This document shows positions 1 to 64,000 of a DNA stretch of 64,000 bases, piece by piece. Within the stretch, counting starts at the first letter, position 1; every line of letters begins with the position of its first letter. This DNA is from Gemmata palustris (GTDB lineage: Bacteria > Planctomycetota > Planctomycetia > Gemmatales > Gemmataceae). A model generated the notes under the pieces. It was not told the origin of the DNA, ran no database searches, and was given only the letters and a program-made list of their open reading frames with translations. A program made the position numbers and the translations under genes. The DNA lies in contig NZ_JAGKQQ010000001.1 of NCBI RefSeq assembly GCF_017939745.1, positions 2,418,001-2,482,000 on the forward strand, written 5' to 3'.

Positions 1-172
1 GACTGAAACGCGCGGACGGCCTGAAATCCCGGGTTTTTGTGGTTGTTCGCCGCGCGCGTCTTCGGTTTGGCACGTCGACTGCTTTACCTGTCGCGTCGAA
101 CACGAATCGGGCCGAATTCCCCCCGGCCCGCCCCACACACCTGACCGCACTTCCCCCAACCTATCCACGAAA

Positions 173-208
173 GCCGGCGACCGAGGTCGCCGGCTTCTTC
201 TTTTTTCT
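173..208 (+). terminator. Intrinsic terminator of a gene lying before the window
   Basis: A perfect 10-bp stem (GCCGGCGACC pairing with GGTCGCCGGC, 2-nt loop) is followed by a T-rich run of about 14 nt. This is the classical rho-independent layout on the plus strand. The gene it serves must end upstream of the window or in its first 170 bases, where I see no convincing coding sequence. Confidence 0.75.
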
Positions 209-343
209 GCGCCCCTTCGCGCCTCATGCGACCACCCCGTGCTCTGTTGCGTTTCGGATTCGCCGTGGTAAAAGGCATCGTCCCTCGAACCGCGATCCGC
301 TACAACACATGATTCATCTACTCTCACTCTCTGGAGGCGATCA

Positions 344-745
344 ATGGGTAAGAAAGCCAAGAAGGAAGCCGTAAAGCCCGAGGAACCGAAGAAAGAAGCT
401 CCGAAACCGGAAGCGCTGAAGAAGGAACCGCCGAAATCCGAGCCACCGAAGAAAGACATCTCGAAAGCAGAAGTACTGAAAAACGCAATGGCGAAGGCCA
501 AGGGCACGGTCGCGAAGGCTGCTGAGAAAGTGGCCGAGGTCGTGAAAGAAGTCGTCGTTCAGCCCGTTGTCAAAGCGGTCAAGAAGCAGCCGCGGAAGCG
601 CTTCGTGCGCGAGAAGCAAGAGAAGCGCCCCCAACCGACGGGTCCGGCGCTGCCGCCGCGGAGCAGCAAGGCGACCGCCAAACTGATGTCAAAGGGTCTG
701 GTGGTACCGCCCAAGGACGACGCGACCGGCACGAAACCGCGGTAG
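344..745 (+). CDS. Lysine-rich histone H1-like protein
   Basis: The 133-residue product is dominated by Lys, Pro, Ala and Glu. Residues 1-50 are built from irregular KKE/PKxE/PPK repeats, 50-80 form an Ala/Val/Lys amphipathic stretch, and the C-terminal third is basic (KKQPRKR). This composition is typical of eukaryote-like H1 tails found in planctomycetes and chlamydiae, where such proteins are thought to bind DNA non-specifically. No folded domain, signal peptide or membrane segment is visible. The ATG has a good ribosome site (TGGAGGCG) a few bases upstream. It stands alone, about 350 bp from the next candidate gene. Nucleoid binding is inferred from composition only; a linker or ribosome-associated protein is also possible. 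Confidence 0.75.
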   Translation: MGKKAKKEAVKPEEPKKEAPKPEALKKEPPKSEPPKKDISKAEVLKNAMAKAKGTVAKAAEKVAEVVKEVVVQPVVKAVKKQPRKRFVREKQEKRPQPTGPALPPRSSKATAKLMSKGLVVPPKDDATGTKPR

Positions 746-1091
746 TGCGGTTCGTTCCCCGCGACCGAAGTCACTTGAGCCCGTGTGGGCCGGCACGTTC
801 TGAAAACCGTGAGCAGCAGCCGGCCCTCACTCATTTCGGCACTTCCCCAAAGCGACAAACTCCCGCGCTCCGAACCAACACCACCTATCTCGTCGAACTG
901 GGCGAGGTGTGGAAAGCGGCGCGGTCCGAGAAGTAACAGGGACTGCGTCGGCGTTCGTGTCTGGGAGGTCGCACCTCGGAGTAAATTCTTCGTGTTCGTG
1001 AGCAACCGACATTTCGGCACGGTGATTGCAGAACATCAGGTGCCGGGGACGCAGGGACACGCTGCCCGGGAACCTCAACGAGGACCGAGTC
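746..1091. other. Intergenic stretch without recognised content
   Basis: Between the H1-like gene and the next small gene I see no ORF with protein-like composition, no clear hairpin terminator and no repeat. The open frames here are Arg/Pro/Ser-rich in the way expected of random GC-rich DNA. Confidence 0.5.
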
Positions 1092-1232
1092 ATGCAGAAC
1101 GACCTCACCGACCGCTCTGATCTGTGCCGCCTCGCGGACGACGGGTGCCCGCACGCGACCGGGGACACCCGGTCCCACGATCTCTCGGAGCTCTGGGCCG
1201 TACTCGGTAAGGATGACTACGAGACCGAGTAA
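1092..1232 (+). CDS. Small hypothetical protein (46 aa)
   Basis: This short acidic frame starts MQNDLTDRSD and ends in an Asp/Glu-rich tail (GKDDYETE). The chosen ATG at 1092 has a purine-rich GAGGA sequence upstream. A longer frame reaches back to 1026, but its added residues are Arg-rich and look non-coding. The piece contains two cysteines and two histidines (LCRL, CPHA), too few to argue for a metal site. I do not recognise a family. The evidence is the start signal and a composition unlike the flanking GC-rich noise. It may be a lineage-specific small protein or a chance ORF. Confidence 0.4.
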   Translation: MQNDLTDRSDLCRLADDGCPHATGDTRSHDLSELWAVLGKDDYETE

Positions 1233-1893
1233 CTTCTTCCCTCTCGAATTGAAAAGATAGAGTCAAGTCCCGCCGACGCTCGCGGCGGGAGGCTCCGAAG
1301 CGACCACCCTCTCCCGAATCCGTACTCACCTCGATTCACTCATCCGACTTCAAACGAACGGCACCCGTCCTCATCCTCTCCCATATTTGCCCGCCGCGGT
1401 CCTTGCTCCAGGGAACCGATCCGAAGCGCGACTAACATTCGCTAACATTTTTGGCCGGGTTGGGGTTCCCCAGAACTCACTTCCCACGAATCCCTGACAT
1501 TTGAGCCTCTCGGACGTTCTTGCGCCCCGCCGACCTCGCGCCCGCGGCTAACAGTGTTAGCGTTTCTGTCACTACTAGAGGTGCTTTCGGGCAAGCACCT
1601 CACCTGAATGTTAGCCGTGCCGACACGTCCCAAAATCGGCTCGCACCAGTAAACGCGGACCGCAAACACATCATAGTGTACACAAATACAAAAATCAACG
1701 CACCCACACGTCGCATTCGGCACGAACATCCTTCCCATTGCCAGACACCACGCACTGCGACCGTACAACGCACCGAGCAACCCAAAAACTTGAGATTCAG
1801 TTGCAAGGTGCTCCAATGCACCGAGTATCCCCAGGCAAGTTGCAAATCGCAACCGAATGTGGGACCGGCCCACGACACCAAACGGAGTTCGTC
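1233..1893. other. Regulatory-looking intergenic region upstream of the SDR gene
   Basis: This gene-free stretch has clearly lower GC between about 1600 and 1800 than its surroundings. It contains a hairpin without a T-run (1269-1289), the TGTTAGY-type boxes listed separately, a small hairpin at 1579-1600 (AGGTGCTT pairing with AAGCACCT), and the palindrome GTGTACAC at 1676-1683. No ORF in it looks like protein. Confidence 0.5.
1430..1450. promoter_or_regulatory. Tandem CTAACAT boxes one helical turn apart
   Basis: CTAACAT at 1432 is repeated at 1442, a 10-bp period that puts both copies on the same DNA face. The same heptamer (read as ATGTTAG on the other strand) recurs at 1547-1561 as an inverted pair (GCTAAC-AGT-GTTAGC) and at 1608-1616, all upstream of the SDR gene at 1894. 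Similar tandem pairs lie upstream of the histidine kinase at 26325. Phased direct repeats of this type are typical of OmpR/PhoB-class regulator sites. The regulator is unknown. Confidence 0.4.
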
Positions 1894-2643
1894 ATGTCGA
1901 AGAAACTCGAAGGCAAAGTCGCGCTGGTCACGGGCGGGTCGCGCGGCATCGGTGCGGCGACCGCTGAAGCCCTGGCCCGCGACGGCGCAACGGTCGCGAT
2001 CAGCTACAGCGCATCGCCGGACAAAGCGGCCGCAGTGGTCAAAAAACTCGAAGCTCTGGGCGTGAAAGCGGCGGCGTTCGCGGCCGACCAAGCCGACCCG
2101 AAAGCGGTCGAAGCGCTGGTCGAGTCCGTGGTGAAGAAGTTCGGCCGACTCGATGTACTTGTGAACAATGCTGGCGTGTTCGTGCAAGGCGCCCTCGGCG
2201 ACCCGAACGCGGACATCGCCGCGCTGGACCGCGAACAGGCGATCAACGTGGGCGGCGTGGTGACCGCGGTGCGCGCGGCCGCGAAGCACCTCCCGACCGG
2301 CGGGCGCATCATCACCATCGGCTCGGTGATCGCCAGCCGGGTCGCGTTCCCCGGGCTCGCGGGTTACGCAGCGGCGAAGGCCGCTGTGGTGGGTTATACG
2401 AAGGGCTGGGCACGGGATCTGGGAGCGAAGGGAATTACCGTGAACGTGATTCAGCCCGGGCCGATCAACACCGATATGAACCCGGACAGCGGAGATTTTG
2501 CGGAGACCCAGAAAGCGAGTACCGCGCTGGGCCGGTACGGGCGCCCGGAAGAACTCGCGGCGGCCGTCGCGTTCCTCGCCAGCCCGGAGGCGTCCTACAT
2601 CACCGGCACCGTCCTTGATGTGGACGGCGGGTACGGCGCGTAG
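1894..2643 (+). CDS. SDR family NAD(P)-dependent oxidoreductase (3-oxoacyl-ACP-reductase-like)
   Basis: This 249-residue classical short-chain dehydrogenase begins with a Rossmann fold carrying the cofactor motif TGGSRGIG (residues 13-20). It has the structural motif NNAG after VLV, a catalytic Ser in the IGS segment, and the Tyr-x3-Lys pair in GYAAAKAA. The C-terminal DVDGGY is typical of the FabG/glucose-dehydrogenase branch. The family reduces or oxidises hydroxyl/keto groups with NAD(P)H; the substrate cannot be read from sequence. An in-frame extension to 1738 exists, but the ATG at 1894 fits the family N-terminus and has GGAG upstream. The long leader with phased boxes suggests dedicated regulation. 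The next gene starts 120 bp downstream on the same strand. Confidence 0.9.
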   Translation: MSKKLEGKVALVTGGSRGIGAATAEALARDGATVAISYSASPDKAAAVVKKLEALGVKAAAFAADQADPKAVEALVESVVKKFGRLDVLVNNAGVFVQGALGDPNADIAALDREQAINVGGVVTAVRAAAKHLPTGGRIITIGSVIASRVAFPGLAGYAAAKAAVVGYTKGWARDLGAKGITVNVIQPGPINTDMNPDSGDFAETQKASTALGRYGRPEELAAAVAFLASPEASYITGTVLDVDGGYGA

Positions 2644-2764
2644 TTCGAGGGCCAAAGAAGCCGGAACCGGGACCGAGACGAACGGGGCGGTGAGCGAACG
2701 GACTACAATGACGACTCGCCGTGAGTCCGTTTCGCTCCGTCCGCCCCTCTCGACAGGAACCGCG

Positions 2765-3778
2765 ATGAGCTCGCAAGGCCCGTCCCCCGCACTGTTCTTC
2801 GATACGATCAGCGCCTTCCAGCGGACCGAAGCGCTCCGGGCCACACTCGAGCTCGACCTGTTTACCCACATCGCCGCCGGACAGATCACGGCGGCGCAAC
2901 TCGCGGAAGCCTGCCAAGCGGCCCCGCGGGGCGTGCGCATTCTGGCCGACTACCTCACCATCCTCGGGTTCTTGCGCAAGCACGACGACCGATACGAACT
3001 CACGCCCGACACGAACACGTTCCTCAATCGCAAGTCGCCGGCCTATCTCGGGGGCGCGGCCGAGTTCCTACTCACGCCGCAACTGCAGGAGTGCTTCCAA
3101 AACTTGACCGCGGCCGTGAAGCGCGGCGGAACAGCGGTTTCGGCCGAAGGAACGGTTTCGCACGACAACCCGATCTGGGTCGCGTTCGCCCGCGCGATGG
3201 GACCGATCATGCAGCTCCCGGCTCAACTGCTCGCCGGGCTCGTTGGCGGGGACCACCAGCAACCGTTGCGCGTCCTCGATGTGGCCGCGGGGCACGGGCT
3301 GTTCGGGCTGGCGGTCGCGGAGCGCTACCCGCGCGCTCGAATTACGGCACTGGACTGGCCGAACGTGCTCGCGGTGGCGAACGAGAACGCGAAACGGGCG
3401 GGCGCGGCCGATCGTTACGATCTGCTCCCGGGGAGCGCGTTCGATACCGATTGGGGCGGCCCTTACGACGTCGTGCTGCTGACGAATTTCTTCCACCACT
3501 TCGACGCCGACACGTGCGTGAAGCTGGCAGCGAAAGCGCACGCGGCACTCGTGCCGGGTGGTCGCGCGATCACGCTGGAGTTCATCCCCGATGCCGATCG
3601 CATCAACCCGCCCGGAACGGCCACGTTCGCGCTGACGATGCTCGCGACCACGGCCCGCGGCGACGCTTACACGTTCGCGGAGTACGAGCGGATCTTCGCG
3701 CAGGCGGGGTTCGGGCGCAACGAGTTCCACGCGCTCCCGCCGACCATGCAACAGGCCGTCGTGTCGTACAAAAAGTGA
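2765..3778 (+). CDS. SAM-dependent O-methyltransferase (acetylserotonin/COMT-like)
   Basis: The 337-residue product has the two-part layout of plant-type O-methyltransferases. An N-terminal winged-helix dimerisation region (about residues 10-100, including RGVRILADYLTILGFL) is followed by a Rossmann methyltransferase domain with a SAM-binding glycine motif (VLDVAAGHGLFG), an acidic residue at the end of beta-2 (ALDWP) and a catalytic-type FFHHFD segment. The family moves methyl groups to small-molecule hydroxyls. Bacterial members usually act on secondary metabolites or carotenoid/phenolic compounds; the substrate is unknown here. I chose ATG 2765 (AGGA just upstream). An ATG at 2708 would add 19 residues with non-family composition. 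Confidence 0.85.
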   Translation: MSSQGPSPALFFDTISAFQRTEALRATLELDLFTHIAAGQITAAQLAEACQAAPRGVRILADYLTILGFLRKHDDRYELTPDTNTFLNRKSPAYLGGAAEFLLTPQLQECFQNLTAAVKRGGTAVSAEGTVSHDNPIWVAFARAMGPIMQLPAQLLAGLVGGDHQQPLRVLDVAAGHGLFGLAVAERYPRARITALDWPNVLAVANENAKRAGAADRYDLLPGSAFDTDWGGPYDVVLLTNFFHHFDADTCVKLAAKAHAALVPGGRAITLEFIPDADRINPPGTATFALTMLATTARGDAYTFAEYERIFAQAGFGRNEFHALPPTMQQAVVSYKK

Positions 3779-3903
3779 CGGGTACCCTTCCCGGCTCTCA
3801 TTCGCGCAGAACACGCGCACCAGTCGCAAATAGCACCATTTGGGGCGGCAATCCGTTCGCGCGGGCCACCAACCGCGTGACGCTGCCGCCCTCAAACGGT
3901 AGC

Positions 3904-4404
3904 ATGAATCGCATGACAAACGCGACCACCGATCCGTCCGAGTCACTCGCCGCCGCGCTCGGGCGCGTACCGAGCGGACTGTACGTCCTCACCGCCCACA
4001 ACGGCGCCGACGAAACCGGAATGCTCGCGTCCTGGGTGCAGCAGTGCTCCTTCGACCCGCCCCAAGTGTCGGTCGCGGTGAACAACCAGCGCTACGTGCT
4101 CGACTGGCTCCGGGACGACGCCACGTTCGTTGTGAACGTCATCCCGGAGGGCGGAAAGGCACTCGTCGCGCACTTCGGGAAGGGCTTCTCACCGGGCGAA
4201 CCGGCCTTCGACGGGTTGCAGGTGGCGCGCGAGCACGGAGTCCCGCCCGTGCTTCTCGCGGCCCACGCCTACCTCGTGTGCCGGGTCGCGGGGCGGATCG
4301 CGGCGGGCGACCACACGCTCGTCGTCGGCCGCGTCACCGCGGGGGCCGTGCTCCACGACGGTAAGCCCACCGTTCACGTGCGCAAAAACGGGCTGAAATA
4401 CTAA
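3904..4404 (+). CDS. Flavin reductase-like protein
   Basis: This 166-residue single-domain protein has the FMN-binding split-barrel pattern of the flavin reductase family. It begins LGRVPSGLYVLTA, continues with the GMLASWVQQCSFDPPQVSVAVN strands that bind FMN, and has the FVVNVIPEG segment. Such proteins reduce free FMN/FAD with NAD(P)H or supply reduced flavin to a monooxygenase. Two ATGs, at 3904 and 3913, are both possible; neither has a strong Shine-Dalgarno site. It lies 125 bp after the methyltransferase and may be co-transcribed, but no partner oxygenase is nearby. Confidence 0.8.
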   Translation: MNRMTNATTDPSESLAAALGRVPSGLYVLTAHNGADETGMLASWVQQCSFDPPQVSVAVNNQRYVLDWLRDDATFVVNVIPEGGKALVAHFGKGFSPGEPAFDGLQVAREHGVPPVLLAAHAYLVCRVAGRIAAGDHTLVVGRVTAGAVLHDGKPTVHVRKNGLKY

Positions 4405-4440
4405 CGCGACGAGAACAATTCGCATCAAAGTTACTTCGGA

Positions 4441-4459
4441 GGTCGCAGGTCACGAAGTC
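4441..4459 (+). repeat. Copy of a dispersed GGTCGCARGTCAYRAAGTC element
   Basis: This 19-mer matches 16 of 19 bases of one arm of the large hairpin at 34603-34697. Here it is a single arm without the inverted partner. It sits in the 148-bp spacer between the flavin reductase and the molybdopterin protein. Confidence 0.45.
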
Positions 4460-4552
4460 CGCGCGTCGCAGGCGACACAACGGTTCGAGATTTGCAGACT
4501 TGAGGCTCGTGCCCCAAAGTGCCTTTGTCGTGAGATATGTTTGGGGCTTCTC

Positions 4553-5212
4553 ATGGCCGACGAACCGATCATCAGTTCCGATACCCGGCGCGAGAACCGC
4601 CTGCCCCCGCGACAAGCTCTCACGCAGAAGTGGCCGGTGCTGCACGCCGGGAGCGTCCCGCCGTTCGATCCGGCGAAGTGGACGCTCACCCTGTTCCCGG
4701 CCCCGCTCACCGGCGCGGTCAAGCAGTTCACCTGGGCGCAGTTCGGTACCCTTCTCCGTTGCCACGTGTTCGCGGACATTCACTGCGTCACGCGCTGGAG
4801 CAAGCTGGACAATTTGTGGGAGGGCGTCGCCACGCGCGAGTTACGGAACCACATCACGGTGTCCCCGCGGGCGAAGTTCGTGATGGTCCACTGCGAGTAC
4901 GGGTTCACCACGAACCTGCCGATCGAGGACTTCTTCGCCGAAGACTGCCTCCTCGCGACGCACCACAACGGCCAACCGCTCACGCCGGAGCACGGCTACC
5001 CGCTCCGGCTGGTCGTGCCGCGGCTGTATGCGTGGAAGAGCGCGAAATGGGTGCGCGGGATCGAATTCCTGGAAGAAGACCGCCCCGGCTACTGGGAGAG
5101 TTGGGAGAACGGCGGGTATCACATGCGCGGCGACCCGTGGCAGGGCGGCGACAGCGGCGACGGTCAGCGGTTCCGGCCCGGCACCGAAACCGGCGGGCGC
5201 GGCGATCTCTGA
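4553..5212 (+). CDS. Sulfite oxidase-like molybdopterin-dependent oxidoreductase
   Basis: The 219-residue protein matches the oxidoreductase molybdopterin-binding domain (PF00174 type). The segment ADIHCVTRWS around residues 74-82 carries the Cys (C78) that ligates molybdenum in this family, followed by WEGV and a PLRLVVPRLYAWKSAKWVRGIEF stretch typical of the domain. There is no Tat or Sec signal and no heme or dimerisation domain, so it is the short soluble form. The substrate is not predictable; relatives act on sulfite or oxidised methionine. A TTG four codons upstream could also start translation, but ATG 4553 is preferred. The C-terminal 30 residues are Gly/Asp-rich. Confidence 0.85.
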   Translation: MADEPIISSDTRRENRLPPRQALTQKWPVLHAGSVPPFDPAKWTLTLFPAPLTGAVKQFTWAQFGTLLRCHVFADIHCVTRWSKLDNLWEGVATRELRNHITVSPRAKFVMVHCEYGFTTNLPIEDFFAEDCLLATHHNGQPLTPEHGYPLRLVVPRLYAWKSAKWVRGIEFLEEDRPGYWESWENGGYHMRGDPWQGGDSGDGQRFRPGTETGGRGDL

Positions 5213-5381
5213 TTGCGTGGGCCACGAAAATGCCCCCCGCGCAATCCACGACTTCAACAATCGTCGATCTGCCACCGAAACAATTCGGGATTCCGACAAT
5301 CTCAAGGCCCGGGTATCTCGTCGTAAATGAATCCCCGCGACGCGCGGGTTCACCCCAACGCCCCTTCCCGGAGTGCTGCCG

Positions 5382-5972
5382 ATGATGACCTCACTCGTTC
5401 TCTCGATGACCCTCGCGGCCCCGGTGCCCGCTCCGGCCCCGCCGATACCCGCCGGCCCCGCGCCCCGCATTCTGGAACTGAAGGCCGGCGCCGACGGCAA
5501 GATCATGGTCGTCGTGACCCGGACGGAGAAGATTCAGATCCAGGGCGGCGCGATCAACCCGAACGGTGCGGCCGTCGCTGCGCCCGTCGTTGCCCGCGCG
5601 AAGCAGGTCGAGCTCGGCGACGTGAAAGACCTCGTCGTCACCACCGCTGACGGGAAGAAGCTCGAAACCGCCGACGCGATCAAGAAGCTCGCCCCCGGTG
5701 GAACCGTGGTCGTCTCCGCCGACGGCAAACCGGTCAGCCCGACCTTCCTGAAGATGTTCAAGGACGACGTGCTCGTGCTCGCTTCGCCCGAGCTGATGGG
5801 CGCGGCACTGCCCGGCAAGCCGCTCCCCGGTGGGGTGCGCCCGCCGATCCAGATCCAACCGATCGCCCCGGGAATCCAGATCCAACCCGGCGTGATCCAG
5901 ATCCAGGTCGCGCCCGCGCTGCCGGCCGCACTACCGGCCGCCCCCGCGCCGGTACCGGCCCCGGGAAAGTGA
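5382..5972 (+). CDS. Secreted protein with one 'SADGKPVS' module
   Basis: The 196-residue product has an N-terminal hydrophobic stretch (MTSLVLSMTLAAPVPA) that looks like a Sec signal. A beta-rich domain follows, containing the pattern DGKKL-(x)n-LAPGGTVVVSADGKPVSPTFLKMFKDDVLVLASPEL (about 95-140). The tail is a low-complexity Ile/Gln/Pro repeat (QIQP, IQIQPG) and Ala/Pro. The same module occurs twice in the next gene, so the two are paralogues in tandem. I know no named domain for it. ATGs at 5382 and 5385 are both possible, with GGAG upstream. Translation ends 18 bp before a perfect terminator hairpin. Confidence 0.75.
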   Translation: MMTSLVLSMTLAAPVPAPAPPIPAGPAPRILELKAGADGKIMVVVTRTEKIQIQGGAINPNGAAVAAPVVARAKQVELGDVKDLVVTTADGKKLETADAIKKLAPGGTVVVSADGKPVSPTFLKMFKDDVLVLASPELMGAALPGKPLPGGVRPPIQIQPIAPGIQIQPGVIQIQVAPALPAALPAAPAPVPAPGK

Positions 5973-5990
5973 CCCGCGCATTTAAAGTCA

Positions 5991-6048
5991 CGCGGGCAAA
6001 AAGCGAACGGCAGGAGGAACACCTCCTGCCGTTCGCTTTTTGCCCGCG
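5991..6048 (+). terminator. 27-bp perfect hairpin between paralogous genes
   Basis: Left arm 5991-6017 and right arm 6022-6048 are exact reverse complements with a 4-nt AACA loop. The arm contains AAAAAGC, so the right arm carries CTTTTT inside the stem rather than after it. It lies just after the stop of the secreted protein and is the likely transcript end. Its length and perfection exceed a normal terminator and match several other hairpins in the window. Confidence 0.7.
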
Positions 6049-6167
6049 CGGGTCCGTGGCACTGTTTCGCGTTTGTAACAGCCAACCAGAGTCTTTACCC
6101 GGCCCGTTCGCCCGGGTATCCTGATTTCGATTGCCGTTCCGCTAACTCACCGACGGAGTTACACCAC

Positions 6168-7199
6168 ATGTATTCCTCGCTGGTGCTCTCGACGGCCCTG
6201 CTCGCTCCGGCCGCGCCGGTCCCGCGCGACACCGCACCGAACGCGACCGGCCCGGCGCCGCGCGTCCTCGCTCTGAAGGCCGACGAGAGCGGCACGGTCC
6301 GCGTCATGTACACGGTCCCGATCAAGCAGACCGTCACGAGCGTCTACTTCGAGATGGAAGGCAACAACCAAGTCCAGAAGCAGATCGAACAGGACGTCGT
6401 CACGACGCAGTATTTCCACAAAACACTGGCCGAATTCAACGGCAAGTTCGCAACGGCCGACGGGAGCCCGCTGACCTGCGACGAGGCCACCGCGCGCGTG
6501 AAAAACGGCGCGACCGTGCTGGCCTCTGCCGACGGCAAGCCGATCAGCAAGGCGTGGCTCCGGTCCGTGGGGGCGGACACGGTAGTAATGGTCGCCGAGG
6601 GGCTCTCGCACGCGAACGTTCAGTGGGGCGGCGACCCGTACCCCTCTACCCCGGCCCCGCAGCTCACGCTGCTCACGGCCAACGATAAAGGAACGGTGCT
6701 CGCCCCGACCACCAACCCGGCCGCTACCAACAACGACGGGTACAACGACGAGGTGATGTGGAACGGGGGCGGGCGGATGGTTCGGCTCCGCGGCGGGCGG
6801 TTCAACGGCGGCTACTACGGGGGCGGACAGCCGACCGAGGTCAAAGTGGCTCCCAAGCCGCTCACCGAGGTCAAGTTCGACGCCTTCGACCTCACCGGCA
6901 AGCTGGTCCCGAAGAGCGAAGTGTTCAAGCGGCTCGCGGCCGGCGGGATGGTGGTCGTGGCCGGCGACGGGCGCATGCCAGACGACACCTACCTGAAGGG
7001 CTTCCGCGAGGACGTGCTCGTGCTGATCGGGTCCGAACTCGTGATCCCGATCGCGCCAATCGATCAGACCAAGAAGAAGGTGAGCGAGCCGGGCTTCGTG
7101 AAGCGCAACATTCTGCCGATCGCGGAAAAGGCCCCGGCCGCGAACCCTCAACTCCCGCAAGCGATCCCGGTCCTGAGAGCCGGTGTGATCCTGAAATAA
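6168..7199 (+). CDS. Secreted protein with two 'SADGKPIS' modules, paralogue of the preceding gene
   Basis: The 343-residue protein starts with a likely signal peptide (MYSSLVLSTALLAPAAPV). It shares with its upstream neighbour the opening GPAPRVLALKADESGTV. Module 1 (GSPLTCDEATARVKNGATVLASADGKPIS) lies near residues 105-140 and module 2 (GKLVPKSEVFKRLAAGGMVVVAGDG) near 245-285. They are separated by an Asn/Gly/Tyr/Arg-rich linker (NGGYYGGG). Each module ends in a hydrophobic strand followed by a charged residue (VVMVAEGL, VLVLIGSEL). The function is unknown; the pattern suggests a small extracellular beta domain. The start follows GGAGTTACACC. Confidence 0.75.
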   Translation: MYSSLVLSTALLAPAAPVPRDTAPNATGPAPRVLALKADESGTVRVMYTVPIKQTVTSVYFEMEGNNQVQKQIEQDVVTTQYFHKTLAEFNGKFATADGSPLTCDEATARVKNGATVLASADGKPISKAWLRSVGADTVVMVAEGLSHANVQWGGDPYPSTPAPQLTLLTANDKGTVLAPTTNPAATNNDGYNDEVMWNGGGRMVRLRGGRFNGGYYGGGQPTEVKVAPKPLTEVKFDAFDLTGKLVPKSEVFKRLAAGGMVVVAGDGRMPDDTYLKGFREDVLVLIGSELVIPIAPIDQTKKKVSEPGFVKRNILPIAEKAPAANPQLPQAIPVLRAGVILK

Positions 7200-7417
7200 T
7201 CCCGCTCCCACGGTACAACCGGCACGCCCGGCGCACCCGCGCCGGGCGGCGCCGTTTCCCGGCCCGAATTCGCGCGCAAGGAACCGCCCGCGGAACTGTC
7301 CGAACCGTGTCAGGTCGGGTTGCGAGAGACGGGGAACTCCGTTATACCGGCCGACCCAGGTTACCACATCACCCGGCGCCAACTTGGAAGGCGCCGTTTA
7401 CGAGGGGGGACGGAGCC

Positions 7418-8359
7418 GTGTTACAGAGGCGCAACGATTCGGATTCGGACGACCTGAGCCGTACAACCGAACTGATGGCCTACGAGTCCACCCGGTCCGC
7501 GAACGATTCGGACGGGGAGAAGTGCGCCGAACCCAAAAAAGAGGAAGAACAGATCTCGATCTTCTGGCGCGTGTTCGGCGGTACCATTTTGAGCATCGTC
7601 GCGCTGGTCTCGATCACGCTCTTCAACAACATGTCGTCGAGCATCAGCGAGCTCCGCGCGGCGCTGAGCCACGAGCGCGAGGCCCGAGCCGACCTCGTGA
7701 AGAAGGACGAGTTCAACACCCGCGTGACCGCCCAGTACGAGCGCATGCGGGCCATCGACACGGTGAAAGTGGAACTCGAGGGGATGAAGGAAAAGGTCAA
7801 CACGAACACGGCCGCGGTGGACGGCGTCAAGCGCGACACCGGCGCCGCGATCGAGGCCGTGAAGAAGGACACCAGCGCATCCGCCGACGCCATGAAGAAG
7901 GACGCCGCGGCGCTCGAGGTTCTCAAGGAACGGGTCGTACTTCTGGAAACCGTGAAGAAGGACATCGCCGGCCTGGACACGCTCAAAGAGAAATTTGCAG
8001 GCGCCGCAGCGGACCTGAAGGTGATGCGCGACGAGTTGCAGAAGATCGCCACTGAAGTGGACCGCAACAAGACGTCGGACCTGGAGCGGAAGAGCCTCCG
8101 CGATTCGCAGCACAAGCAGGTGGACGACGCACTGAAGGAACTTCAGAAGGGTCTGCAAGACTGCCGCGAGAAACTGGCGCGCCTGGAGGGGGCACAACCG
8201 AAGCCGTCGCCCGAGGTGCCGATCCCGTTCTCGCGCCCGATCGACCCGAGCAGGCCGAAGCCGTCCATCGACGTGACCGCGCCCTCGAAGGCGGGCGAAA
8301 TCAAGCCGGCCGGCGGGATCACCGAACCGGGCACGACCAAAGCCGCGCCCAAAGAGTGA
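7418..8359 (+). CDS. Membrane-anchored coiled-coil protein
   Basis: The 313-residue product, with a GTG start preceded by GGGGGGACGGAG, has a charged cytoplasmic head of about 48 residues, one membrane segment (FGGTILSIVALVSITLF, about 52-70), and a long coiled coil (about 75-255) with repeated KKD motifs at regular intervals (VKKDTSASADAMKKDAAAL, VKKDIAGLDTLKEK). A Pro/Lys-rich tail follows. An internal ATG at 7475 is an alternative start. I recognise no catalytic domain. The shape suggests a structural or tethering role in the periplasm or across the envelope, which is inference. It faces the DNA methyltransferase gene, with a shared hairpin between the two stops. Confidence 0.75.
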   Translation: MLQRRNDSDSDDLSRTTELMAYESTRSANDSDGEKCAEPKKEEEQISIFWRVFGGTILSIVALVSITLFNNMSSSISELRAALSHEREARADLVKKDEFNTRVTAQYERMRAIDTVKVELEGMKEKVNTNTAAVDGVKRDTGAAIEAVKKDTSASADAMKKDAAALEVLKERVVLLETVKKDIAGLDTLKEKFAGAAADLKVMRDELQKIATEVDRNKTSDLERKSLRDSQHKQVDDALKELQKGLQDCREKLARLEGAQPKPSPEVPIPFSRPIDPSRPKPSIDVTAPSKAGEIKPAGGITEPGTTKAAPKE

Positions 8360-8390
8360 CTGCTCCGCCAGTTGCGCACTCGGCGCACCC

Positions 8391-8445
8391 AAACGTGTCG
8401 CGCCCCGGGGAATCGAAATGCGATTCCCCGGGGCGCGACACGTTT
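8391..8445. terminator. 25-bp perfect bidirectional hairpin
   Basis: AAACGTGTCGCGCCCCGGGG... (8391-8415) is exactly complementary to 8421-8445, with a 5-nt loop. The outer ends are AAA and TTT, so an RNA from either strand ends in a U-tract. It separates two convergent stops (8359 plus, 8463 minus) and can terminate both genes. Confidence 0.8.
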
Positions 8446-8462
8446 CACGGCACTTCACCCAC

Positions 8463-9308
8463 TCACCGCTTCGCGGCCACGCGCTTGGTGGGCTTCACCG
8501 GCGGGGCCGCGGTCGCGCCCTCGGCGAACTCGATCATCTGCAACCGCTTCCGCACGCCGTCGGCGTACTGCTCGGACAACTCGACGCCGAGGTAGTCGCG
8601 GCCCAGCTTCTTCGCGACCGCGAGCGTGGTCCCGCTGCCCGCGAACGGGTCGAGCACCAGATCCCCCGGCTCCGACGCGACGCGGACGATGCGCTCGAGC
8701 ACCGCTTCCGGCATCTGGCACGGGTGCCCGGTGCGCTCGGTGAAGGTGCCGCACACGCGCGGGACGTGCCAGGTATCGGCCCCCGACTGGAAGTGAACGT
8801 CGCTCTCCTGCGGGCGCAGCACCCACGTGTCATCGGGCAGCTTGCCGACCGGGTTGGCGCGCCGGTCCGCGTAGGTCGTCATGCGGGCGCTGGGCACGCG
8901 GACCGCGTCCGGGAAGAACTTGTAGTTCTTCGGGTCGCGCACGTAGTACAGGATGTGCGCGTGGCTCCGGTTGAACTTCTTGCTGCAGTTCACGCCGAAC
9001 GTGTAGTGCCACACGATCCAGTTGCGCATCGTGAGCCCGAGTGCGTCGAGCCGGACCTTGTGCTCCGCCACGAACTCGTCGCCGATCGCGAGGAACAGCG
9101 AGCCGTGCGGCGCGAGCGCGCGGGCGGCCGCGGCGAGCCACTTCTCGGTCCACGCGAGGTAGTCCGCCTTCGCGCGGCGGTCGTCGTACACGTCGTACTG
9201 GTACCCGATGTTGAACGGCGGGTCGGCGAACACGAGGTCCGCGCACCCCTCCGGCAAGCCGCCCAGGACTTGAATGCAATCGCCTTCGATGACGTCGTTC
9301 TTCCGCAT
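8463..9308 (-). CDS. Orphan DNA (adenine-N6) methyltransferase, beta class
   Basis: The 281-residue enzyme has catalytic motif IV DPPF (residues 29-32) near the N-terminus and SAM-binding motif I, DPFAGSGTT, near residue 220. This order (IV before I, target-recognition region between) defines the beta class that includes CcrM and many type II enzymes. DPPF/Y rather than SPPY points to N6-adenine. The C-terminus is a short basic tail (KPTKRVAAKR). No restriction endonuclease, specificity subunit or phage gene is nearby, so it may be a solitary regulatory or protective methylase. The recognition sequence is not predictable. A palindrome TTACCGGTAA (9347-9356) lies about 40 bp upstream of the start. 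Confidence 0.88.
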   Translation of the reverse strand: MRKNDVIEGDCIQVLGGLPEGCADLVFADPPFNIGYQYDVYDDRRAKADYLAWTEKWLAAAARALAPHGSLFLAIGDEFVAEHKVRLDALGLTMRNWIVWHYTFGVNCSKKFNRSHAHILYYVRDPKNYKFFPDAVRVPSARMTTYADRRANPVGKLPDDTWVLRPQESDVHFQSGADTWHVPRVCGTFTERTGHPCQMPEAVLERIVRVASEPGDLVLDPFAGSGTTLAVAKKLGRDYLGVELSEQYADGVRKRLQMIEFAEGATAAPPVKPTKRVAAKR

Positions 9309-9593
9309 CGCCGCACCTTTACCGGGTACAACCGCGTAACCTTAGCTTACCGGTAAAGCTAGGACGCGCAGTACAATCGCGCAGCGCGGCCGGAACCGCA
9401 ACGCCAGAAAAAGCGCCGAGGGGCGTTAGTCTGTAGCGGTCGCGCGAGGTGTGCGGGAAAGTTGGGCTAGCGGGACCGGGGCGGGAACGCTACGCTCTCC
9501 ACCCTCGTGTCGGGCCGGCCGGCGGACCTCTTGCGGGCGCACGCCGCCGGACGTCAGCGCCCGGGATCGTTTCGTTCGCTTGTGGGATCACGG

Positions 9594-10397
9594 ATGTTCC
9601 GCCACCTGTCCGCACTCTGGACCGCCCGCCACTTCCTGCTCGCGCTGGTCAAACTGGACCTGCGCCTGCGCTACCGGCGCTCGGTCCTGGGGGTGGGCTG
9701 GTCGCTCCTGAACCCGATCGCCATGACCATCGTGTTCACGGTGGTCTTCAGCCAACTGTTCGGGAGCGGGAACCCGGTCGAGTACGCGGCGTTCGCGCTC
9801 GCGGGGCTGGCCGTGTGGAGCTTCCTGCGCGACGCGGCCACGATGGGCAGCAAGGCCCTGTTGACGAACGAGTCGTACATCCGGCAGAGCCCGATGCCGT
9901 ACACGATCTACACGCTCCGCACGGTCCTGGGGCAGGCGATCCACTCGTGCATGGCGCTGGCCGTGGTGGTCGCGCTCGTCGTGATCTGGCGCGGCAACGC
10001 CAGCGCGTTCGTGGGGCTGGCGCTCGCGGTGCCCGGGCTCCTGCTCGCGCTCGTCGCGGCGTGGGCCGTGGCCACGATCGGGGCGTTCCTCACCGCGTTC
10101 TTCCACGACACCGCGCACCTGCTCGAAGTGGGCGCCCAGATCGGGTTCTTCCTGACGCCGATCATGTACGACCGGAAGATCCTGGACGACCGCGGCATGG
10201 GCTGGCTCGCGGACATCAACCCGGTGAACCTGTACCTGTCGCTGATCCGCGGCCCGCTGCTCGCGCCCGACCCGGTCGCGGTGGTGGCGCAGTGCGGCCA
10301 CCTGTACCTCTCGGCGGGCGCGCTCACGGCGGTGGCCGTCGCGCTCGCGATCGGGGTCGTGAGCTGGCTGCAAAAGAAGGTGATCTTCCACCTGTAA
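9594..10397 (+). CDS. ABC-2 type polysaccharide export permease (Wzm/TagG-like)
   Basis: The 267-residue membrane protein has six predicted hydrophobic segments and the family opening (DLRLRYRRSVLGVGWSLLNPIAMTIVFTVVFSQLF) that precedes the first membrane helix. An internal LRDAATMGSKALLTNESYIR segment is followed by the FLTPIMYD motif and conserved INPVN. These are diagnostic of permeases that export lipid-linked O-antigen, capsule or teichoic acid precursors. The ATPase follows 84 bp downstream and a glycosyltransferase after that, giving an export operon. An upstream in-frame start (9507) is less likely because its residues do not fit the family. Confidence 0.92.
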   Translation: MFRHLSALWTARHFLLALVKLDLRLRYRRSVLGVGWSLLNPIAMTIVFTVVFSQLFGSGNPVEYAAFALAGLAVWSFLRDAATMGSKALLTNESYIRQSPMPYTIYTLRTVLGQAIHSCMALAVVVALVVIWRGNASAFVGLALAVPGLLLALVAAWAVATIGAFLTAFFHDTAHLLEVGAQIGFFLTPIMYDRKILDDRGMGWLADINPVNLYLSLIRGPLLAPDPVAVVAQCGHLYLSAGALTAVAVALAIGVVSWLQKKVIFHL

Positions 10398-10481
10398 GTC
10401 GTGGTCCCCGCGCCGCCCGGCGCGCCCGCGGGAGCGGGGCACGCGCCGGCCGATATTCCCAACTTCCCGAGACTCGCGTTC

Positions 10482-11273
10482 ATGGCGAAGATCGAACTTC
10501 AGGACGTGTCGGTCACGTTCAACGCGCACCAGCAGAAGCGCGTCAGCTTCAAAGAGTACCTCGTGAGCGGGCTGTTCTGGAGTTCCCTGAACCCGACGCT
10601 CCGGGTCCACGCGCTCCAGGGGATCAACCTGTCCGCGCGCGACGGGGACCGGATCGGCGTGATCGGCCACAACGGGGCCGGCAAGAGCACGCTCCTGAAG
10701 ACCCTCGCGGGCATTTATCCCCCGACGACCGGCACGCGCGAGGTCGAGGGCAAAATCTGCTCGCTGTTCGATATCACGCTCGGGTTCGAGTTCGAGGCGA
10801 CGGGCTGGGACAACATCATGTACCGCGCGTACCTGCAGGGCGAGACCCCGAGCAGCATCCGCGGGAAATTGGACGCGATCGCGGAGTTCTCGGAACTGGG
10901 CGACTTCCTGAACATCGCGGTGCGGAACTACTCGGCCGGCATGCAGATGCGGCTCGCGTTCTCGATCGCCACCGCGATCAACCCCGAGGTGCTGCTGATC
11001 GACGAGGTGCTCGCGGTCGGCGACCTCGCGTTCCTGAACAAGGCCCAGGCCCGGATGCGGGAGCTGATGAAGACGTCGCGGCTGATGGTCATGGTCGCGC
11101 ACGACCTCAACGCCATCACCGACATGTGTACCAGCGTGGTCTGGATGCAGCACGGCCGGATCGTGGCACAAGGTGATCCCCGAGAGATCGTGGACCGGTA
11201 CATCGCGTCCTGCACGTCGGGTCAGGCCGGCACCCCCGCGCCGGTGCCGGTACCCGAATTGCAGGCCGCGTAG
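10482..11273 (+). CDS. ABC transporter ATPase for polysaccharide export (Wzt/TagH-like)
   Basis: The 263-residue ATPase has Walker A GHNGAGKST, the signature YSAGMQMRLAF, Walker B EVLLIDEVLAVGD and the switch His in VAHD. The SxGMQxRL signature and EVLAVGD are typical of the export class (KpsT/TagH/Wzt). It lacks the C-terminal carbohydrate-binding domain of long Wzt proteins, ending soon after the nucleotide-binding domain with a short Pro/Val tail. That implies cargo selection without a capped O-antigen signal. It pairs with the permease directly upstream. I chose the ATG at 10482; a GTG at 10401 would add a Pro/Ala-rich lead that is unlikely to be real. Confidence 0.92.
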   Translation: MAKIELQDVSVTFNAHQQKRVSFKEYLVSGLFWSSLNPTLRVHALQGINLSARDGDRIGVIGHNGAGKSTLLKTLAGIYPPTTGTREVEGKICSLFDITLGFEFEATGWDNIMYRAYLQGETPSSIRGKLDAIAEFSELGDFLNIAVRNYSAGMQMRLAFSIATAINPEVLLIDEVLAVGDLAFLNKAQARMRELMKTSRLMVMVAHDLNAITDMCTSVVWMQHGRIVAQGDPREIVDRYIASCTSGQAGTPAPVPVPELQAA

Positions 11274-11344
11274 CGCGTCCCGATTCGTCCCGCCCCATTG
11301 GTCCCACGAGAGCAGAAACCAGCGCGTCTGCGGAGGAGTTCGTT

Positions 11345-12535
11345 TTGCGCGTGCTGTTCAACGGGGTAACGACCCTTAAACCGAAAACCGGCATCGCGCA
11401 CGCCGCGGCGAACCTGCACGCGGCACTGGCCTCCACGTTCCCACGCGACACGTTCTGGATGTACCCCGGCGCGCGGGCGGCGAACGTCGCGCGCCGGTTC
11501 TTCGCGCCGAGCAACAAGGCCGGCGGCCCCTCGAGCAAATCCCCGAACCCGCTCAAAAATCTGGCGAAGAGGGCCGTCGGTGCGGTGGCGAAGCTCGGCT
11601 TCGCGGCCCACTTCCAGGCGGCCGCGCGTGCGGGGAAGTTCGACCTGTACCACGAACCCAATTTCGTCCCGTTCCGCACCGGTTTGCCGCTCGTCGTCAC
11701 GGTGTTCGATCTCTCGGTGCTGCTGTACCCGCAGTGGCACCCGCCCGAGCGCGTGAGGGCACACGAAAGTTCATTTGCGCGGGGAATCGAACTCGCGGAC
11801 CACGTCATCGTCGGCACCGAAGCCGTTCGCGCGGAAGCGCAACAGCACCTCGGGCTGGCGCCGGACCGCGTGACCGCGATGCTTTGTGGCGTGGGGCCGC
11901 AATTCTGCCCGCAAGCGCCGAACGTCGTTGCCGCGCTCCGCGCGAAACACGGCCTCCCGGCGCGGTACACGCTTTACGTTGGTACGATCGAACCGCGCAA
12001 GAACATCGGGACGCTCCTCCGCGCGTTCTGTGCGCTGCCGGCGAAGGCGCGCGAAGCGTGCCCGCTCGTGCTGGCCGGCGGATGGGGGTGGAAGACGGAA
12101 ACAGAGCGCGCCCTGTTCGATTCCGAGGCCAAATCGCTCGGCGCGATCCACCTGGGCTACGTTCCCGATGAAGACCTGCCCGCGCTCTACGCGGGTGCGG
12201 AAGCCCTGCTCTACCCGAGCTTCTACGAGGGCTTCGGGATGCCGCCGGTCGAAGCGATGGCGTGCGGCACCGCGGCCGTGACGTCCACTGCCGACGCGGT
12301 GCGCGAAGTGGTCGGCACGAACGCCCTCACCATCGACCCGAACAACCTCGACGGCTGGCGCGACGCGCTGGCCCGCATCGCGGGGGACCGCGAGTTCCTG
12401 GCGTACTACCGCCGGCGCGGGGCCGCGCACGCGGCCACCTTCACGTGGGAAGCGTGTGCCCGAATCACGCACGGCGTGTACTGCAATGTGCTGGGGATTC
12501 AGCAAGAAGACGTGAAACTGCGCCGGGCGGCTTAG
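11345..12535 (+). CDS. GT4 family glycosyltransferase
   Basis: The 396-residue GT-B fold enzyme has the N-terminal acceptor half ending near residue 190 and a donor half opening with YVGTIEPRKNIGTLLRAF. It also has the family signature PSFYEGFGMPPVEAMACGTAAVTS, whose first Glu contacts the donor sugar phosphate. It likely adds a nucleotide-sugar-derived residue during synthesis of the glycan exported by the two upstream genes. Translation starts at TTG 11345, because a strong GGAGGAG lies 6 nt upstream and the next in-frame GTG is only two codons later. A 9-bp terminator hairpin follows the stop. Confidence 0.9.
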   Translation: MRVLFNGVTTLKPKTGIAHAAANLHAALASTFPRDTFWMYPGARAANVARRFFAPSNKAGGPSSKSPNPLKNLAKRAVGAVAKLGFAAHFQAAARAGKFDLYHEPNFVPFRTGLPLVVTVFDLSVLLYPQWHPPERVRAHESSFARGIELADHVIVGTEAVRAEAQQHLGLAPDRVTAMLCGVGPQFCPQAPNVVAALRAKHGLPARYTLYVGTIEPRKNIGTLLRAFCALPAKAREACPLVLAGGWGWKTETERALFDSEAKSLGAIHLGYVPDEDLPALYAGAEALLYPSFYEGFGMPPVEAMACGTAAVTSTADAVREVVGTNALTIDPNNLDGWRDALARIAGDREFLAYYRRRGAAHAATFTWEACARITHGVYCNVLGIQQEDVKLRRAA

Positions 12536-12538
12536 AGC

Positions 12539-12560
12539 GCACAGGGCTCCCGCCCTGTGC
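12539..12560 (+). terminator. Hairpin after the polysaccharide operon
   Basis: GCACAGGGC pairs with GCCCTGTGC across a 4-nt loop, beginning 3 nt after the glycosyltransferase stop. There is no T-run, so it may need Rho or act as an RNA 3' end stabiliser. Confidence 0.5.
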
Positions 12561-12654
12561 TACGAACGCCGGCCCCTCCGGGACGAAAACCGGGAACCAT
12601 CTCCGCCACGAAGCGCCCGGCGTAACCACGGGCTCAACTCGCCTGACAAAGTCC

Positions 12655-13143
12655 CTAGACCGCGACGCCCGTGAGGTACTCGTCCAGTCGGTCGTAACCC
12701 GCGGCCATTCCGTGCTCCATGCCGGACGCGAGTGCGCCGTCACGGGCCTCCTTAGACGGGTACTGCACGGTGATCGTCAGAAGCGTTTGCTCCCCTTTAT
12801 CCGCGAGCACGAGCGTCGATAACTGCTCGCCCATTTGGGGAACGCACCCGGTCTCGAACGACTCGGTGCGCACACACCTCTCGGGCGGAACGATCTCGCG
12901 GTACACGCCGGTCATCGACATCCCGGCCCCGTCCGGCCCGCTCCACGCCCAGCGGAACGTCCCACCGACGCGCTGGTCCTCTTCGCACACCGTCATCTCC
13001 CAGCCGGGCGGCCCGAACAGCCAGCGCTTGAGCAGTTCGGGCTTCGACATGGTTTCCCACACCAGCTCGCGCGGCGCGTTGAACGCGCGGGTAATCACGA
13101 TCTCGCGCTCGCCGGACGTGGAGACGTTCAACTTGCTCGTCAT
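12655..13143 (-). CDS. SRPBCC/AHSA1-domain protein
   Basis: The 162-residue product is a START/AHSA1-like domain. It has the opening REIVITRAFNAPRELVWETMSKPELLKRWLFGP, the central GGTFRWAW strand and the closing MAAGYDRLDEYL helix. The fold forms a hydrophobic ligand pocket; this subgroup usually sits next to an ArsR regulator and has unknown ligands. It is translated from ATG 13143 with GGAG upstream; a GTG two codons earlier is also possible. It starts 11 bp after the stop of the ArsR gene and forms a two-gene operon with it. Confidence 0.88.
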   Translation of the reverse strand: MTSKLNVSTSGEREIVITRAFNAPRELVWETMSKPELLKRWLFGPPGWEMTVCEEDQRVGGTFRWAWSGPDGAGMSMTGVYREIVPPERCVRTESFETGCVPQMGEQLSTLVLADKGEQTLLTITVQYPSKEARDGALASGMEHGMAAGYDRLDEYLTGVAV

Positions 13144-13153
13144 GGTCACTCCA

Positions 13154-13498
13154 TCAGCCTTTCTTGGGTTTCTTTGCGGACTTCAACTCTTCCAACAAAT
13201 CGTCGAGGCGCTCGAAATTGGCCTCCCACAGCGCGCGGTAGTTCTCCAGCCACTCGTTGGCCTCGGCCAGCGGTTCGGCCGCGATCCGGCACGGGCGCTT
13301 CTGGGCGTCGCGCCCCCGCGAGATCAGCCCCGCTTTCTCCAGCACCTTGAGGTGCTTGGAGATCGCGGGCTGGCTCAATTTGAAGGGCGCGACCAGTTCC
13401 GTGACCGTGGCCTCTCCCTTCGCAAGGCGCGCCAGGATCGCGCGCCGGGTCGGGTCCGCCAGCGCCGCGAACGTGGCGTCGAGCCGGGCGGTCGCCAT
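13154..13498 (-). CDS. ArsR-family winged-helix repressor
   Basis: The 114-residue regulator has the ArsR winged helix across residues 8-85: FAALADPTRRAILARLAKGEATVTEL, then recognition helix LSQPAISKHLKVLEKAGL and a wing ending in a PCRIAAEPL strand. No cysteine pair of the metal-sensing type is visible, so it belongs to the metal-independent group that regulates a linked SRPBCC protein. It probably represses its own operon. The start is ATG 13498, and the -10 region just upstream is AT-rich (AACTCGGAGGTTATGC contains GGAGG). Confidence 0.88.
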   Translation of the reverse strand: MATARLDATFAALADPTRRAILARLAKGEATVTELVAPFKLSQPAISKHLKVLEKAGLISRGRDAQKRPCRIAAEPLAEANEWLENYRALWEANFERLDDLLEELKSAKKPKKG

Positions 13499-13671
13499 TG
13501 TTGCATAACCTCCGAGTTGTATAGCCGAATGGAAATATAACCAGCGCGCGGGAACCGGTCAATCACCGTAGGTCGAGTTTCAAAAAACGTGTGTGGGTGG
13601 TGACGGATTGGACCGGTCTGAACGTGAGCGTGTTCTGTAAGACGTGTTCGTGCAGGCAGGTCTTCAGTGTA

Positions 13672-13759
13672 GTCCGCTCGCTCCGCGAGCGGTGCAATAA
13701 ACTCCGAACTGGTTGATGCGCGACGCTAGCATCGTGAACCGCTCGCGGAGCGAGCGGAC
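13672..13759. repeat. REP-like inverted repeat made of two mini-hairpins
   Basis: A 21-bp sequence at 13672-13692 is repeated as its exact reverse complement at 13739-13759. Each arm is itself a hairpin (CCGCTCGC, 3-nt loop, GCGAGCGG), with loops TCC and GGA that are complementary to each other. This paired-hairpin organisation resembles bacterial REP/BIME units. It lies just downstream of the EamA gene stop and may also terminate that transcript. Confidence 0.6.
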
Positions 13760-13772
13760 CACACTTTCACAG

Positions 13773-14741
13773 CTACTCCCCGGCACCAACGGCCGCGACC
13801 TCGGTCGATTCGGTCGAGCTTTCCTGGCTGGGCGGTTCGGGTTTCTTCCGCGGCCAGACGAGCAGCATCACCCCGAGCACGACCAGCCAGGCCGCAACGC
13901 CGGTTCGCGCGCTCAGCACTTCATCGGCATCTACCCAACCGAGGAGCGCTGCGCCCCATCCGAGAAGCACCGCCACCACCGGGTTCACAAACGCATAGGT
14001 TCCGACCAGCGCGGGCGACGTGACGGTCAGGAGCCACGTGTACGCGGGAATGGCGACCAGCGCCGCGATCGCGAGATACACCCACGCCGCCCCCGACCGA
14101 ACCGATACCGCGGCGAAATCGAATCGTGTCGTCTCACCGAGCCCCAGTCCGAGTGCCATCATGACCGCCCCGCCGATGAGCATCTGCATCCCTGCAACGC
14201 GAACAGGTGATGAGGGTAGTTCGGAGTAGCGATTGAGCAACGATCCCACCGCCCAGGCAATGGCCGCGAAGAGTAGGACGCCCACACCGTCGAGCTTGAT
14301 ACCCCCCGGCGCGGACAAGACCGCGACCCCACTGAGTCCGATCCCGAGACCGAGCAGTTCCAACACGCGCGGACGGGAACGCCCCCCGTAACCCCAGTCG
14401 AGGAGCAAGAGCCACGCCGGGAGAGTCGCGATCACGAGTGAAGCGGCCCCAGACGACACCTTCTGCTCGGCCCACGTCACCCCGCCGTTCCCGAACACGA
14501 ATAGCGGGATCGCGGCGAGCGCCGCGTTGCGCCAGTGTAAACGAGTCGGTCGCGGATGCCCCGCCCGCACTCCAAGTGCGTAGAGAATCGCGCCCGCGGT
14601 GAAGAGTCGGGAACCGGCCATCAAGAAAGGAGGGATCGTATGGATCGCGAGCCGAATCGCGAGGTAGGTCGAGCCCCACAGGATGTAGATCGCGGCGAAG
14701 GCGAAAAACAACTTGATGCGAGACGGCGGTTCCGATCCCAT
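13773..14741 (-). CDS. EamA/DMT superfamily transporter
   Basis: The 322-residue membrane protein has ten predicted helices in two EamA repeats. The first repeat begins FAAIYILWGSTYLAIRLAI, and the second half shows SPALVGTYAFVNPVVAVLLGW, the family signature near helix 9. Members export amino acids or other small metabolites. The cytoplasmic tail is rich in Ser/Glu. I prefer the ATG at 14741 (GGGAG 5 nt upstream) over an ATG 14 codons earlier. It is transcribed alone, away from the ArsR pair, with the REP-like element at its 3' end. Confidence 0.88.
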   Translation of the reverse strand: MGSEPPSRIKLFFAFAAIYILWGSTYLAIRLAIHTIPPFLMAGSRLFTAGAILYALGVRAGHPRPTRLHWRNAALAAIPLFVFGNGGVTWAEQKVSSGAASLVIATLPAWLLLLDWGYGGRSRPRVLELLGLGIGLSGVAVLSAPGGIKLDGVGVLLFAAIAWAVGSLLNRYSELPSSPVRVAGMQMLIGGAVMMALGLGLGETTRFDFAAVSVRSGAAWVYLAIAALVAIPAYTWLLTVTSPALVGTYAFVNPVVAVLLGWGAALLGWVDADEVLSARTGVAAWLVVLGVMLLVWPRKKPEPPSQESSTESTEVAAVGAGE

Positions 14742-14986
14742 TTCACTCCCCAATCGGCGACTTCCGGGTCCGTTACAGTGCAAGGACTACCACACAATAG
14801 CCCCTGCCTTTCAAGAGAGTCCACGGACACGCGCCCCGCACAGGAGGTTCGATGCGCGTGCCGAATCGCGCCCGCGGGTGAGCCCCATATGAGAGCCGCG
14901 TGCGGACCGCGCAACGCCGCCGAACACAACCGTTCTACTCACACGAGGGCCGAACAGAACCCGGCCCGCCACAAAGGAGAACGACC

Positions 14987-15259
14987 ATGATCCGCAAGCT
15001 CATCCTGTCCGCTGTGATCGCCACCGGAACACTGGCCGGCCTGACCGCCGGCCCCTCGAGCGCGGAAGCCGCAGCGCCGGCCACCTTCGACCGCGATCAC
15101 GACCACCGCGGGGTGCGGTTCGAGGTGCTGGTCCGGCACCGCGGCCACTGGGAGACCTACGGCACCTACCGTGATCGCGACGACGCCCAGCGCGTCGAGC
15201 GGTTGCTGGAACGGCAGGGGCGCGACGCCCGGATCGAAGTGAAGCGCGACCGGTGGTAA
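14987..15259 (+). CDS. Small secreted SPOR-like protein
   Basis: The 90-residue protein starts with a clear signal peptide (MIRKLILSAVIATGTLAGLTA, cleavage probably after SSAEA or AAA). A compact basic domain follows: VRFEVLVRHRGHWETYGTYRDRDDAQRVERLLERQGRDARIEV. The alternation of strand, aromatic turn, helix with RDDAxR and a last strand recalls SPOR-type peptidoglycan-binding folds, but the match is by pattern only. AAAGGAGA lies 8 nt before the ATG. A good hairpin terminator follows at 15311. Confidence 0.75.
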   Translation: MIRKLILSAVIATGTLAGLTAGPSSAEAAAPATFDRDHDHRGVRFEVLVRHRGHWETYGTYRDRDDAQRVERLLERQGRDARIEVKRDRW

Positions 15260-15310
15260 GTTCCGCACCCGGAGCGGTACCGTCACACCCGACGACACCG
15301 CCCGTCACGC

Positions 15311-15344
15311 GAGGCCCGTGGAGTCATCAGGCTCCACGGGCCTC
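15311..15344 (+). terminator. Hairpin terminator after the small secreted protein
   Basis: GAGGCCCGTGGAG (15311-15323) pairs perfectly with CTCCACGGGCCTC (15332-15344), with an 8-nt loop. It lies 50 bp after the stop. The flanks CGC and ACGCG extend the stem if one base bulges. Confidence 0.55.
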
Positions 15345-15472
15345 ACGCGGTTCAGAGAAGTGAATAGAAGGCCATTTTGGGACCGAGATTTTCTGGTGAG
15401 GGTTGAGTGCGTCCGGCGTCTACTTTCTAATGTGAGTGACCCCGTACCGGCTCCTTCACCGAGGTTCCGTCA

Positions 15473-17938
15473 ATGGCTGCCCGTCCCGGGTCGTGGATCT
15501 TAGCGGGGGTGTTGTCGTGCGGGCCGGCCGGTCTCGCGCTCGCGCAGAAGGAGCCCCCCGTTCCCGCGCAACCACCGGGCGCGGCACCCAAACAGCCCGC
15601 GAAGGGTCCGGTCACGGTTCACCCGAACGGGCTGGCCGATGGCGTGGTCGCGCGCCTCGGCAAAACGCGCCTCCGGCACGCCGAGCGCCCCACCTGCGTC
15701 GCGTTCGCCCCGGACGGAAAGACGTTCGTGACCGGCGGGGAGGACGGCACCGTCCGGGCGTGGTCGGTCGCGACCGGCGATCAGATTGGCGTGACTCAAC
15801 GGCCAGCGATGAGCGTGTCCGTGTTGCGGTACACCCACGGCGGAACCAGGCTCGCGGTACATCACGGGACGGAAACCGTTGTCCGGCTCCTCGACCCGAA
15901 AACGCTCCGCGAAATCGACACCGTGCCCTTCCCCAACCCGCACCGGTTCGGGTTCAGCACCGACGGCACAATGGTCATCACGTTGGACACCGCCAGTAAC
16001 GCGGTCGTCTCGGAGGTCGAGGGCAATCTCCCCAAATTGGAACTACCGTTGGTGGACCAGTTCGATTTCCGGCCGGACGGCAAAGCGGTCGCGGTGGGGA
16101 GCGCGAAGGGGACCGTGACGGTTTATCTCGTCACTGGTGGTAAACCGGTGTTCGCGCTGAAGGGCCTCGGGTCCGTTACCGGCCTCGCGTACAGCCCGGA
16201 CGGGAAGCGCCTCGCGGTCGGCACGCGGAGTCCCGAGGGCACGGACGTCGTGCGCATCTACGCGGAGAAAAACGGAACGCCGGTCGCCGAGATTCCCGGC
16301 GTGAACGTCCCGCGCGCCTGGCTCACCGGCGACACGCTCGCGGTCGGCAACGGCAGCGACGCGGGCGTGTACGACTTCCAGAAGAAAGCATGGGCCGGAC
16401 GCATCAGCGGCGCGTTCGGCGAGTTCGCGGTGTCCCCGGACGGCACGAAGCTCGTCGCGACCGGGAACGGCGGGTTGCGCGTGCGCTTGTGGGACTTACC
16501 CACGGGCAAACAGATGCACGCAGAAGATGACAGCTTCCCGGACCCGGCGCTGATGCTCGGGTCGGGCGACGGGAAGTCACTGTTCCTGCTCACCACGGAC
16601 ACCGCGTATCTGTGGCCCGTCGGTGCGAACACCGCAAAAGCGGTCGGCACGCTACCCGGTCGCACGGTTTCGGCAGCCGCGAACGGCGGTACGCTCGCCA
16701 TCGCCACACCGGACGCGGTCCTCGCCTTCACCGGTTTCGACCCACTCAACCCACTGCCCGCGAAGCCGACTACCGTATTTGAGGGGAGCGCGGGGGCGAA
16801 GATCGTGGCCGTGGCGCCGGACGGTACCCGCGTCGCGTGGACCGTTGACGGCGGTAAAGTGGTGATCGCGGACCCGACCGGCAAACACGCGCGCACGGAA
16901 CTCCCACCAACCACGGCATCGGTTATGGCGCTGGCGTTCGATCCGTCCGGCGAGAAGCTCGCACAGATCGGGCGCGACGGGTTCGTTCGGCTCTGGAGCC
17001 TGACCGAAAGCGACAAGAAGCCCAAAGAACTGTGGATGGTTCGGATCGGGCGCGGGCAGCGCGCCGCGATCGCGTTCAGTCCCGACGGGAAACTGATCGC
17101 CGCCGCGTCGCAGGCCCAGGTGCCGGTGTTCAACACCGCAGACGGCTCCGAAGTCTTCAAAGCGGACCGCTACAGCGAAGACGGGTACGCGCACCACGCG
17201 GTCTTCAGTCCCGACAGCAAGTTACTGATGTTCGGCTCCAGCGGGCCGGCCGGGCGCGTGGAGGTGTGGGAACTCGCGACGCGCGGACTGGTGCGGAGCT
17301 TCACCACCGGGTACGGCGGGATCTCCCGACTCGTCGTGTTCCCGGACGGCAAGCGCGCCGCGTCCGCGGGCGCGGAGGAAGCCGTCACCGTCTGGGATCT
17401 GACGTTTCGCAGCGCCAAACCCGCCCCCACAGCGGACCAATTGCGTACCGCGTGGAACGACCTGGAATCGTCCGACGCCGCCGTGGGGTACCCGGCGACG
17501 AAGCTCCTCGGGAGCGCGGGCGACTCCGGTACAACGGCCATCGCCCGGGGCGCGAAAGAGGCACTCGCCACGCAGCAGAAGATCAAGAACTGGGTCGAAG
17601 AACTCGGTTCCGAGACGCTCGCCGTCCGCGAGGTCGCGGCGAAGGAACTTCTCGAACGCGGCACTCGCGCGATGCCCACGGTCGCGGCCGCGTCACAATC
17701 CGAGAACGCCACAGTGCGCGACCGCGCGCTGGACCTCTTGCGAAAAATGGAGGCGAAGGGCTTGAGCACACCCGCGCACGGATTGGTCGGCGATTCGCTG
17801 CGCCTCTTCCGCGCGGCCCAGGCCCTCGAAGAGATCGGTACCGCGCCCGCGCAATCCGTTCTCGACGAGATCGCGACGACCGGCGGGCGCCCGGGCGCCG
17901 AAGCAAAAGCGGCCCTCGCGCGCCTGAAGAAGAAGTAA
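15473..17938 (+). CDS. Secreted WD40 repeat protein with HEAT-like C-terminal region
   Basis: The 821-residue protein has a signal peptide (GSWILAGVLSCGPAGLALA), a short Pro-rich linker, then WD40 blades across about residues 60-640. Blade motifs include FAPDGKTFVTGGEDGTVRAW, LAYSPDGKRLAVG, FSPDGKLIAAAS and VTVWDL. The last 150 residues are helical (LAVREVAAKELLERGTRAMPTV, AKAALARLKKK) and look like HEAT-type pairs. This arrangement is common in Gemmata and relatives, where the proteins are exported and of unknown role, presumably scaffolding. GAGG lies 8 nt before the ATG. It ends 82 bp before the next gene on the same strand. Confidence 0.88.
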   Translation: MAARPGSWILAGVLSCGPAGLALAQKEPPVPAQPPGAAPKQPAKGPVTVHPNGLADGVVARLGKTRLRHAERPTCVAFAPDGKTFVTGGEDGTVRAWSVATGDQIGVTQRPAMSVSVLRYTHGGTRLAVHHGTETVVRLLDPKTLREIDTVPFPNPHRFGFSTDGTMVITLDTASNAVVSEVEGNLPKLELPLVDQFDFRPDGKAVAVGSAKGTVTVYLVTGGKPVFALKGLGSVTGLAYSPDGKRLAVGTRSPEGTDVVRIYAEKNGTPVAEIPGVNVPRAWLTGDTLAVGNGSDAGVYDFQKKAWAGRISGAFGEFAVSPDGTKLVATGNGGLRVRLWDLPTGKQMHAEDDSFPDPALMLGSGDGKSLFLLTTDTAYLWPVGANTAKAVGTLPGRTVSAAANGGTLAIATPDAVLAFTGFDPLNPLPAKPTTVFEGSAGAKIVAVAPDGTRVAWTVDGGKVVIADPTGKHARTELPPTTASVMALAFDPSGEKLAQIGRDGFVRLWSLTESDKKPKELWMVRIGRGQRAAIAFSPDGKLIAAASQAQVPVFNTADGSEVFKADRYSEDGYAHHAVFSPDSKLLMFGSSGPAGRVEVWELATRGLVRSFTTGYGGISRLVVFPDGKRAASAGAEEAVTVWDLTFRSAKPAPTADQLRTAWNDLESSDAAVGYPATKLLGSAGDSGTTAIARGAKEALATQQKIKNWVEELGSETLAVREVAAKELLERGTRAMPTVAAASQSENATVRDRALDLLRKMEAKGLSTPAHGLVGDSLRLFRAAQALEEIGTAPAQSVLDEIATTGGRPGAEAKAALARLKKK

Positions 17939-18020
17939 CAAGAACGCGATCCGCGCTCGCCGATCGGGTTCCTCCGGGTATGATCGGAGCAGCCCAGACT
18001 CCGCGGAACGAGCAGCAGCC

Positions 18021-19037
18021 ATGACCACTCTCACCTGCCCGAAGTGCCGACAGGGTGCGCCCGAGGCCGCACTCGACGCCGGGCAGTGCCCCGCGTGCGG
18101 CTTCCCGCTCGAGGGGCCGGTCGTTCTCAATGACTTCAATAGCGAGGGGAGACGTGAACTCCCCGTGCTCCTGCTTTTGATCGTTGGGGGAGTGATTGCG
18201 ATCGGGGCTTACGCCTTCTTCAAACAGCCCGTCGTTCCTCCTCGGACCCGCGAGCCGGACGTGACACACGCTCCGCCGGAGCCCAAGAGCGCGGTGGCGA
18301 AGCACCTCCTCCCCTTCTCGCCGGAACCACAACGACCGCGCGACACCCCGAGCGGGGGGCAGAACACACCGAAGCCCGGCGACCCTTCCGGCGCGACCGG
18401 CGACAAAGATCCGCCGCAAGAGCCCGTTCGAGTCGTGGGGCCGAAGAAAGACGGTCCGCGGCCGATCGGCGTCGTGATGAAGGTCGACCCCCAAATCGCG
18501 CCGAAGCGCGACTTCGACAACCCCGACGACGCGGCCGCCCTTCCCGACCTGAACAGCGGCGACCGGGTTGTCCTCACCGGTAAGTTGCGCGCGCTCAAGA
18601 TCGGTTCGGTGAACGGCAAAGGCACAATCGATGCGTCGGGCTTGGTGGCCGAAGAGATCGTGATTACGGGCGACCTGAACGGCGAAGCGATCGTGCGGCT
18701 CAACGCGCCGAACGGGAAGGTGACGATCGGCGGTTACGTCAGCGGCGCCTCGAAGCTCACGGTCATCGCGCCGGGCGGCGCAGTGATAGTTCTGGAATCG
18801 TCCGGGCGCTTGACCGGAAGTGCCACCACCGTCGTGACCGCGAAGCGTTTGGAAATTGGCGGGAAGATGCTCGGTAGTGCCAAAGTGTTTGCGACGCTCA
18901 CCGCGGGCGGTTTGCTGAAGGTCACAGCGGCCGACGAAGGCGCGACCGTGACCTACAAAAAAGCCGCGGACAGCGACCCGCCGATTGCCGTTGAGAAGGG
19001 CACGATTCGCGGTGGAGCGAAGATCCTCGCAGAGTGA
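18021..19037 (+). CDS. Zinc-ribbon, single-TM, bactofilin-like beta-repeat protein
   Basis: The 338-residue protein has an N-terminal zinc ribbon (CPKCRQ...CPACG, residues 6-28), one membrane helix (LPVLLLLIVGGVIAIGAYAF, about 48-67), a long Pro/Lys linker to residue 165, and a repetitive beta region. The last shows regular short strands: LKIGSVNGKGTIDASGLVAEEIVITGDLNGEAIVRLNAPNGKVTIGGYVSGASKLTVIA. That spacing resembles the right-handed helix of bactofilins. The layout implies a cytosolic ribbon and an exported beta helix, which is unusual since bactofilins polymerise in the cytoplasm. Function unknown. It probably shares a transcript with the WD40 gene upstream. Confidence 0.7.
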   Translation: MTTLTCPKCRQGAPEAALDAGQCPACGFPLEGPVVLNDFNSEGRRELPVLLLLIVGGVIAIGAYAFFKQPVVPPRTREPDVTHAPPEPKSAVAKHLLPFSPEPQRPRDTPSGGQNTPKPGDPSGATGDKDPPQEPVRVVGPKKDGPRPIGVVMKVDPQIAPKRDFDNPDDAAALPDLNSGDRVVLTGKLRALKIGSVNGKGTIDASGLVAEEIVITGDLNGEAIVRLNAPNGKVTIGGYVSGASKLTVIAPGGAVIVLESSGRLTGSATTVVTAKRLEIGGKMLGSAKVFATLTAGGLLKVTAADEGATVTYKKAADSDPPIAVEKGTIRGGAKILAE

Positions 19038-19313
19038 GATCAAGTCGCGCGGGCAGGTGATTCTTCCCAACCCGCCTCGGTTAGCCGATTGCATTTGCCA
19101 CATCCGCGCCTTGTTCCGCAGAGAAAAAATGGTGGTGGGAGGTCTACTGGGCCAACGCCTCCTGAACGCCCACACACAACTGTCTGCCGACTCAAAAGAC
19201 GCTCACCCATTGCCCCGAATCGATCGATTGATCCGGTCTCGAACGTGTGCGGGCGGTTGGCCCGCACGGAAATGTGCTCCTTCGCACCGACCGGTCGGGT
19301 GCGGCACCGCGGA

Positions 19314-20711
19314 CTACTTCTTCCCCTCCTTGAACTGCGCACGCAGTTGTTCGAGCGCGGCACCGACAAGTTTCTCGCCGCCGCCCTCGGCGACCCGGGC
19401 GCTGACCACCTCGTAGGCGCCCTGCGGGTACGCGGCCCGGTTCGGCACGTACCCGACGCTCCCGTTGGCCAGTTCCGCGATCATCGTCTGGCGGAACGGC
19501 GAGCCGCGCTTGATCTGCAACCCCAACTCCACGAAGATTTCCCCCGGCAGGCTGACCCACGCGAGGTCGTCCCCGAGCGAGATCACCTGTACTTCCACCG
19601 GGTACGGCTTGCCGAGCCGCGCGGACACCTCGACCGCCTTGAACGCCTGCACCTGATCGAGAAACCCCGGGACCGGCTTGGTCCCCTTCTCGAGGTTCGC
19701 AAGGACGCCCTTCGCGGCCAGCGCCTCCGCCGCTGTCACCGGCGGCAGTTCGAGCTCGACCGTGGCACGGGACGCGCGCAGCGGCCCGGCGGCCGGTTTC
19801 AGGGCGTCGAACGTGCGCAGCACCTCGGCCGCGAGCCGGGTCCCGATACGGGCCGCCTCGCCGTGCCCCTTCTGGGCCTTGTCGGTGCCCACGTTGATGT
19901 GGTTCACGTCCCCGCAGGTGCCGGTCGTGAACACCGTCACCACGTCGTCGCCGGCGACCGCGGCGAGCGCCCGCGCCAGCGCGTGCGGGTAGTCGGCGGA
20001 GTAGTGCGTGCCCCCGACGGTATCGAGGTGCATCGCGAAGTTGACGTACACCGCGACCGGCTTCGGGGGCTTCGTATCGGTCTCGATCAGTACCACGGGC
20101 ACGGACGGGTCGGTCGGCCCGGCGGCGCGCACGATCTTGGGGTTCATCTTGCCCGGGTTCCAGCCGACGGAGCCGTCGGCCATGTGGAACCGGCGGTTGA
20201 ACGCCAGCCCGTTCTCCGTGCCGCACCCGAACGACACCTTCACGGGCACGCGCGCGGCGTGCGCCTTCTGCACCGCGCCCGCGATCTTGCCGGGCAACTC
20301 GGCGAGGTACGCTTTCACGATCTTCTTGCCGTCCCGGGGCGCGTCGGGGCGCGGGACCTCGTCCCACAGCACCGGCCCCGTGTGCGAGTGCGTCGCGGAG
20401 ATCATCACGTTCTTCCCCGGGATGCCGGTCCGCTTCTCGACGAGTTTGCGGGCGTCCTCGACCATGTCGCGCGTGGTCAGGAGGAGGTCGAGGGACACCA
20501 GTGCGACGACGGTGTCGCCCTGCTCGAGGACGAGCGCCTTGGCGAGCAGCGGGTCGTGGGTGCCCTCGGCCCCGCGGGGCGAGTAGTACCCGGCCAGCGG
20601 GCACCCGTTGGCCGGGGTGATATCGACCGCCGCCGCGCCCGCGGACAGGGGCGCGGCGAGGGACGGAACGGCGAGGGCGAGCGTGAGTGTGAAGGAGAGG
20701 GCAAGGCGCAT
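19314..20711 (-). CDS. Neutral/alkaline ceramidase-like secreted hydrolase
   Basis: The 465-residue product has a signal peptide (MRLALSFTLTLALAVPSLA). The ceramidase N-terminal domain follows: AGAAAVDITPANGCPLAGYYSPRG, then a metal-binding ISATHSHTGPV motif and a second His/Asp cluster near THYSADYPHALA and TGTCGDVNH. Family enzymes are zinc amidases that cleave the N-acyl bond of ceramide. In planctomycetes the domain is widespread and its substrate unproven. The protein lacks the Ig-like C-terminal domain of true ceramidases, so the substrate may differ. It is transcribed divergently from nothing close; the region upstream of its start (20712-20936) holds no gene. Confidence 0.87.
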   Translation of the reverse strand: MRLALSFTLTLALAVPSLAAPLSAGAAAVDITPANGCPLAGYYSPRGAEGTHDPLLAKALVLEQGDTVVALVSLDLLLTTRDMVEDARKLVEKRTGIPGKNVMISATHSHTGPVLWDEVPRPDAPRDGKKIVKAYLAELPGKIAGAVQKAHAARVPVKVSFGCGTENGLAFNRRFHMADGSVGWNPGKMNPKIVRAAGPTDPSVPVVLIETDTKPPKPVAVYVNFAMHLDTVGGTHYSADYPHALARALAAVAGDDVVTVFTTGTCGDVNHINVGTDKAQKGHGEAARIGTRLAAEVLRTFDALKPAAGPLRASRATVELELPPVTAAEALAAKGVLANLEKGTKPVPGFLDQVQAFKAVEVSARLGKPYPVEVQVISLGDDLAWVSLPGEIFVELGLQIKRGSPFRQTMIAELANGSVGYVPNRAAYPQGAYEVVSARVAEGGGEKLVGAALEQLRAQFKEGKK

Positions 20712-21030
20712 CGGGTTCCTCGGGGGGTGAAAGGCGGGAGCGCGTCCGCGACATTATGCCAGAAATCCGCGCGGGGGAAAGTGCCCGATCACCCGCACGG
20801 CCCGCAGCGCCCCCAAGGAATCCACGACGATGCGGCGCTTCCGCCCGTCGACGTTCTTGGCGTTGTCGCACCCCCGCTGCTCGCCGCTCCAGTACCCCAC
20901 GGCGAATGAGATTGATGCGCAGTTGGCCCAAACGACGTATTGGTTCGTGCGTCGCGCACTACCCCGATGTGGAGTGCGCGACGCACGAACCAATACCTAT
21001 CAGCGCGGCGAGAACGGGGGCGCGGTCACT
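20712..21030. other. Spacer between ceramidase and chemoreceptor genes
   Basis: This 319-bp stretch must hold the ceramidase promoter and the chemoreceptor 3' end. Apart from the hairpin at 20937-20996 I see no gene or repeat. Confidence 0.5.
20937..20996 (-). terminator. 24-bp perfect hairpin after the chemoreceptor gene
   Basis: The left arm 20937-20960 and right arm 20973-20996 are exact reverse complements with a 12-nt loop. It is 35 bp beyond the chemoreceptor stop on the minus strand and is the likely end of that transcript. No long T-run follows. It belongs with the other over-long hairpins of the window. Confidence 0.6.
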
Positions 21031-23361
21031 TTAGAACTCGGTGAACCCGCCGTCGCCGCCGAGCCGATCGAGTTCGTGGGTGCGGCCGTTGGAGTGCCCG
21101 TTGCTCATCGCGCGGGCCACCGCGGGCCGGGGCTTCGTAGCCGGGGCCTTGCTCCGGGACACTTTTGGTGCGGCGCGGCGCGCCCCGTGCCCGTCGTCAC
21201 TGAGTTTGAACCGTGCGACGAGGTCGCGGAGTTGCCCGGCCTGGTCCGTGAGGGTCTGGGCCGTCGCCGACATTTCCTCGGTCTGGGAGGCGTTGCGCTG
21301 GGTCACGGTGTCCATCTGGGACACGGCCTTGTTGACCTGCTCGATGCCCACCGACTGCTCCTTGCCCGCGGCCGCGATCTCCGTGATCAGGTCCGTTACC
21401 CGCTTGACCGAGGTCACGATCTCCTCGAGCGTCGAGCCCGACCGGTTCACGAGTTCGGTGCCCGCATCGACCTTCTTGACCGAGTCCTCGATCAGCGACT
21501 TGATCTCCTTCGCCGCGGTCGCACTGCGCTGGGCCAGGTTGCGGACCTCGGAAGCCACGACCGCGAACCCGCGCCCCTGTTCCCCGGCACGGGCCGCTTC
21601 CACCGCCGCGTTCAGGGCCAGCAGGTTCGTCTGGAACGCGATCTCGTCGATCGTCGTGATGATGTCCGCGATGCGCTTGGACGAGTGGTTGATCTCGCTC
21701 ATGGCCTCGACCGCGTTGCCGACCACTTGCCCGCCCTTCTCGGCCACGTCCTTGGAACTGCTGGCGAGCTGCCGGGCCTGCTGCGCACTGTCCGAGTTCT
21801 GCTTCACCGTCGCCGTGATCTCTTCCAGGGTGCTCGCGGTTTCTTCGAGGCTCGAGGCCTGCTCCTGGGCGCCCGTGGAGATCTCGTCGCTCGCCGCCGA
21901 CAACTGCCCCGACGCATCGGCCAACTGCTCGGACACCTCGCGCACGCCCTCGAGCGCGGTCCGCACCGACAGGATCGCCTTGTTCAGTTCGGTCGCCATC
22001 TGGCCCACCACGTCGGTGCCCAGATCCGGTACCTGTTGAGTGAAGTCCCCGGCGGCCATCGCGCCCACCGAAACCATGATCGTGCCGACCTTCTGTTCGA
22101 GCTCGGCCGCGTCCTCTTTCACCTTCTGTGCCATGTTCTTGTTGGCCGTGATGTCGGTGGCGTACTTGACCACCTTATAGGGCTTGCCGTTGAGGTCGAA
22201 GATCGGGTTGTACGAGGCCTGAATCCACACCTCCTTGCCGCCCTTGCCGATCCGCTTGAACTCATCCGCGACGTACTCGCCGCGGTTGAGCCGGGCCCAG
22301 AACTCGCGGTACTCCGAACTGGCCGCGAACGCGGGTTCGGCGAACATGCTGTGGTGCCGCCCCTGGATCTCCGACAGACTGTAGCCGAGGGTGCGCAGGA
22401 AGTTCTCGTTGGCACTCACGATGGTCCCGTCGAGCTTGAACTCGATCACCGCCTGGGCCTTACTGACGGCCGCGATCTGGCCCGCGAAGTCCGCGTTCTG
22501 CTCGCGCTGCTTGCCGACCATCGCCCAGTCGACCTTGTCTTGTTGGAGCGCCGCGTGAAGGCCTGTAACAGTAGTGTTCAGGGCCGTCCCCATTTGACCG
22601 AACTCGTCGGCCGAGGTCACTACGGCCTTGTGAGTCAGGTCGCCAACGGAGACGGCTCGGAGCACCTTGACGGCGGCGTCCAAGGGATGAACGATCAGGC
22701 CCCGGAAGAAGACCCCGAGCCCGAGGGCCGCGAGAACCGCGCACCCGACCACGACGAACATGGTCGTCCGGGCGGCGGCGTAGTGGCTTTGAGTCTGGGC
22801 CGCGTCTTGCTTTGCGGTTTCTTTTTGGAGGTCGATGAGGGCGTTCAACGTGTCGCCCATCTTGGTCGCGTTCGGCACGGACACGAGGCACTGCTTTTCG
22901 GCCTTTTCGAGGTCACCGGCTTTGAGCGCCGCCATCGTCGCGTCGTGGTCGCGGCGGAACTCCTCCAGGCGCGCTCGGAACTCGGTCCAGAGCGGCTTCT
23001 CTTTCTCACTCATGGGGTACGATTCGTACCGCGTGCCCCCCTCTCGAATGTGAGCCCAGGCCCCGTCCAGACCGGTCGTCGCGGCCCGGTACGTGTCCCC
23101 GTTCTTGTTCCGGGTCGACAGGATCATGGTCCTCTCGTTCCGCTGGATCGTGTTGATCCCCTTCCCGCGCAAATCGGTCAGCGCGATGATCGACGGAATC
23201 AGGTTCGCGTTCGTGTTCTCGAGTGCCGTGTTCATCTCGCTCATGGACCTGAGCCCGTAGTAGCCGACGCCGACACTGGCCGCGGCCAGTAGCAGGAACC
23301 CCCCGATGAGCCGGGTGCCGATCCCGAGGTCGCCGAAATTCGTTGCGATCTGCTTCAACAT
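21031..23361 (-). CDS. Methyl-accepting chemotaxis protein with PAS and two HAMP regions
   Basis: The 776-residue receptor has TM1 near residues 15-35 ([17 protein letters not shown]), a 4-helix-bundle sensor of about 165 residues, TM2 ([18 protein letters not shown]) and HAMP. A PAS domain with FixL/Aer-like motifs ([23 protein letters not shown], then [22 protein letters not shown]) follows, then a second HAMP and the long signalling hairpin. The tip is the invariant [33 protein letters not shown]. The PAS could bind heme or flavin, or be a plain dimeriser. No pentapeptide tether is seen at the end. Start chosen at ATG 23361 (GAGGA upstream); a GTG three codons earlier is possible. It is the third gene of a minus-strand group with a FixJ-like regulator. 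Confidence 0.93.
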
Positions 23362-23496
23362 GGAAAACACGTCCTCACGAGTGCCCCGGGGCGGGGCGGG
23401 GTGAATAAGTCCGTATGGTCAGTTGGCCCACGTTGTTCATGGGCGCGGGGGAGGCGCTCAATTTTCGCGCGGTGGGCACGAGTGAGCATCGCGGTC

Positions 23497-23970
23497 CTAC
23501 AGCGGACCCGGTGCTCCGAGCGGGCGCGGGGCCCGGAGATCCAACTGCGCACTCGCGCCCAACCAGTTCTGTTTCAGTTCCGCGACCCGCGCCGCGAGGT
23601 GGGTCACCGATTCGTCGAGTTCGGCGCGGGTCGATCGACTCACGAGGCGCGATGTTTCGGTCAGGTCCGCGACGAGGCCATCGAGCACCTGGGTGACGAG
23701 GACCAGCGGAACTACGGCCCGTGAAACGGGCGCCGGCCAGTTCAGCAAGCGAACCCGGCCGGGGGCCGACTCGAGGAGGCGCGCGAGCGCGAAGTACGCC
23801 CCCGGTGCGAACCCGGTGACCCGCCCGCACTCGAGGGCCACGCTCTCTCCGGGATGTTCCCGGAGCTGGTGCTCGATAGCGGGCGCGACGAGGGACCACT
23901 TTGAGAGGGTCACGAAGCCCGCGAGCGCGTACTCGGCGCTCGCGGGCTTCGGCCCGTGTGCGGTGCGCAA
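23497..23970 (-). CDS. Uncharacterised protein between regulator and chemoreceptor (possible STAS-like fold)
   Basis: The 157-residue frame uses a TTG start at 23970 with TGAGGA 6 nt upstream. Its first half reads like a small alpha/beta domain (VTLSKWSLVAPAIEHQLREHPGESVALECGRVTGFAPGAYFALARLLE), loosely recalling STAS anti-anti-sigma proteins in length and strand/helix order. The second half is helical (VTQVLDGLVADLTETSRLV... ELDESVTHLAARVAELKQNW). The match is pattern only and I name no family. Codons 7-19 overlap a 15-bp perfect hairpin (23914-23950), so a GTG at 23913 just after it is an alternative start. Position between FixJ-like regulator and chemoreceptor suggests a signalling role. 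Confidence 0.55.
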   Translation of the reverse strand: MRTAHGPKPASAEYALAGFVTLSKWSLVAPAIEHQLREHPGESVALECGRVTGFAPGAYFALARLLESAPGRVRLLNWPAPVSRAVVPLVLVTQVLDGLVADLTETSRLVSRSTRAELDESVTHLAARVAELKQNWLGASAQLDLRAPRPLGAPGPL

Positions 23971-24292
23971 GGTCTGTCCTCAAATTGGGAACGGGAGGAA
24001 CGAACCGCTCGGTTCGATTGGTGGGCTGCGAGGCCCCACCGTCAGTGGATGTCCCCAAGATCGAATGACATTGAAAATTATGCCCTGGGTGATTCCCTCA
24101 GTGGCATTGTGGTTCCGCTCAGAAAAGTGGGGCGGGGTCAGGGGAGATCGCAGTGCCCGCGGGACAAGATTGAAAGTGCGGCGCGAAAAGAGGAGAAATT
24201 ATTGTCTGAGCTTGATTGATGGAAGTGGTCTCTTGAACCGAATGCCCGCCCCGCGAACGCGACCGGTGCGTTCGCGGGAGCACGAGCGGGGC
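23971..24292. other. Lower-GC spacer upstream of the STAS-like gene
   Basis: This 322-bp stretch has an AT-rich core (about 24060-24220) compared with its neighbours and no protein-like ORF. A CATAAT -10-like sequence on the minus strand near 24075 has no convincing -35 partner. It holds the terminator hairpin of the FixJ-like gene. Confidence 0.4.
24250..24278 (-). terminator. Hairpin after the FixJ-like regulator
   Basis: CCCGCGAACGC (24250-24260) pairs perfectly with GCGTTCGCGGG (24268-24278) across 7 nt. It begins 15 bp after the regulator stop on the minus strand. No T-run follows. Confidence 0.5.
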
Positions 24293-24910
24293 TTATTGTT
24301 GCGAAGAATCTTCCAACATTAAGACGAGCCGGATCAGCTCGGCCAGGCTGGTCGCCTGGAGCTTGCGCATCACGTTGGCCCGGTGGAACTCGATGTTCTT
24401 TTCGCTCACTTGGAGCTCGCGGGCGATGACCTTGTTGGCTTTGCCGGTCGCTACCAAATCGAGGACCTCGCGCTCGCGCGGGGTGAGGACGGCCAACCGC
24501 GCGCGCGCGGCGGTTCGTTGGGCGCACTCGGCCCGGTGGTCCGCGTCGCGCGTCAAGGCCTCCTGGACCGTGTCCAGCAATTCCTGGTCGTTGTAGGGCT
24601 TCTCCAAGAAGTGAACGGCACCCGCACGCATGGCACGGGCCGCGGTGGGCACGTTGCCGTAAGCCGTAACGAGAATTGCGGGCGGGCTCAGCTCGCGGGC
24701 GCCCAACCGCTCCAGTACCGCCAGACCGCTGAGCCCGGGCATCCGCAGATCGAGGATGGCGCACCCCGGGCGGTCCGTTCCTACTTCGCGTAAAAACTGT
24801 TCGCCGCTTTCAAACGTCTGCACGGGCAGGTTCACGGACCCGAGCAGCCAGGACAACGATTTTCGGACATTCGGGTCGTCGTCAACAACAAAAACCGTGG
24901 ACGGGCTCAT
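24293..24910 (-). CDS. FixJ-family response regulator
   Basis: The 205-residue regulator has a receiver domain with the acidic pocket DDD (10-12), phospho-acceptor Asp54 in CAILDLRMPG, switch Thr in ILVTAYG and Lys in FLEKPY. The LuxR/NarL helix-turn-helix follows (LTPREREVLDLVATGKANKVIARELQVSEKNIEFHRANVMRKL). This is the FixJ/NodW subgroup, normally paired with a PAS-type FixL kinase. A matching multi-PAS kinase lies 1.4 kb away on the opposite strand (26325). The likely targets are unknown. It starts at ATG 24910 with GAGG upstream. Confidence 0.93.
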   Translation of the reverse strand: MSPSTVFVVDDDPNVRKSLSWLLGSVNLPVQTFESGEQFLREVGTDRPGCAILDLRMPGLSGLAVLERLGARELSPPAILVTAYGNVPTAARAMRAGAVHFLEKPYNDQELLDTVQEALTRDADHRAECAQRTAARARLAVLTPREREVLDLVATGKANKVIARELQVSEKNIEFHRANVMRKLQATSLAELIRLVLMLEDSSQQ

Positions 24911-25086
24911 ATCGCGGACCTCACTCGGGCGAGCGGCCTGGCTCTTGGGGCGTGCGGCTTGCTAAACGTCTTACGTTGAAAAATGGGGCGTTGAGTGCGG
25001 GCGGCTCATTCCGCGAGCTCGTTGTTTAGTCTTGCTGGGAGTGCGTCGAGGCGCCGGCGCGGAGATCCTTGCTCCGACGCGCCTGA

Positions 25087-25530
25087 TGCCGGTCCCCCCG
25101 GCCACGGTGCTTATTATCGACGACGATTCGGTCGTGCGTGACTCCATCGGATTGCTGTTCCGGTCCGTGCCCCTGTGTCGAACCATTCGGTCCGTGCCGA
25201 GTACGTGTCTACTCGCGTCACAGGGGCACGCGAGTGCGTAATGGCTGGCGCGCCCGATCCGAGCGGGCCGGGTTACTTGGAGCAAGTCAATACACGGGAG
25301 TGCCGGGAACTTCATTTTTTTTGGATCGTCGGTGGTTCGGACCACGAGGGCTGGCGTTCAATTCTTGGGAGAATCCGTTTGAAGCCGGGTGCTCTCCTCG
25401 GATCGTGCGGCCCGCTGACCGGATCGAACGCGACCGTGAGGTGTTCGCGTTGCTCGTAAAAGGGCTGGTAAACGAGTGGGGCGGCGCACTTCGGACCGAG
25501 CGCCTCGGCCGCGCTCGTATCTGCGGTTGG
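25087..25530 (+). pseudogene. Decayed FixJ-like response regulator
   Basis: Pieces of a second receiver-HTH protein appear in three different plus-strand frames. Block 1 (25087-25165) reads VLIIDDDSVVRDSIGLLFRSV, the start of a FixJ receiver. Block 2 (about 25241-25345) carries DPSGPGYL and a LHFFWIVGGSD segment that fits PGCL...LPVIFLTGHGD of the family. Block 3 (about 25370-25480) has ENPF and DREVFALLVKGLVNE, the ENPF/EREVFELVVRGLLNK region before the HTH. The Asp-containing core and the recognition helix are lost. An 11-bp inverted repeat (25167-25177 with 25219-25229) sits where frame 1 breaks. No single frame joins the blocks. Confidence 0.6.
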
Positions 25531-25731
25531 GCGTGATTGTTTCGGTGCTCCCCGTTCGGTATAGCCACTGAACCGGCCGGCGCCCACGGCACCGGGACAT
25601 CTCCTCGCGGGCGCGGGTCGCGGCTCGTACCGGCGCCGGCTCTTTTTTTCACCTTACGTGCTTGACTTGTTTTGACGAAATGGGGGCCATTTGTAGCTCT
25701 TCGCGGCGTCAATGGAGCTCTTCATATGCAA

Positions 25732-25760
25732 TTGAGTTCACATTGTGAACACGGTATAAT
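25732..25760 (+). promoter_or_regulatory. Strong sigma-70-type promoter overlapped by a palindromic operator
   Basis: TTGAGT (25732-25737), a 17-bp spacer and a perfect TATAAT (25755-25760) lie in an AT-rich island. The spacer contains the perfect 15-bp palindrome GTTCAC-ATT-GTGAAC (25736-25750), positioned so that a bound repressor would block RNA polymerase. The first good gene downstream is the PAS histidine kinase at 26325, leaving a leader of about 560 nt. Confidence 0.6.
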
Positions 25761-25842
25761 TTGTCTGGTACAATTGGCGGGTCGCGAACGCGGAAAGGCA
25801 CCCCTATGACCGATCGCCCGAAATGCTGCACAGGCAGGAGAA

Positions 25843-25976
25843 ATGTTAGTCGATGTTAGCAATCGGCGCCCGGCGAGGGAGCGGTTGACAGTTCTGGCGG
25901 CTTAAAATATCGGCAGTTGAGGCCGTTGCCGTTCAGTGCGTCTGCCGTTCCGGGTAAACGGTTAGCAATTGTTAGT
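25843..25976 (+). promoter_or_regulatory. Two tandem TGTTAGY pairs upstream of the histidine kinase
   Basis: ATGTTAGTCGATGTTAGC (25843-25860) holds two heptamers with a 10-bp period. GGTTAGCAATTGTTAGT (25960-25976) is a second pair with the same period. A reverse copy CTAACATC lies at 26007. The same motif class occurs upstream of the SDR gene near 1432-1616. Spacing by one helical turn argues for a regulator binding as a dimer on one face. Confidence 0.45.
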
Positions 25977-26324
25977 GACAGGCAATACGGGCCAGATCGA
26001 GAACCTCTAACATCTGTTGCGATTACGAGGCCGGCCGCATTCGCTCGACCAAATGTCGTCTTCTCCAAACGCTGCAATAACATTATCGCTGACACTATTA
26101 TTGAATCGGCTCGATCTCCGCGAAATGTCACCGTTTCCTCTCGCCGCCGTTTACCGAATGGCGAGCGAATCACTGAGCGCCTACGTGGTTTCATACCGCC
26201 GGAGGATCGTGAACTGACCCTTTATCACTCGACGCGCCACGATTCCGGTCGCGTTTCTCTTATTTCCCTCTGAACAACCAAACCCCACCAAAGGCGGCCC
26301 GGCCAGCACCCGCTGACGAGTTCC
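25977..26324 (+). other. Low-GC leader of the histidine kinase gene
   Basis: The stretch from the boxes to the kinase start is poorer in GC than any nearby coding DNA and has no protein-like ORF. It could be a long 5' UTR or an unannotated small RNA; nothing more can be seen. Confidence 0.4.
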
Positions 26325-29021
26325 ATGCCACACACACGCGCTTCTGCAGGCCCCCCGGGGCTTCGATCGACCGCGGAGGTCGTTCTTGACGCCCTGAGTG
26401 ACGGGATTCTCACCGTCGGGCCGGGAGAGCGCGTCCGCTTCGCCAACCGCCGCGCCGAGGAGATGTTCGGGTACGCTCCCGGGGAACTTGTAGGGGTTCA
26501 CGTTGACGCGCTGGTGCCGGAAAGCGCCCGGAATCGGCACGACGAACAACGGGCGGAATATGCCGCGCGCCCCCGCATTCGCCCCATGTGCCCGTGTGCC
26601 GACATTAAAGGGCGGCGGAAAGATGGGGTCGAGTTCCCGGTGACGGTTGTACTCGCTCCTCTGGCCGATGGTACCGTTCTAGCCTCTGTCCGCGATGCGA
26701 ATTTAACGCACGGGCCGATTGTGGCTTCTGGGGCGGTACCGGAGCACGGCGGCATTGATGCGTTAGACGTGCCGATCGTTCTACTCGACCGAAACGGGAT
26801 TATTGCCGCTACCAACCGCGCCTGGGAGCACACGCTCCGGTCGCTCGATCCCGGCGCACCTGGTGTGGGGAGTAACTATCTGGAGGCCTGTTACGCAGTA
26901 ACCGGCCCCTCTTCGGAAGAATCGGCTGTCATCGAGCGCGGCATTTGTGCCGTCTTGAACGGGACGTCGGAGCGGTTCGCCGCGGTGTGCCCGTTCCGGG
27001 TCGGCGCCGAGGTCCGGTGGTACCAACTCCGGGGCGCGCCCTTAGCCGACCGTGACCTCGGGGCGAGCGTCGCGCACTGGGACGTGACCGACCAGTGGCG
27101 CGCGGAGCGCGCCCTGCGCGAGAGCGAGCAGCGGTTCCGCGCCGTGGTGGAAGCTCAGACGGAGCAAGTTTGCCGCGTCCAACCGGACGGAACTCTCACC
27201 TTCGTCAACGGCGCGTACTGCCGGTACTTCGGCCGGAGCGCGGACGAGTTGATCGGGCGCCCGTTTTGGGGCCTCGTCCCTGAGACGGACCAGGAATCGG
27301 TCCGGAGCCACCTCGCGACCATCGCGCCCGACCACCCCGTAGCGACCATCGAGCACCGGGTTCTGGCGTCGAACGGGGAGGTGCGGTGGCAACAGTGGAC
27401 CAACCGCGGGCTGTTCGACACCGGGGGCCGGCTGATCGAGTTCCAGTCGGTCGGGCGCGACGTGACCGACCGCAAGCGCTCCGAGGAGCAACTCCGGCAG
27501 AGCGAGGAGCGGTTCCGGGATCTGTTTCATAACGCGCCGCTCGCGACCGCGTGCTGGCGCGTGGACGGTAGCGACTTCGTTCTGGCCGACTGCAACGAGG
27601 CCGCCAAGCGGCTCACGGGCGGCGAGATCACCGCCGCGCTCGGCCGGAGGCTGTCGGAGGTACACAAGAATCGTCCGGACCACTGCGCGAATGTTGCCCG
27701 GTGCTACCGGGACCGGGTTTCGTTCGAGGCCGAGTTCCACTGGCCCGGAGTGACCTGGACCGGCCCGTGCGTAACGGGCGTGGACGTTCTCATGACGTAC
27801 TCGTTCGTTCCGCCGGACCTGGTCATGTCCTCGCTCCAGATCGTCACCGAGCGCAAGCAGCAGGAGCGCGCGTTGCGCGAGAGCGAGGAGCGGCACCGCC
27901 TCGTGCTCTCCGCGCTGCGCGAAGGGGTCGTTTCCCTGGACCCGGACGGGCGCGTTTTGACGTGCAACGAGAGCGCGGTGCGGCTGTTCGGGGAGCGCCT
28001 CGGCGGGTTAATGGGGGCGTCCCTTACGGATCGCATCGGGCTCGTGCTACGAGAAGACGGGCGCCCACTATCGCCGGAGCTGTTCCCGTGGGAGGTCGCG
28101 CGCACGGCCCATGCGCTGAGCGCCGGTGCGACCCTCCTGGCGGCCCCCGCGCGCGGCCCGTTCGTGCGGCTCATGATTAGCGCCCACGCGCTCCCCGCGG
28201 CCCCGGGCGGTGCCCGCCCGGTCGTCGTCTCGTTTACCGATATTACGGCCCGGTGGCACGCGGAGGAGCAACTGCGCCAGCACAAGGCCGAACTCGCGCA
28301 CGTGACCCGGTGCAGTATCGTGGGAGAAATGGCCGCGGTACTCGCGCACGAACTGAACCAGCCCCTTACGGCCGTCATCAATTATTGCCGCGGGTCCGTG
28401 CTCCGGCTCCGCGACGGTGGGGACACCGCGGGTGTCGTCGAGGCCCTGGATCTGGCGGTCGGGCAGGCGGAGCGGGCCGCGGGCATCATCCACCGGATGC
28501 GCGAGTTCATGCGCAAGCGGGAGCCGCACCGCTCCGCGGCTCAAATTAACGACGTCGTTCACGAGGCGCTGGCGCTGGTCGGACCGGAGCTCCGGCACCA
28601 CGAGATCCGAGTGGTGCCGCGCCTGGCCCCCGAGGTTCCCCCAATCCAAGTGGACCGCATCCAGATCGAACAGGTGCTGTTGAACCTGATTCGGAACTCC
28701 GCCGAGGCCCTCACGACCCGGCCCGTGATCGAGCGCCGGATCGTCATCGAAACGGCCGCGACCGTCGCCGGTGTTTGTGTCCGGGTCATCGACTCGGGAA
28801 TCGGGTTCGACGCCGACGGGCTCCGCCGGGTGTTCGAGCCGTTCTACACCACCAAGAAGGAAGGCATGGGGCTCGGGCTCACGATCAGTCGGAGCATCAT
28901 CGAATCGCACGGCGGCCTGCTCACGATCGCCCCCGCGCGCCCGCGCGGGGCGGAATCCAGTTTCACCTTACCCATCAACTCGGACCCGCCCCCATCTGGA
29001 GGAACGGAAGGTACGAGTTAG
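26325..29021 (+). CDS. Multi-PAS sensor histidine kinase (FixL-like)
   Basis: The 898-residue protein has no membrane segment and is predicted cytoplasmic. It carries about five PAS-type regions: PAS1 (about 15-125, RFANRRAEEMFGYAPGELVG), then domains near 145-265, 270-385 (TFVNGAYCRYFGRSADELIG), 390-510 and 525-640, several ending in FTDIT/GRDVTDRK with the PAC pattern. The HisKA box has phospho-acceptor His675 in LAHELNQPLTAVINY, followed by a HATPase with N-box LLNLIRNSAEAL, DSGIGF and FEPFYTTKKEGMGLGL. Such kinases sense oxygen, redox or ligands through PAS and phosphorylate FixJ-type regulators, here probably the one at 24293. No proximal His typical of FixL heme binding is obvious by eye, so a heme role is not claimed. 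Start ATG 26325 has no clear Shine-Dalgarno site. Confidence 0.92.
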   Translation: MPHTRASAGPPGLRSTAEVVLDALSDGILTVGPGERVRFANRRAEEMFGYAPGELVGVHVDALVPESARNRHDEQRAEYAARPRIRPMCPCADIKGRRKDGVEFPVTVVLAPLADGTVLASVRDANLTHGPIVASGAVPEHGGIDALDVPIVLLDRNGIIAATNRAWEHTLRSLDPGAPGVGSNYLEACYAVTGPSSEESAVIERGICAVLNGTSERFAAVCPFRVGAEVRWYQLRGAPLADRDLGASVAHWDVTDQWRAERALRESEQRFRAVVEAQTEQVCRVQPDGTLTFVNGAYCRYFGRSADELIGRPFWGLVPETDQESVRSHLATIAPDHPVATIEHRVLASNGEVRWQQWTNRGLFDTGGRLIEFQSVGRDVTDRKRSEEQLRQSEERFRDLFHNAPLATACWRVDGSDFVLADCNEAAKRLTGGEITAALGRRLSEVHKNRPDHCANVARCYRDRVSFEAEFHWPGVTWTGPCVTGVDVLMTYSFVPPDLVMSSLQIVTERKQQERALRESEERHRLVLSALREGVVSLDPDGRVLTCNESAVRLFGERLGGLMGASLTDRIGLVLREDGRPLSPELFPWEVARTAHALSAGATLLAAPARGPFVRLMISAHALPAAPGGARPVVVSFTDITARWHAEEQLRQHKAELAHVTRCSIVGEMAAVLAHELNQPLTAVINYCRGSVLRLRDGGDTAGVVEALDLAVGQAERAAGIIHRMREFMRKREPHRSAAQINDVVHEALALVGPELRHHEIRVVPRLAPEVPPIQVDRIQIEQVLLNLIRNSAEALTTRPVIERRIVIETAATVAGVCVRVIDSGIGFDADGLRRVFEPFYTTKKEGMGLGLTISRSIIESHGGLLTIAPARPRGAESSFTLPINSDPPPSGGTEGTS

Positions 29022-29152
29022 AACTTCGGCCGCGCCACTCGGGCGCCAGAATCCCGGAGCGGAACGCGCGCGATTTTCGTGCGGCGTGCGGGACGGGACC
29101 GTGGTACAACTACGCTCACCTCTCACTTTCGACACCCGGACTCGGCGCAACC

Positions 29153-32100
29153 ATGAACACCAGACGCCTCCGTTTCGCGCTCCTCAGCGCGCCGCTTGGC
29201 GCGCTCCTCGTCGCCCTTTTCGTTCCCGTTATTGCCCAGAAATCGGCCGACCTGCAACCGACGGCTTACGCAATTCGCGACACCCGGGTCGTGACCGAAG
29301 CCGGGACGGTGCTGCCAAAGGCCACGGTCGTTATTCGCGACGGGCTCATCGCCGCCGTTGGGCCGGACGTCGCGGTTCCGCCGGACGCGCTCGTCACCGA
29401 GGGCAAGGGGCTGACCGTTTATCCCGGGTTCATCGACGCGGGCAGCACCCGCGGGTACGACGCCGCGTTGCGCCGGTCCCTGGGCGGGCCGCCCGCGGCC
29501 GAGGACACCGCCGCCGATCCGCTCGTCGCCACGAAGCCGGACAACCGCAAGGGAGTGACCCCCGAGTTCGCGATTCAGACGGCCCTCAAGCTCGATGACG
29601 AAACGGTCGCGGCGTGGCGGCGGGTCGGTTTCACGGCCCACCTGGTCACTCCCGAGGGCGGGTACTTCTCGGGAACGAGTGCCCTCGTGAGCCTCAGCGG
29701 GTCCGTGCCCCGCGACGCCATCCTCCGTGCGCCGGTCGCGCTTCACGCCCGTTTCGGGCGCGTTGTGGGACAGGATTACCCGGTCGCGCTCATGGGCGTT
29801 ATTGCGCACGGGCGGCAAACGATGCTCGACGCCGGCTGGCTGAAGCGGCAATGGGCCGCGTATGAGGCGCGCGGGAAGACGGGGAAGCGCCCGGCCGCCG
29901 ATCCGTGCCTCGAGGCCCTCTGGCCGGCCCTCGACGGCAAGCTCCCGGTGGCGTTTGAAGCGGACACGGCCGACGAGATTCACCGTGCCCTCGATTTCGC
30001 GGCGGAATTCAAACTGAAGCCGATGATCGTCGGCGGGCGCAGCGCCTGGAAGGTGGCGGATCGTCTCGCCAAGGACAAGGTGTCGGTGATCCTCCGGCTC
30101 GATTTCGCTCCGGCGCCCGAGCGCGAAAACGATCTTCCCGTTCGCGTGCGAGAAGATCGCGAGCGCGTGCGCAAGGAGGAAGTCGCTTGTGCCTCCGTGC
30201 TGCACAAGGCCGGCGTCCCGTTCGCGTTCACCACGCAGGGACTGGCCGTCAACCGGTTCCGGGAGAACGTGCGGAAGGTGATCGCGGCCGGGGTGCCGGC
30301 GGATGTGGCGCTGGCCGCACTGACCAGCGGTGCAGCGGATATTCTCGGTGTTGCGCCGCAAGTGGGGCGCGTCACCAAGGGTCGGGCCGCGCACCTCGTC
30401 GTGTGCGAGGGCGATTTCGACGCGGCAGCGACGAAGTACAAGTTCGCGTTCTCCGATGGCGTGCGCTTTGATCTGGAGGCCGCAGCGCCTCCGGCCGGAG
30501 GGGGTGGAGGCGCTGAGCCGGTCGTTCCGAAGAAAGGTGGGCGCCCGCGCCCGACCACGGACCCCGATACCACGCCGGCGCCCAAGACCCCCACTCCCGC
30601 TCCTTCTCCCACGCCGAAAGGCCCCACCGGAGGCGTCGGGTCGGTCGCGGACCGGAATTCGCCTTCGTTCGTCAGCGATGCGCTCCGCGCAATCGTTCTG
30701 GCGCTCGGTTCCGAACGTGCGACCACCGAAATCGAAGCCGATCGCAAACCCACATTCAAGACGAACGGCGACGTGCTCATTCGCGGGGCAACGGTCATCA
30801 CCGGCGCGGGAAAGACGCTCCCGCGTGCCGATATCCTCGTTCGCGGCGGGAAGATTCGCGCGGTGGGAGCCGATTTGCCCGCCGAGAAGGGTGTCACGGT
30901 TCTCGACGCCGAGGGCACGTTCGTGATGGCCGGGATCATCGACACGCACTCGCACTTCGCCGTCAGCGGCGGGGTGAACGAGGGGTCGCTCTCGGTCGTG
31001 CCCGAGGTCCGTGTGCGCGACGTGATCGATTCCGAAGACGTGCAGATTTACCGCGCACTGGGGGGCGGCGTGACAATGGCGCGACTGCTCCACGGGAGCG
31101 CCAACGTGATCGGCGGGCAGGACGCGGTCATCAAGATGAAGTACGGTCGGCCCGCCCGCGAGATGCTCGTCGCCGATGCGCCGCGCGGCGTGAAGTTCGC
31201 CCTCGGCGAGAACGTCAAGCGGACCGACGGGCGGTTCCCGAACAGTCGGCTCGGCGTGGAAGCGGTGCTCGTCCGGGCGTTCACGGAAGCTCAGACTTAC
31301 CGCAAGAAGTGGGCCGATTATGACGCGAGTAAGGGAAGCAGCGAGCCGCTCCCGGAACCGCGGCGCGACCTGCGGCTCGAAGCGCTCGCGGACGTGCTCG
31401 CGGGGGATCTCCGCGTCCATTCGCACTGTTACCGCTCCGACGAAATCCTGATGCTGCTCCGCGTCGCGGAGCGCTTCGGCGTGAAGGTGCGGTCGCTCCA
31501 GCACGTCCTCGAAGGGTACAAAGTCGCTCCCGAGATCGCCGCACACGGTGCGAGCGTGAGCTTGTTCAGCGACTGGTGGGCGTACAAGATCGAGGCGTTC
31601 GACGCGATCCCGTATGGGGCCAAATTGCTCCAAGATGCCGGGGTGAACGTGTGCCTGAAGTCCGACGACAACGAACTGATGCGGCACTTGAACCAGGAGG
31701 CCGCGAAGCTGGTGAAATACTGCGGGTTCACCCCCGAAGAAGCGCTCCACACGATCACCCTGAACCCGGCGAAGCAGCTCGGACTCGATGCCCGTCTCGG
31801 CACCATCGAAGTCGGTAAGGACGCGGACCTCGCGATCTTCACGGGCCACCCGCTCAACTCGTATGCCCGGTGCGAAATGACGCTGGTCGAGGGCGAGGTC
31901 TTCTTCCAGCGATCGGACAAGTTCGGACCGTCCACCGCGGCGAAGGCGGAGCCCGCGAAACCTGTTGCGAAGTTCCCGGCGATCCCCGAATTGCCGAAGG
32001 GTGTTTACGTGCTGCGCGGTGGAACGGTCCACTCGCCCGGGAAGCCGGCGTTCGCCGGTACCGTGGTGGTGGACGCCGCGACCGGGAAGATCACACAAGT

Positions 32101-33268
32101 GGTCCGCGCCGGCGAGAAACCCGATGCGCCCGCGGAGGCCCGTGTAGTCGATTGCACCGGGTTGCACCTGTACCCGGGGATGATCGACGCGGGCACGGTT
32201 CTCGGGCTGGTCGAGATCGATTCCGCGCGCGAGACGAACGATTCCCGCGACGGGGGAGATTTCCAGCCGGACCTCCGAGCGAGCGCCGGGATCAACCCGG
32301 ACTCGGAACTGATCCCGGTGACCCGCGCGAACGGGGTGACCACGGTCGTGACGCGGCCGACCGGCTCGCTCCTCTCGGGACAGGGGGCGCTCATTAACCT
32401 GGCGGGCTGGGTGCCGGCCGAAATGGTCGTCGTGGACCGGCTCGCGCTGCACATCGAGTACCCCAGTGAACCGGCGCCCCGCGGGTTCGGGCCGAGCGTG
32501 GCGTTCGATAGCGGGGACAACTCGGCCGCACGGTTCCGTCGCACGGAAAAGCTGGACAAACTGAAGGAACTCTTCGAGACCGCCCGGCGCTACGATGCGG
32601 CCCAGAAAGCCGGCTTGTCCGCGCCGACGAACCCGCGCCTGGAATCGCTCCTGCCGTACACACGCGGCGAGAAACCGGTGGTGTTCACCGCGGACCGCAA
32701 GGCCGACATTCTCGGTGCCCTCAAGCTGGCCGACGAACTGAAGGTGAAGCCGATCATCAGCGGCGGCACCGAGGCGTGGAAGGTCGCGGCCGAACTCAAG
32801 AAGCGCGACGTGCCCGTGATCCTCGGGCCGGTGATGAGCCTGCCGCGCGAGATCGGGGACAAGTACGACGCGCCGTTCGTCGCGGCCTCGAAGTTACACG
32901 AAGCCGGGGTGAAGTTCTGTATCCGCTCGGCCGGGTCGAACAACACGCGGAACCTGCCTTACGAGGCGGCGATGGCGGTCGCTTACGGCTTACCGCCGGA
33001 AGAAGGACTGAAGGCCGTCACCCTTTCTGCGGCCGAGATCCTGGGTGTCGCGGACCGGTTCGGGACGGTCGAGTCCGGGAAGCGGGCCAATCTGGTCATC
33101 GCCAACGGGGACGTGTTGCAGGCGTCCACGCAAGTGCTGTCGGTGTTCATCGAGGGGCGGCCCTACGAGCCGACCAGCAAACAGACGCGCCTGTTCGACA
33201 AGTACCAGAAGCGGCTGAACGAGCGCCGATCCAGTGAGTCGCCTTCAACACCCGGTGGGTCGCGGTAG
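29153..33268 (+). CDS. Secreted three-module amidohydrolase-like protein
   Basis: The 1371-residue product has a signal-like N-terminus (LLSAPLGALLVALFVPVIA) and three successive amidohydrolase-type modules. Each opens with the composite-barrel start (RDTRVV, RGATVITG, RGGTVHSPG) and a PGxID-type strand. Only the middle module (about 530-930) keeps the metal site: THSHF with His599 and His601, VHSHCY, LQHVLEG and a KSDDNE Asp. Modules 1 (PGFIDAGSTRG, near 92) and 3 (PGMIDAGTVLG, near 1010) replace HxH by AGS/AGT, so they are probably non-catalytic. A Pro/Thr linker (about 465-500) joins 1 and 2. The substrate is unknown; related exported enzymes hydrolyse cyclic amides or peptides. A start far upstream in the same frame overlaps the kinase and is rejected in favour of ATG 29153. 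Confidence 0.85.
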   Translation: MNTRRLRFALLSAPLGALLVALFVPVIAQKSADLQPTAYAIRDTRVVTEAGTVLPKATVVIRDGLIAAVGPDVAVPPDALVTEGKGLTVYPGFIDAGSTRGYDAALRRSLGGPPAAEDTAADPLVATKPDNRKGVTPEFAIQTALKLDDETVAAWRRVGFTAHLVTPEGGYFSGTSALVSLSGSVPRDAILRAPVALHARFGRVVGQDYPVALMGVIAHGRQTMLDAGWLKRQWAAYEARGKTGKRPAADPCLEALWPALDGKLPVAFEADTADEIHRALDFAAEFKLKPMIVGGRSAWKVADRLAKDKVSVILRLDFAPAPERENDLPVRVREDRERVRKEEVACASVLHKAGVPFAFTTQGLAVNRFRENVRKVIAAGVPADVALAALTSGAADILGVAPQVGRVTKGRAAHLVVCEGDFDAAATKYKFAFSDGVRFDLEAAAPPAGGGGGAEPVVPKKGGRPRPTTDPDTTPAPKTPTPAPSPTPKGPTGGVGSVADRNSPSFVSDALRAIVLALGSERATTEIEADRKPTFKTNGDVLIRGATVITGAGKTLPRADILVRGGKIRAVGADLPAEKGVTVLDAEGTFVMAGIIDTHSHFAVSGGVNEGSLSVVPEVRVRDVIDSEDVQIYRALGGGVTMARLLHGSANVIGGQDAVIKMKYGRPAREMLVADAPRGVKFALGENVKRTDGRFPNSRLGVEAVLVRAFTEAQTYRKKWADYDASKGSSEPLPEPRRDLRLEALADVLAGDLRVHSHCYRSDEILMLLRVAERFGVKVRSLQHVLEGYKVAPEIAAHGASVSLFSDWWAYKIEAFDAIPYGAKLLQDAGVNVCLKSDDNELMRHLNQEAAKLVKYCGFTPEEALHTITLNPAKQLGLDARLGTIEVGKDADLAIFTGHPLNSYARCEMTLVEGEVFFQRSDKFGPSTAAKAEPAKPVAKFPAIPELPKGVYVLRGGTVHSPGKPAFAGTVVVDAATGKITQVVRAGEKPDAPAEARVVDCTGLHLYPGMIDAGTVLGLVEIDSARETNDSRDGGDFQPDLRASAGINPDSELIPVTRANGVTTVVTRPTGSLLSGQGALINLAGWVPAEMVVVDRLALHIEYPSEPAPRGFGPSVAFDSGDNSAARFRRTEKLDKLKELFETARRYDAAQKAGLSAPTNPRLESLLPYTRGEKPVVFTADRKADILGALKLADELKVKPIISGGTEAWKVAAELKKRDVPVILGPVMSLPREIGDKYDAPFVAASKLHEAGVKFCIRSAGSNNTRNLPYEAAMAVAYGLPPEEGLKAVTLSAAEILGVADRFGTVESGKRANLVIANGDVLQASTQVLSVFIEGRPYEPTSKQTRLFDKYQKRLNERRSSESPSTPGGSR

Positions 33269-33282
33269 TTGTGGCATCGTAA

Positions 33283-33330
33283 GCGTGTTGTGCGGGAGAG
33301 TCGTTCCGAGCACATTCCCGCACAACACGC
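33283..33330 (+). terminator. 15-bp hairpin after the amidohydrolase gene
   Basis: GCGTGTTGTGCGGGA (33283-33297) is the exact reverse complement of 33316-33330, with an 18-nt loop, starting 15 bp after the stop. No T-run follows. The remaining spacer to 33626 contains a single GCTAACATT box at 33383 and no ORF. Confidence 0.5.
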
Positions 33331-33626
33331 TCGTCAGAAGGAGCCTGCTCAGTATTCGATTCCGTCGCCTTCGAGCACCTCGGCTAACATTTTGCTATTC
33401 TCGGCGTCCTCTGGAGTGACACGTCGTCCTTGAGGAACTTCGTGAGTAGGACTTCGGGCTCTCGTTGCGTAAAAGCTCACATCTCAAAGATTTAGGCATT
33501 GTCATCTGCCGAGTAGAGGCGTGCGAACGCTAGCCGCCGAGAAATTGCTTGCGACCCGCGAGAGGGAGAGCTATAGCCCGTGTTTCGCCGGCCAGTGCCT
33601 CCCGCTCAAGATAAGGAGCCGCAAGA
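33331..33626. other. Intergenic region upstream of the PPIase gene
   Basis: No protein-like ORF. One GCTAACATTTTGCTATTC sequence (33383-33400) resembles the TGTTAGY boxes found elsewhere, the second half being imperfect. AAGGAG just before 33627 is the ribosome site of the next gene. Confidence 0.4.
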
Positions 33627-34598
33627 ATGCGCCGCTCATTCGTGCTCTCTCTCGCCGGGCTCGCGCTCGCGCCGCTCGCGCTCGCACAACCGCCGACCCC
33701 ACCGCCCGCGACCCCCGCAGGAACGGGAACTTCTCCCGCGCGCGACAATCAGGTCGCCGCCAGCGTGAACGGCGATTCGATCCCGCTCACGGAAGTCGAT
33801 GCCCTGTTGAAGAATACGCTCCCGCTCACGCCTCTCACTGCCGCACAGAGGCGCCAGATGCGAGTCGAGGTGCTCTCCGACATGATCGACGACCTGCTCT
33901 TGCGGCAATTCCTCCGCAAGAACGGGCCGAAGGTCGATCCGGCCGAGATCGATTCGCAACTGAAAGCGTTCGGCGACAAGCTCAAGAAGGACGGCAAATC
34001 ACTCGCGGACTTCTACAAGGAAACGGGCCAGACCGAAGCCCAGGTGCGGGAATCGTGGACGACCGCGATGCAGCTCACCGGCTACGTGAAGAGCAACACG
34101 ACCGAGGAGCAACTCAAAGCGTACTTCAGCGCGAACAAGGACCACTTCGACCGCGTGGAAGTGAAAGTGCAGCACATCGTTCTGCGCGTGGGCAAGAACG
34201 CGACTGCGGTCGAGCGCGCTGCGGCCAAAGAGAAGCTCGAAGCGATCCGCGCCGAACTCGCGGCCGGGAAACTCGACTTCGCGAGTGCCGCAAAGAAACA
34301 TTCGCACTGCCCCAGCGGGCCGACCGGCGGCGACATCGGCTACATCGCCCGCAAGGGCGGACTCGTGGACGAAGCGATCTGCAGGGCCGCGTTCGCGATG
34401 AAGACGGGCGAACTCAGCGGGGTGATTGAAACGGACTTCGGCCTGCACATTCTCCAGGTGACGGACCGAAAGCCGGGCACACCCAGCACCTATGAAAAGT
34501 CCGCGACCGACGTGCTCGATACGTACAGCGACGACTTCCGCGCCGAACTCATTGCCAAACTCCGCAAGCAGGGGCAGATCCAAATCACGGTGCCCTAA
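33627..34598 (+). CDS. SurA/PpiC-like parvulin peptidyl-prolyl isomerase
   Basis: The 323-residue exported protein has a signal peptide (RSFVLSLAGLALAPLALA) and a Pro/Thr linker. A SurA-type N-terminal helical domain follows (VNGDSIPLTEVDALLKN, LSDMIDDLLLRQFLRKNG), then a parvulin domain (VKVQHIVLRVGKNAT, DFASAAKKHSHCPSGPTGGDIGYI, FAMKTGELSGVIETDFGLHILQV). GGDIG and GLHI are the conserved active-site strands. It probably helps fold outer-membrane or periplasmic proteins. AAGGAG lies 8 nt before the ATG. The stop is 5 bp before a 95-nt hairpin. Confidence 0.92.
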   Translation: MRRSFVLSLAGLALAPLALAQPPTPPPATPAGTGTSPARDNQVAASVNGDSIPLTEVDALLKNTLPLTPLTAAQRRQMRVEVLSDMIDDLLLRQFLRKNGPKVDPAEIDSQLKAFGDKLKKDGKSLADFYKETGQTEAQVRESWTTAMQLTGYVKSNTTEEQLKAYFSANKDHFDRVEVKVQHIVLRVGKNATAVERAAAKEKLEAIRAELAAGKLDFASAAKKHSHCPSGPTGGDIGYIARKGGLVDEAICRAAFAMKTGELSGVIETDFGLHILQVTDRKPGTPSTYEKSATDVLDTYSDDFRAELIAKLRKQGQIQITVP

Positions 34599-34602
34599 CG
34601 GA

Positions 34603-34697
34603 CGGTCGAAAGTTGTAAGGTCGCAAGTCATAAAGTCGAAGATGCCAGCCGTACTGGTCTTCGACTTTATGACTTGCGACCTTACGACTTTCGACCG
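34603..34697. repeat. 95-nt near-perfect hairpin element
   Basis: The 40-bp arms (34603-34642 and 34658-34697) are complementary with a single G-T wobble. The 15-nt centre holds another 4-bp stem (CCAG/CTGG). The arm contains overlapping AAGTC-TAA-like units. One arm shares GGTCGCARGTCAYRAAGTC with 4441-4459. It begins 5 bp after the PPIase stop and may end its transcript, but its size suggests a mobile or REP-type element. Confidence 0.65.
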
Positions 34698-34733
34698 CCT
34701 CAAAGCGGCAGTGAAGTTTGTGACACTTTTCAC

Positions 34734-34763
34734 TTGCAGTGAATCCGGGCACTCTGCTAAATT
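34734..34763 (+). promoter_or_regulatory. Candidate extended -10 promoter for the second SDR
   Basis: TTGCAG (34734-34739), an 18-bp spacer and TGC-TAAATT (extended -10, core 34758-34763) lie 34 bp before the GTG start at 34797. The -35 is weak. Confidence 0.35.
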
Positions 34764-34796
34764 AACTGCACGCAATCTACACACACGGGAGCCGTT

Positions 34797-35561
34797 GTGC
34801 CCGCCAATCTCTTCGATCTCACGGGTCGCGTCGCACTCGTGACCGGCGGGAACAAGGGGCTCGGTAAAGCGATGGCACGCGGCCTCGCCGAAGCCGGGGC
34901 CGATGTCGTTATTGCCAGCCGAAACGAAGACGAACTCAAGGCCGCGCTCGATGAGATTCTGGCCGGTACCGGGCGCCGAGGGGCGTACTGCGTGACCGAC
35001 GTCTCCGTGAGGGACGAGGTCAAAAAACTCGCCACATTTGCGATAGAGAAGATGGGGCGCGTCGACGTCCTCGTGAACAACGCGGGGATGAACGCCCCTC
35101 AAGCGATCGACGCCATCACCGACGACACGTGGGACCGCGTGCTCGAGGTCAATTTGAGTTCGGTGATGGCACTCACGCGCGACCTCGTGCCGCAGATGAA
35201 ACAGCGGCGCTGGGGTCGGGTGGTGCATATTTCGTCGATCATGGGCCAAGTGTCCAAAGAGAAGCGGAACGTCTACTCCGCGACGAAAGCCGCACTCATC
35301 GGAATGGCCCGCGCGAGCGCGCTCGATTTGGGGCCGCACGGAATCACGGTCAACTGCATCGCGCCGGGGCCGTTTATGACCGATATGCCGATGTCGGTGC
35401 TGTCCGACCCCGAGAAACAAGCCTTTGCGGACCGCACGGCCCTGGGTCGCTGGGCACAACCCAGCGAACTCGTGGGACCGGTGCTGATGCTGTGCAGCGA
35501 TGCCGGTAGCTACGTCACCGGCCAGACACTCTTCGTGGACGGCGGTTATTTGGCCCGTTGA
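34797..35561 (+). CDS. SDR family oxidoreductase (gluconate/3-oxoacyl-ACP reductase type)
   Basis: The 254-residue classical SDR has cofactor motif TGGNKGLG near residue 17-24, NNAG after VLV, catalytic Ser in HISSIMG, and Tyr/Lys in YSATKAA. DGGY closes the fold. The insert PMSVLSDPEKQAFADRTALGRW fits the gluconate-5-dehydrogenase/2-deoxy-gluconate branch. The substrate is not certain. The start is GTG 34797, chosen because GGGAG precedes it and the next in-frame ATG falls inside the Rossmann fold. It is not the sister of the SDR at 1894 (different branch). Confidence 0.9.
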   Translation: MPANLFDLTGRVALVTGGNKGLGKAMARGLAEAGADVVIASRNEDELKAALDEILAGTGRRGAYCVTDVSVRDEVKKLATFAIEKMGRVDVLVNNAGMNAPQAIDAITDDTWDRVLEVNLSSVMALTRDLVPQMKQRRWGRVVHISSIMGQVSKEKRNVYSATKAALIGMARASALDLGPHGITVNCIAPGPFMTDMPMSVLSDPEKQAFADRTALGRWAQPSELVGPVLMLCSDAGSYVTGQTLFVDGGYLAR

Positions 35562-35570
35562 AGAACATTG

Positions 35571-35594
35571 AGACAGAAACTTGATTCTGTCTCG
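35571..35594 (+). terminator. Hairpin after the second SDR
   Basis: GAGACAGAA pairs perfectly with TTCTGTCTC across a 6-nt loop, 10 bp after the stop. No T-run follows. Confidence 0.5.
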
Positions 35595-35679
35595 ACCGCG
35601 AGCTACTATTTCATTTGAGAACGTGACGCGATTCGTGCTGGTCCTCACCCCCGGCCGTTAATCGCCGAAGGTACAGCCC

Positions 35680-36138
35680 ATGAACGCGTGCCCCTCTCTC
35701 CCGAGTGCTACGATGGTGATGAAAAGCGTACACCACGACTGCATCGAAGAAGAGAACAAGTACCGCTGGCTGGAGAGCGAGAAGGCCGGGTACGACCTCG
35801 GCGAGGGGTGCGTTAAACGCTGGGTCAAAGATCACTGGATGGGTTACCTGCGGGCACGGTGGGTCGAGCACCTTCAGGGCAAGTGTTTTTGGATCGAACT
35901 CGCCGGCCGCGACTTTGGCCTCCTCCTCCGCGAGTTTCAAACTCAAACCGAACTGCTCGACGTCATCCTGAATCAACTCAAGTCCGGCGCCGAAAATCTT
36001 GATGTGCTCCATTGGGCCATCGCCAACAACATCCCGACCGGCCCCGTCAGCGAAATCCTCGAAGCCCTTGACGTCAACAGCAAGCGCCTCGCCCACCGGT
36101 TCGACGGCACCAAACCTTCCAGCACGTTCGCCGCCTGA
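35680..36138 (+). CDS. Conserved-looking hypothetical protein (152 aa)
   Basis: The frame has balanced, protein-like composition with many aromatic and charged residues: EEENKYRWLESEKAGYDLGEGCVKRWVKDHWMGYLRARWVEHLQGKCFWIELAGRDFGLLLREFQ. The last third is helical and hydrophobic (LLDVILNQLKSGAENLDVLHWAIANNI). There is no signal peptide, membrane segment or known motif. The Trp/Arg-rich middle recalls small DNA- or RNA-associated proteins, but I cannot assign a family. Start ATG 35680 follows GAAGG; ATGs at codons 12 and 14 are alternatives. It is isolated, 118 bp after the SDR. Confidence 0.65.
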   Translation: MNACPSLPSATMVMKSVHHDCIEEENKYRWLESEKAGYDLGEGCVKRWVKDHWMGYLRARWVEHLQGKCFWIELAGRDFGLLLREFQTQTELLDVILNQLKSGAENLDVLHWAIANNIPTGPVSEILEALDVNSKRLAHRFDGTKPSSTFAA

Positions 36139-36299
36139 CGGCACTACGACTTTTAAATACCCACTGAATTGACCTCGTTCGCACTCGCGAAACGGGCCAA
36201 TGGCAACGGATTGGTACAACCACATCAGCATGCGTGCTGTGTCGGCGGTTGCCTAACTGGGTCATGACCCACGAGTCCGGATCGCCATAAGGTGTTGGG

Positions 36300-36560
36300 A
36301 TGCCGGACGCAACGCCCCCCCCTCGGGCGCCGATTCCGCCGTGCCCCGATGCGGGCGTACCCGAGTGGGTGAGCCCGTTGCGTCCCCACTCGGGTGCGCC
36401 CGCCTTCCGGTGCCGGGGTGCGACCGGCGCTTCGTCGCCGCTTCGAAGCCCGGTCGTGATAGAAGCCGACGAAATGTGGAACCTCGCTGGGTCCACGGGC
36501 GACGTGCGCGGGGGCCGGGTCGCGTTGGAGACGCCACCGGCCATCGCCCAGGTTCTTCGA
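36300..36560 (+). pseudogene. Remnant of a zinc-ribbon (IS1-type) transposase
   Basis: Two plus-strand frames carry fragments that fit one decayed protein. PPCPDAGVPEWV followed by FRCRG in one frame and CDRRFVAASK in the next give the CPxC...RCxxCxRRF zinc ribbon of IS1-like transposases. IEADEMWNLAGS (about 36460-36495) matches the VEVDEMWSF catalytic Asp segment. The rest of the DDE domain is absent. The calls depend on a frameshift near 36418, so confidence is limited. Confidence 0.4.
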
Positions 36561-36598
36561 GTTGGGCATTAGAACCGGCGCACAATACCGGGGATCGG

Positions 36599-38512
36599 TC
36601 ACTCGGAGCCCGATGGCGCGGGCGGGGCGAAGGAGCCGTCCCAGTTGGCCGGGGGCCTGCGCTTGGTCGCGTCCATGACGCGGATCAGGCACTTGCCCAC
36701 CGTGTCGTCGGTGAACCGGTTGGTGAGCTCTTCGTAACACTCGGTCCACTTGCCCTCGGTGAACAGATCGACCGTCGCGGTCCACTCGTCCCGGAGCCAG
36801 TCCGGGACGCTGGGCGTTTGGGCGGAATAGAGTTCGTAGGCCCACACAGGCTCGGGGAACCCCTTCGCGCGCACCTTGCCCAGCGTCCGCGTGCGCATTT
36901 CGCGCCCCACCGGGTCGGCTTCCGCGATCTGTTTGGCGACCTCCGCGGAGACGATGATGGGCACGCCGAACGCCTTGGTCATCGCTTCCAAACGGAACGT
37001 CAGATTCACCACCGGCCCGTACAGGTCCACGACAGCGAGGTCGTGCGCGCCGAGGCGCCCGGCCACCGCGGTCCCGTGCGTGATCCCCACGCCACAGCGC
37101 CCGGACCGCGTCCAGTCGCCGAGGCGCCCGGCGATGGAAATGGCCGCGCGCGCGGCCAGTTCGACCTGCCGGGCTTGGGGCTTGGGCCAGCCCCAGAACC
37201 CGAGCACCGCGTCGCCGCGGAACCCGCCCACCACGCCGTCGCGGTCGGTGATGGTCGAGGCCATCGTGTTCAGCGCGTTGCCGATCTCCCGCTGCGACGC
37301 GAGCAACTCGCTGGCGTGCTGCGAGGCGAACAGCGAGTAGTTGCGCAGGTCGCAGAACAGCGTGGTGATTTCCTTTTCTTCGGGAACCAGCATGCGCTCC
37401 AGTTCGGCCGGGTCGTCGAGGTACTTCCAGAGGCTCTGCGGCCACGCCCGGCGGATCACCTTGTTTTGTTCGGTAAGGCGGCTCACGCGGAGCGTGGTCT
37501 CGATCATGCCGACCAGGAGCTCGGCGATCTTCTGGTACTGGGTGAGGTCGCTGACGATCTTGTCCTGGGCGGCCTTGTCGAGCAGGTCCCATTGTCCGCT
37601 CGTCTGCCCGGCGACGTAGAGCGCGTACCGCGAGCCGTCCTGGAACGGGGTACACACGGCCCACGGGGTCACGCCGTGGACGTGCGTGTCGGCCATCGTC
37701 AGCTCGGCCGCGCCCCCGCCGGCGCCCGTATCGGGCGACCAGCAGTGCAAGCAGCTGCGCCGGCGCTCGGCGATCGCGCGGTGCGCGAGCCGCTTCGAGG
37801 GCGCGAACCCGCCCTGCGCGTGCGGCGTGTTGGGCCGGACGTTGTACTCCAACAGGTTGAGGCGCTTCTCGTTGGGCGGGCAGTCGGGCGGGATGCGGAC
37901 GATGCCGGCCGCGTCGGACCGGGGCATCGCGTCCATGACCACGCGGAGCATCTGGCGGAACAGGGCCTGTTCGGTGGTGATCGCGCGGATGGTGTTGGGC
38001 AGGTTCTCCATCGCGCGGAGCGCCGCGGCCGGGTTCGCGAACGGGATCTCTTCGAGCTGCGCGCGGGTCTTTTCTTCCTGGCGCGGCGCGATGGTCGCGT
38101 CCACGGGGCTGTCGTGCTGGGACTCTTCGTCGTTGTGGAGGGTGAACCGGGTCTGCCCGATCCAGAACGATTCGCCGCGCCCGACGAGGCACTTGCCCTG
38201 GGGCGCCTCCACCAACTTCTTCGCGCGCTCGTCGAAGACCAGCGTCTGGTTCGCGGGCGGGTTCGGGTACCCGGGGCTGGTGGGCCGAGTTTGGACGGTC
38301 GCCTTCTCCTTTGCCGGCTCCCAGGTGACGATCGCCTGGAACCGCGAGATCTGGTCGTCTTCGGGGACCGCGATGTCCATCTTCCCCTCGTCCCGCCCGA
38401 GGTTCATCGCTTTGTTCGGGGTGAGCGGGAACCGGCGCCCGTACTGCCGGGCCATGACCGCCGATTTCTTCGGATCGGCCTGAATGTCGGTGATCGCTTC
38501 GAGCTCTGCCAT
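36599..38512 (-). CDS. FHA-GAF adenylate/guanylate cyclase
   Basis: The 637-residue protein has an N-terminal FHA-like domain (about 1-130; LGRDEGKMDIAVPEDDQISRFQA), a GAF-like sensor (about 150-340) and a class III cyclase domain (about 375-560). The metal-binding Asp pair is D388 in TLFCDLRNYS and D434 in FRGDAVLGFWG; VVDLYGPVVNLTFRLE supplies the transition-state Asn and Arg. It likely makes cAMP or cGMP in response to a phosphothreonine partner and a small ligand, as in other planctomycetes with Ser/Thr kinases. The last 80 residues (WAYELYSAQTPSVPDW..., VDLFTEGKWTECYEEL) form a short helical tail. It starts at ATG 38512 and is monocistronic. The long antiparallel frame on the other strand is a shadow. 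Confidence 0.9.
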   Translation of the reverse strand: MAELEAITDIQADPKKSAVMARQYGRRFPLTPNKAMNLGRDEGKMDIAVPEDDQISRFQAIVTWEPAKEKATVQTRPTSPGYPNPPANQTLVFDERAKKLVEAPQGKCLVGRGESFWIGQTRFTLHNDEESQHDSPVDATIAPRQEEKTRAQLEEIPFANPAAALRAMENLPNTIRAITTEQALFRQMLRVVMDAMPRSDAAGIVRIPPDCPPNEKRLNLLEYNVRPNTPHAQGGFAPSKRLAHRAIAERRRSCLHCWSPDTGAGGGAAELTMADTHVHGVTPWAVCTPFQDGSRYALYVAGQTSGQWDLLDKAAQDKIVSDLTQYQKIAELLVGMIETTLRVSRLTEQNKVIRRAWPQSLWKYLDDPAELERMLVPEEKEITTLFCDLRNYSLFASQHASELLASQREIGNALNTMASTITDRDGVVGGFRGDAVLGFWGWPKPQARQVELAARAAISIAGRLGDWTRSGRCGVGITHGTAVAGRLGAHDLAVVDLYGPVVNLTFRLEAMTKAFGVPIIVSAEVAKQIAEADPVGREMRTRTLGKVRAKGFPEPVWAYELYSAQTPSVPDWLRDEWTATVDLFTEGKWTECYEELTNRFTDDTVGKCLIRVMDATKRRPPANWDGSFAPPAPSGSE

Positions 38513-38657
38513 CGTCTGCGAACTCCTCCGCGCGCACCGGTGGGGCGCGCGTGTACCAGTCGTATCCTTTATCGTACTTGACGGAGCCGTTGGGTGAGAG
38601 ACGGGTGTTCCGAGTTTTCTGCTCGCGTGCGCGGTCGGGCCAGAATAATTGATGACT

Positions 38658-38675
38658 CGCGGCCCGTGGGCCGCG
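38658..38675. other. Small perfect hairpin upstream of the cyclase
   Basis: CGCGGCCC pairs with GGGCCGCG across a GT loop, in an otherwise AT-leaning 60 bp. It precedes the IS3 remnant on the plus strand and has no clear owner. Confidence 0.35.
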
Positions 38676-38879
38676 GCCTTTCGTAGTATCGAGCAGAAAA
38701 AGACTCTTAAGGCTTCCGCCCGGTGCTATGGAAGACGGCCTCTCTGGGGTGAAAACCAATGCATTCCGCCGCAGAGCGGTCGGCGTTTGTGACGCCGGGC
38801 AGAAGCCCGGTGCGCTCTTGTTCGTGGTGCTCCCAAAACTGTTGGCTCATGAGGCCGTCGGTGTGAATCGGGGCAGCCC

Positions 38880-39135
38880 AAGTCGAGCCCGGACCACACT
38901 GGCAAGGCCGACCTTATTGTGCGCCCACGAGAAGACGGCGACGTGCGGATGGAGGTCGCGCTTGCATCCCGCGGAACGGTCGGAGGACGGCGAGGGCTAC
39001 GCCACCCGCGACGAGGCGCAGGCGAGCGTCTTCGGGTACACCGAGGCGTTCTACAACCGGGTCCGCCGACACGCGCCGCGGAGGTACGTTGCCTCAGAGG
39101 AGTACGAGCGAACACGTAACCTAACCCATCGCTAA
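38880..39135 (+). pseudogene. C-terminal remnant of an IS3-family transposase (OrfB)
   Basis: The frame ending at 39135 contains YATRDEAQASVFGYTEAFYNRVRRHAPRRYVASEEYE, which matches the C-terminus of IS3-family integrase-type transposases (ATxxEAxxxIFEYIExFYNRxRRHSxLGYxSPxxYE). Upstream sequence resembling MESFFASLK occurs in another frame, so at least one frameshift separates the pieces. The catalytic DDE core is missing. The IS427-group element was inserted immediately downstream. Confidence 0.65.
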
Positions 39136-40049
39136 GAGCCTATCCCAGAACCTCGCGGGATAGAATGTAAGTGCCCACCGATTCGCCCGTTGGGGAGGAT
39201 CGACATGGCCGCCACACGGCACACGGTCGTTGAAGCGTTTCGCATTCCGGACGCCCTGTGGGAGCGGGTCGAGCCGTTGCTTCCCAAGGTCCGGCGATCT
39301 CGCAAGGGCGGGCGCCCGCCGTTACCCCAACGACAGGTTCTCGACGGCATTTTCTACGTCCTGCGGACCGGGTGCCAGTGGAAGGCGGCCCCGCCCGAGT
39401 TCGGCTCCGGGAGCAGCCTGCACCGGTACTTCCGGCGTTGGCAGAAGCGGGGCGTGTTCCGCAAACTGTGGCAGGACGCCCTGCGCGAGTACGACGATGA
39501 GATGGGCATCGACTGGGAGTGGCAGAGCCTCGACGGGAGCATGACGAAGGCTCCCCTCGGGGGGAAAAAAGACGGGCAAGAACCCCACGGATCGGGCCAA
39601 GATCGGCACCAAGCGGTCGGTCCTGACCGACGGCCGTGGGGTTCCGGTGGGTCTGGAGGTGGCCGGGGCCAACCGGCCCGACATGAGACTGGTCGGGGCG
39701 ACCCTGGAGGGTATCGCCGCCGAGCGCCCCGAGCCGACGAAGAAGAAGCCGCAGCACCTGTGCGCGGACAAGGGATACGACTACCCGTCGGTCCGGGCGT
39801 TGGTCGCCGCGTGGGGGTACACGGCCCACATCCCGGTCAAGAAGGCCAAGGGAGCCGAACCCGTCGTGCGGGCGAAGGTTCCCGGATACCGGGCGCGGCG
39901 GTGGGTGGTCGAGCGGACGCATAGCTGGATGAATCGGTTCCGGCGGTTGTTGATCCGCTGGGAGAAGAAGGTTCCGAACTACAAGGCCTTCCTCCACTTC
40001 GCCTGCGCCGGGATCACCCACCAGGGCGCCGGGGTTTTGGGATAGGCTC
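39136..40049 (+). mobile_element. IS427-group (IS5 family) insertion sequence
   Basis: Inverted ends GAGCCTATCCCAGAACC (39136-) and GGTTTTGGGATAGGCTC (-40049) match 16 of 17 bases as reverse complements. The trinucleotide TAA lies just outside both ends (39133-39135 and 40050-40052), the expected TNA-type target duplication. The 914-bp size fits the group. It carries one two-frame transposase and splits the IS3 remnant from an integrase remnant. Confidence 0.8.
39205..40045 (+). CDS. IS427-group transposase read through a frameshift
   Basis: ORF A starts at ATG 39205 (GGGAGGA upstream) and reads the N-terminal HTH (WERVEPLLPK, GGRPPL, LDGIFYVLRTGCQWK) and the first catalytic Asp in WQSLDGSMTKA. 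At GGGGGGAAAAAA (39558-39570) the conserved GGKKTGKNPTDRAKIGTKRS continues only in the +1 frame, which carries the ADKGYDYP Asp and the RRWVVERTHSWMNRFRRL Glu. Losing one A by slippage gives the exact family sequence. This is the usual programmed arrangement of the group, so the element may be active. If slippage does not occur it is a pseudogene. Confidence 0.8.
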
Positions 40050-40084
40050 TAAACGCTGTCCACTTTTCGTGGGGAACTCCATCT

Positions 40085-40291
40085 TTACGGTTCTCGCCGA
40101 TCGGCGAGAATGGCCCGGCGCGCGTCGACGGTCTCGAGCCAGGGCGGGCACCGGCGCGTGATCCCGGTCTCGGGCCGATGGCAGTTCACCCAACCGCCTT
40201 CGAGATCGAGACCGGAACGGGGCAGGATACCGCAGTCGGCATTTCCGAAGCCATAGTCCACGCCCAGAAGAATCACCGCCTTGCGGAAATA
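40085..40291 (-). pseudogene. Remnant of a tyrosine recombinase (integrase) on the minus strand
   Basis: The minus-strand frame from 40291 reads YFRKAVILLGVDYGFGNADCGILPRSGLDLEGGWVNCHRPETGITRRCPPWLETVDARRAI. The core GWVNxxRPKTGIxRRxPLWPETVxAL is the catalytic-domain beta strand region common in planctomycete integrases. The Tyr nucleophile end and the N-terminal domain are missing. It lies between the IS427 end and the tRNA, transcribed away from the tRNA. Confidence 0.6.
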
Positions 40292-40488
40292 GTGGGAAAT
40301 CGGGATAGGGTTTGTTCGGCTTGCCACCAAGAGTGGGCGCTGTAGAATCGTTTGTAGACACGGCTCTCGTTGCTCGGGACGGTCGTTGTGACTTCGGCCG
40401 TCCGACGACAATGGGTGTCTGATCTGGTGTCAAACTCGGGGAATCCGAGGTCGGAAGTGATACTTAAGCCCTAATTCTACAAACGTTT

Positions 40489-40561
<73 letters not shown>

Positions 40562-40615
40562 ACTTGACTTAAATCCTTTCGCCGAAGCAGTTTCTGCTTA
40601 CCTCAGCAAGTGCTG

Positions 40616-40681
40616 GGCGCGGCTTCCGAACGACGGGTTTCGTGGACTGGTCCACAAAACCCGTCGTTCGGAAGCCGCGCC
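40616..40681. repeat. 25-bp perfect hairpin abutting the integrase start
   Basis: Arms 40616-40640 and 40657-40681 are exact reverse complements. After one mismatch the stem continues for 5 bp to a CTGG loop. The right arm ends one base before the integrase ATG at 40683, so in RNA the start region would be at the base of a long stem that could hide the ribosome site. Confidence 0.6.
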
Positions 40682-40682
40682 A

Positions 40683-41440
40683 ATGGCACGTCCCCGTAAG
40701 CTCGCTCCCCGCTATCTGAAACACTCCAAAAGCGGTAAGGGTCGCCTCATCTGGACGGATGCTGTCGGCGTCCGGTACGAGAAGTTGCTCCCCGGTCCGT
40801 TCGGCTCGCCCGAATCACTCGCAGCAAAAGCGAGTCTCGAACTGGAGTTGGCCACTTCACCAACCGGCGCCCCCGCCGCTCCGGATCGCATCACCATCGC
40901 TGAAGTGATTCTGGCCTTCCACAACTTCGCCGTCCACCATTACCTCGATCCCGAGGGGCAACCGACCAAAGAACTGCTCGTTATCCGGTACGCCCTGCGT
41001 CCGCTGCGCGAACTGTACGGCACCTCTCCCGCGACCGAGTTCGGGCCACTGAAGCTGAAAGCGGTGCGCCAACGCATGATCGATACAAAACTGTCGAGGG
41101 CTTTAATCAACCGCCGCGTCTCCGTGATCAAGCGGCTATTCAAATGGGCTGCCAGCGAGGAACTCATCCCCGCGAGCATTTTTGATGGACTGCGAACCGT
41201 GGCCGGGCTGGAGCGCGGGCGCACCGCGGCCCGCGAAGCAGACCCTGTCGAACCCATCGACGACGCTACGGTCGATGCCACGATTCCGTTTCTGCCCCAT
41301 CACGTTCAAGTGATTATCGAGTTAATGCGCTGCACCGGCATGCGGCCGTCCGAAGTCTGCAAGATGACGCTGAACCAAATTGAGCGCACCTCCGAAGCGT
41401 GGACGTACAAACCACAGCGACACAAAACCCGGTGGTGTCC
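40683..41440 (+). pseudogene. Integrase (tyrosine recombinase), truncated by ISAs1
   Basis: The frame starts MARPRKLAPRYLKHSKSGKGRL and contains an N-terminal DNA-binding region and the SAM-like core-binding domain (AEVILAFHNFAVHHYLDPEG..., LIRRVSVIKRLFKWAASEELI type). The first catalytic Arg lies in RCTGMRPSEVC, with the following Lys region (YKPQRHKTRW). The frame runs to 41474, but at 41441 the ISAs1 left end begins, so the last residues are IS-derived. The HxxR, His and Tyr nucleophile are missing and are not present on the far side of the IS. It must be inactive. It lies next to tRNA-Arg. Confidence 0.8.
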
Positions 41441-42668
41441 CAGGGCTACTCAGAGATTGAAACTGGCTGATTAAGCGCCGCCAGTGCCCGTTCGGGTGTG
41501 GCAACGATGGTCCGAACGGCCGCTGCAATGGTGCCGGCACCGAGGCGCCGTAGCAGGTACACGGCGACGTTCCGCAGTGACGCCAGTACCCGCGGTGCCG
41601 CGCCCCGGCGGACCCGGCACCGGTCCTCGCCCAGGGTCACGTCGCGGATGTGGTGCAAGCTCTCGATCCCCCAGTGGGTGCGGGTGTACCCGAGCAACGC
41701 ATCCGGTGGCGCAGCCACCGGGCTCAGGCTGGAGATCCCATACACCATCTCCACGGTTGCTTTCCCACCGACCCGGCGGGTGCGCTCGAGCCGGAATACC
41801 TGTTGCACCCCGGGCCACCGGGTCAGGTACTCGTTGAGCCACGTGGTGGTGGTAATGGTCCGCCGCTCGATCCGCCCGTGCCCCTTGCTCAACTCACACG
41901 CGGTACCGGCATCCCGGTCCCACAGGCGCTGTAACCCGGGGGGAAAAGTCGCCCCCGGCGCCGGTGGCGAACGTGGCTTCCAGGTCCGCGTGCAGCGTAC
42001 CTTGGTTGCTCTTGGCGTACAGGATGTAGTCCCCGCCCCGGTCTTGGACTGCGGTGCACACGTCCGGCTGGGTAAAGATGGCGCCCCCGGTGACCACGGC
42101 TCCGCCCAGCGGGGGCAACACGCCCAACAACCGCAGCGCCGCCTTGTGCTCGTTGGTGGTGGCCTCGACCGTCATCTGGGCGACCACGGCCGCGGCGCCC
42201 GGGGCATACGCGGCCAGCAGGTGCGCGCCCGGTACCTCGCCGTCCCGGGAGCCCCGCAACCGCTTGCCGTCCAACGCGATGTGTTCCCACCCCTCGGGAT
42301 GCCGCTCCCCCAGCCACGCGCCGATGATCCGGTCCAGGTGGTCCGGGTCCAGGTTCCGCAGCAACCCGGCGATGGTGTTGGGGCACGGCATGTTCCCGTT
42401 CCTGAACCCCAGCGCGTGCCCCAGTCGCTTCTGCCGCAGCCGACCGAACTGCGCAATCGCCTCGGGCGTGGTATGCCCGGCCATCACCGCCACGAGGCAC
42501 AGGGTCAACAGCCCCACCAGCGGGTACTGGCGCCCGTGACGGCTCCGCGGATCCGGCAACTCGGCCAACCGCTCGACCAGTGAACGGGACATATACAGTT
42601 CCTCGCTTGGAGCTGCACGCATACCCAAACGCTACACCTTACCCAAGGCCAATCCGTGCGGAGCCCTG
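41441..42668 (-). mobile_element. ISAs1-family insertion sequence
   Basis: The ends begin CAGGGCTACTCAGAGATTG (41441) and, read on the other strand from 42668, CAGGGCTCCGCACGGATTG: 15 of the first 19 bases agree. The size of 1228 bp and the N-terminal domain of the transposase fit ISAs1. No 8-bp target duplication is found: left flank TGGTGTCC, right flank CGGGTGCG. The left flank is an integrase and the right flank a molybdenum-hydroxylase subunit, so DNA has been lost or exchanged at the IS. Confidence 0.75.
41446..42592 (-). pseudogene. ISAs1 transposase, frameshifted
   Basis: The N-terminal part from ATG 42592 (GAGGA upstream) has the DDE_Tnp_1-associated region (SLVERLAELPDPRSRHGRQYPLVGLLTLCLVAV) and the first catalytic Asp in HIALDGKRLRGS. 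At the run CCCCCC/TTTT (41938-41947) the frame changes: FPPGLQRLWDRDAG...SKGHGRIERR continues in a +1 frame and reads to 41446 with YTRTHWGIESLHHIRDVTLGEDRCRVR, the conserved catalytic-Glu region. The family is normally encoded by one ORF, so the shift is probably inactivating rather than programmed. Confidence 0.7.
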
Positions 42669-43024
42669 CGGGTGCGCTGCATCAGGTTGCCACCGACGGT
42701 GGCCATGTTCCGCAGTTGCTGGGTGGCCCCGGCGAGCAACGCCTCGCTCAACAACGGGAAGCGTTCGCGGATCAACTTGCTGTCGGCCACGTCCGAGTTG
42801 CGGGCCATCGCCCCGAGCCGCACCCCGGCCTCCTCGGGCAGTTCGGCGATCTCGGCGAGCGGTAGCGGGTTCACGTCGATCAGATTGCCCGGTCGTTCGA
42901 CACCTTCCTTCATCAAGTCGAGCAGGTTGGTGCCGCCGGCGATGAACTTGGCCCTCGGGTCGGCGACCAGTGCGGCTACAGCGTCGGCCGGCTTCTCGGC
43001 ACGCGCGAAGGTGAACGGGTGCAT
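42669..43024 (-). pseudogene. FAD-binding subunit of a xanthine-dehydrogenase-type enzyme, truncated by ISAs1
   Basis: From ATG 43024 the frame encodes the N-terminal FAD domain: FARAEKPADAVAALVADPRAKFIAGGTNLLDLMKEG, then ATQQLRNMATVGGNLMQRTR. It ends at residue 118 where the IS right end begins; a full subunit has about 320-350 residues. The start overlaps the stop of the 2Fe-2S gene in a TAATG junction, showing the original operon order. The large molybdopterin subunit is not in the window, so the enzyme cannot assemble from this locus. Confidence 0.8.
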
Positions 43025-43683
43025 TATTTGGCCCCCCCGGCGACTTCGCGGATCGCCGCGACGATGTTCGGGTACGCCCCGCACCGGCACAAGTTTCCGC
43101 TCATCCGCTCGCGGATCTCGTCGTCGGACAGGTCGGCCATTGCGAACGGTTTGCTCACGTCGGCGGTGGCGTGGCTGACGCACCCCGCTTTCACTTCGGA
43201 GAGCAGTGCCGTCGCCGAGCACAATTGCCCCGGCGTACAGTAGCCGCACTGGAAGGCGTCGTTCTTGACGAACGCCGCCTGCAGCGGGTGCAGCTCGTCC
43301 CCCTTTGCCAGCCCTTCCACAGTGGTGACGTCCGCCTTCGGGTGCAGCACCGCCAGCGTCAGGCACGAGTTCGCCCGCCGGCCGTTCACCAGTACCGTAC
43401 ACGCCCCGCACTGGCCGTGGTCGCACCCCTTCTTGGTGCCGGTCAAGTGCAGGTGCTCGCGGAGCAGATCGAGCAGTGTCGTGCGCGGGTCCACCGAGAG
43501 AGCTTGCGGTTTGCCGTTGACGGAGAGCGCCACCGTCACCCCGTCGGCGGCTCGTACCGGTGGGCCGGCGGGCGGTTGCCCACCGACATGAGAATCAGGA
43601 ACCGTGGCCAGGGCGGTGCCTGTCGCCACGGTTTGTAAGAATTGACGACGCGAAGGGTCGTCCGCAGGGACAGGGTGGGTCAC
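43024..43683 (-). CDS. 2Fe-2S subunit of a xanthine-dehydrogenase-type molybdenum hydroxylase
   Basis: The 219-residue protein starts with a Tat-type leader (SRRQFLQTVATGTALATV). The N-terminal plant-ferredoxin-like domain ligates one cluster with CxxGxCGxC (GCDHGQCGACTVLV) and a later Cys (SCLTLAV). The C-terminal domain ligates the second with FQCGYCTPGQ and NLCRCGAYPNIVAAI. This is the small subunit of the three-subunit form (YagT-like). Electrons would go to the FAD subunit, which is broken next door, so the protein has lost its partner at this locus. Confidence 0.9.
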   Translation of the reverse strand: MTHPVPADDPSRRQFLQTVATGTALATVPDSHVGGQPPAGPPVRAADGVTVALSVNGKPQALSVDPRTTLLDLLREHLHLTGTKKGCDHGQCGACTVLVNGRRANSCLTLAVLHPKADVTTVEGLAKGDELHPLQAAFVKNDAFQCGYCTPGQLCSATALLSEVKAGCVSHATADVSKPFAMADLSDDEIRERMSGNLCRCGAYPNIVAAIREVAGGAK

Positions 43684-43816
43684 GGTGAGACCTCACGGTG
43701 GCGATGATCCGGTGATGAACCGAGTCCATCAGAGGGGAAATTTGATAGCAATTATCGCGCCACACAGGTGCGGACAGGCCACCGAAGGCACGCTACAAAC
43801 GACGTGACGAAGGTGT

Positions 43817-44150
43817 CTAGCGCGGCGATCGCCGCCATGTCTTCGGCACCGAGTTCGAAGTCGAAGACGTTAAAGTTCTCGACCATCTGCTCCTTGCGCA
43901 CCGACTTGGGGATCGCATCGATACACGCTGCGTGAGCCTGCGCAGGATCACTTGAGCCGCGCTTTTCCCATGCTTCTCAGCGAGCGACCGCAACACTTCG
44001 TTGTGGAAGATGTCGTTCCGGCCCTCCGCGAACGACCCCACGACTCGATCTGGACCTTGTTCTCCGCGAGGAACTTCTGCGTCTCGACCTGCTGGTGGAA
44101 CGGGTGTGTCCCGATCTGGTTGGTGTCGCGTTACTTGGGCTTGGAAGCCG
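43817..44150 (-). pseudogene. C-terminal remnant of an aldo/keto reductase
   Basis: The minus-strand frame contains [37 protein letters not shown], which matches the GPFAEGR...AEKYGKSxAQVxLRWxxQRG strand-helix region of aldo/keto reductases (2,5-diketogluconate reductase branch). Nearby pieces (TRHQPDRDTPVPP for NQIxxHPFxQ, [21 protein letters not shown] for IPKSxRxExxxENxxVFDFEL) need two or more frameshifts. The catalytic tetrad part is absent. It touches the 3' end of the kinase gene. Confidence 0.6.
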
Positions 44151-47100
44151 AATCGAGTACCGCATTCACCTCGGCCCAGAAGTTTTGGCAATCTGCCCGT
44201 TCGCCGGGAAGCCACTTCTCGACCTCGACCGGATCGCGAATGCCGGCCAGTTCGGGTTCGTTCCACCACATCACGAGTGTTTGGCGAACGCCGTCGCGGA
44301 CTTTGTTGAAATCGTGGCCCCGTGCCTCGGCCCGCGCCGACAGGTCTTCGCGCAACCACGTTCTCGCCTGTGCCCGCCAGTTACTCCGCTCGACCTCGCC
44401 CAGGCCGCCGGCCCCGACTCCGCGACCGCAACCGGCCTGGACGGCGACCCGGGCCGCCACGAAACGGTGAACCTCCGCCAGTTTCGGATCGACCGCGAAC
44501 GCCTCGGCATAAATGCGCGCCAGGGCGGCGAACCGATTCTGGAACCGGCAAACTCCGATCAGGGCCAGGCGCTCGTCGTTGTCCCGCGGTTGTTGCGTGC
44601 CGTCGAGCAGCGCCGTCAGGTTCGGGAGGATCATTTTCTCCGCTTCGCGCCGGAGCACGTGCCGGATCCAACCGTCCGGGCTGTTGGCCTGATTCTCGCG
44701 CCACTCGTGATGCAGCACCGCCGCGGCGAACGTCTTTCGAGCCTCGGCTTCCTTCCCGGTCCGGTGCAGCGCCATGCTGAGCACGAGTTGCGGCAACGGG
44801 CCGGACATGCCCGAGGCGTCGCCGCGCGTGATCGCGACCGCCCGGTCGAAGTGCCCCTGACGATACTCCGCGAACCCCTTGACGAACTGGTAGTACGGGT
44901 ACAGCACCCCGGCTTTCCGGTCGGTCCGCGCGGCCAGATCGCCGAGCGCCACGGCCTCGCTCAGTTCGTCACCGGACGAGGGGAGGAGCAAACACGCGCG
45001 AGCCGTGCGCTCCGCGACTTGCGGCGAGTCGCTCGTTCCGAACCGCGCGAGTAGCGCCTTCCGGGCGCGGCGGTACTCGTCCTCCCGGCCGATGTACAGG
45101 CACATCTCCGCGTACCCGTACCAGTCGTTGTGGCGCGGCCGATCGCCTTCCAACGTTTTGCCCCAGACGGGCTGCAACTCGGCCCACCGGCGCTCCTGCG
45201 ACAACGCCGCGCGGTATTCGTTCTGCACGTACTGGTTACCCGGTTCGAGGGAGAACGCGAGGCGGAGCTGCTCGAAGCCCTCTTCAACCCGCCCGGTGGC
45301 CTTCAGGCTGGTCCCCAGCGCGGAGCGGACCTTGGCGACCTGGTGGTCGTGCCGCAGGGCGATTCGGGCCTGGGAGATGACTTCGTCGTGCCTTTTGGCC
45401 GCCACGAGCGCGTCGAGGAGGGTGAAGTTAGCCAGCCCCGAATTCGGGTCGATCTCCAGGGCCGTCCGTAATCGCACGACGGCCTCGTCCAAATACGCAG
45501 GGGCGTGAGCCCCCATCGTGTACAGGGCCGTACCGAGGGAGTAGTGACCGATCGACAAGCGCGGGCGCAGGGAGACGACGGCCTGAAAGTACCGGACCGC
45601 CTCCTCGGGCTTTTGCGCCATCAGGAGCGCGTAGCCCGCATAGATGTTGGCCCACAGGTCGTCGGGGTGCTCCCGCTGGACTTTCACGAGGAACGGGATC
45701 TGGCGCTCGCGGTCTTGAAGCCCGAGGCCCGAATTGATCGCCAGGAGCAGGGCCACAGATTCCGTGCCGACGTTCGCACGGTCGAGCAGACCGAGGAGGG
45801 CCTTGCGGTCCCGGCGGAGGTCCGGGTTGCGGGCCTCCTTGCGCCAGGGCGTGGGGTCCGGCTCCGACCGGTCCGCCACCCTCACGACCCAATCCAAGCG
45901 CCTCTTCGTCCTGACAACGATCGACCAACGGTCGAGCGCGGCCAGCACGGTCAGGTGGACCTTCGATTCGCGGACCCGGGCCGCTACGGTCTCCGGGTCG
46001 TCGCCGTACCGCCCGATCCCGAACTCGCGAAGTGCCTCGTCGTAATCCGTGTCGGCTTGTTCAAAAGTGCCCATGCCGTCGAGAGTGACACTGGCGGCGA
46101 GATTGATCCGCTCGAGCCGGTCCGCCAGTTCGCAATCGCGCAACCGCAGGTGCAGTTGCCGGCGGAGTGCCGGCGCCTCGCGGCGCCCGAGGCGGGCTTG
46201 TGCCCGCTCGATCGCGGCTCTCGCGTCCGCGAACGACGCGTTTCGCAGGTGGCGATCGATCTCGGTCAGGTCACTCGCCACCGCCCGGTCGGTGGCCGCC
46301 CGGTCGAAGAGCAGCCACAGCCCGCCGGCTAGGACGAGCGCCCCGAACAACGCGCCCGCAGCTACACCAACGGTGAGCGTGGGGCGCCGGCGGACGGCGC
46401 GCATCGCGCGGCGGGCCCGGCCCTCCGGTCGTGCCAGGATCGTGTCCCCGCGGAGGAAGCGGTTGAGGTCGTCGCTGAGGGCGTCCGCGGTGGAGTAGCG
46501 CCGCTTCGGCTCCTTGCTCAGGCACTTCAGGCAGATGGTTTCCAGATCGCGCGGCACCTTGCCGTTGAGCCGCGCCGGGGGCACCGGCTCCTGAGTGAGG
46601 AGCTGGTGGACGGTTTCCGCCGCGCTCTCGGCACGAAACGGCGGGCGGCCCGTCAGCGCCTCGTACAGGATCGCCCCCAGCGCGTAGACGTCCGCCGGCG
46701 GGCCGGCCGCGCCCCGGACCTGCTCGGGCGCCATGTAGCTCGCCGTGCCGAGGGCCGTGCCGGTGCGGGTGAGCCCCGCTTCACCGCCGAGCCGCCGGGC
46801 CAGGCCGAAGTCGCTGATCTTGGGGGTGCCGTCGGCGGTCAGCAGGACGTTTCCCGGCTTCAGGTCGCGGTGAACGATACCGGCGGTGTGGGCCGCGTGC
46901 ACCGCTGACGCCAGGTGCGCCAGCAGTGCGGCCGCCTCGCGAACCGGTAGCGGGGTGCCGGCCAGTTTCTCCGCGAGGGTGCCGCCCTCGACGTGTTCCA
47001 TCGTGAAGTACGGCTTGCCGCAAGTGTCGCCGACGTCGTGGATCTGAACGACGTTCGGGTGCCGGAGCGCGGCGATCGACTCCGCCTCGCGCCGGAACCG

Positions 47101-47466
47101 CTCCCGCTCGCTCGCCCCGGCATACGCCCCGGCCAGTGCCATCTTCAAAGCCACGACGCGGTTGAGGCGGAGGTGCCGGGCCCGGAACACGACGCCCATG
47201 CCGCCCGCGCCGAGGACGGCCTCGATCTCGTAGCCCGGCACATCGGGGAACGTAACGTCACCCGCGTGGGGCGTGAGGGGTTCCGGGGCGGAGTCGGTTT
47301 CGGGCGGGAACATGGCGTCGAGTTCGGCCCGCGTGCGGACCACCTGGTGCCACCGCTCGCGAACGACGGGCAGCAACTCGACGCACGAGCGACAGACCGC
47401 CTCGGGCGTCGAGTCCGACGCGAGCAGCTCCTGGAGCAACTGTTGAACGCGCGGATCGTCGGGCAC
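44131..47466 (-). CDS. Ser/Thr protein kinase with TPR-rich C-terminal region
   Basis: The 1111-residue membrane kinase has an N-terminal Gemmata-type lead (DDPRVQQLLQELLASDSTPEAVCRSC...LLPVVRERW), then a Hanks-type kinase domain with GAGGMG (86-91), Lys108 in VVALKM, HRDLKPGN, DFG and APE. A membrane helix (TLTVGVAAGALFGALVLAGG) follows the basic linker, and the remaining 700 residues are TPR-like helices (VKVQREHPDDLWANIYAGYALLMAQKPEEAVRYF). The GTG at 47466 is chosen over an ATG at 47550 because GGAGGGAGAG precedes it. It starts 59 bp after the sigma factor stop and is its likely partner, as in other planctomycetes. The extreme C-terminus abuts an aldo/keto-reductase remnant. Confidence 0.9.
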   Translation of the reverse strand: MPDDPRVQQLLQELLASDSTPEAVCRSCVELLPVVRERWHQVVRTRAELDAMFPPETDSAPEPLTPHAGDVTFPDVPGYEIEAVLGAGGMGVVFRARHLRLNRVVALKMALAGAYAGASERERFRREAESIAALRHPNVVQIHDVGDTCGKPYFTMEHVEGGTLAEKLAGTPLPVREAAALLAHLASAVHAAHTAGIVHRDLKPGNVLLTADGTPKISDFGLARRLGGEAGLTRTGTALGTASYMAPEQVRGAAGPPADVYALGAILYEALTGRPPFRAESAAETVHQLLTQEPVPPARLNGKVPRDLETICLKCLSKEPKRRYSTADALSDDLNRFLRGDTILARPEGRARRAMRAVRRRPTLTVGVAAGALFGALVLAGGLWLLFDRAATDRAVASDLTEIDRHLRNASFADARAAIERAQARLGRREAPALRRQLHLRLRDCELADRLERINLAASVTLDGMGTFEQADTDYDEALREFGIGRYGDDPETVAARVRESKVHLTVLAALDRWSIVVRTKRRLDWVVRVADRSEPDPTPWRKEARNPDLRRDRKALLGLLDRANVGTESVALLLAINSGLGLQDRERQIPFLVKVQREHPDDLWANIYAGYALLMAQKPEEAVRYFQAVVSLRPRLSIGHYSLGTALYTMGAHAPAYLDEAVVRLRTALEIDPNSGLANFTLLDALVAAKRHDEVISQARIALRHDHQVAKVRSALGTSLKATGRVEEGFEQLRLAFSLEPGNQYVQNEYRAALSQERRWAELQPVWGKTLEGDRPRHNDWYGYAEMCLYIGREDEYRRARKALLARFGTSDSPQVAERTARACLLLPSSGDELSEAVALGDLAARTDRKAGVLYPYYQFVKGFAEYRQGHFDRAVAITRGDASGMSGPLPQLVLSMALHRTGKEAEARKTFAAAVLHHEWRENQANSPDGWIRHVLRREAEKMILPNLTALLDGTQQPRDNDERLALIGVCRFQNRFAALARIYAEAFAVDPKLAEVHRFVAARVAVQAGCGRGVGAGGLGEVERSNWRAQARTWLREDLSARAEARGHDFNKVRDGVRQTLVMWWNEPELAGIRDPVEVEKWLPGERADCQNFWAEVNAVLDSASKPK

Positions 47467-47524
47467 GGTCTCTCCCTCCGTCGGAGCCCCCGGCCCGTCG
47501 GGTGCGTGCGGTCGGGTCAGGGCC

Positions 47525-48124
47525 TCAAGATGCACCCGGGCGCAGATCATTCAGACGCTCCGTCAGCAGCAACAAGCCGCGATCGAGCCGCCGCTTGATC
47601 GTCCGGGTCGCGACGCCGAGCACGGCCGCGGCCTCGACCTGCGTCATCCCCTGCAGCCGCACCAGGTCGAACACCTCGCGCTCGTCCGCGGGCAGGGTGT
47701 CGATCGCCGCGATGATTCGTCGGCACTCCGAACTCAGGCCGGAGTCGCTGCCCGGTGGCGCGGGCAGGAGCCCGTCGATCGCGCCCACGGGGGGCTGCTC
47801 GTCGAGGTCGCGGGCCAGGTCGTTGAGTTCCCACCGCATGTGCTGGGCGGCGAGAGCGAAGAATTCCCGTACCGTCGCCGGTCGCGCTTCCCGGAGGGCC
47901 TTGAGGAGGCGCTCCACGACGGCACCGAGGAGTTCGTTGGACTGTAAGTTGAGGGGCGGTCGGGTCAGGCGCGGGTAGTTGCGGTGCAGGAGCGTGGCGC
48001 ACAACTGCTGGAGCCGCCGGACCGCCCGGCCGAGCAACGCCCGGACGACCGGTTCGGCCGGCACGTCGTGGGCCAACTCGTCCAGATAGTACTGGACCGC
48101 GGCCGTGGTGTTGGCCTCGACCAA
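47525..48124 (-). CDS. ECF-family RNA polymerase sigma factor
   Basis: The 199-residue protein has sigma-70 region 2 in the first 100 residues (LLHRNYPRLTRPPLNLQSNELLGAVVERLLKALREA, FFALAAQHMRWELNDLARD) and region 4 with the -35-binding helix-turn-helix (LPADEREVFDLVRLQGMTQVEAAAVLGVATRTIKRRLDRG). No anti-sigma gene is adjacent; the downstream Ser/Thr kinase may control it, as in planctomycete ECF-kinase pairs. Translation starts at TTG 48124 behind AGGGGGAG; there is no better ATG nearby. Confidence 0.9.
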   Translation of the reverse strand: MVEANTTAAVQYYLDELAHDVPAEPVVRALLGRAVRRLQQLCATLLHRNYPRLTRPPLNLQSNELLGAVVERLLKALREARPATVREFFALAAQHMRWELNDLARDLDEQPPVGAIDGLLPAPPGSDSGLSSECRRIIAAIDTLPADEREVFDLVRLQGMTQVEAAAVLGVATRTIKRRLDRGLLLLTERLNDLRPGAS

Positions 48125-48244
48125 GGCACTCCCCCTTGAAGCCGACAGGCGACGGATCTCAGTTTATCGCGGCGGGTGCCCCCCTCCACGCCGATTCGCG
48201 CCGGAAGCGAGGAGAGATCGCATGAGTGCGGTCGACAAAGCGAT

Positions 48245-48961
48245 TCACCACAGTTTGGGGAACAGCAGGCCGGTACGCCGCTTGTACTCGGCGAAGTCCG
48301 GGTATCGGGACATCGACCGGTCTTTGGCCAGCATGTTTCTCACGAAGAAACCGAAGACCCAACCGGCGAGGATGAGGAACGGCACCCAGTGGAGTGACAT
48401 GATGGCGTAGCCGGAGTAGATCAGGATCTCCCCGAGGTAGTTCGGGTTCCGCGTGCGCCCGAACAGGCCGTCCCTGATCAGACCCTTGCGGATCTGCAAG
48501 GTGTAGTACTTCTGAGCGTCGCTGACGTAATGGTAGAAGATCCCCAGGATGTAAACGAACAGCGCGAGCGCGACCACCGGGGGCGGAACGGTGACGTGAC
48601 GGCTGATGAGCAGGTACGGGGCGACGTAATAGCCGGCGAGAGGCACGAAGAGGAACGGCCCCCCGACCCACACGGGCAGCTTCTGCTCGAACCGCCGATC
48701 GGCGTACATCGCGTGCTTCAGGAGCCACAGGATCGAGTACGTGCCGTGCATGGCCAGATAGATGTAGGCATCGGTCGACCCGTTGTCGTAGTACCACATC
48801 AGCCCCAGTACGACGGGGAAAACCAGAATCTTATGGGCGTTGATGTACGTTGAGACCTTCAGACCGTTTACCCCGTTGTTGCCGGCGGTTCGCTCGTTCG
48901 CTGAGCGTGTGGCCGGCGAACCGGCCGTGCCGGCGTCGCTCTCCGCGTTCGTCGTGCTCAT
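48245..48961 (-). CDS. Isoprenylcysteine/phospholipid methyltransferase family membrane protein
   Basis: The 238-residue product has five or six hydrophobic segments after a disordered Ser/Thr/Asn-rich start. The family motif RTRNPNYLGEILIYSGYAIM lies near the C-terminus, followed by ERRYP-type DRSMSRYPDFAEYKRRTGLLFP. This is the ICMT/PEMT-like fold that binds SAM at the membrane. The substrate could be a lipid or an isoprenoid. ATG 48961 (GGAGA upstream) is preferred over a start 16 codons earlier. Confidence 0.85.
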   Translation of the reverse strand: MSTTNAESDAGTAGSPATRSANERTAGNNGVNGLKVSTYINAHKILVFPVVLGLMWYYDNGSTDAYIYLAMHGTYSILWLLKHAMYADRRFEQKLPVWVGGPFLFVPLAGYYVAPYLLISRHVTVPPPVVALALFVYILGIFYHYVSDAQKYYTLQIRKGLIRDGLFGRTRNPNYLGEILIYSGYAIMSLHWVPFLILAGWVFGFFVRNMLAKDRSMSRYPDFAEYKRRTGLLFPKLW

Positions 48962-49015
48962 GACACGTTCTCCAAGATGGTTCCGGGCACTTACCCTCGA
49001 CGCTGGCATTACGTA

Positions 49016-49861
49016 TCATCGGCCCGCGGCTTTCCGGCGGGCCTCGAGTGCTGTGTCGAAGACCCGCTTTACCGGCCCCAGCGCCTGGACGAACTCGAGC
49101 TGCTCGCCTTCCGGCCCCTTGCAGTAAATGAGCCGCCAGCCGTTGGATTTGCCCTCCGTGATGCCGTTGCTGTTGGCCTCGATCGGCGCCTTCTGCCGCT
49201 CCTGTTCGGTCTTCACCGTGACAACGCGGTTGGCCCTCACCTGCGTCATCCCGCGTTTCGCCGATTCCGCTTCCAGGTCGGCAATGAACGTGTTGAAATC
49301 GACGTCATCGCGGACGTGGAAGCAGATGTGCATCATCCGCGGGAACGCCGGGCTCATGTGGCGGAGCGGCTCGGCGAAACTTGCGCCCGTGCCGGCGGGT
49401 TGCTCGGCGTCGCGGTACTGGAGCAACTCGATCACCACGTTATCGAACTGGACGAACCGCACGTCCAATCGCTGCGCCCCGTCTTTCAGATCCGGGACGC
49501 CGATGGTCCGCGGGTTGACCCGGCGCGCCCGCGCTTCGATGTCCTGATCGGTGAGCAGGGTGTTGTGGATGCGTTCGCCGTGGAAGTCGCCGTCGCGCAT
49601 GATCTCGGTGCCACCGAGCACGTCCGTGTAGAACGCGAAGGCGCGGTCCATGTTTTGGACGGTCAGCCCGAAGTGTTGCACCCCCTGCAACCGCGCCCCG
49701 AGCGGCCCACGGTTCCTTGCCGCGTTGATCGGGGTCTTCTCCTGCGCTACCGCCGACGGCGCCGCGAGACCGGACCACCCGGCCACCACCGCAGCCCCCA
49801 CGGTCTTGAGGACCGCGCGGCGCTCCAGATCCGTTTTCTCGGTGTCCTGATGATCGCTCAC
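49016..49861 (-). CDS. Tat-exported VOC (glyoxalase-fold) family protein
   Basis: The 281-residue protein opens with a Tat-like leader (ERRAVLKTVGAAVVAGWSGLAAPSAVA). It continues with a VOC fold: VQHFGLTVQNMDRAFAFYTDVLGG, later FVQFDNVVIELLQYRD and MMHICFHVRDDVDFNTFIADLE, then a closing GPEGEQLEFVQAL. The Glu/His positions typical of metal-dependent glyoxalases/dioxygenases are in place. The substrate is unknown. It starts 55 bp upstream (in transcription order) of the methyltransferase start and may share its transcript. Confidence 0.88.
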   Translation of the reverse strand: MSDHQDTEKTDLERRAVLKTVGAAVVAGWSGLAAPSAVAQEKTPINAARNRGPLGARLQGVQHFGLTVQNMDRAFAFYTDVLGGTEIMRDGDFHGERIHNTLLTDQDIEARARRVNPRTIGVPDLKDGAQRLDVRFVQFDNVVIELLQYRDAEQPAGTGASFAEPLRHMSPAFPRMMHICFHVRDDVDFNTFIADLEAESAKRGMTQVRANRVVTVKTEQERQKAPIEANSNGITEGKSNGWRLIYCKGPEGEQLEFVQALGPVKRVFDTALEARRKAAGR

Positions 49862-49955
49862 GTGCGTCTCCCGTGCGGACGGTAAAAATGCGACTCATCT
49901 AGATAAAGCGGCGCGCCCTGACACCGACCGAAGAGATTGGCTCGGTCCCGAGTTG

Positions 49956-51035
49956 CTATTGCGCCCTTCGCTTGACCGCGTAGCCATACGAGATCGGCCA
50001 CGACGGCTCCGCGCCGAGCTCTTGCTCGGCCTTGAGCGCCCAGTACGGCTCCCGGAGGAGCTCCCGCGCCAGGAGCACCAGATCGGCGTCACCCGCGGTC
50101 ACGATCTCGTTCGCGTGGCTCGCCTCGGTGATCAACCCGACCGCCCCGGTCGGCACGCCCGCCCCGTGGCGGATCCGACGCGCGAGCGGCACCTGGTACC
50201 CCGTGCCGACCGGAATACGTGCCCGCGGAACGAGGCCGCCGGAGGAAACGTCGATCAGGTCGACGCCCAGTTCCTTCAGCCGGTCCGCGAGCACCACCGA
50301 TTGCTCGATGTCCCACCCGCCCTCGACCCAGTCGGTCGCCGAGACGCGGACGAACACCGGCAGTTGATCCGGGACGAGCTTTCGTACCGCGCCGGCGACG
50401 CGCAGAGGCAGCCGCATCCGGTTCTCGAGGTTCCCGCCGTAACTGTCGGTCCGCCGGTTGCTCAGCGGGGACAGGAACTGGTGGAGCAGGTACCCGTGGG
50501 CCGCGTGAACCTCAATGACCCGGAACCCGGCCGCCAGCGCCCGGTGCGTGGCCGCCTCGAACGCGCCGACGATCCCGTCGATCCCGTGCTCGTCCAGCGC
50601 CGTCGGAACCGGGCTGCCCTCGTCAAAAGCGAGCGCGCTCGGGCCGCCCACCGGCCACCCGCCCGCCTCCGGGGTCATCAGCCCGGCGCCGCCCTTCCAC
50701 GGCACGGCACAACTCGCCTTCCGCCCGGCGTGGGCCAACTGGATGCCGGGCACCGCGCCCTGCGAGTGGACGAACCGGGCGATCCGGGCCAGGGGCCCGA
50801 TGTGCTCGTCGCTCCAGATGCCCAGATCCCCACCGGTGATCCGCCCGTGCCGGGTGACGGCCGTGGCCTCGACGACGACCAGCGCCGCGCCCCCGGCCGC
50901 CCGGCTGCCGATGTGAACCAAATGCCAGTCGCCCGCGACCCCCCTCTCGGCGACGTACTGGCACATGGGGGCCATGACGATCCGGTTGCGGAGTGTCACG
51001 CCGCGAATCGTGAGCGGGCTGAGCAGGTCGGCCAC
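49956..51035 (-). CDS. Old Yellow Enzyme family oxidoreductase (YqjM-like)
   Basis: The 359-residue FMN enzyme has the OYE start (LLSPLTIRGVTLRNRIVMAPMCQY), where the Met/Cys pair typifies the YqjM group. It also has LAHAGRKASC, the catalytic HAAHGYLLHQFLSPLSNRRTDSYGG loop (His pair) and the DLVLLARELLREPYW C-terminus. Such enzymes reduce activated C=C bonds with NAD(P)H. The start is GTG 51035 with CAGGAG upstream; the longer frame to 51296 overlaps the neighbouring gene and is not used. Confidence 0.92.
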   Translation of the reverse strand: MADLLSPLTIRGVTLRNRIVMAPMCQYVAERGVAGDWHLVHIGSRAAGGAALVVVEATAVTRHGRITGGDLGIWSDEHIGPLARIARFVHSQGAVPGIQLAHAGRKASCAVPWKGGAGLMTPEAGGWPVGGPSALAFDEGSPVPTALDEHGIDGIVGAFEAATHRALAAGFRVIEVHAAHGYLLHQFLSPLSNRRTDSYGGNLENRMRLPLRVAGAVRKLVPDQLPVFVRVSATDWVEGGWDIEQSVVLADRLKELGVDLIDVSSGGLVPRARIPVGTGYQVPLARRIRHGAGVPTGAVGLITEASHANEIVTAGDADLVLLARELLREPYWALKAEQELGAEPSWPISYGYAVKRRAQ

Positions 51036-51076
51036 GTCTGACTCCTGGTGCAAGGGGTTCCGGAGGGCACCGGCCG

Positions 51077-51880
51077 TTACTTTTTCGCGGCGTGTTTGCC
51101 GAGGAAGTCCCGCACCAGCGAGGCGATCTCGTCGCCGTTCGATTCGAGGGCGAAGTGGCCGGCGTCGAGGAGGTGGAACTCGAGCGTCTTCAGGTCGCGC
51201 TTGTAAGGCTCGGCGCCCTCCGCCGGGAAGATCTTGTCGTTCTTGCCCCACGCGATCAGCACCGGCGGCTGGTGCGTGCGGAAGTACTCTTGCCACTTCG
51301 GGTACAGCGGCGGGTTCGACCCGTAGCTCAGGAGCAGGTCGAGTTGGATCTCGTCGTTGCCCTTGCGGTCGAGCAGGAACTGGTCGTGGGCGGCCCCGTC
51401 GGGACTAACGAGTTCGGGGTTCTTGACCCCGTGCGTGTACTGCCACTTCGTCGCGTCGTAGGTGAGCAGGCCGCGGAGCGCGTCGCGCTTCTCCTTGCGG
51501 ATCGGTTCCTTCCAGTAGGCCTTGACCGGCTTCCAGAAGTTGTTGTCGAGCCCCTCGTCGTAGGCGTTGCCGTTCTGCACGACAATCGCCGTGATGCGGT
51601 CCGGGTGCGCGCTCGCCAACCGGTACCCGACCGGGGCGCCGTAGTCCTGCACGTAGAGGGCGTACTTCTTGAGTTCCACCTTCTCGGTGAACGCGTCGAT
51701 CACCTGGGCCAGGTTGTCGAACGTGTACGCGAACTTGTCGCGCGGCGGCACCGAACTGTGCCCGTAGCCGGGGTAGTCGGGCGCGACGACGCGGTACTTG
51801 TCGCCGAGTGCGGGAATCAAGTTGCGGAACATCTGCGAACTGGTCGGGAAGCCGTGCAGCAGCAGGACCGCCGGGGCGTC
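51077..51880 (-). pseudogene. Alpha/beta hydrolase (dehalogenase/epoxide-hydrolase type), 5' end lost to IS21
   Basis: Reading from the IS border, the frame continues [42 protein letters not shown], with oxyanion motif HGFP. The nucleophile elbow VQDYGAPVG has Asp (not Ser), and the catalytic His is in [10 protein letters not shown]. Asp at the elbow points to haloalkane dehalogenase or epoxide hydrolase chemistry. The first 35-45 residues are missing and are not found on the other side of the IS. The internal ATG at 51832 would drop the oxyanion loop, so a functional product is unlikely. Confidence 0.75.
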
Positions 51881-51952
51881 TGGTGATTAGCTTTGAAAGG
51901 GGAAACGTGTTGAGCTTTGAAAAGGGAAACACCAAGTCCGTGTTCGAGCGGG

Positions 51953-52732
51953 TCACTTACCCTTCTTGGGGTCGTTCGGCTTTTTGGCGGTCATGGACTC
52001 GCGGAACCGGTAGCTCTCGCCGTTCATCTCGAAGATGTCGCACCGATGGGTGAGCCGGTCCAGCAGAGCCGCCGTCATCCGATCGCCCTGGAACACGGTG
52101 CCCCACTCGCTGAACGCCAAGTTGCTCGTCACCAGCACGCTGCGCCGCTCGTACCGGTCCGCGAATACCTGGAACAGGAGCTCGGCACCACCCCGACTGA
52201 ACGACAGGTACCCCAACTCGTCGATGATGAGCAGGTCCACGCGGTCCAGGTGGCCCAGCACCCGGTCCAGCCGGTGCTGCTGTTGGGCCGCCTCCAACTG
52301 GGTCACCAGGCCCGCAGCCGTTACGAACTTCACGCGCCGGCCGAGCCGACACATCGCCAGCCCCAGCGCGGTCGCCAGGTGCGTTTTCCCCGTGCCCGCG
52401 TTCCCGATCAGGCAACAGTTGGCGTGCTCCTCGACCCACGCCCCGCGCGCCAGTTCCAGCACCTTGTGCTTGGACAGCGACGGGACCGCGGTGAAGTCGA
52501 ACGTGTCCAGGTCCTTGACCACCGGGAACCCGGCCGCGCGGATCCGCGACGCAAGCGCGTTCGCGGATCGCGTGGTCACCTCGGCCTCGGTCAGGCGCAA
52601 CAGGTAGCCCTCGTAGGATTCGTTCTGGGTGGCGGCCTCACGGGCCAGCTTCTCCCACTCGCCGAGCATCGTCGGCAGCTTCAGTTGCCTCAAGTTGGCC
52701 TTGAGCAACAGCGGGGTCGTCTCGACGGACAT
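51953..52732 (-). CDS. istB: IstB, IS21 helper ATPase
   Basis: The 259-residue AAA+ protein has an N-terminal helical region (LRQLKLPTMLGEWEKLAREA), Walker A GNAGTGKTH, Walker B DLLIIDELGYL and the sensor TSNLAFSEW, all standard for IstB. It assembles on DNA and directs IstA. AAGGAG precedes ATG 52732 by 6 nt; an ATG two codons earlier is possible. Its start overlaps the istA end by about 95 nt, longer than usual. Confidence 0.93.
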   Translation of the reverse strand: MSVETTPLLLKANLRQLKLPTMLGEWEKLAREAATQNESYEGYLLRLTEAEVTTRSANALASRIRAAGFPVVKDLDTFDFTAVPSLSKHKVLELARGAWVEEHANCCLIGNAGTGKTHLATALGLAMCRLGRRVKFVTAAGLVTQLEAAQQQHRLDRVLGHLDRVDLLIIDELGYLSFSRGGAELLFQVFADRYERRSVLVTSNLAFSEWGTVFQGDRMTAALLDRLTHRCDIFEMNGESYRFRESMTAKKPNDPKKGK

Positions 52733-54245
52733 CGGCATCTCCTTCACACGAGGAACGGGACAACAGGCGATCAAACTGGGCGAGGTCGGTGGGGCGCACG
52801 GTCACAGTGGCGAGAGCCAGTGACGACGCGCGGTCACTGATGGACGGCGCGTCGAGCGTCCCCCGGCGCGCCGCGCCCGTGATGGTTGCGGCGTCGAGCT
52901 CGCCGCGCGACAGGCACCCGGCGAGGACGCCCTCCATGTGATCGACCGTGTGGTTGGCGAGCAGTTGGAGCACGCGGATGTAGTGCCGGTTACCGATGCA
53001 CGACCCCAACCGAGCGACCAGCGCCGCGCGCAACGCGGCGAACGCGGCGGGCAGTTGCCAGTCGCGGTACACCGGCGCGTGGTCCAACGCGGCCGGCTTC
53101 TTCTCCAGGGTTCCGAGGAAGTGAAGCGGGTCGAGGACCTTCTGCCCGGTCCGGTAACAGCGCGCGTGCGCGGCGACCGTGGCGCCGTCACCGACGACCT
53201 CGACGCGGTCCACGTACCCCTTCACGCTCACCGTGCGGAACGCCCACCGGCGCGGCACGCTGTAGCGGTTGCGGTCGAACGGCACCGTCTGGTACTTGTC
53301 CGCCTGACCGGGCTGGATCACGCACGGATCGAACGCCCGGGCCGGAGCCGCGAGCGCGGCCGCGCGATCGTGCTCGAACCGTGTGGCCACGGACGACGTG
53401 TTGTCACCGCACGTGCGCTCCCGCGCCGCGAGGCATTGCCGCAGCAGGTGCGCGTTCAGCTCACCGAGGGCACCGACGCGCGGCACCGGTGTGGCCCACT
53501 GGCGCTCGAGGTCTTGCACCCGCTTCTCGACGCGCGGCTTCTCGGTCGGGGTCGCGGGCATGCAGAACCGGGGCGCGAACGTGTAGTGGCTCGCGAGCGC
53601 CGCGTACTGCGGGTGCGGGGTGCGCTCCCGGCCCTTGTGGATGCGGAGCGCGACCGTTCTGGGGTTGTCCCACCACAGCTCGCGGGGCACGCACCCGAAG
53701 AACGCGAATGCCTCGACCAGCCCCTGAAGTACGGCCTCGGTGCGCTCGGTCGGCAGCGCCAGCGCGAACGGGCAGTTCGAGTAGCTCCAGGTGACCACCA
53801 GCACGGGTACCAGCCGGCGCCCGTCGGGGAAGTCCGCGTGGATGTGCCCGAAGTCGGCCTCGGCGCGACGGCCCGGCGGGTGCGCGAGCGGGATGAACGT
53901 CTCCCGGCGGTCGAGGCGGTGCTGCTTCAGGTGGCGCTGGATCGGGTGGTAGCTGCCCGTGTACCCGTGCTCGGCGACGAGGCGCCGGAAGATCTGGGTG
54001 GCCGTGTGGCGCTGCTTGGGCGGCGCGGTCCGGTCGGCTACGAGGATGTCATCGACGATCGCGCGGAACGGGTCGAACACCGGCGCGGACCGCACCGCGG
54101 TCCGGGTGTACGGTCGGGGTTGAGGGTCGGCCAGCGCCTTGAGGACGGTCTTGGGCGAGCGGCCGAACCGCACGGCGAGTTCGCGGATGGTGAGTCCGTC
54201 GCGCCGGGCTTCTCGGATTTGTGCGTAGTCGTCCACCGTGAGCAT
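52638..54245 (-). CDS. istA: IstA, IS21 transposase
   Basis: The 535-residue transposase has an N-terminal HTH (YAQIREARRDGLTIRELAVRFGRSPKTV), then an integrase-type catalytic core: EADFGHIH (first Asp), LWWDNPRTV (second Asp) and a Glu in KPRVEKRVQDL. A beta-barrel region (YSVPRRWAFRTVSVKGYVDRVEVVGDG) follows. ATG 54245 lies behind GGAGG; a GTG three codons later has better spacing. The tail reads into istB. Confidence 0.92.
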   Translation of the reverse strand: MLTVDDYAQIREARRDGLTIRELAVRFGRSPKTVLKALADPQPRPYTRTAVRSAPVFDPFRAIVDDILVADRTAPPKQRHTATQIFRRLVAEHGYTGSYHPIQRHLKQHRLDRRETFIPLAHPPGRRAEADFGHIHADFPDGRRLVPVLVVTWSYSNCPFALALPTERTEAVLQGLVEAFAFFGCVPRELWWDNPRTVALRIHKGRERTPHPQYAALASHYTFAPRFCMPATPTEKPRVEKRVQDLERQWATPVPRVGALGELNAHLLRQCLAARERTCGDNTSSVATRFEHDRAAALAAPARAFDPCVIQPGQADKYQTVPFDRNRYSVPRRWAFRTVSVKGYVDRVEVVGDGATVAAHARCYRTGQKVLDPLHFLGTLEKKPAALDHAPVYRDWQLPAAFAALRAALVARLGSCIGNRHYIRVLQLLANHTVDHMEGVLAGCLSRGELDAATITGAARRGTLDAPSISDRASSLALATVTVRPTDLAQFDRLLSRSSCEGDADVRRDDPAVAQGQLEATEAADDARRVGEAGP

Positions 54246-54346
54246 CCTCCACCCCCGCGCCGACCAACGGGTCGCTCGCGGGGGCTGTGCTACGGTGTTT
54301 CCCTTTTCGACGCTAATCGCGCTTCCCTTCTCAGTGCTAATCACCA

Positions 54347-54771
54347 GTCCTTGATGCCGAACTACGGGGCCACATGAATACAGAGGGATTGACACGATTT
54401 GCAGGGGTGCTGATGCCGGTGGCCGGAATCGGACCGGCGCGTGGGAGTGACCGCGACCCGGCACGATGAGACGGCTCACGGATCGGTGGAGCCGCTGGCG
54501 TCGCGGGGCATCGTTGAGAAGTTGGACGGCAAGGAGGCGAAGGCAACGGCGGTGGAGGTGGCGCCTGAACCGGGCCGGTGCACGGCCTACAAGGGCGCCA
54601 CCAGGTTTCTCGGGGATTCGGGCATCAAAAGGGCGGCCATAACTATGTGTTCAACAGATCGTCGGGCCACGTTTCGGCCGTCGCACCGTGTTGCCAGCGA
54701 AGCGGTCGGGTAAATAACGGAACCTCGGCATTCAGCCGGGGTTCGTCCGTCTTATTTGCGGGCTTGGTTTT
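54347..54771. other. Spacer between IS21 and the sigma-WD40 gene
   Basis: No convincing gene. A plus-strand frame (54441-54713) has a mixed composition (VEPLASRGIVEKLDGKEAKATAVEVAPEPGR) but no family pattern and no ribosome site. It does not read as the lost start of the alpha/beta hydrolase. The sigma-WD40 terminator lies at its right end. Confidence 0.4.
54721..54743 (-). terminator. Hairpin after the sigma-WD40 gene
   Basis: AACCCCGGC pairs with GCCGAGGTT on the minus strand (one G-U pair, 5-nt loop), followed after a few bases by TTATTT. It is about 30 bp beyond the stop at 54772. Confidence 0.5.
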
Positions 54772-57762
54772 TTACTTCCCGCCGAGCGTCGTCAAGTCGA
54801 ACAGGTGGACCCCGCCGGACCCGCCGAGGGCCAACTGCTTGCCGTCCGGCCGGAGCGCCATTCCCCAGGCGATCCCCCGCGGAGCGACGAGCGTGACCGG
54901 CTTCGAGTTGGGGTCGTTCAGGTCCACCAGCACCCCCCGCGGTTGCGGCAGGCTCTCGGGGTCGAGTTTGGCTTCGTTGGCGAACTTGTTCGGGTCGGGC
55001 GGCGTCCACGTCGTGGCGAACCAGCGGCCGTCCCCGCTCACCACCGATCGCCACCCGCTCTGATCCAGTTTCACCGTCCGTGCGACCTTCTTCGCGGCCA
55101 CGTCCCAAATGTGTAAGGTGTTTTCGCCATCGATCGTCAGGAACCGCTGGCCGTTCGGGGTGAATCGTCCGGGAGTGTAGCCGAACCCGGTCGGGTTGGC
55201 CGGGGCGGTCCAGCGGGCGGTTTCCTCCAACGATTCGGTATCGAGGAACAGGGTGGTTGTGTTCTCTCCCTTCTTCCCGCCCAGGTTCACCGCCAGCAGT
55301 TTGCCGTCCGATGACGCGCCCACAAAGCGGGCGGCCCTCCCCGCCGGGCAGGGGTGTGTCTTCGACACCACCTCTTTGCCGTCTGGCAGGGAGTGAACGC
55401 GAACGGTCACTTCGCCCTCCTTGTCGAGTTGTGTGGTGGCGATGCCGCGGTCACCGGGCAGGAACACCGGCAAGTTGCCGTAGTTCCCCTTCAAGAGCGC
55501 CACGCGCTCGCCGGTGGTCGTGTCCCAGATCACCAGCCGGGCCTCCCGTTCACCGTCCCGCAAGTGGTCCTTGTGTTCGATCGAGTAGAGGAACCGGCCG
55601 CCCGGCGACAGGTCGGCCATCAGGTTGCCCCACCCGGTCGGCGGCGAGTACGGATCGAGTTCCTTCTTGGTGGTCAGATCCCACCGGCGGACGCGGCCGA
55701 GGTTCTCGATCAGGTCGGCTTTCTTGCCGCCCCGCTCCACCCGAGCGACGTTCTCCCCGCGGGTGGGAACGTACAGCGTCTTCCCGTCCGGGCTGAGCAG
55801 GGCGTACTCTTCGGCGAGGAAGGACGGATCCTTGCTGCCGCGGACGCGCTTCGGCCCGGCGATCTGGAGCAGTTCCTTCCGCCCGTCCACGTCCCAAAGT
55901 TGCACCACGCCGGAGGACATGTCACCCGCGACCAGCAACCGTTTGCCGTCGGGCGAGTAATGGACGAGGGGGATCGCCTCCTTTACGGGGTGGGGCAGGG
56001 TGGCGACGAGCCGTTCGGACACCGGCTCGGCTTTCGGGCCGGTGAGCTTGGGCGGCGGTTGGATGGCCATGCTGTGGGTGGTGGGGGCGACGTTCCCCTC
56101 CTTCCAGGCGCCGAAGTGGAACTTCACCGTGGCCGAGCCGGTCTCCTCGCCACACTTGAACCGGGCGTCGATGCTGTACCCGCACGTCCGGAAGTTCATC
56201 GGCACCGCCTGCGTGCGGGGCTTCTCCCCCGGCCTGGCCGGGAAGGTGATCTCCGCTACCGGATGGGCGTCGTCCGGGATGGTGTTGTCGTACGGGATGG
56301 AGGCGAGGGTGCCGGGACCGAAGCCGGGCGCGCCAACGACCATGCGGAGGCACGAGTCCTGCCCGGTGCGTAGGATTTGCTCGCCGAACTGGCTCCACAA
56401 CTCGAACCGCCCGCCGAGGTGGATGACCGGGGCGTCGGCGGTGGTGGGGGCGAACCGGAGCACCCCGTTGGCGTCGAACGGGCCGACGCGGTACTGCACC
56501 CGCCCGCCGGCCCCGGCCCCCTTCACCCCCGGCCGCTCGCTCTCCACTTGGAGGGCGTACACCACGGCCGTCTTATCCGTTTTCAGCGTCGGCTCGATCG
56601 GGGCGATGGTGGCGAGGAAGTTGTTGGCCACCAGGCGGTCGAGCCGTCCGGTGGAGACGGTCAACCCCTTGTGCGTCGTCCCGCCGACGGTCACGTCGCC
56701 CACCTCGAACTCTTGGTCCCCCTCTTCGTCCCCTTTCTGTTTCTTGGCGGCCACCTTCTCCCCGCCGTCGGTCAGGTCGCCGTTGCCGTTCTTGTCCACG
56801 TACAAGGTGTCGCCGTCGTGAACGAGCCACGCGCGGTGTTTGGCCCCCGCGTCGAACACCAGTAGGCAGTACGTCGGCTTACCTTGGTACTTCGGCTCCT
56901 GACCGATGGTGCGTTCGATCGTGACCGGCTTCTCCGGTTCGGCCGCCAACACCTTCGATTCGTCGGCTTTCCTCGGGTCGCCCGCCGACAGCGCGGCGAG
57001 CGCCACGACCATCGTGAGGAACCCGAGCAGTCCCGAGGCAGCCGTTCGTTTCAGCGTCATCATCTGAAGCACTCCGTGAGCGATGGCGGCGGCCGGGTCG
57101 GGCCGGGCTTCTCCGGCGACGAAGCTCAGCGCCGCCGTGGTGATGGTTCGGACCAGTCGATGAGACGCGGACGCCGTGCGTCCCAATTCGCTGAGGTAAA
57201 CGGCAAGGACACCGACCGGCACCGCGATCCCCCGCTGGGCCAGTCGCTTCCGGAGGAGCTCCTTCCCGCGGGTGAGCCAGCCGCACAGCGTCCCGGTCGG
57301 GCAGTTCAGTTGTTCGCTCGCCTCGGCGTAACTCAGCCCGTGCAGGTAGCACAGCACGATGGGCGTGCGGTACTTCTCCGGCAGGCGGTCGAGTTCGGCG
57401 TCGAGGACGCCGTCGAGCGGGACCGCGGGCCGAGGTGGGGCGGGCACGTCCGGCAGTTCGGTGAACGCCGGACGGCGACCGCGAACCCGCAGGGCACACC
57501 GATGGGCCACCCGCGCCAGCCATCCGGCGAGGTGATCCGCCCGCACCGATTCCGCCTTCTTGGCGAACACCAGGAACGCGGCCTGAGCGGCGTCTTCGGC
57601 GTCGTGAGAGTGGCCGAGGGTGCGGCGGCACACGTCGAACACCAGTCCGCGATACCGCCAGACCAGCAGTTCAAACGCTGCCTCGTTGCCGGCGATGAAC
57701 CGGCGGACGAGTTCGGCGTCGGGCGCGGCTCGCGGGGGAGCGGGGGGGTAGATCATCATCAC
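54772..57762 (-). CDS. ECF sigma factor fused to a membrane segment and WD40 propeller
   Basis: The 996-residue product begins with a complete ECF sigma: region 2 (FIAGNEAAFELLVWRYRGLVFDVCRRTLGHSHDAEDAAQAAFLVFAKKA) and region 4 (LPEKYRTPIVLCYLHGLSYAEASEQLNCPTGTLCGWLTRGKELLRKRL), ending about residue 185. A hydrophobic helix (SGLLGFLTMVVALAALSAG, about 249-267) follows. Residues 290-580 form a beta-rich region with EF-like DKNGNGDLTDGGE. The last 400 residues carry WD40-like blades (VHYSPDGKRLLVAGD, VQLWDV, HIWDV, LFDLTTLGGK). The layout couples cytoplasmic promoter recognition to an exterior sensor or scaffold. This fusion type is known from planctomycetes; its signal is not. Start ATG 57762 is the first of three in a row. 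Confidence 0.9.
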   Translation of the reverse strand: MMMIYPPAPPRAAPDAELVRRFIAGNEAAFELLVWRYRGLVFDVCRRTLGHSHDAEDAAQAAFLVFAKKAESVRADHLAGWLARVAHRCALRVRGRRPAFTELPDVPAPPRPAVPLDGVLDAELDRLPEKYRTPIVLCYLHGLSYAEASEQLNCPTGTLCGWLTRGKELLRKRLAQRGIAVPVGVLAVYLSELGRTASASHRLVRTITTAALSFVAGEARPDPAAAIAHGVLQMMTLKRTAASGLLGFLTMVVALAALSAGDPRKADESKVLAAEPEKPVTIERTIGQEPKYQGKPTYCLLVFDAGAKHRAWLVHDGDTLYVDKNGNGDLTDGGEKVAAKKQKGDEEGDQEFEVGDVTVGGTTHKGLTVSTGRLDRLVANNFLATIAPIEPTLKTDKTAVVYALQVESERPGVKGAGAGGRVQYRVGPFDANGVLRFAPTTADAPVIHLGGRFELWSQFGEQILRTGQDSCLRMVVGAPGFGPGTLASIPYDNTIPDDAHPVAEITFPARPGEKPRTQAVPMNFRTCGYSIDARFKCGEETGSATVKFHFGAWKEGNVAPTTHSMAIQPPPKLTGPKAEPVSERLVATLPHPVKEAIPLVHYSPDGKRLLVAGDMSSGVVQLWDVDGRKELLQIAGPKRVRGSKDPSFLAEEYALLSPDGKTLYVPTRGENVARVERGGKKADLIENLGRVRRWDLTTKKELDPYSPPTGWGNLMADLSPGGRFLYSIEHKDHLRDGEREARLVIWDTTTGERVALLKGNYGNLPVFLPGDRGIATTQLDKEGEVTVRVHSLPDGKEVVSKTHPCPAGRAARFVGASSDGKLLAVNLGGKKGENTTTLFLDTESLEETARWTAPANPTGFGYTPGRFTPNGQRFLTIDGENTLHIWDVAAKKVARTVKLDQSGWRSVVSGDGRWFATTWTPPDPNKFANEAKLDPESLPQPRGVLVDLNDPNSKPVTLVAPRGIAWGMALRPDGKQLALGGSGGVHLFDLTTLGGK

Positions 57763-58176
57763 CCTACTAGAGCCGATGCCGGCGGCAAAAAATGCGCGAA
57801 CTATCCGAACCGCCGCAACCCGGACGACGGCGCCGCAGGTTGGGTCTTCCCGATGCTGTTTTCGGAAGTTCCGTATGGTCTCTTGCGCTCCTCGGTATTT
57901 TACGGTACATATAAGACGTTACGGGATAGCGACGTGCCGAGTTGATCTACCGTCCGCGCACGCGTTTGAAACGGCCATGCTCCCAGCGGCGAGAACCTTA
58001 CGCCCGGCTATTCAAATCCCGGTGATCACGCCGTGTCTTCCCCGGGGTCCGATCGCCACGCACTCGCTCGTGCCCTGCCCCCTTCAAATGCCCCAGGTTG
58101 CAGATTCATCGCCCCAAGTGGTCCCACCTCCGCCAGAAATACTCGGAGCCTTGCTGTCGCCCGAGGGGAGGCCGAC
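57763..58176. other. Intergenic region upstream of the sigma-WD40 gene
   Basis: This 414-bp stretch holds no protein-like ORF. Its AT-rich part (about 57880-57930, TACGGTACATATAAGACG) may carry promoters, but no pair of boxes with good spacing stands out. It also contains the 3' end context of the DUF4130/UdgX gene. Confidence 0.4.
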
Positions 58177-59559
58177 TCAATACGGGACGCGCGATGAGTA
58201 GTGGGACGGCGGATGGTAGCCGGCCCCGGCGAGTTCTAAAGCCCGCGCGAGATGGGTGACCAGTTCCGCCCAAATCTCCGCCCGCGCCTCCTCCGGGGCG
58301 CGTAGGATCGTCGCAGGGAAGTGAGTTGCAATCGCGATCGTGCCGCCGGCCGGGAGCACTTCACCGCGGCGCTCGGTGAAGCGAAAGAGCGGGCCGAGTA
58401 CCGCCTTCGCGGCCAGCGGACCGAGGCACACAATTACCGCCGGCCGAAGTGCGGCCAGCTCCGCGAGCAGCCACGGCCGGCACGCACCGACCTCGCGGGC
58501 GTTGGCCCGGCGCGGTTCGCGGGCACCGTCCCGCTCGGCGAACGCGGTCTGCTTTACGGCCGTCGTCCGGTACACGGCGGCCCGGTCGATACCCGCTTCC
58601 TCCAGTGCAGTATCGAGCAGTTCGTCCGCGGCGCCACTCGTGTCGGGTTGATCGCCGACCAAAGCGATCCGCGCATCGGCCGGGCCGGTACCGAACACGG
58701 GCGGCACGATCGGTCCGCACAGCCCGCACGCGGTGCAATCGCGCGCCGCCGCGCGGAGGCCGTCGAGGTCGCGCGTCGCGGGCAAGAAGTCGGCGGCCGA
58801 CGGCGTTCCTTCGCTGTGTTGCACCATCGCGGCCACGCGATCGGCCGCTTCCGCCAGCAGGTCGGGGATGAGCGCGGCCTCCGGCAGCGTCGCCCAGTGC
58901 CGCACCGGCAACTCCTTCTTCATCGCCTTCAACTTGATCCGCGCCGGATTGAACGTCGCCCGGTAGTAGGTCTTCCACATGTCTTCGAGGACGTCCGGCG
59001 GGGGCGCGTCCCTCGCCGACACACCGGGGCCGAAGTGCAACCCCTCGCGATCCCACGTCACCGAGTCGTCTGGGGTCAGGACCGACCAGTGCATTTCGGG
59101 GAAGCGGCGGCGGAAGAACGGCGCGACCCGCCGCACGATGCGGTGGTCCGGCCGGTGCCACGCGACGAAGTGCTCGCCCACCTTGCGGAAGCGGACGAAG
59201 GCTTTCATCTTGTGCGCGTCGCGGCGGACCGATTTCTCGGCGCGGAACAGCCACGCGACGTCGTCATCGGTCGCGAGGTCGAGCAGGTGCGGTTCGCCGC
59301 GGGTCAGCCGCCACAGCGCGCGGTAGAGCCGGCCCCAGCGCTGCGGATCGCGGTGGCAGGAGACCGATTCCGCGAGCGCGACGAACGCCCGCGGCACCTC
59401 GAGCGCCGGACCGGCGGGCACGGGCGGTAGCTCGGCCGCGGCGAACAGGCCCGGCGCGGTGCCGTCGTCGAAGAGGACGTCGGCCGGCGAAACCTCGGCC
59501 GCGAGCAGTGCGCGAGCGGCACCGCGCCACGCGGCGAAGTCGGGGGCGGTAACGATCAT
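58177..59559 (-). CDS. DUF4130/UdgX-like uracil-DNA-glycosylase fusion with altered active site
   Basis: The 460-residue protein has an N-terminal DUF4130 domain (TIGR03915 type; CHRDPQRWGRLYRALWRL... FRAEKSVRRDAHKMKAFVRFR) to about residue 245. A UdgX-like glycosylase domain (TIGR03914 type) follows, with cysteine motif CTACGLC and a later GACRPWLLAEL typical of the 4Fe-4S cluster. The water-activating segment is GDQPDTSGA instead of GEQPGDxED, the R-loop (EPRRANAREVGACRPWL) lacks the His that UdgX uses to link uracil covalently, and the distal motif is HFPA instead of HPSA. It overlaps the upstream radical-SAM gene by 4 bp (ATGA). The role is DNA repair or modification by context. Confidence 0.85.
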   Translation of the reverse strand: MIVTAPDFAAWRGAARALLAAEVSPADVLFDDGTAPGLFAAAELPPVPAGPALEVPRAFVALAESVSCHRDPQRWGRLYRALWRLTRGEPHLLDLATDDDVAWLFRAEKSVRRDAHKMKAFVRFRKVGEHFVAWHRPDHRIVRRVAPFFRRRFPEMHWSVLTPDDSVTWDREGLHFGPGVSARDAPPPDVLEDMWKTYYRATFNPARIKLKAMKKELPVRHWATLPEAALIPDLLAEAADRVAAMVQHSEGTPSAADFLPATRDLDGLRAAARDCTACGLCGPIVPPVFGTGPADARIALVGDQPDTSGAADELLDTALEEAGIDRAAVYRTTAVKQTAFAERDGAREPRRANAREVGACRPWLLAELAALRPAVIVCLGPLAAKAVLGPLFRFTERRGEVLPAGGTIAIATHFPATILRAPEEARAEIWAELVTHLARALELAGAGYHPPSHYSSRVPY

Positions 59560-60779
59560 GCGTACCCATCCAGATCGTCGAACAGCGTCGGCTGGACCGA
59601 CTTCTTCAACCCCACGGTGTCGAGTTTCCGCAGAGCCGGATTGTGGTCGCCGGTGAGCACGAACGGAGCGGCGCTTTTCCAGTTCACGCGCAACGCGCGC
59701 AGGTCGGCGACGGTCAGGGCGTGGTGCCGGCGGACCGCCAGGATGCGCTCGACGTTGCGCACCCCGACGCCGGGGATCCGCAGGAGTAACTCGCGCGGCG
59801 CGGCGTTCACGTCTACCGGGAACCGGTCACGGTTCGCCAGCGCCCACGCCAGTTTCGGGTCCACGTCGAGCGCGAGGTTCGCGCCGGGTGCGACCACTTC
59901 ACTTACTTCAAAGCCGTAGAAGCGGAGCAGCCAGTCGGCTTGGTACAGGCGGTGCTCGCGCAAGAGCGGCGGGCGCAAAGCGGGCAGCCGGGCGTCGGCG
60001 TGCGGGGTCGGGCTGTACGCCGAGTAGTACACGCGCCGCAACTTCTGCGTGCGGTACAGTTCGTCGGCCGTGCCGAGAATGACGCCGTCGGTGGTCGGCG
60101 TCGCGCCCACCACCATCTGCGTGCTCTGCCCGGCCGGGGCGAACACCGGCGCCTTCAGCCCGGCCTTCCTGTCGGCCGCGCGCTCGGCGATGCCGTCGGC
60201 CACGGTGGTCATCGTGCCGGTGATGTCCGCGCGGGTCTTCTCGGGCGCGAGCTGGTGCAGGTCTTGTGCGGTGGGCAGTTCGATGTTCGCGCTGAGCCGG
60301 TCGGCCCAGCGCCCGGCCTCCGCGACCAGTTCGGCCGACGCGCCGGGGATCAGTTTCAGGTGAATGTAGCCGCCGAACCCGTGACCTTCGCGCAGCCCAC
60401 GGGCCACCGCGACGAGTTGCTCCATCGTGCCGTCGATGCTGCCGACGATGCCGGAACTGAGGAACAGCCCCTCGATGTAGTTGCGGCGGTAGAACTCGAC
60501 CGTCAGGTCGATGACTTCCGCAACGGTGAACCGCGCTCGTGGGGTGTCGCTCGACACGCGGTTGACGCAGAACTTGCAGTCGTAAACGCAGTAGTTGGTG
60601 AGTAGCAATTTGAGCAGCGATACGCACCGGCCGTCGGGCGTGTAGCTGTGGCAAATGCCCATCCCTTCGGTCGAACCGAGCCGGCTGCCGCGGCGGGTGC
60701 TCTTGCTCCCGCTGCTGGCGCAGGAGGCGTCGTACTTGGCGGCGTCGGCCAGCACTTCGAGTTTGCGGCGGGTGTCCAC
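59556..60779 (-). CDS. Radical SAM DNA modification/repair protein (TIGR03916 type)
   Basis: The 407-residue enzyme has a radical-SAM core with CVYDCKFC (Cys64, 68, 71) binding the 4Fe-4S cluster. It has a conserved N-terminal Cys/Ser-rich lead (YDASCASSGSKSTRRGSRLGS) and a C-terminal helix-hairpin-helix (LLLRIPGVGVRNVERILAVRR) that would grip DNA. Members are named putative DNA modification/repair proteins and co-occur with the DUF4130/UdgX partner that follows here in an ATGA overlap. The reaction is unknown; spore-photoproduct-lyase-like chemistry on a base is a reasonable guess. It begins at ATG 60779, 32 bp from the predicted start of transcription. Confidence 0.92.
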   Translation of the reverse strand: MDTRRKLEVLADAAKYDASCASSGSKSTRRGSRLGSTEGMGICHSYTPDGRCVSLLKLLLTNYCVYDCKFCVNRVSSDTPRARFTVAEVIDLTVEFYRRNYIEGLFLSSGIVGSIDGTMEQLVAVARGLREGHGFGGYIHLKLIPGASAELVAEAGRWADRLSANIELPTAQDLHQLAPEKTRADITGTMTTVADGIAERAADRKAGLKAPVFAPAGQSTQMVVGATPTTDGVILGTADELYRTQKLRRVYYSAYSPTPHADARLPALRPPLLREHRLYQADWLLRFYGFEVSEVVAPGANLALDVDPKLAWALANRDRFPVDVNAAPRELLLRIPGVGVRNVERILAVRRHHALTVADLRALRVNWKSAAPFVLTGDHNPALRKLDTVGLKKSVQPTLFDDLDGYA

Positions 60780-60817
60780 GGCGCGCCTGCTTTTATTACG
60801 GGCGTACAGATGTGAAC

Positions 60818-60846
60818 ACTATACCAGACACCCGGCGCGGTGTCAA
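60818..60846 (-). promoter_or_regulatory. Near-consensus sigma-70-type promoter of the radical-SAM operon
   Basis: On the minus strand TTGACA (60841-60846) is followed after exactly 17 bp by TATAGT (60818-60823). The predicted transcript starts about 30 nt before the ATG. The first transcribed bases include GTTCACAT, which also opens the palindromic operator at 25736. Confidence 0.8.
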
Positions 60847-60901
60847 AGCGAACCGCACCGTCACGCCGGGTCGCGCGATCGGGTCGTGACGGGTCGTAGG
60901 A

Positions 60902-62723
60902 TCACGCCGGTTCGCGGCCGAACACAAGGCACTCGAACGGGCACAACTCCCGGCACTCGTCGCCCTCCGGCCGCGCGCCGCTGTAGGCGGGCTGCTCCGA
61001 ACTGAAGAGCATGCGCGCCCCCGGTGGCACATCCGTCGGCAGCGGGTGCGGGTCCGCGGACAAGTTCAGGTACGCGTACAGGGAGCTCGGTTCGGTGCCG
61101 CGAACGAACTCCAACACCGGGCCGTTCGCTGAATCGGGAAGGAGCCGCGCGGCGGGTTACGAAGTCCTTGAGCGCCGGCCACCGGCGGCGGGCGGCGAGC
61201 AGGTCGCGGTACAGGTGGCGCAGCCCGGCCCGCGGCAACTGGTCCGACCACGTCCAACTGAGGCGCGACGCGGTGAACGACAGCGTCGCCTGCGGGTCGG
61301 GCACCTCGCCTTGGAGGGCGTAGTCGTTTTTTCGGCCGCGCCGCACCGCTTCGACCAGCCCGCGGTCCCCGAACGAGCAGAAGAACAAGAACGGGTTCGT
61401 CTCGCCGTACTCCTCGCCCATGAACAGGAACGGCAGGTGCGGCGACAACAGCATCAGGCTCGCGGCCAGGCGCTGCACCGGCGGCCCGACCAGCGCCGCC
61501 AACCGCTCGCCGCGCGCCCGGTTGCCGACGTGGTCGTGGTTCTGGACGCCGACCACGAACCGGTCGCCGGGCACGTCGCGGGCCGGCGCGCCCCACCGCC
61601 GCCCGCGGTGCCGGCTGTACCGCCCGTCCAGAACGAACGTCTTCTCCAGTACCCGCGGGAGGTCGGCGGCCGGGCCGTAGTCGACGTACTTGCCGTGCCG
61701 CTCGCCGGTGAGGAACGCGATCAGCGCGTGGTGGAAGTCCTCGTTCCATTCGGCGTCCAGCCCGTAACCGCCCTGTTGTGGCGGCAGCACGATGCGGACG
61801 TCGTTCAGCAGGCTTTCCGCGATGACGTGGAGCGGCCGGCCGAACGGACCCGCGGCGCGGTCCGCTTCCTCTTTGATCTCTCTCGTGATGTGGGCGGGGC
61901 TGACGTCGAAGATGCTCTGCGTGGCGTCGAGTCGCAGCCCGTCGAGGTGGTATTCCTCGACCCAGTGGCGAACGTTGTCGAGGACGAAATCGCGGACGCC
62001 GTCGGACCCCGGCCCGTCGTAGTTGAGGGCCGCGCCCCACGCGGTGCGGTACCGGTCCGAGTAGTACGGGCCGAACTCGCCGGCGTAGTTGCCCTCCGGC
62101 CCGAGGTGGTTGTACACGACATCGAGGACCGCCGCGAGGCCGCAAGCGTGGCACGCATTCACCAACCGCCGCAAGCCTTCGGGGCCGCCATAAGTGTCCT
62201 GCGGGGCGAACAGGTGAACCCCGTCATAGCCCCAGTTCCGCGCGCCGGGGAACTGCGCCACCGGCATGATCTCGATCGCGGTGACGCCGAGATCGAGTAA
62301 CTCCGGCAAGCGCGGTATGATCGCGTCGAAGGTGCCTTCGGCGGTGAACGTCCCGACGTGCAGTTCGTAGAAGACGAGGTCCTCGCGCGGGACCCCGCGC
62401 CACCCCTGGTCGGTCCATACGAATTTACCCGGGAACACCACCGCCGAGGGCCGGTGGACGCCGTCCGGTTGCCACCGCGAGCACGGGTCCGGGCGTTCCG
62501 CCCCGCCGCCGAGACGGTACGCGTACCGCTGCCCCTCGGGCACGCCTCCTTCGGAGTGCGCGAAGTAGCCGTCGCCCTCGGATCGCATTGGCACGTTCCG
62601 CCGGCGGTCGCCGTCGATCAGAACCAGTTCGACGCGCTTCACCTTTGGGGCCCACACCCGCCACGTCACGGCACCATCGGGTTGAATTGTCGTACCACAC
62701 CTTCGGATCTCTGCCGCTCCCAT
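60902..62723 (-). CDS. treZ: Malto-oligosyltrehalose trehalohydrolase, frameshifted near the 3' end
   Basis: The GH13 enzyme releases trehalose from maltooligosyl-trehalose. Present are the N-terminal beta domain (VTWRVWAPKVKRVELVL), region I DVVYNHLGPEGNY, nucleophile region GLRLDATQSI, acid/base IAESLLND and region IV VQNHDHVGNR. Up to LKDFVTRRAA the frame is intact; then a single extra G near 61141-61156 shifts it. The true C-terminus (LEFVRGTEPSSLYAYLNLSADPHPLP... RELCPFECLVFGREPA) continues in the neighbouring frame to 60902. Without correction the protein would end in an Arg/Pro-rich tail at 60861. No treY or other trehalose gene is near. ATG 62723 has GGGAG upstream. Confidence 0.85.
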
Positions 62724-62887
62724 CTCGTCTCCCGTATCACAATTCTCGTTCGTCGCGGGGCGATGGCGGTGCAACATTAGGGCCAGCGCAATGCACAAGC
62801 GCTCGCACCAGTCGAGCCGCAGGCGCCCCGCGGTTCGAGCGGGTCCCGGCCGCCCGTGCCGGAGATGAAACTGACGAGGGCGACGCG

Positions 62888-62931
62888 GGTGGACGTGTCG
62901 CGACTGCCGTCACAGCCGCGACACGTCCACC
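62888..62931 (-). terminator. Hairpin spanning the pdeM stop codon
   Basis: GGTGGACGTGTCGCG (62888-62902) is the exact reverse complement of 62917-62931, with a 14-nt loop. The second arm is the last codons of pdeM (VVDVSR), and the stop codon lies in the loop, so the terminator and the coding end overlap. Confidence 0.6.
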
Positions 62932-63545
62932 ACCGCGTCGCCGGCGACGGCGAACACCCGGTCGCCGCGCCGGATCGGCACGGTCGCGGCCCCGGTGAAC
63001 GGGCCGAACGCCGGCAGCACCCCGACCCGCGGCCCGAACCAGAAGCACGGCAGTCGCAACCGCTCGCGCCCCAACACGACGCCGGGGTGCAGGTGCCCGG
63101 CCAGTACGTACCCGTCGTCGGCCTCTTCCGGAACGTGAGCGAGCACGAACGGCCCGACGCGCGACTCGGTCGCCCAGTCGCCCCACCCGTCCGGCGGCGG
63201 GCCGGCGCGGTCGTGGTTGCCGCGCACCAGTCGGATAGAGAGGTCCGGCCGGGCGGCGCGCCACGCGGTCAGTTCGGCCACCACGCCTGGCGTTCGGCCC
63301 TCGTGCGCGTGCCAGAAATCGCCCAGGACGAGTAAGTGCTCGGCCGCAGTGGCGTCGAGCGCCGCGCCCAGGCGCCCGAGCGGTTCCGCCGGGTCGCCCG
63401 GCACCGGCACGCCGGCGGCACGGAACGCCTCCGCCTTACCGAAGTGCGGGTCGGCGATCACCAGCGCCTTGCCCCGCGGCCAGAACAGCGCCCGGTCCGG
63501 GCGCGGGATCAACCGCTCGCCAACGATTCCGACCTCGGCGGTCAT
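62910..63545 (-). CDS. pdeM: Ligase-associated DNA damage response endonuclease PdeM
   Basis: The 211-residue metallophosphoesterase has the metal-binding blocks ADPHFGKAE, GDFWHAHEG, RGNHDRAG and GHLHPGV in order. The sequence ends VAGDAVVDVSRL, typical of PdeM. PdeM belongs to a conserved set with an exonuclease, an ATP-dependent ligase and an Lhr-like helicase. Its ATG overlaps the helicase stop (ATGA), confirming the operon. The ligase and exonuclease would lie beyond the window. Confidence 0.92.
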   Translation of the reverse strand: MTAEVGIVGERLIPRPDRALFWPRGKALVIADPHFGKAEAFRAAGVPVPGDPAEPLGRLGAALDATAAEHLLVLGDFWHAHEGRTPGVVAELTAWRAARPDLSIRLVRGNHDRAGPPPDGWGDWATESRVGPFVLAHVPEEADDGYVLAGHLHPGVVLGRERLRLPCFWFGPRVGVLPAFGPFTGAATVPIRRGDRVFAVAGDAVVDVSRL

Positions 63546-64000
63546 TCCGGTCCCGCCTTCCGCTCCAGCGCCGCGACCATTTTGCGCACGCGGTCGGCGA
63601 GCGTTTCCGACGACACCGCCTCGCGCATCCGCTCGACCAGGAGCGGGAACGCGAACGGGGTCGGCTTGGGCGGGGCGGTGATGACGACCCGGCTCGCCGC
63701 GATGCGTTCCAGCGCCGCGCGCAGCCGCACCACCTCGAACTGGCGGTCCAGCACCTCGCGCCGGGCCTGCCACAACAGCAAGTTCGACGGGTCGTGTTCG
63801 CGGAACGCGTCGTAGAACAGCCCGCTGGACGCCTGGAGCTGCTTGGTTGTGCGACCCGCGTGCGGGAGCCCGGGGTTCACCAGCCCGGCGACACGAGCGA
63901 CTTCGCGGAACTGCCGCTTCGCGAGTTCGGCCGCGTTCAGCGACGCGAGCACGTCGTCCGCGAGCCCGGCGGGCGCGAGCAGCGCCTTCAGGGCGCCCGC
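63542..64000 (-). CDS. Ligase-associated DEXH-box helicase (Lhr-like), C-terminal part
   Basis: The frame is open at the window end and carries 152 residues of the C-terminal domain: LLAPAGLADDVLASLNAAELAKRQFREVARVAGLVNPGLP, QLQASSGLFYDAFREHDPSNLLLWQARREVLDRQFEVVRL, and FPLLVERMREAVSSETLADRVRKMVAALE. These are the conserved end blocks of the DNA-damage-response helicase encoded beside pdeM. The helicase domains with Walker motifs lie outside the window. The true start is also outside. Confidence 0.9.
   Translation of the reverse strand, partial: AGALKALLAPAGLADDVLASLNAAELAKRQFREVARVAGLVNPGLPHAGRTTKQLQASSGLFYDAFREHDPSNLLLWQARREVLDRQFEVVRLRAALERIAASRVVITAPPKPTPFAFPLLVERMREAVSSETLADRVRKMVAALERKAGPE

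Follow-up and report, generated by a model that had tools for sequence, protein, structure and literature searches.

Probable pseudo-enzyme form of the UdgX domain in a DUF4130/radical-SAM unit of Gemmata palustris and four planctomycete relatives

UdgX has been studied in the literature as a uracil cross-linker. Table 1 of PMC10776899 gives the activity of the MsmUdgX single mutants D59A, F65A, N91A, R107A, and H178A as undetectable. MsmUdgX lacking D59 or R107 is said to unfold in the same source (PMC10776899), and the D59 and R107 mutants are less telling on catalysis for that reason. For the other half of the system discussed here, a table in PMC8307549 includes a putative DNA modification/repair radical-SAM protein. 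An experimental report on the DUF4130/radical-SAM unit fused to UdgX was not found among the literature matches listed. Inactive UdgX homologues are likewise not reported among the open-access literature matches listed, which is weak evidence of absence.

The locus lies in the window, the whole 64,000-nucleotide stretch of Gemmata palustris DNA that was analysed, and comprises a promoter and two genes.

60818..60846, minus strand: sigma-70-type promoter, TTGACA-17-TATAGT, 11/12 matches
59556..60779, minus strand: radical-SAM protein with an HhH region, TIGR03916, 407 aa, GTG start, CxxxCxxC at C64/C68/C71
58177..59559, minus strand: DUF4130-UdgX fusion protein, 460 aa, overlapping the upstream radical-SAM gene
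58876..59559, minus strand: DUF4130/TIGR03915 half of the fusion, residues 1-228, conserved (33/33 near-invariant positions kept in 5/5 members of the clade described below)
58222..58821, minus strand: UDG-fold half of the fusion, residues 247-446, catalytic residues gone (PF03167, 59.4 bits)

The promoter is the only promoter-like site in 58000-61000 (50 shuffles average 0.0), bearing out the claim that a near-consensus promoter precedes the pair. Upstream of the radical-SAM gene in two congeneric genomes, G016 and G002, TTTGAC and the -10 region are still recognisable. The radical-SAM and fusion ORFs share 4 bases, ATGA, on the minus strand. This overlap, which the original prediction read as translational coupling, is present and consistent with coupling, but the overlap alone is no proof of it.

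The radical-SAM protein scores 538.2 bits against TIGR03916 (cut-off 343.5), and C64, C68, and C71 are invariant in 46/46 aligned rows. Its AlphaFold2 model (pLDDT 84.9) contains a barrel resembling lipoyl synthase and HydE at Z 17-18, a structure search with little bearing on residues past 304. The fusion scores 195.4 bits against TIGR03915 (cut-off 112.25) and has the radical-SAM neighbour, as expected for that family. The locus is thus an instance of the known DUF4130/radical-SAM family pairing, with a TIGR03915 protein and an overlapping TIGR03916 gene. The unit is a putative DNA-repair pair, whose repair role and lesion are taken from the family names.

The fusion stays below the cut-offs of two UDG families. 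It scores 134.1 bits against TIGR03914 (UdgX), under the cut-off of 189.95, and 63.8 bits against TIGR00758 (family-4 UDG), under the cut-off of 125.3, with GDQPD in place of GE(A/G)PG. The Gemmata palustris genome contains three further UDG-superfamily matches, with motifs resembling those of Ung (GQDPY), Mug (GINPG), and family 4. In the predicted structure of the fusion (pLDDT 91.0), the UDG part aligns with the UdgX structure 6l5b at Z 27.2 (rmsd 2.0, 195 residues aligned), with 6iod also at Z 27.2, and with most family-4 structures at Z 21-23; the list of structure matches is filled by the UDG half and barely probes the DUF4130 half. A UdgX-like, family-4-like fold is therefore predicted to be retained despite the catalytic losses, in line with the original prediction.

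The losses fall in the following elements (UdgX numbering to the left of the arrows).

58633..58656, minus strand: shortened motif A, GDQPDTSG, residues 302-309, E52 -> D303, D59 and F65 deleted
58486..58569, minus strand: motif 3 and former R-loop, residues 331-358, N91 -> T333, H95 -> Q337, H109 -> P349
58300..58326, minus strand: motif B, THFPATILR, residues 412-420, H178 -> F414, P415 and R420 kept
58717..58737, minus strand: CxxCxxC (C275, C278, C281), C281 being Cys in 5/5 clade members
58480..58482, minus strand: C360, retained cluster Cys (ACRPW), located by alignment

Site-by-site alignment with 109 other fusions confirms the loss of the known UdgX catalytic residues. In the Gemmata palustris protein, E52, D56, D59, F65, N91, H95, H109, and H178 are changed or deleted, the equivalents of K94, R107 (R347), and R184 are kept, and 21/35 near-invariant UDG positions are retained. 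GEQPGDxED...PF is reduced to GDQPDTS, with deletion of 9 alignment columns. The position of H109 is occupied by P349 in the MAFFT alignment and by R350 in the HMMER alignment. Because residues 337-364 (QTAFAERDGAREPRRANAREVGACRPWL) contain no His at all, H109 has not just shifted nearby, and a displaced nucleophile is ruled out there. Motif B reads FPATILR and departs from HPS(S/A)(L/V)(L/V)R, with the R184 equivalent kept. The sole candidate for a displaced H178 is H413, one residue ahead of F414; G016 and G002 have His there too, in addition to the H178 equivalent, which both retain.

As for the ligands of the [4Fe-4S] cluster expected of UdgX, the proposal that the cysteines are kept holds for C275, C278, and C360 (each in 5/5 clade members) but not for the third-ligand position, H95. 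This position is His in 107/109 intact fusions and Cys (IKC) in the family-4 UDG of Gemmata palustris; in the clade it is Q in Gemmata palustris (Q337) and G016 and R in the other three. To judge from the sequence, C281 may stand in for the lost third cluster ligand.

The altered site is real in Gemmata palustris but is not private to it, since a clade of five has it, loss of H178 excepted. Gemmata palustris, G016, and G002 belong to one genus, and G053, which matches a Paludisphaera soli record (L052), and G531 belong to another planctomycete family. The five are monophyletic (support 100/99 for the DUF half and 100/100 for the UDG half), and the intact fusion of G464 is the sister of the clade (100/99 and 100/98, respectively). 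E52, D59, N91, and H109 are absent in 5/5 clade members, F65 is lost in 4/5 (Gemmata palustris among them), and H178 is lost by Gemmata palustris alone. F65 is counted as lost in four members and not five because MAFFT set the RP of L004/L171 against a later RPF; at this position the alignment has F in L004 and L in L171, and their gaps at Q53/P54 are an alignment choice. In the other fusions compared, E52, F65, N91, R107, H109, H178, and R184 are present in 109/109. This count excludes family-4-only matches among L005-L030, duplicates, the own family-4 locus L137, and the partial proteins L047, L048, L069, L168, and L169; four radical-SAM loci with no fusion match in the flank examined (L152, L161, L162, and L167) are also uncounted. 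Of the partial proteins long enough to include the motifs, L069 has them intact, and L048 reads GEQPGHEED (D56 changed) with N91, H109, and H178 intact. The intact row L083 deviates at 4/35 near-invariant sites and has N91, H109, and H178.

Overall, at least one of the five members departs at 20/35 near-invariant UDG positions, but at 0/33 such positions in the DUF4130 half, a loss exceeding chance. The replacements are not uniform. The N91 position is T in Gemmata palustris and G016, H in G002 and G053, and Q in G531, and the former R-loop takes three forms (Gemmata palustris/G016, G002, and G053/G531). Other positions are fixed. The acid D303, the R184 equivalent, P415, and R420 are found in 5/5 members, and P286, D303, R331, P381, and L391 are identical in 5/5 and absent from 109/109 intact rows. 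The same comparison (5 clade against 109 intact rows) gives no clade-specific fixed position in the DUF4130 half.

Codon constraint was estimated by maximum likelihood with code written for this analysis. We rely on the clade-only and intact-set fits, because the fit with distant outgroups, which was discarded, had saturated branches and, for a DUF4130 stem of length 0.034, an artefactual omega of 4.4. Pairwise dN/dS (Biopython) was unreliable: with NG86, dS came out negative in one pair, and YN00 failed for most. Five intact sets served for comparison, three from an automatic clique search and two planctomycete sets picked by hand. In the clade, omega is 0.061 for DUF, 0.181 for UDG, and 0.043 for radical-SAM, and an omega of 1 is rejected for UDG (2dlnL 401). 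The UDG core has an omega of 0.135 gap-free and 0.164 with gapped columns, within or just above the 0.070-0.156 of the intact sets. The ratio of motifs A and 3 to core in the clade is 1.51 on gap-free columns and 1.34 when gapped columns are included, compared with 0.21-0.43 in the intact sets. The difference between motif and core rates is not significant within the clade (p 0.06 and 0.10), where few motif codons can still be aligned, and motif A by itself (9 codons) has an omega of 0.115, not above core. Earlier, looser motif ranges gave a ratio of 1.97 in the clade and 0.29-0.47 in three intact sets. For motif B, omega is 0.31 in the clade and 0.002-0.023 in the intact sets. Thus, the UDG core is under near-normal constraint, and the extra constraint on the catalytic motifs seen in the intact sets is gone.

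On balance we regard the UdgX domain as a probable pseudo-enzyme, kept in an otherwise intact DUF4130/radical-SAM unit. The uracil pocket and the histidine that forms the cross-link would have disappeared once, in a single ancestor of this small planctomycete clade, and the UDG fold and most of the cysteines of its cluster would have persisted, giving the two-protein unit a structural or docking module. In support of this reading, the altered proteins have a single origin on the trees, and the DUF4130 half and the radical-SAM partner are strongly conserved; the retained predicted fold is compatible with such a role. The UDG domain might also serve the radical-SAM enzyme as a lesion-binding adaptor. 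P415 and R420 of the DNA loop are kept, but motif B as a whole is unconstrained and so gives no indication of lesion binding. Because UdgX contacts DNA through motif B, the lost constraint does not favour a DNA-binding scaffold either. Since H178 persists in 4/5 and D303 in 5/5 members, residual chemistry is possible in the relatives.

The most serious alternative, which we consider possible but clearly less probable, is decay in progress, with a functionless UDG carried along by its fusion to DUF4130 and the leftover constraint merely preventing misfolding. The clade UDG is indeed more relaxed than DUF4130 overall (ratio 2.97, p 2e-20), as slow decay would leave it, but one of three control sets of intact fusions has a milder excess of its own (ratio 1.74, p 8e-8). 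UDG also evolves faster relative to DUF4130 in the clade: the UDG-versus-DUF4130 log-identity ratio is 1.70-2.74 there (10 pairs) and has a median of 1.09 and a maximum of 2.00 in intact pairs, 6/71 of which reach the lowest clade value and 1/71 the clade median. Motif lengths and sequences vary between relatives, and DUF4130 proteins without UDG exist elsewhere (L132, L134, L135, and L136). However, the omega of the UDG core is close to the intact range, the reading frame is open in 5/5 members and the domain is still present, and five new positions became fixed compared with none in the DUF4130 half. These same positions (P286, D303, R331, P381, and L391) could form a new interface if the UDG had been rebuilt as a docking or electron-relay subunit, its pocket removed and its Fe-S cluster kept and re-ligated (H95 lost, C281 fixed). 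We think this unlikely; if true, it would make the clade a natural separation-of-function form of the putative repair system.

The suggestion that the protein now reads a different base lesion fares worse. A retuned pocket, still a glycosylase, for a larger or oxidised base could draw on the predicted UDG fold, on D303 (5/5), H178 (4/5), and R184 (5/5), and on the variation of motifs among other UDG families described in PMC10359453. However, one new shared specificity predicts renewed constraint, whereas motif constraint was lost, and it is further disfavoured by the differences at the N91 position and in the R-loop within the clade; the Gemmata palustris protein in addition lacks H178, F65, and D59. 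We consider this reading improbable. More improbable still is that loss of H109 produced an ordinary water-using uracil glycosylase, like the MsmUdgX H109S/G/A/C mutants. D303 might in principle activate water, but N91, F65, and D59, each singly needed in MsmUdgX according to Table 1 of PMC10776899, are gone, H178 is gone as well, and other genes of the genome already resemble Ung, Mug, and family 4. A sequencing or assembly error is scarcely credible, with nothing found in its favour, an intact frame, and the same lesions (H178 excepted) in four other genomes, including that of G053 (Paludisphaera soli).

On the pseudo-enzyme reading, the clade keeps the unit and dropped the cross-linking chemistry, which suggests that the core job of the unit need not depend on covalent trapping at uracil sites. 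The clade is a natural test of whether the DUF4130/radical-SAM unit needs the chemistry of its UdgX domain, and the Gemmata palustris or G002 protein together with the intact G464 protein provides a ready pair for probing core function.

The fusion resembles UdgX of Mycobacterium smegmatis (6ail, 6ajo, 6iod; TIGR03914) in its UDG fold (mostly Z 26-27, 44-46% identity), in its CxxC and ACRPW cysteines, and in the K94, R107, and R184 equivalents, and differs in lacking the R-loop sequence, in scoring below the TIGR03914 cut-off, and in the eight altered key residues. With the TIGR03915+TIGR03914 fusions encoded beside TIGR03916 it shares the gene pair, domain order, DUF4130 sites, and radical-SAM cysteines, but 109/109 of those have the catalytic residues that the five-member clade lacks. 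The stand-alone DUF4130 pairs (L132, L134, L135, and L136) also have a radical-SAM protein followed closely downstream by a TIGR03915 protein, of 246-265 aa; their DUF4130 protein itself carries no UDG domain, whereas that of Gemmata palustris carries an altered one. L136 is a chromosome-like record labelled Acinetobacter phage. Poxvirus D4 and gammaherpesvirus UNG offer a precedent for a UDG fold with a structural role in DNA machinery, as described in excerpts of PMC4450493, PMC5934625, and PMC10312458. Unlike the protein described here, these viral UDGs act in viral replication complexes, with no radical-SAM partner mentioned in those excerpts, and each herpesvirus UNG studied retains uracil excision according to the excerpt of PMC10312458.

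The radical-SAM gene and the fusion gene overlap by ATGA, in which the former ends and the latter begins, and a promoter precedes them, as the original prediction described.

60846–60818, reverse strand: promoter TTGACA-17-TATAGT; similar upstream sequence in two genomes of the same genus, G016 and G002
59556–60779, reverse strand: radical-SAM protein, 407 aa; TIGR03916, 538.2 bits, cut-off 343.5 (NCBIfam)
58177–59559, reverse strand: DUF4130-UdgX fusion, 460 aa; N-terminal half TIGR03915/DUF4130, 195.4 bits, cut-off 112.25 (NCBIfam)

The C-terminal half of the fusion scores 134.1 bits against TIGR03914 (UdgX), under the cut-off of 189.95 (NCBIfam), and matches PF03167 at 59.4 bits. The window, G016, and G002 have in common the sequence GTGT[T/C]CAC (window about 60812–60819, reverse strand), a possible operator overlapping or just past the -10 box. 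The downstream neighbour (54772–57762, reverse strand) encodes an ECF-type sigma factor fused to a long WD40-like C-terminal half; it is found in none of the five other genomes compared over the 9–11 kb around the pair, including G464, which carries an intact sister fusion. The TreZ gene on the other side (60861–62798, reverse strand) recurs only in G016 among these five. The match between its C-terminus and that of G016 runs through two reading frames, which may mean that one of these genes carries a frameshift near its end.

Five fusions, those of the window genome, G016, G002, G053, and G531 (the altered clade), lack UdgX catalytic residues. The fusion was aligned with 15 other planctomycete proteins and then within 114 distinct fusions (109 from outside the clade), which were collected with patterns and profiles for DUF4130 and radical-SAM, independently of the UDG site. 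The Paludisphaera soli fusion (L052) was dropped as a duplicate of that of G053. Since the sample comprises the best 80 of 590 confirmed matches and planctomycete genomes, rarer catalytic losses elsewhere are possible. In this sample, residues E52, F65, N91, K94, R107, H109, H178, and R184 (MsmUdgX numbering) are each present in 109/109 fusions outside the clade. In the window protein, E52, D59, F65, N91, H109, and H178 are changed or deleted, confirming that the known catalytic residues are lost. E52 is replaced by D and D59 is deleted in all five clade members. F65 is lost in four, G053 retaining F in the alignment used. The N91 position holds T, T, H, H, and Q, the H95 position Q or R; three members carry P in place of H109 and two have deleted it, and H178 is F in the window only. 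All five retain K94 and R184. The clade keeps 33/33 near-invariant positions of the DUF4130 half in every member; of 35 in the UDG half, every member retains 15, and another 10 are missing from the whole clade (E303, G306, D307, E309, G313, P319, N342, H346, F347, and H358 in G464 numbering). The R-loop of G464 itself (L043) reads LFRQH, not KRRIH, with K105 and R106 gone and R107 and H109 still there, possibly a halfway form toward the clade.

In the AlphaFold2 model of the fusion (54 rows; mean pLDDT 91.0), predicted residues 248–446 match UdgX structures with Z up to 27.2, rmsd of about 2 Å, and 45% identity, and most family-4 UDGs with Z of 21–23; the input alignment includes UdgX-like rows, which biases the predicted fold toward UdgX. 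Codon maximum likelihood on the five members gives omega values of 0.061 for DUF4130, 0.181 for UDG, and 0.043 for radical-SAM. For UDG, omega = 1 is rejected (2ΔlnL 401), as is equality of the DUF and UDG values (p 2e-20). The UDG/DUF ratio is 2.97 in the clade and 1.74 (p 8e-8), 1.20, and 0.84 in intact control sets, and UDG is also faster than DUF in one of three intact control sets. The clade UDG core (0.135 gap-free, 0.164 with gapped columns) falls inside the interval spanned by five intact sets (0.070–0.156) or slightly over it. The rate of motifs A and 3 (the GEQPG and N91 regions) relative to the core is 1.51 gap-free and 1.34 with gapped columns, versus 0.21–0.43 in the five intact sets, and omega of motif B (H178–R184) is 0.31 versus 0.002–0.023. 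These comparisons indicate that the active site has lost its extra constraint and that the fold is still constrained. Inside the clade, the difference between motif and core rates falls short of significance (p 0.06, 0.10); the 9 codons of motif A by themselves have 0.115, and the excess sits in motif 3 plus the R-loop (0.26) and in motif B.

The most economical account is a folded pseudo-enzyme UDG domain inside a working DUF4130/radical-SAM unit. We lean modestly toward the UDG domain being a kept module, which may dock the partner or bind DNA weakly. Plain decay, with the domain merely carried along, is a less probable reading, having the faster evolution of the UDG half on its side and the constrained core against it.

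Residues P286, D303, R331, P381, and L391 (numbering of the 460-aa fusion) are identical in all five clade members and absent from 109/109 intact rows of the best-80-of-590 and planctomycete sample; the same comparison finds no such position in the DUF4130 half. They may compensate for the deletion or signal a new role. We consider the original proposal that the protein now reads a different base lesion improbable beside the variable N91 position, the three forms of the former R-loop, and the lost motif constraint.

C275, C278, and C360 are kept in the fusion. The third cluster ligand of family-4 UDG is the Cys of the IKC/VKC motif, which is seen in the window genome's own family-4 UDG (L137). 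The corresponding position is His in 107/109 sampled intact fusions and Q or R in the clade. Residue 281 is Cys in all five clade members, in G464, and in 19/109 sampled intact rows. C281 (within window 58717–58737) became fixed while the H95 position (within 58486–58569) changed, and an iron-sulfur ligand swap between them is plausible from the alignment.

In Table 1 of PMC10776899, MsmUdgX single mutants D59A, F65A, N91A, K94A, R107A, and H178A have undetectable activity, and H109A retains uracil excision with no cross-linking; for the D59, R107, and K94 mutants, the authors point to unfolding (PMC10776899). H109S, G, A, C, Q, and K mutants are described as acquiring ordinary glycosylase activity at varying levels (PMC10359453). 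Since D59, F65, N91, H178, and H109 are absent together, the window protein is expected, by analogy, to be incapable of both cross-linking and uracil excision. A switch to plain glycosylase activity, for which the H109 mutants offer a precedent, is very unlikely alongside the other four losses. The genome has three other UDG-superfamily matches, with motifs of Ung (GQDPY, HPSPF), Mug (GINPG), and family 4, so its uracil repair probably does not depend on the fusion.

The altered fusions have one origin on the trees. The first four clade members group at 100/100 in a whole-protein tree of 34 fusions, these four among them, which names six phyla. The five-member clade is supported at 100/99 in the DUF4130-half tree and 100/100 in the UDG-half tree, with G464 as its sister in both, and the branch leading to it is longer in the UDG-half tree, 0.52 against 0.22 in the DUF-half tree. 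Two families hold the clade: G000 (the window genome), G016, and G002 are in the window's genus, and G053 and G531 in another family. TIGR03915 is matched in 7/95 genomes of the window's family, six above the cut-off; the seven comprise the three altered members, three intact (G453, G464, G444), and G443, whose fusion lies across two contigs and retains N91, H109, and H178. A DUF4130 gene is present in 2/45 genomes of G053's order, both altered. So scattered a distribution suggests that the gene pair has passed from one lineage to another. In G016 (L049, 5344–6866), a 1.5-kb insertion with perfect 12-bp inverted ends, a 9-bp direct repeat ATCACAACC, and a 490-aa ORF resembling, by eye, a putative transposase disrupts the 3' end of the radical-SAM gene, so the pair there seems recently broken and uncoupled.

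Radical-SAM residues C64, C68, C71 and C20, C43, C52 are kept in 46/46 aligned rows. Lipoyl synthase and HydE are the closest structural matches to the predicted barrel (Z 17–18), a likeness that indicates fold, not reaction. At four loci (L132, L134, L135, and L136), a TIGR03915 protein of 246–265 aa without UDG, an absence that refers to the protein itself and not to surrounding genes, lies close downstream of a radical-SAM gene, indicating that the UDG half is optional in the fusion family; L133 is left out of this count, its DUF4130 gene not being identified. L136 (CAKLQH020000003.1), labelled Acinetobacter phage, holds glyS and glyQ as well as the radical-SAM/DUF4130 pair and is therefore probably bacterial chromosome.

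Among the matches listed, no literature was found that deals with the DUF4130/radical-SAM pair or describes a UdgX form without activity. Pairing and architecture are both in NCBIfam, in agreement with the original prediction that the family pairing is already known; what appears new, judging from the residues, is a probably inactive UdgX form within it.
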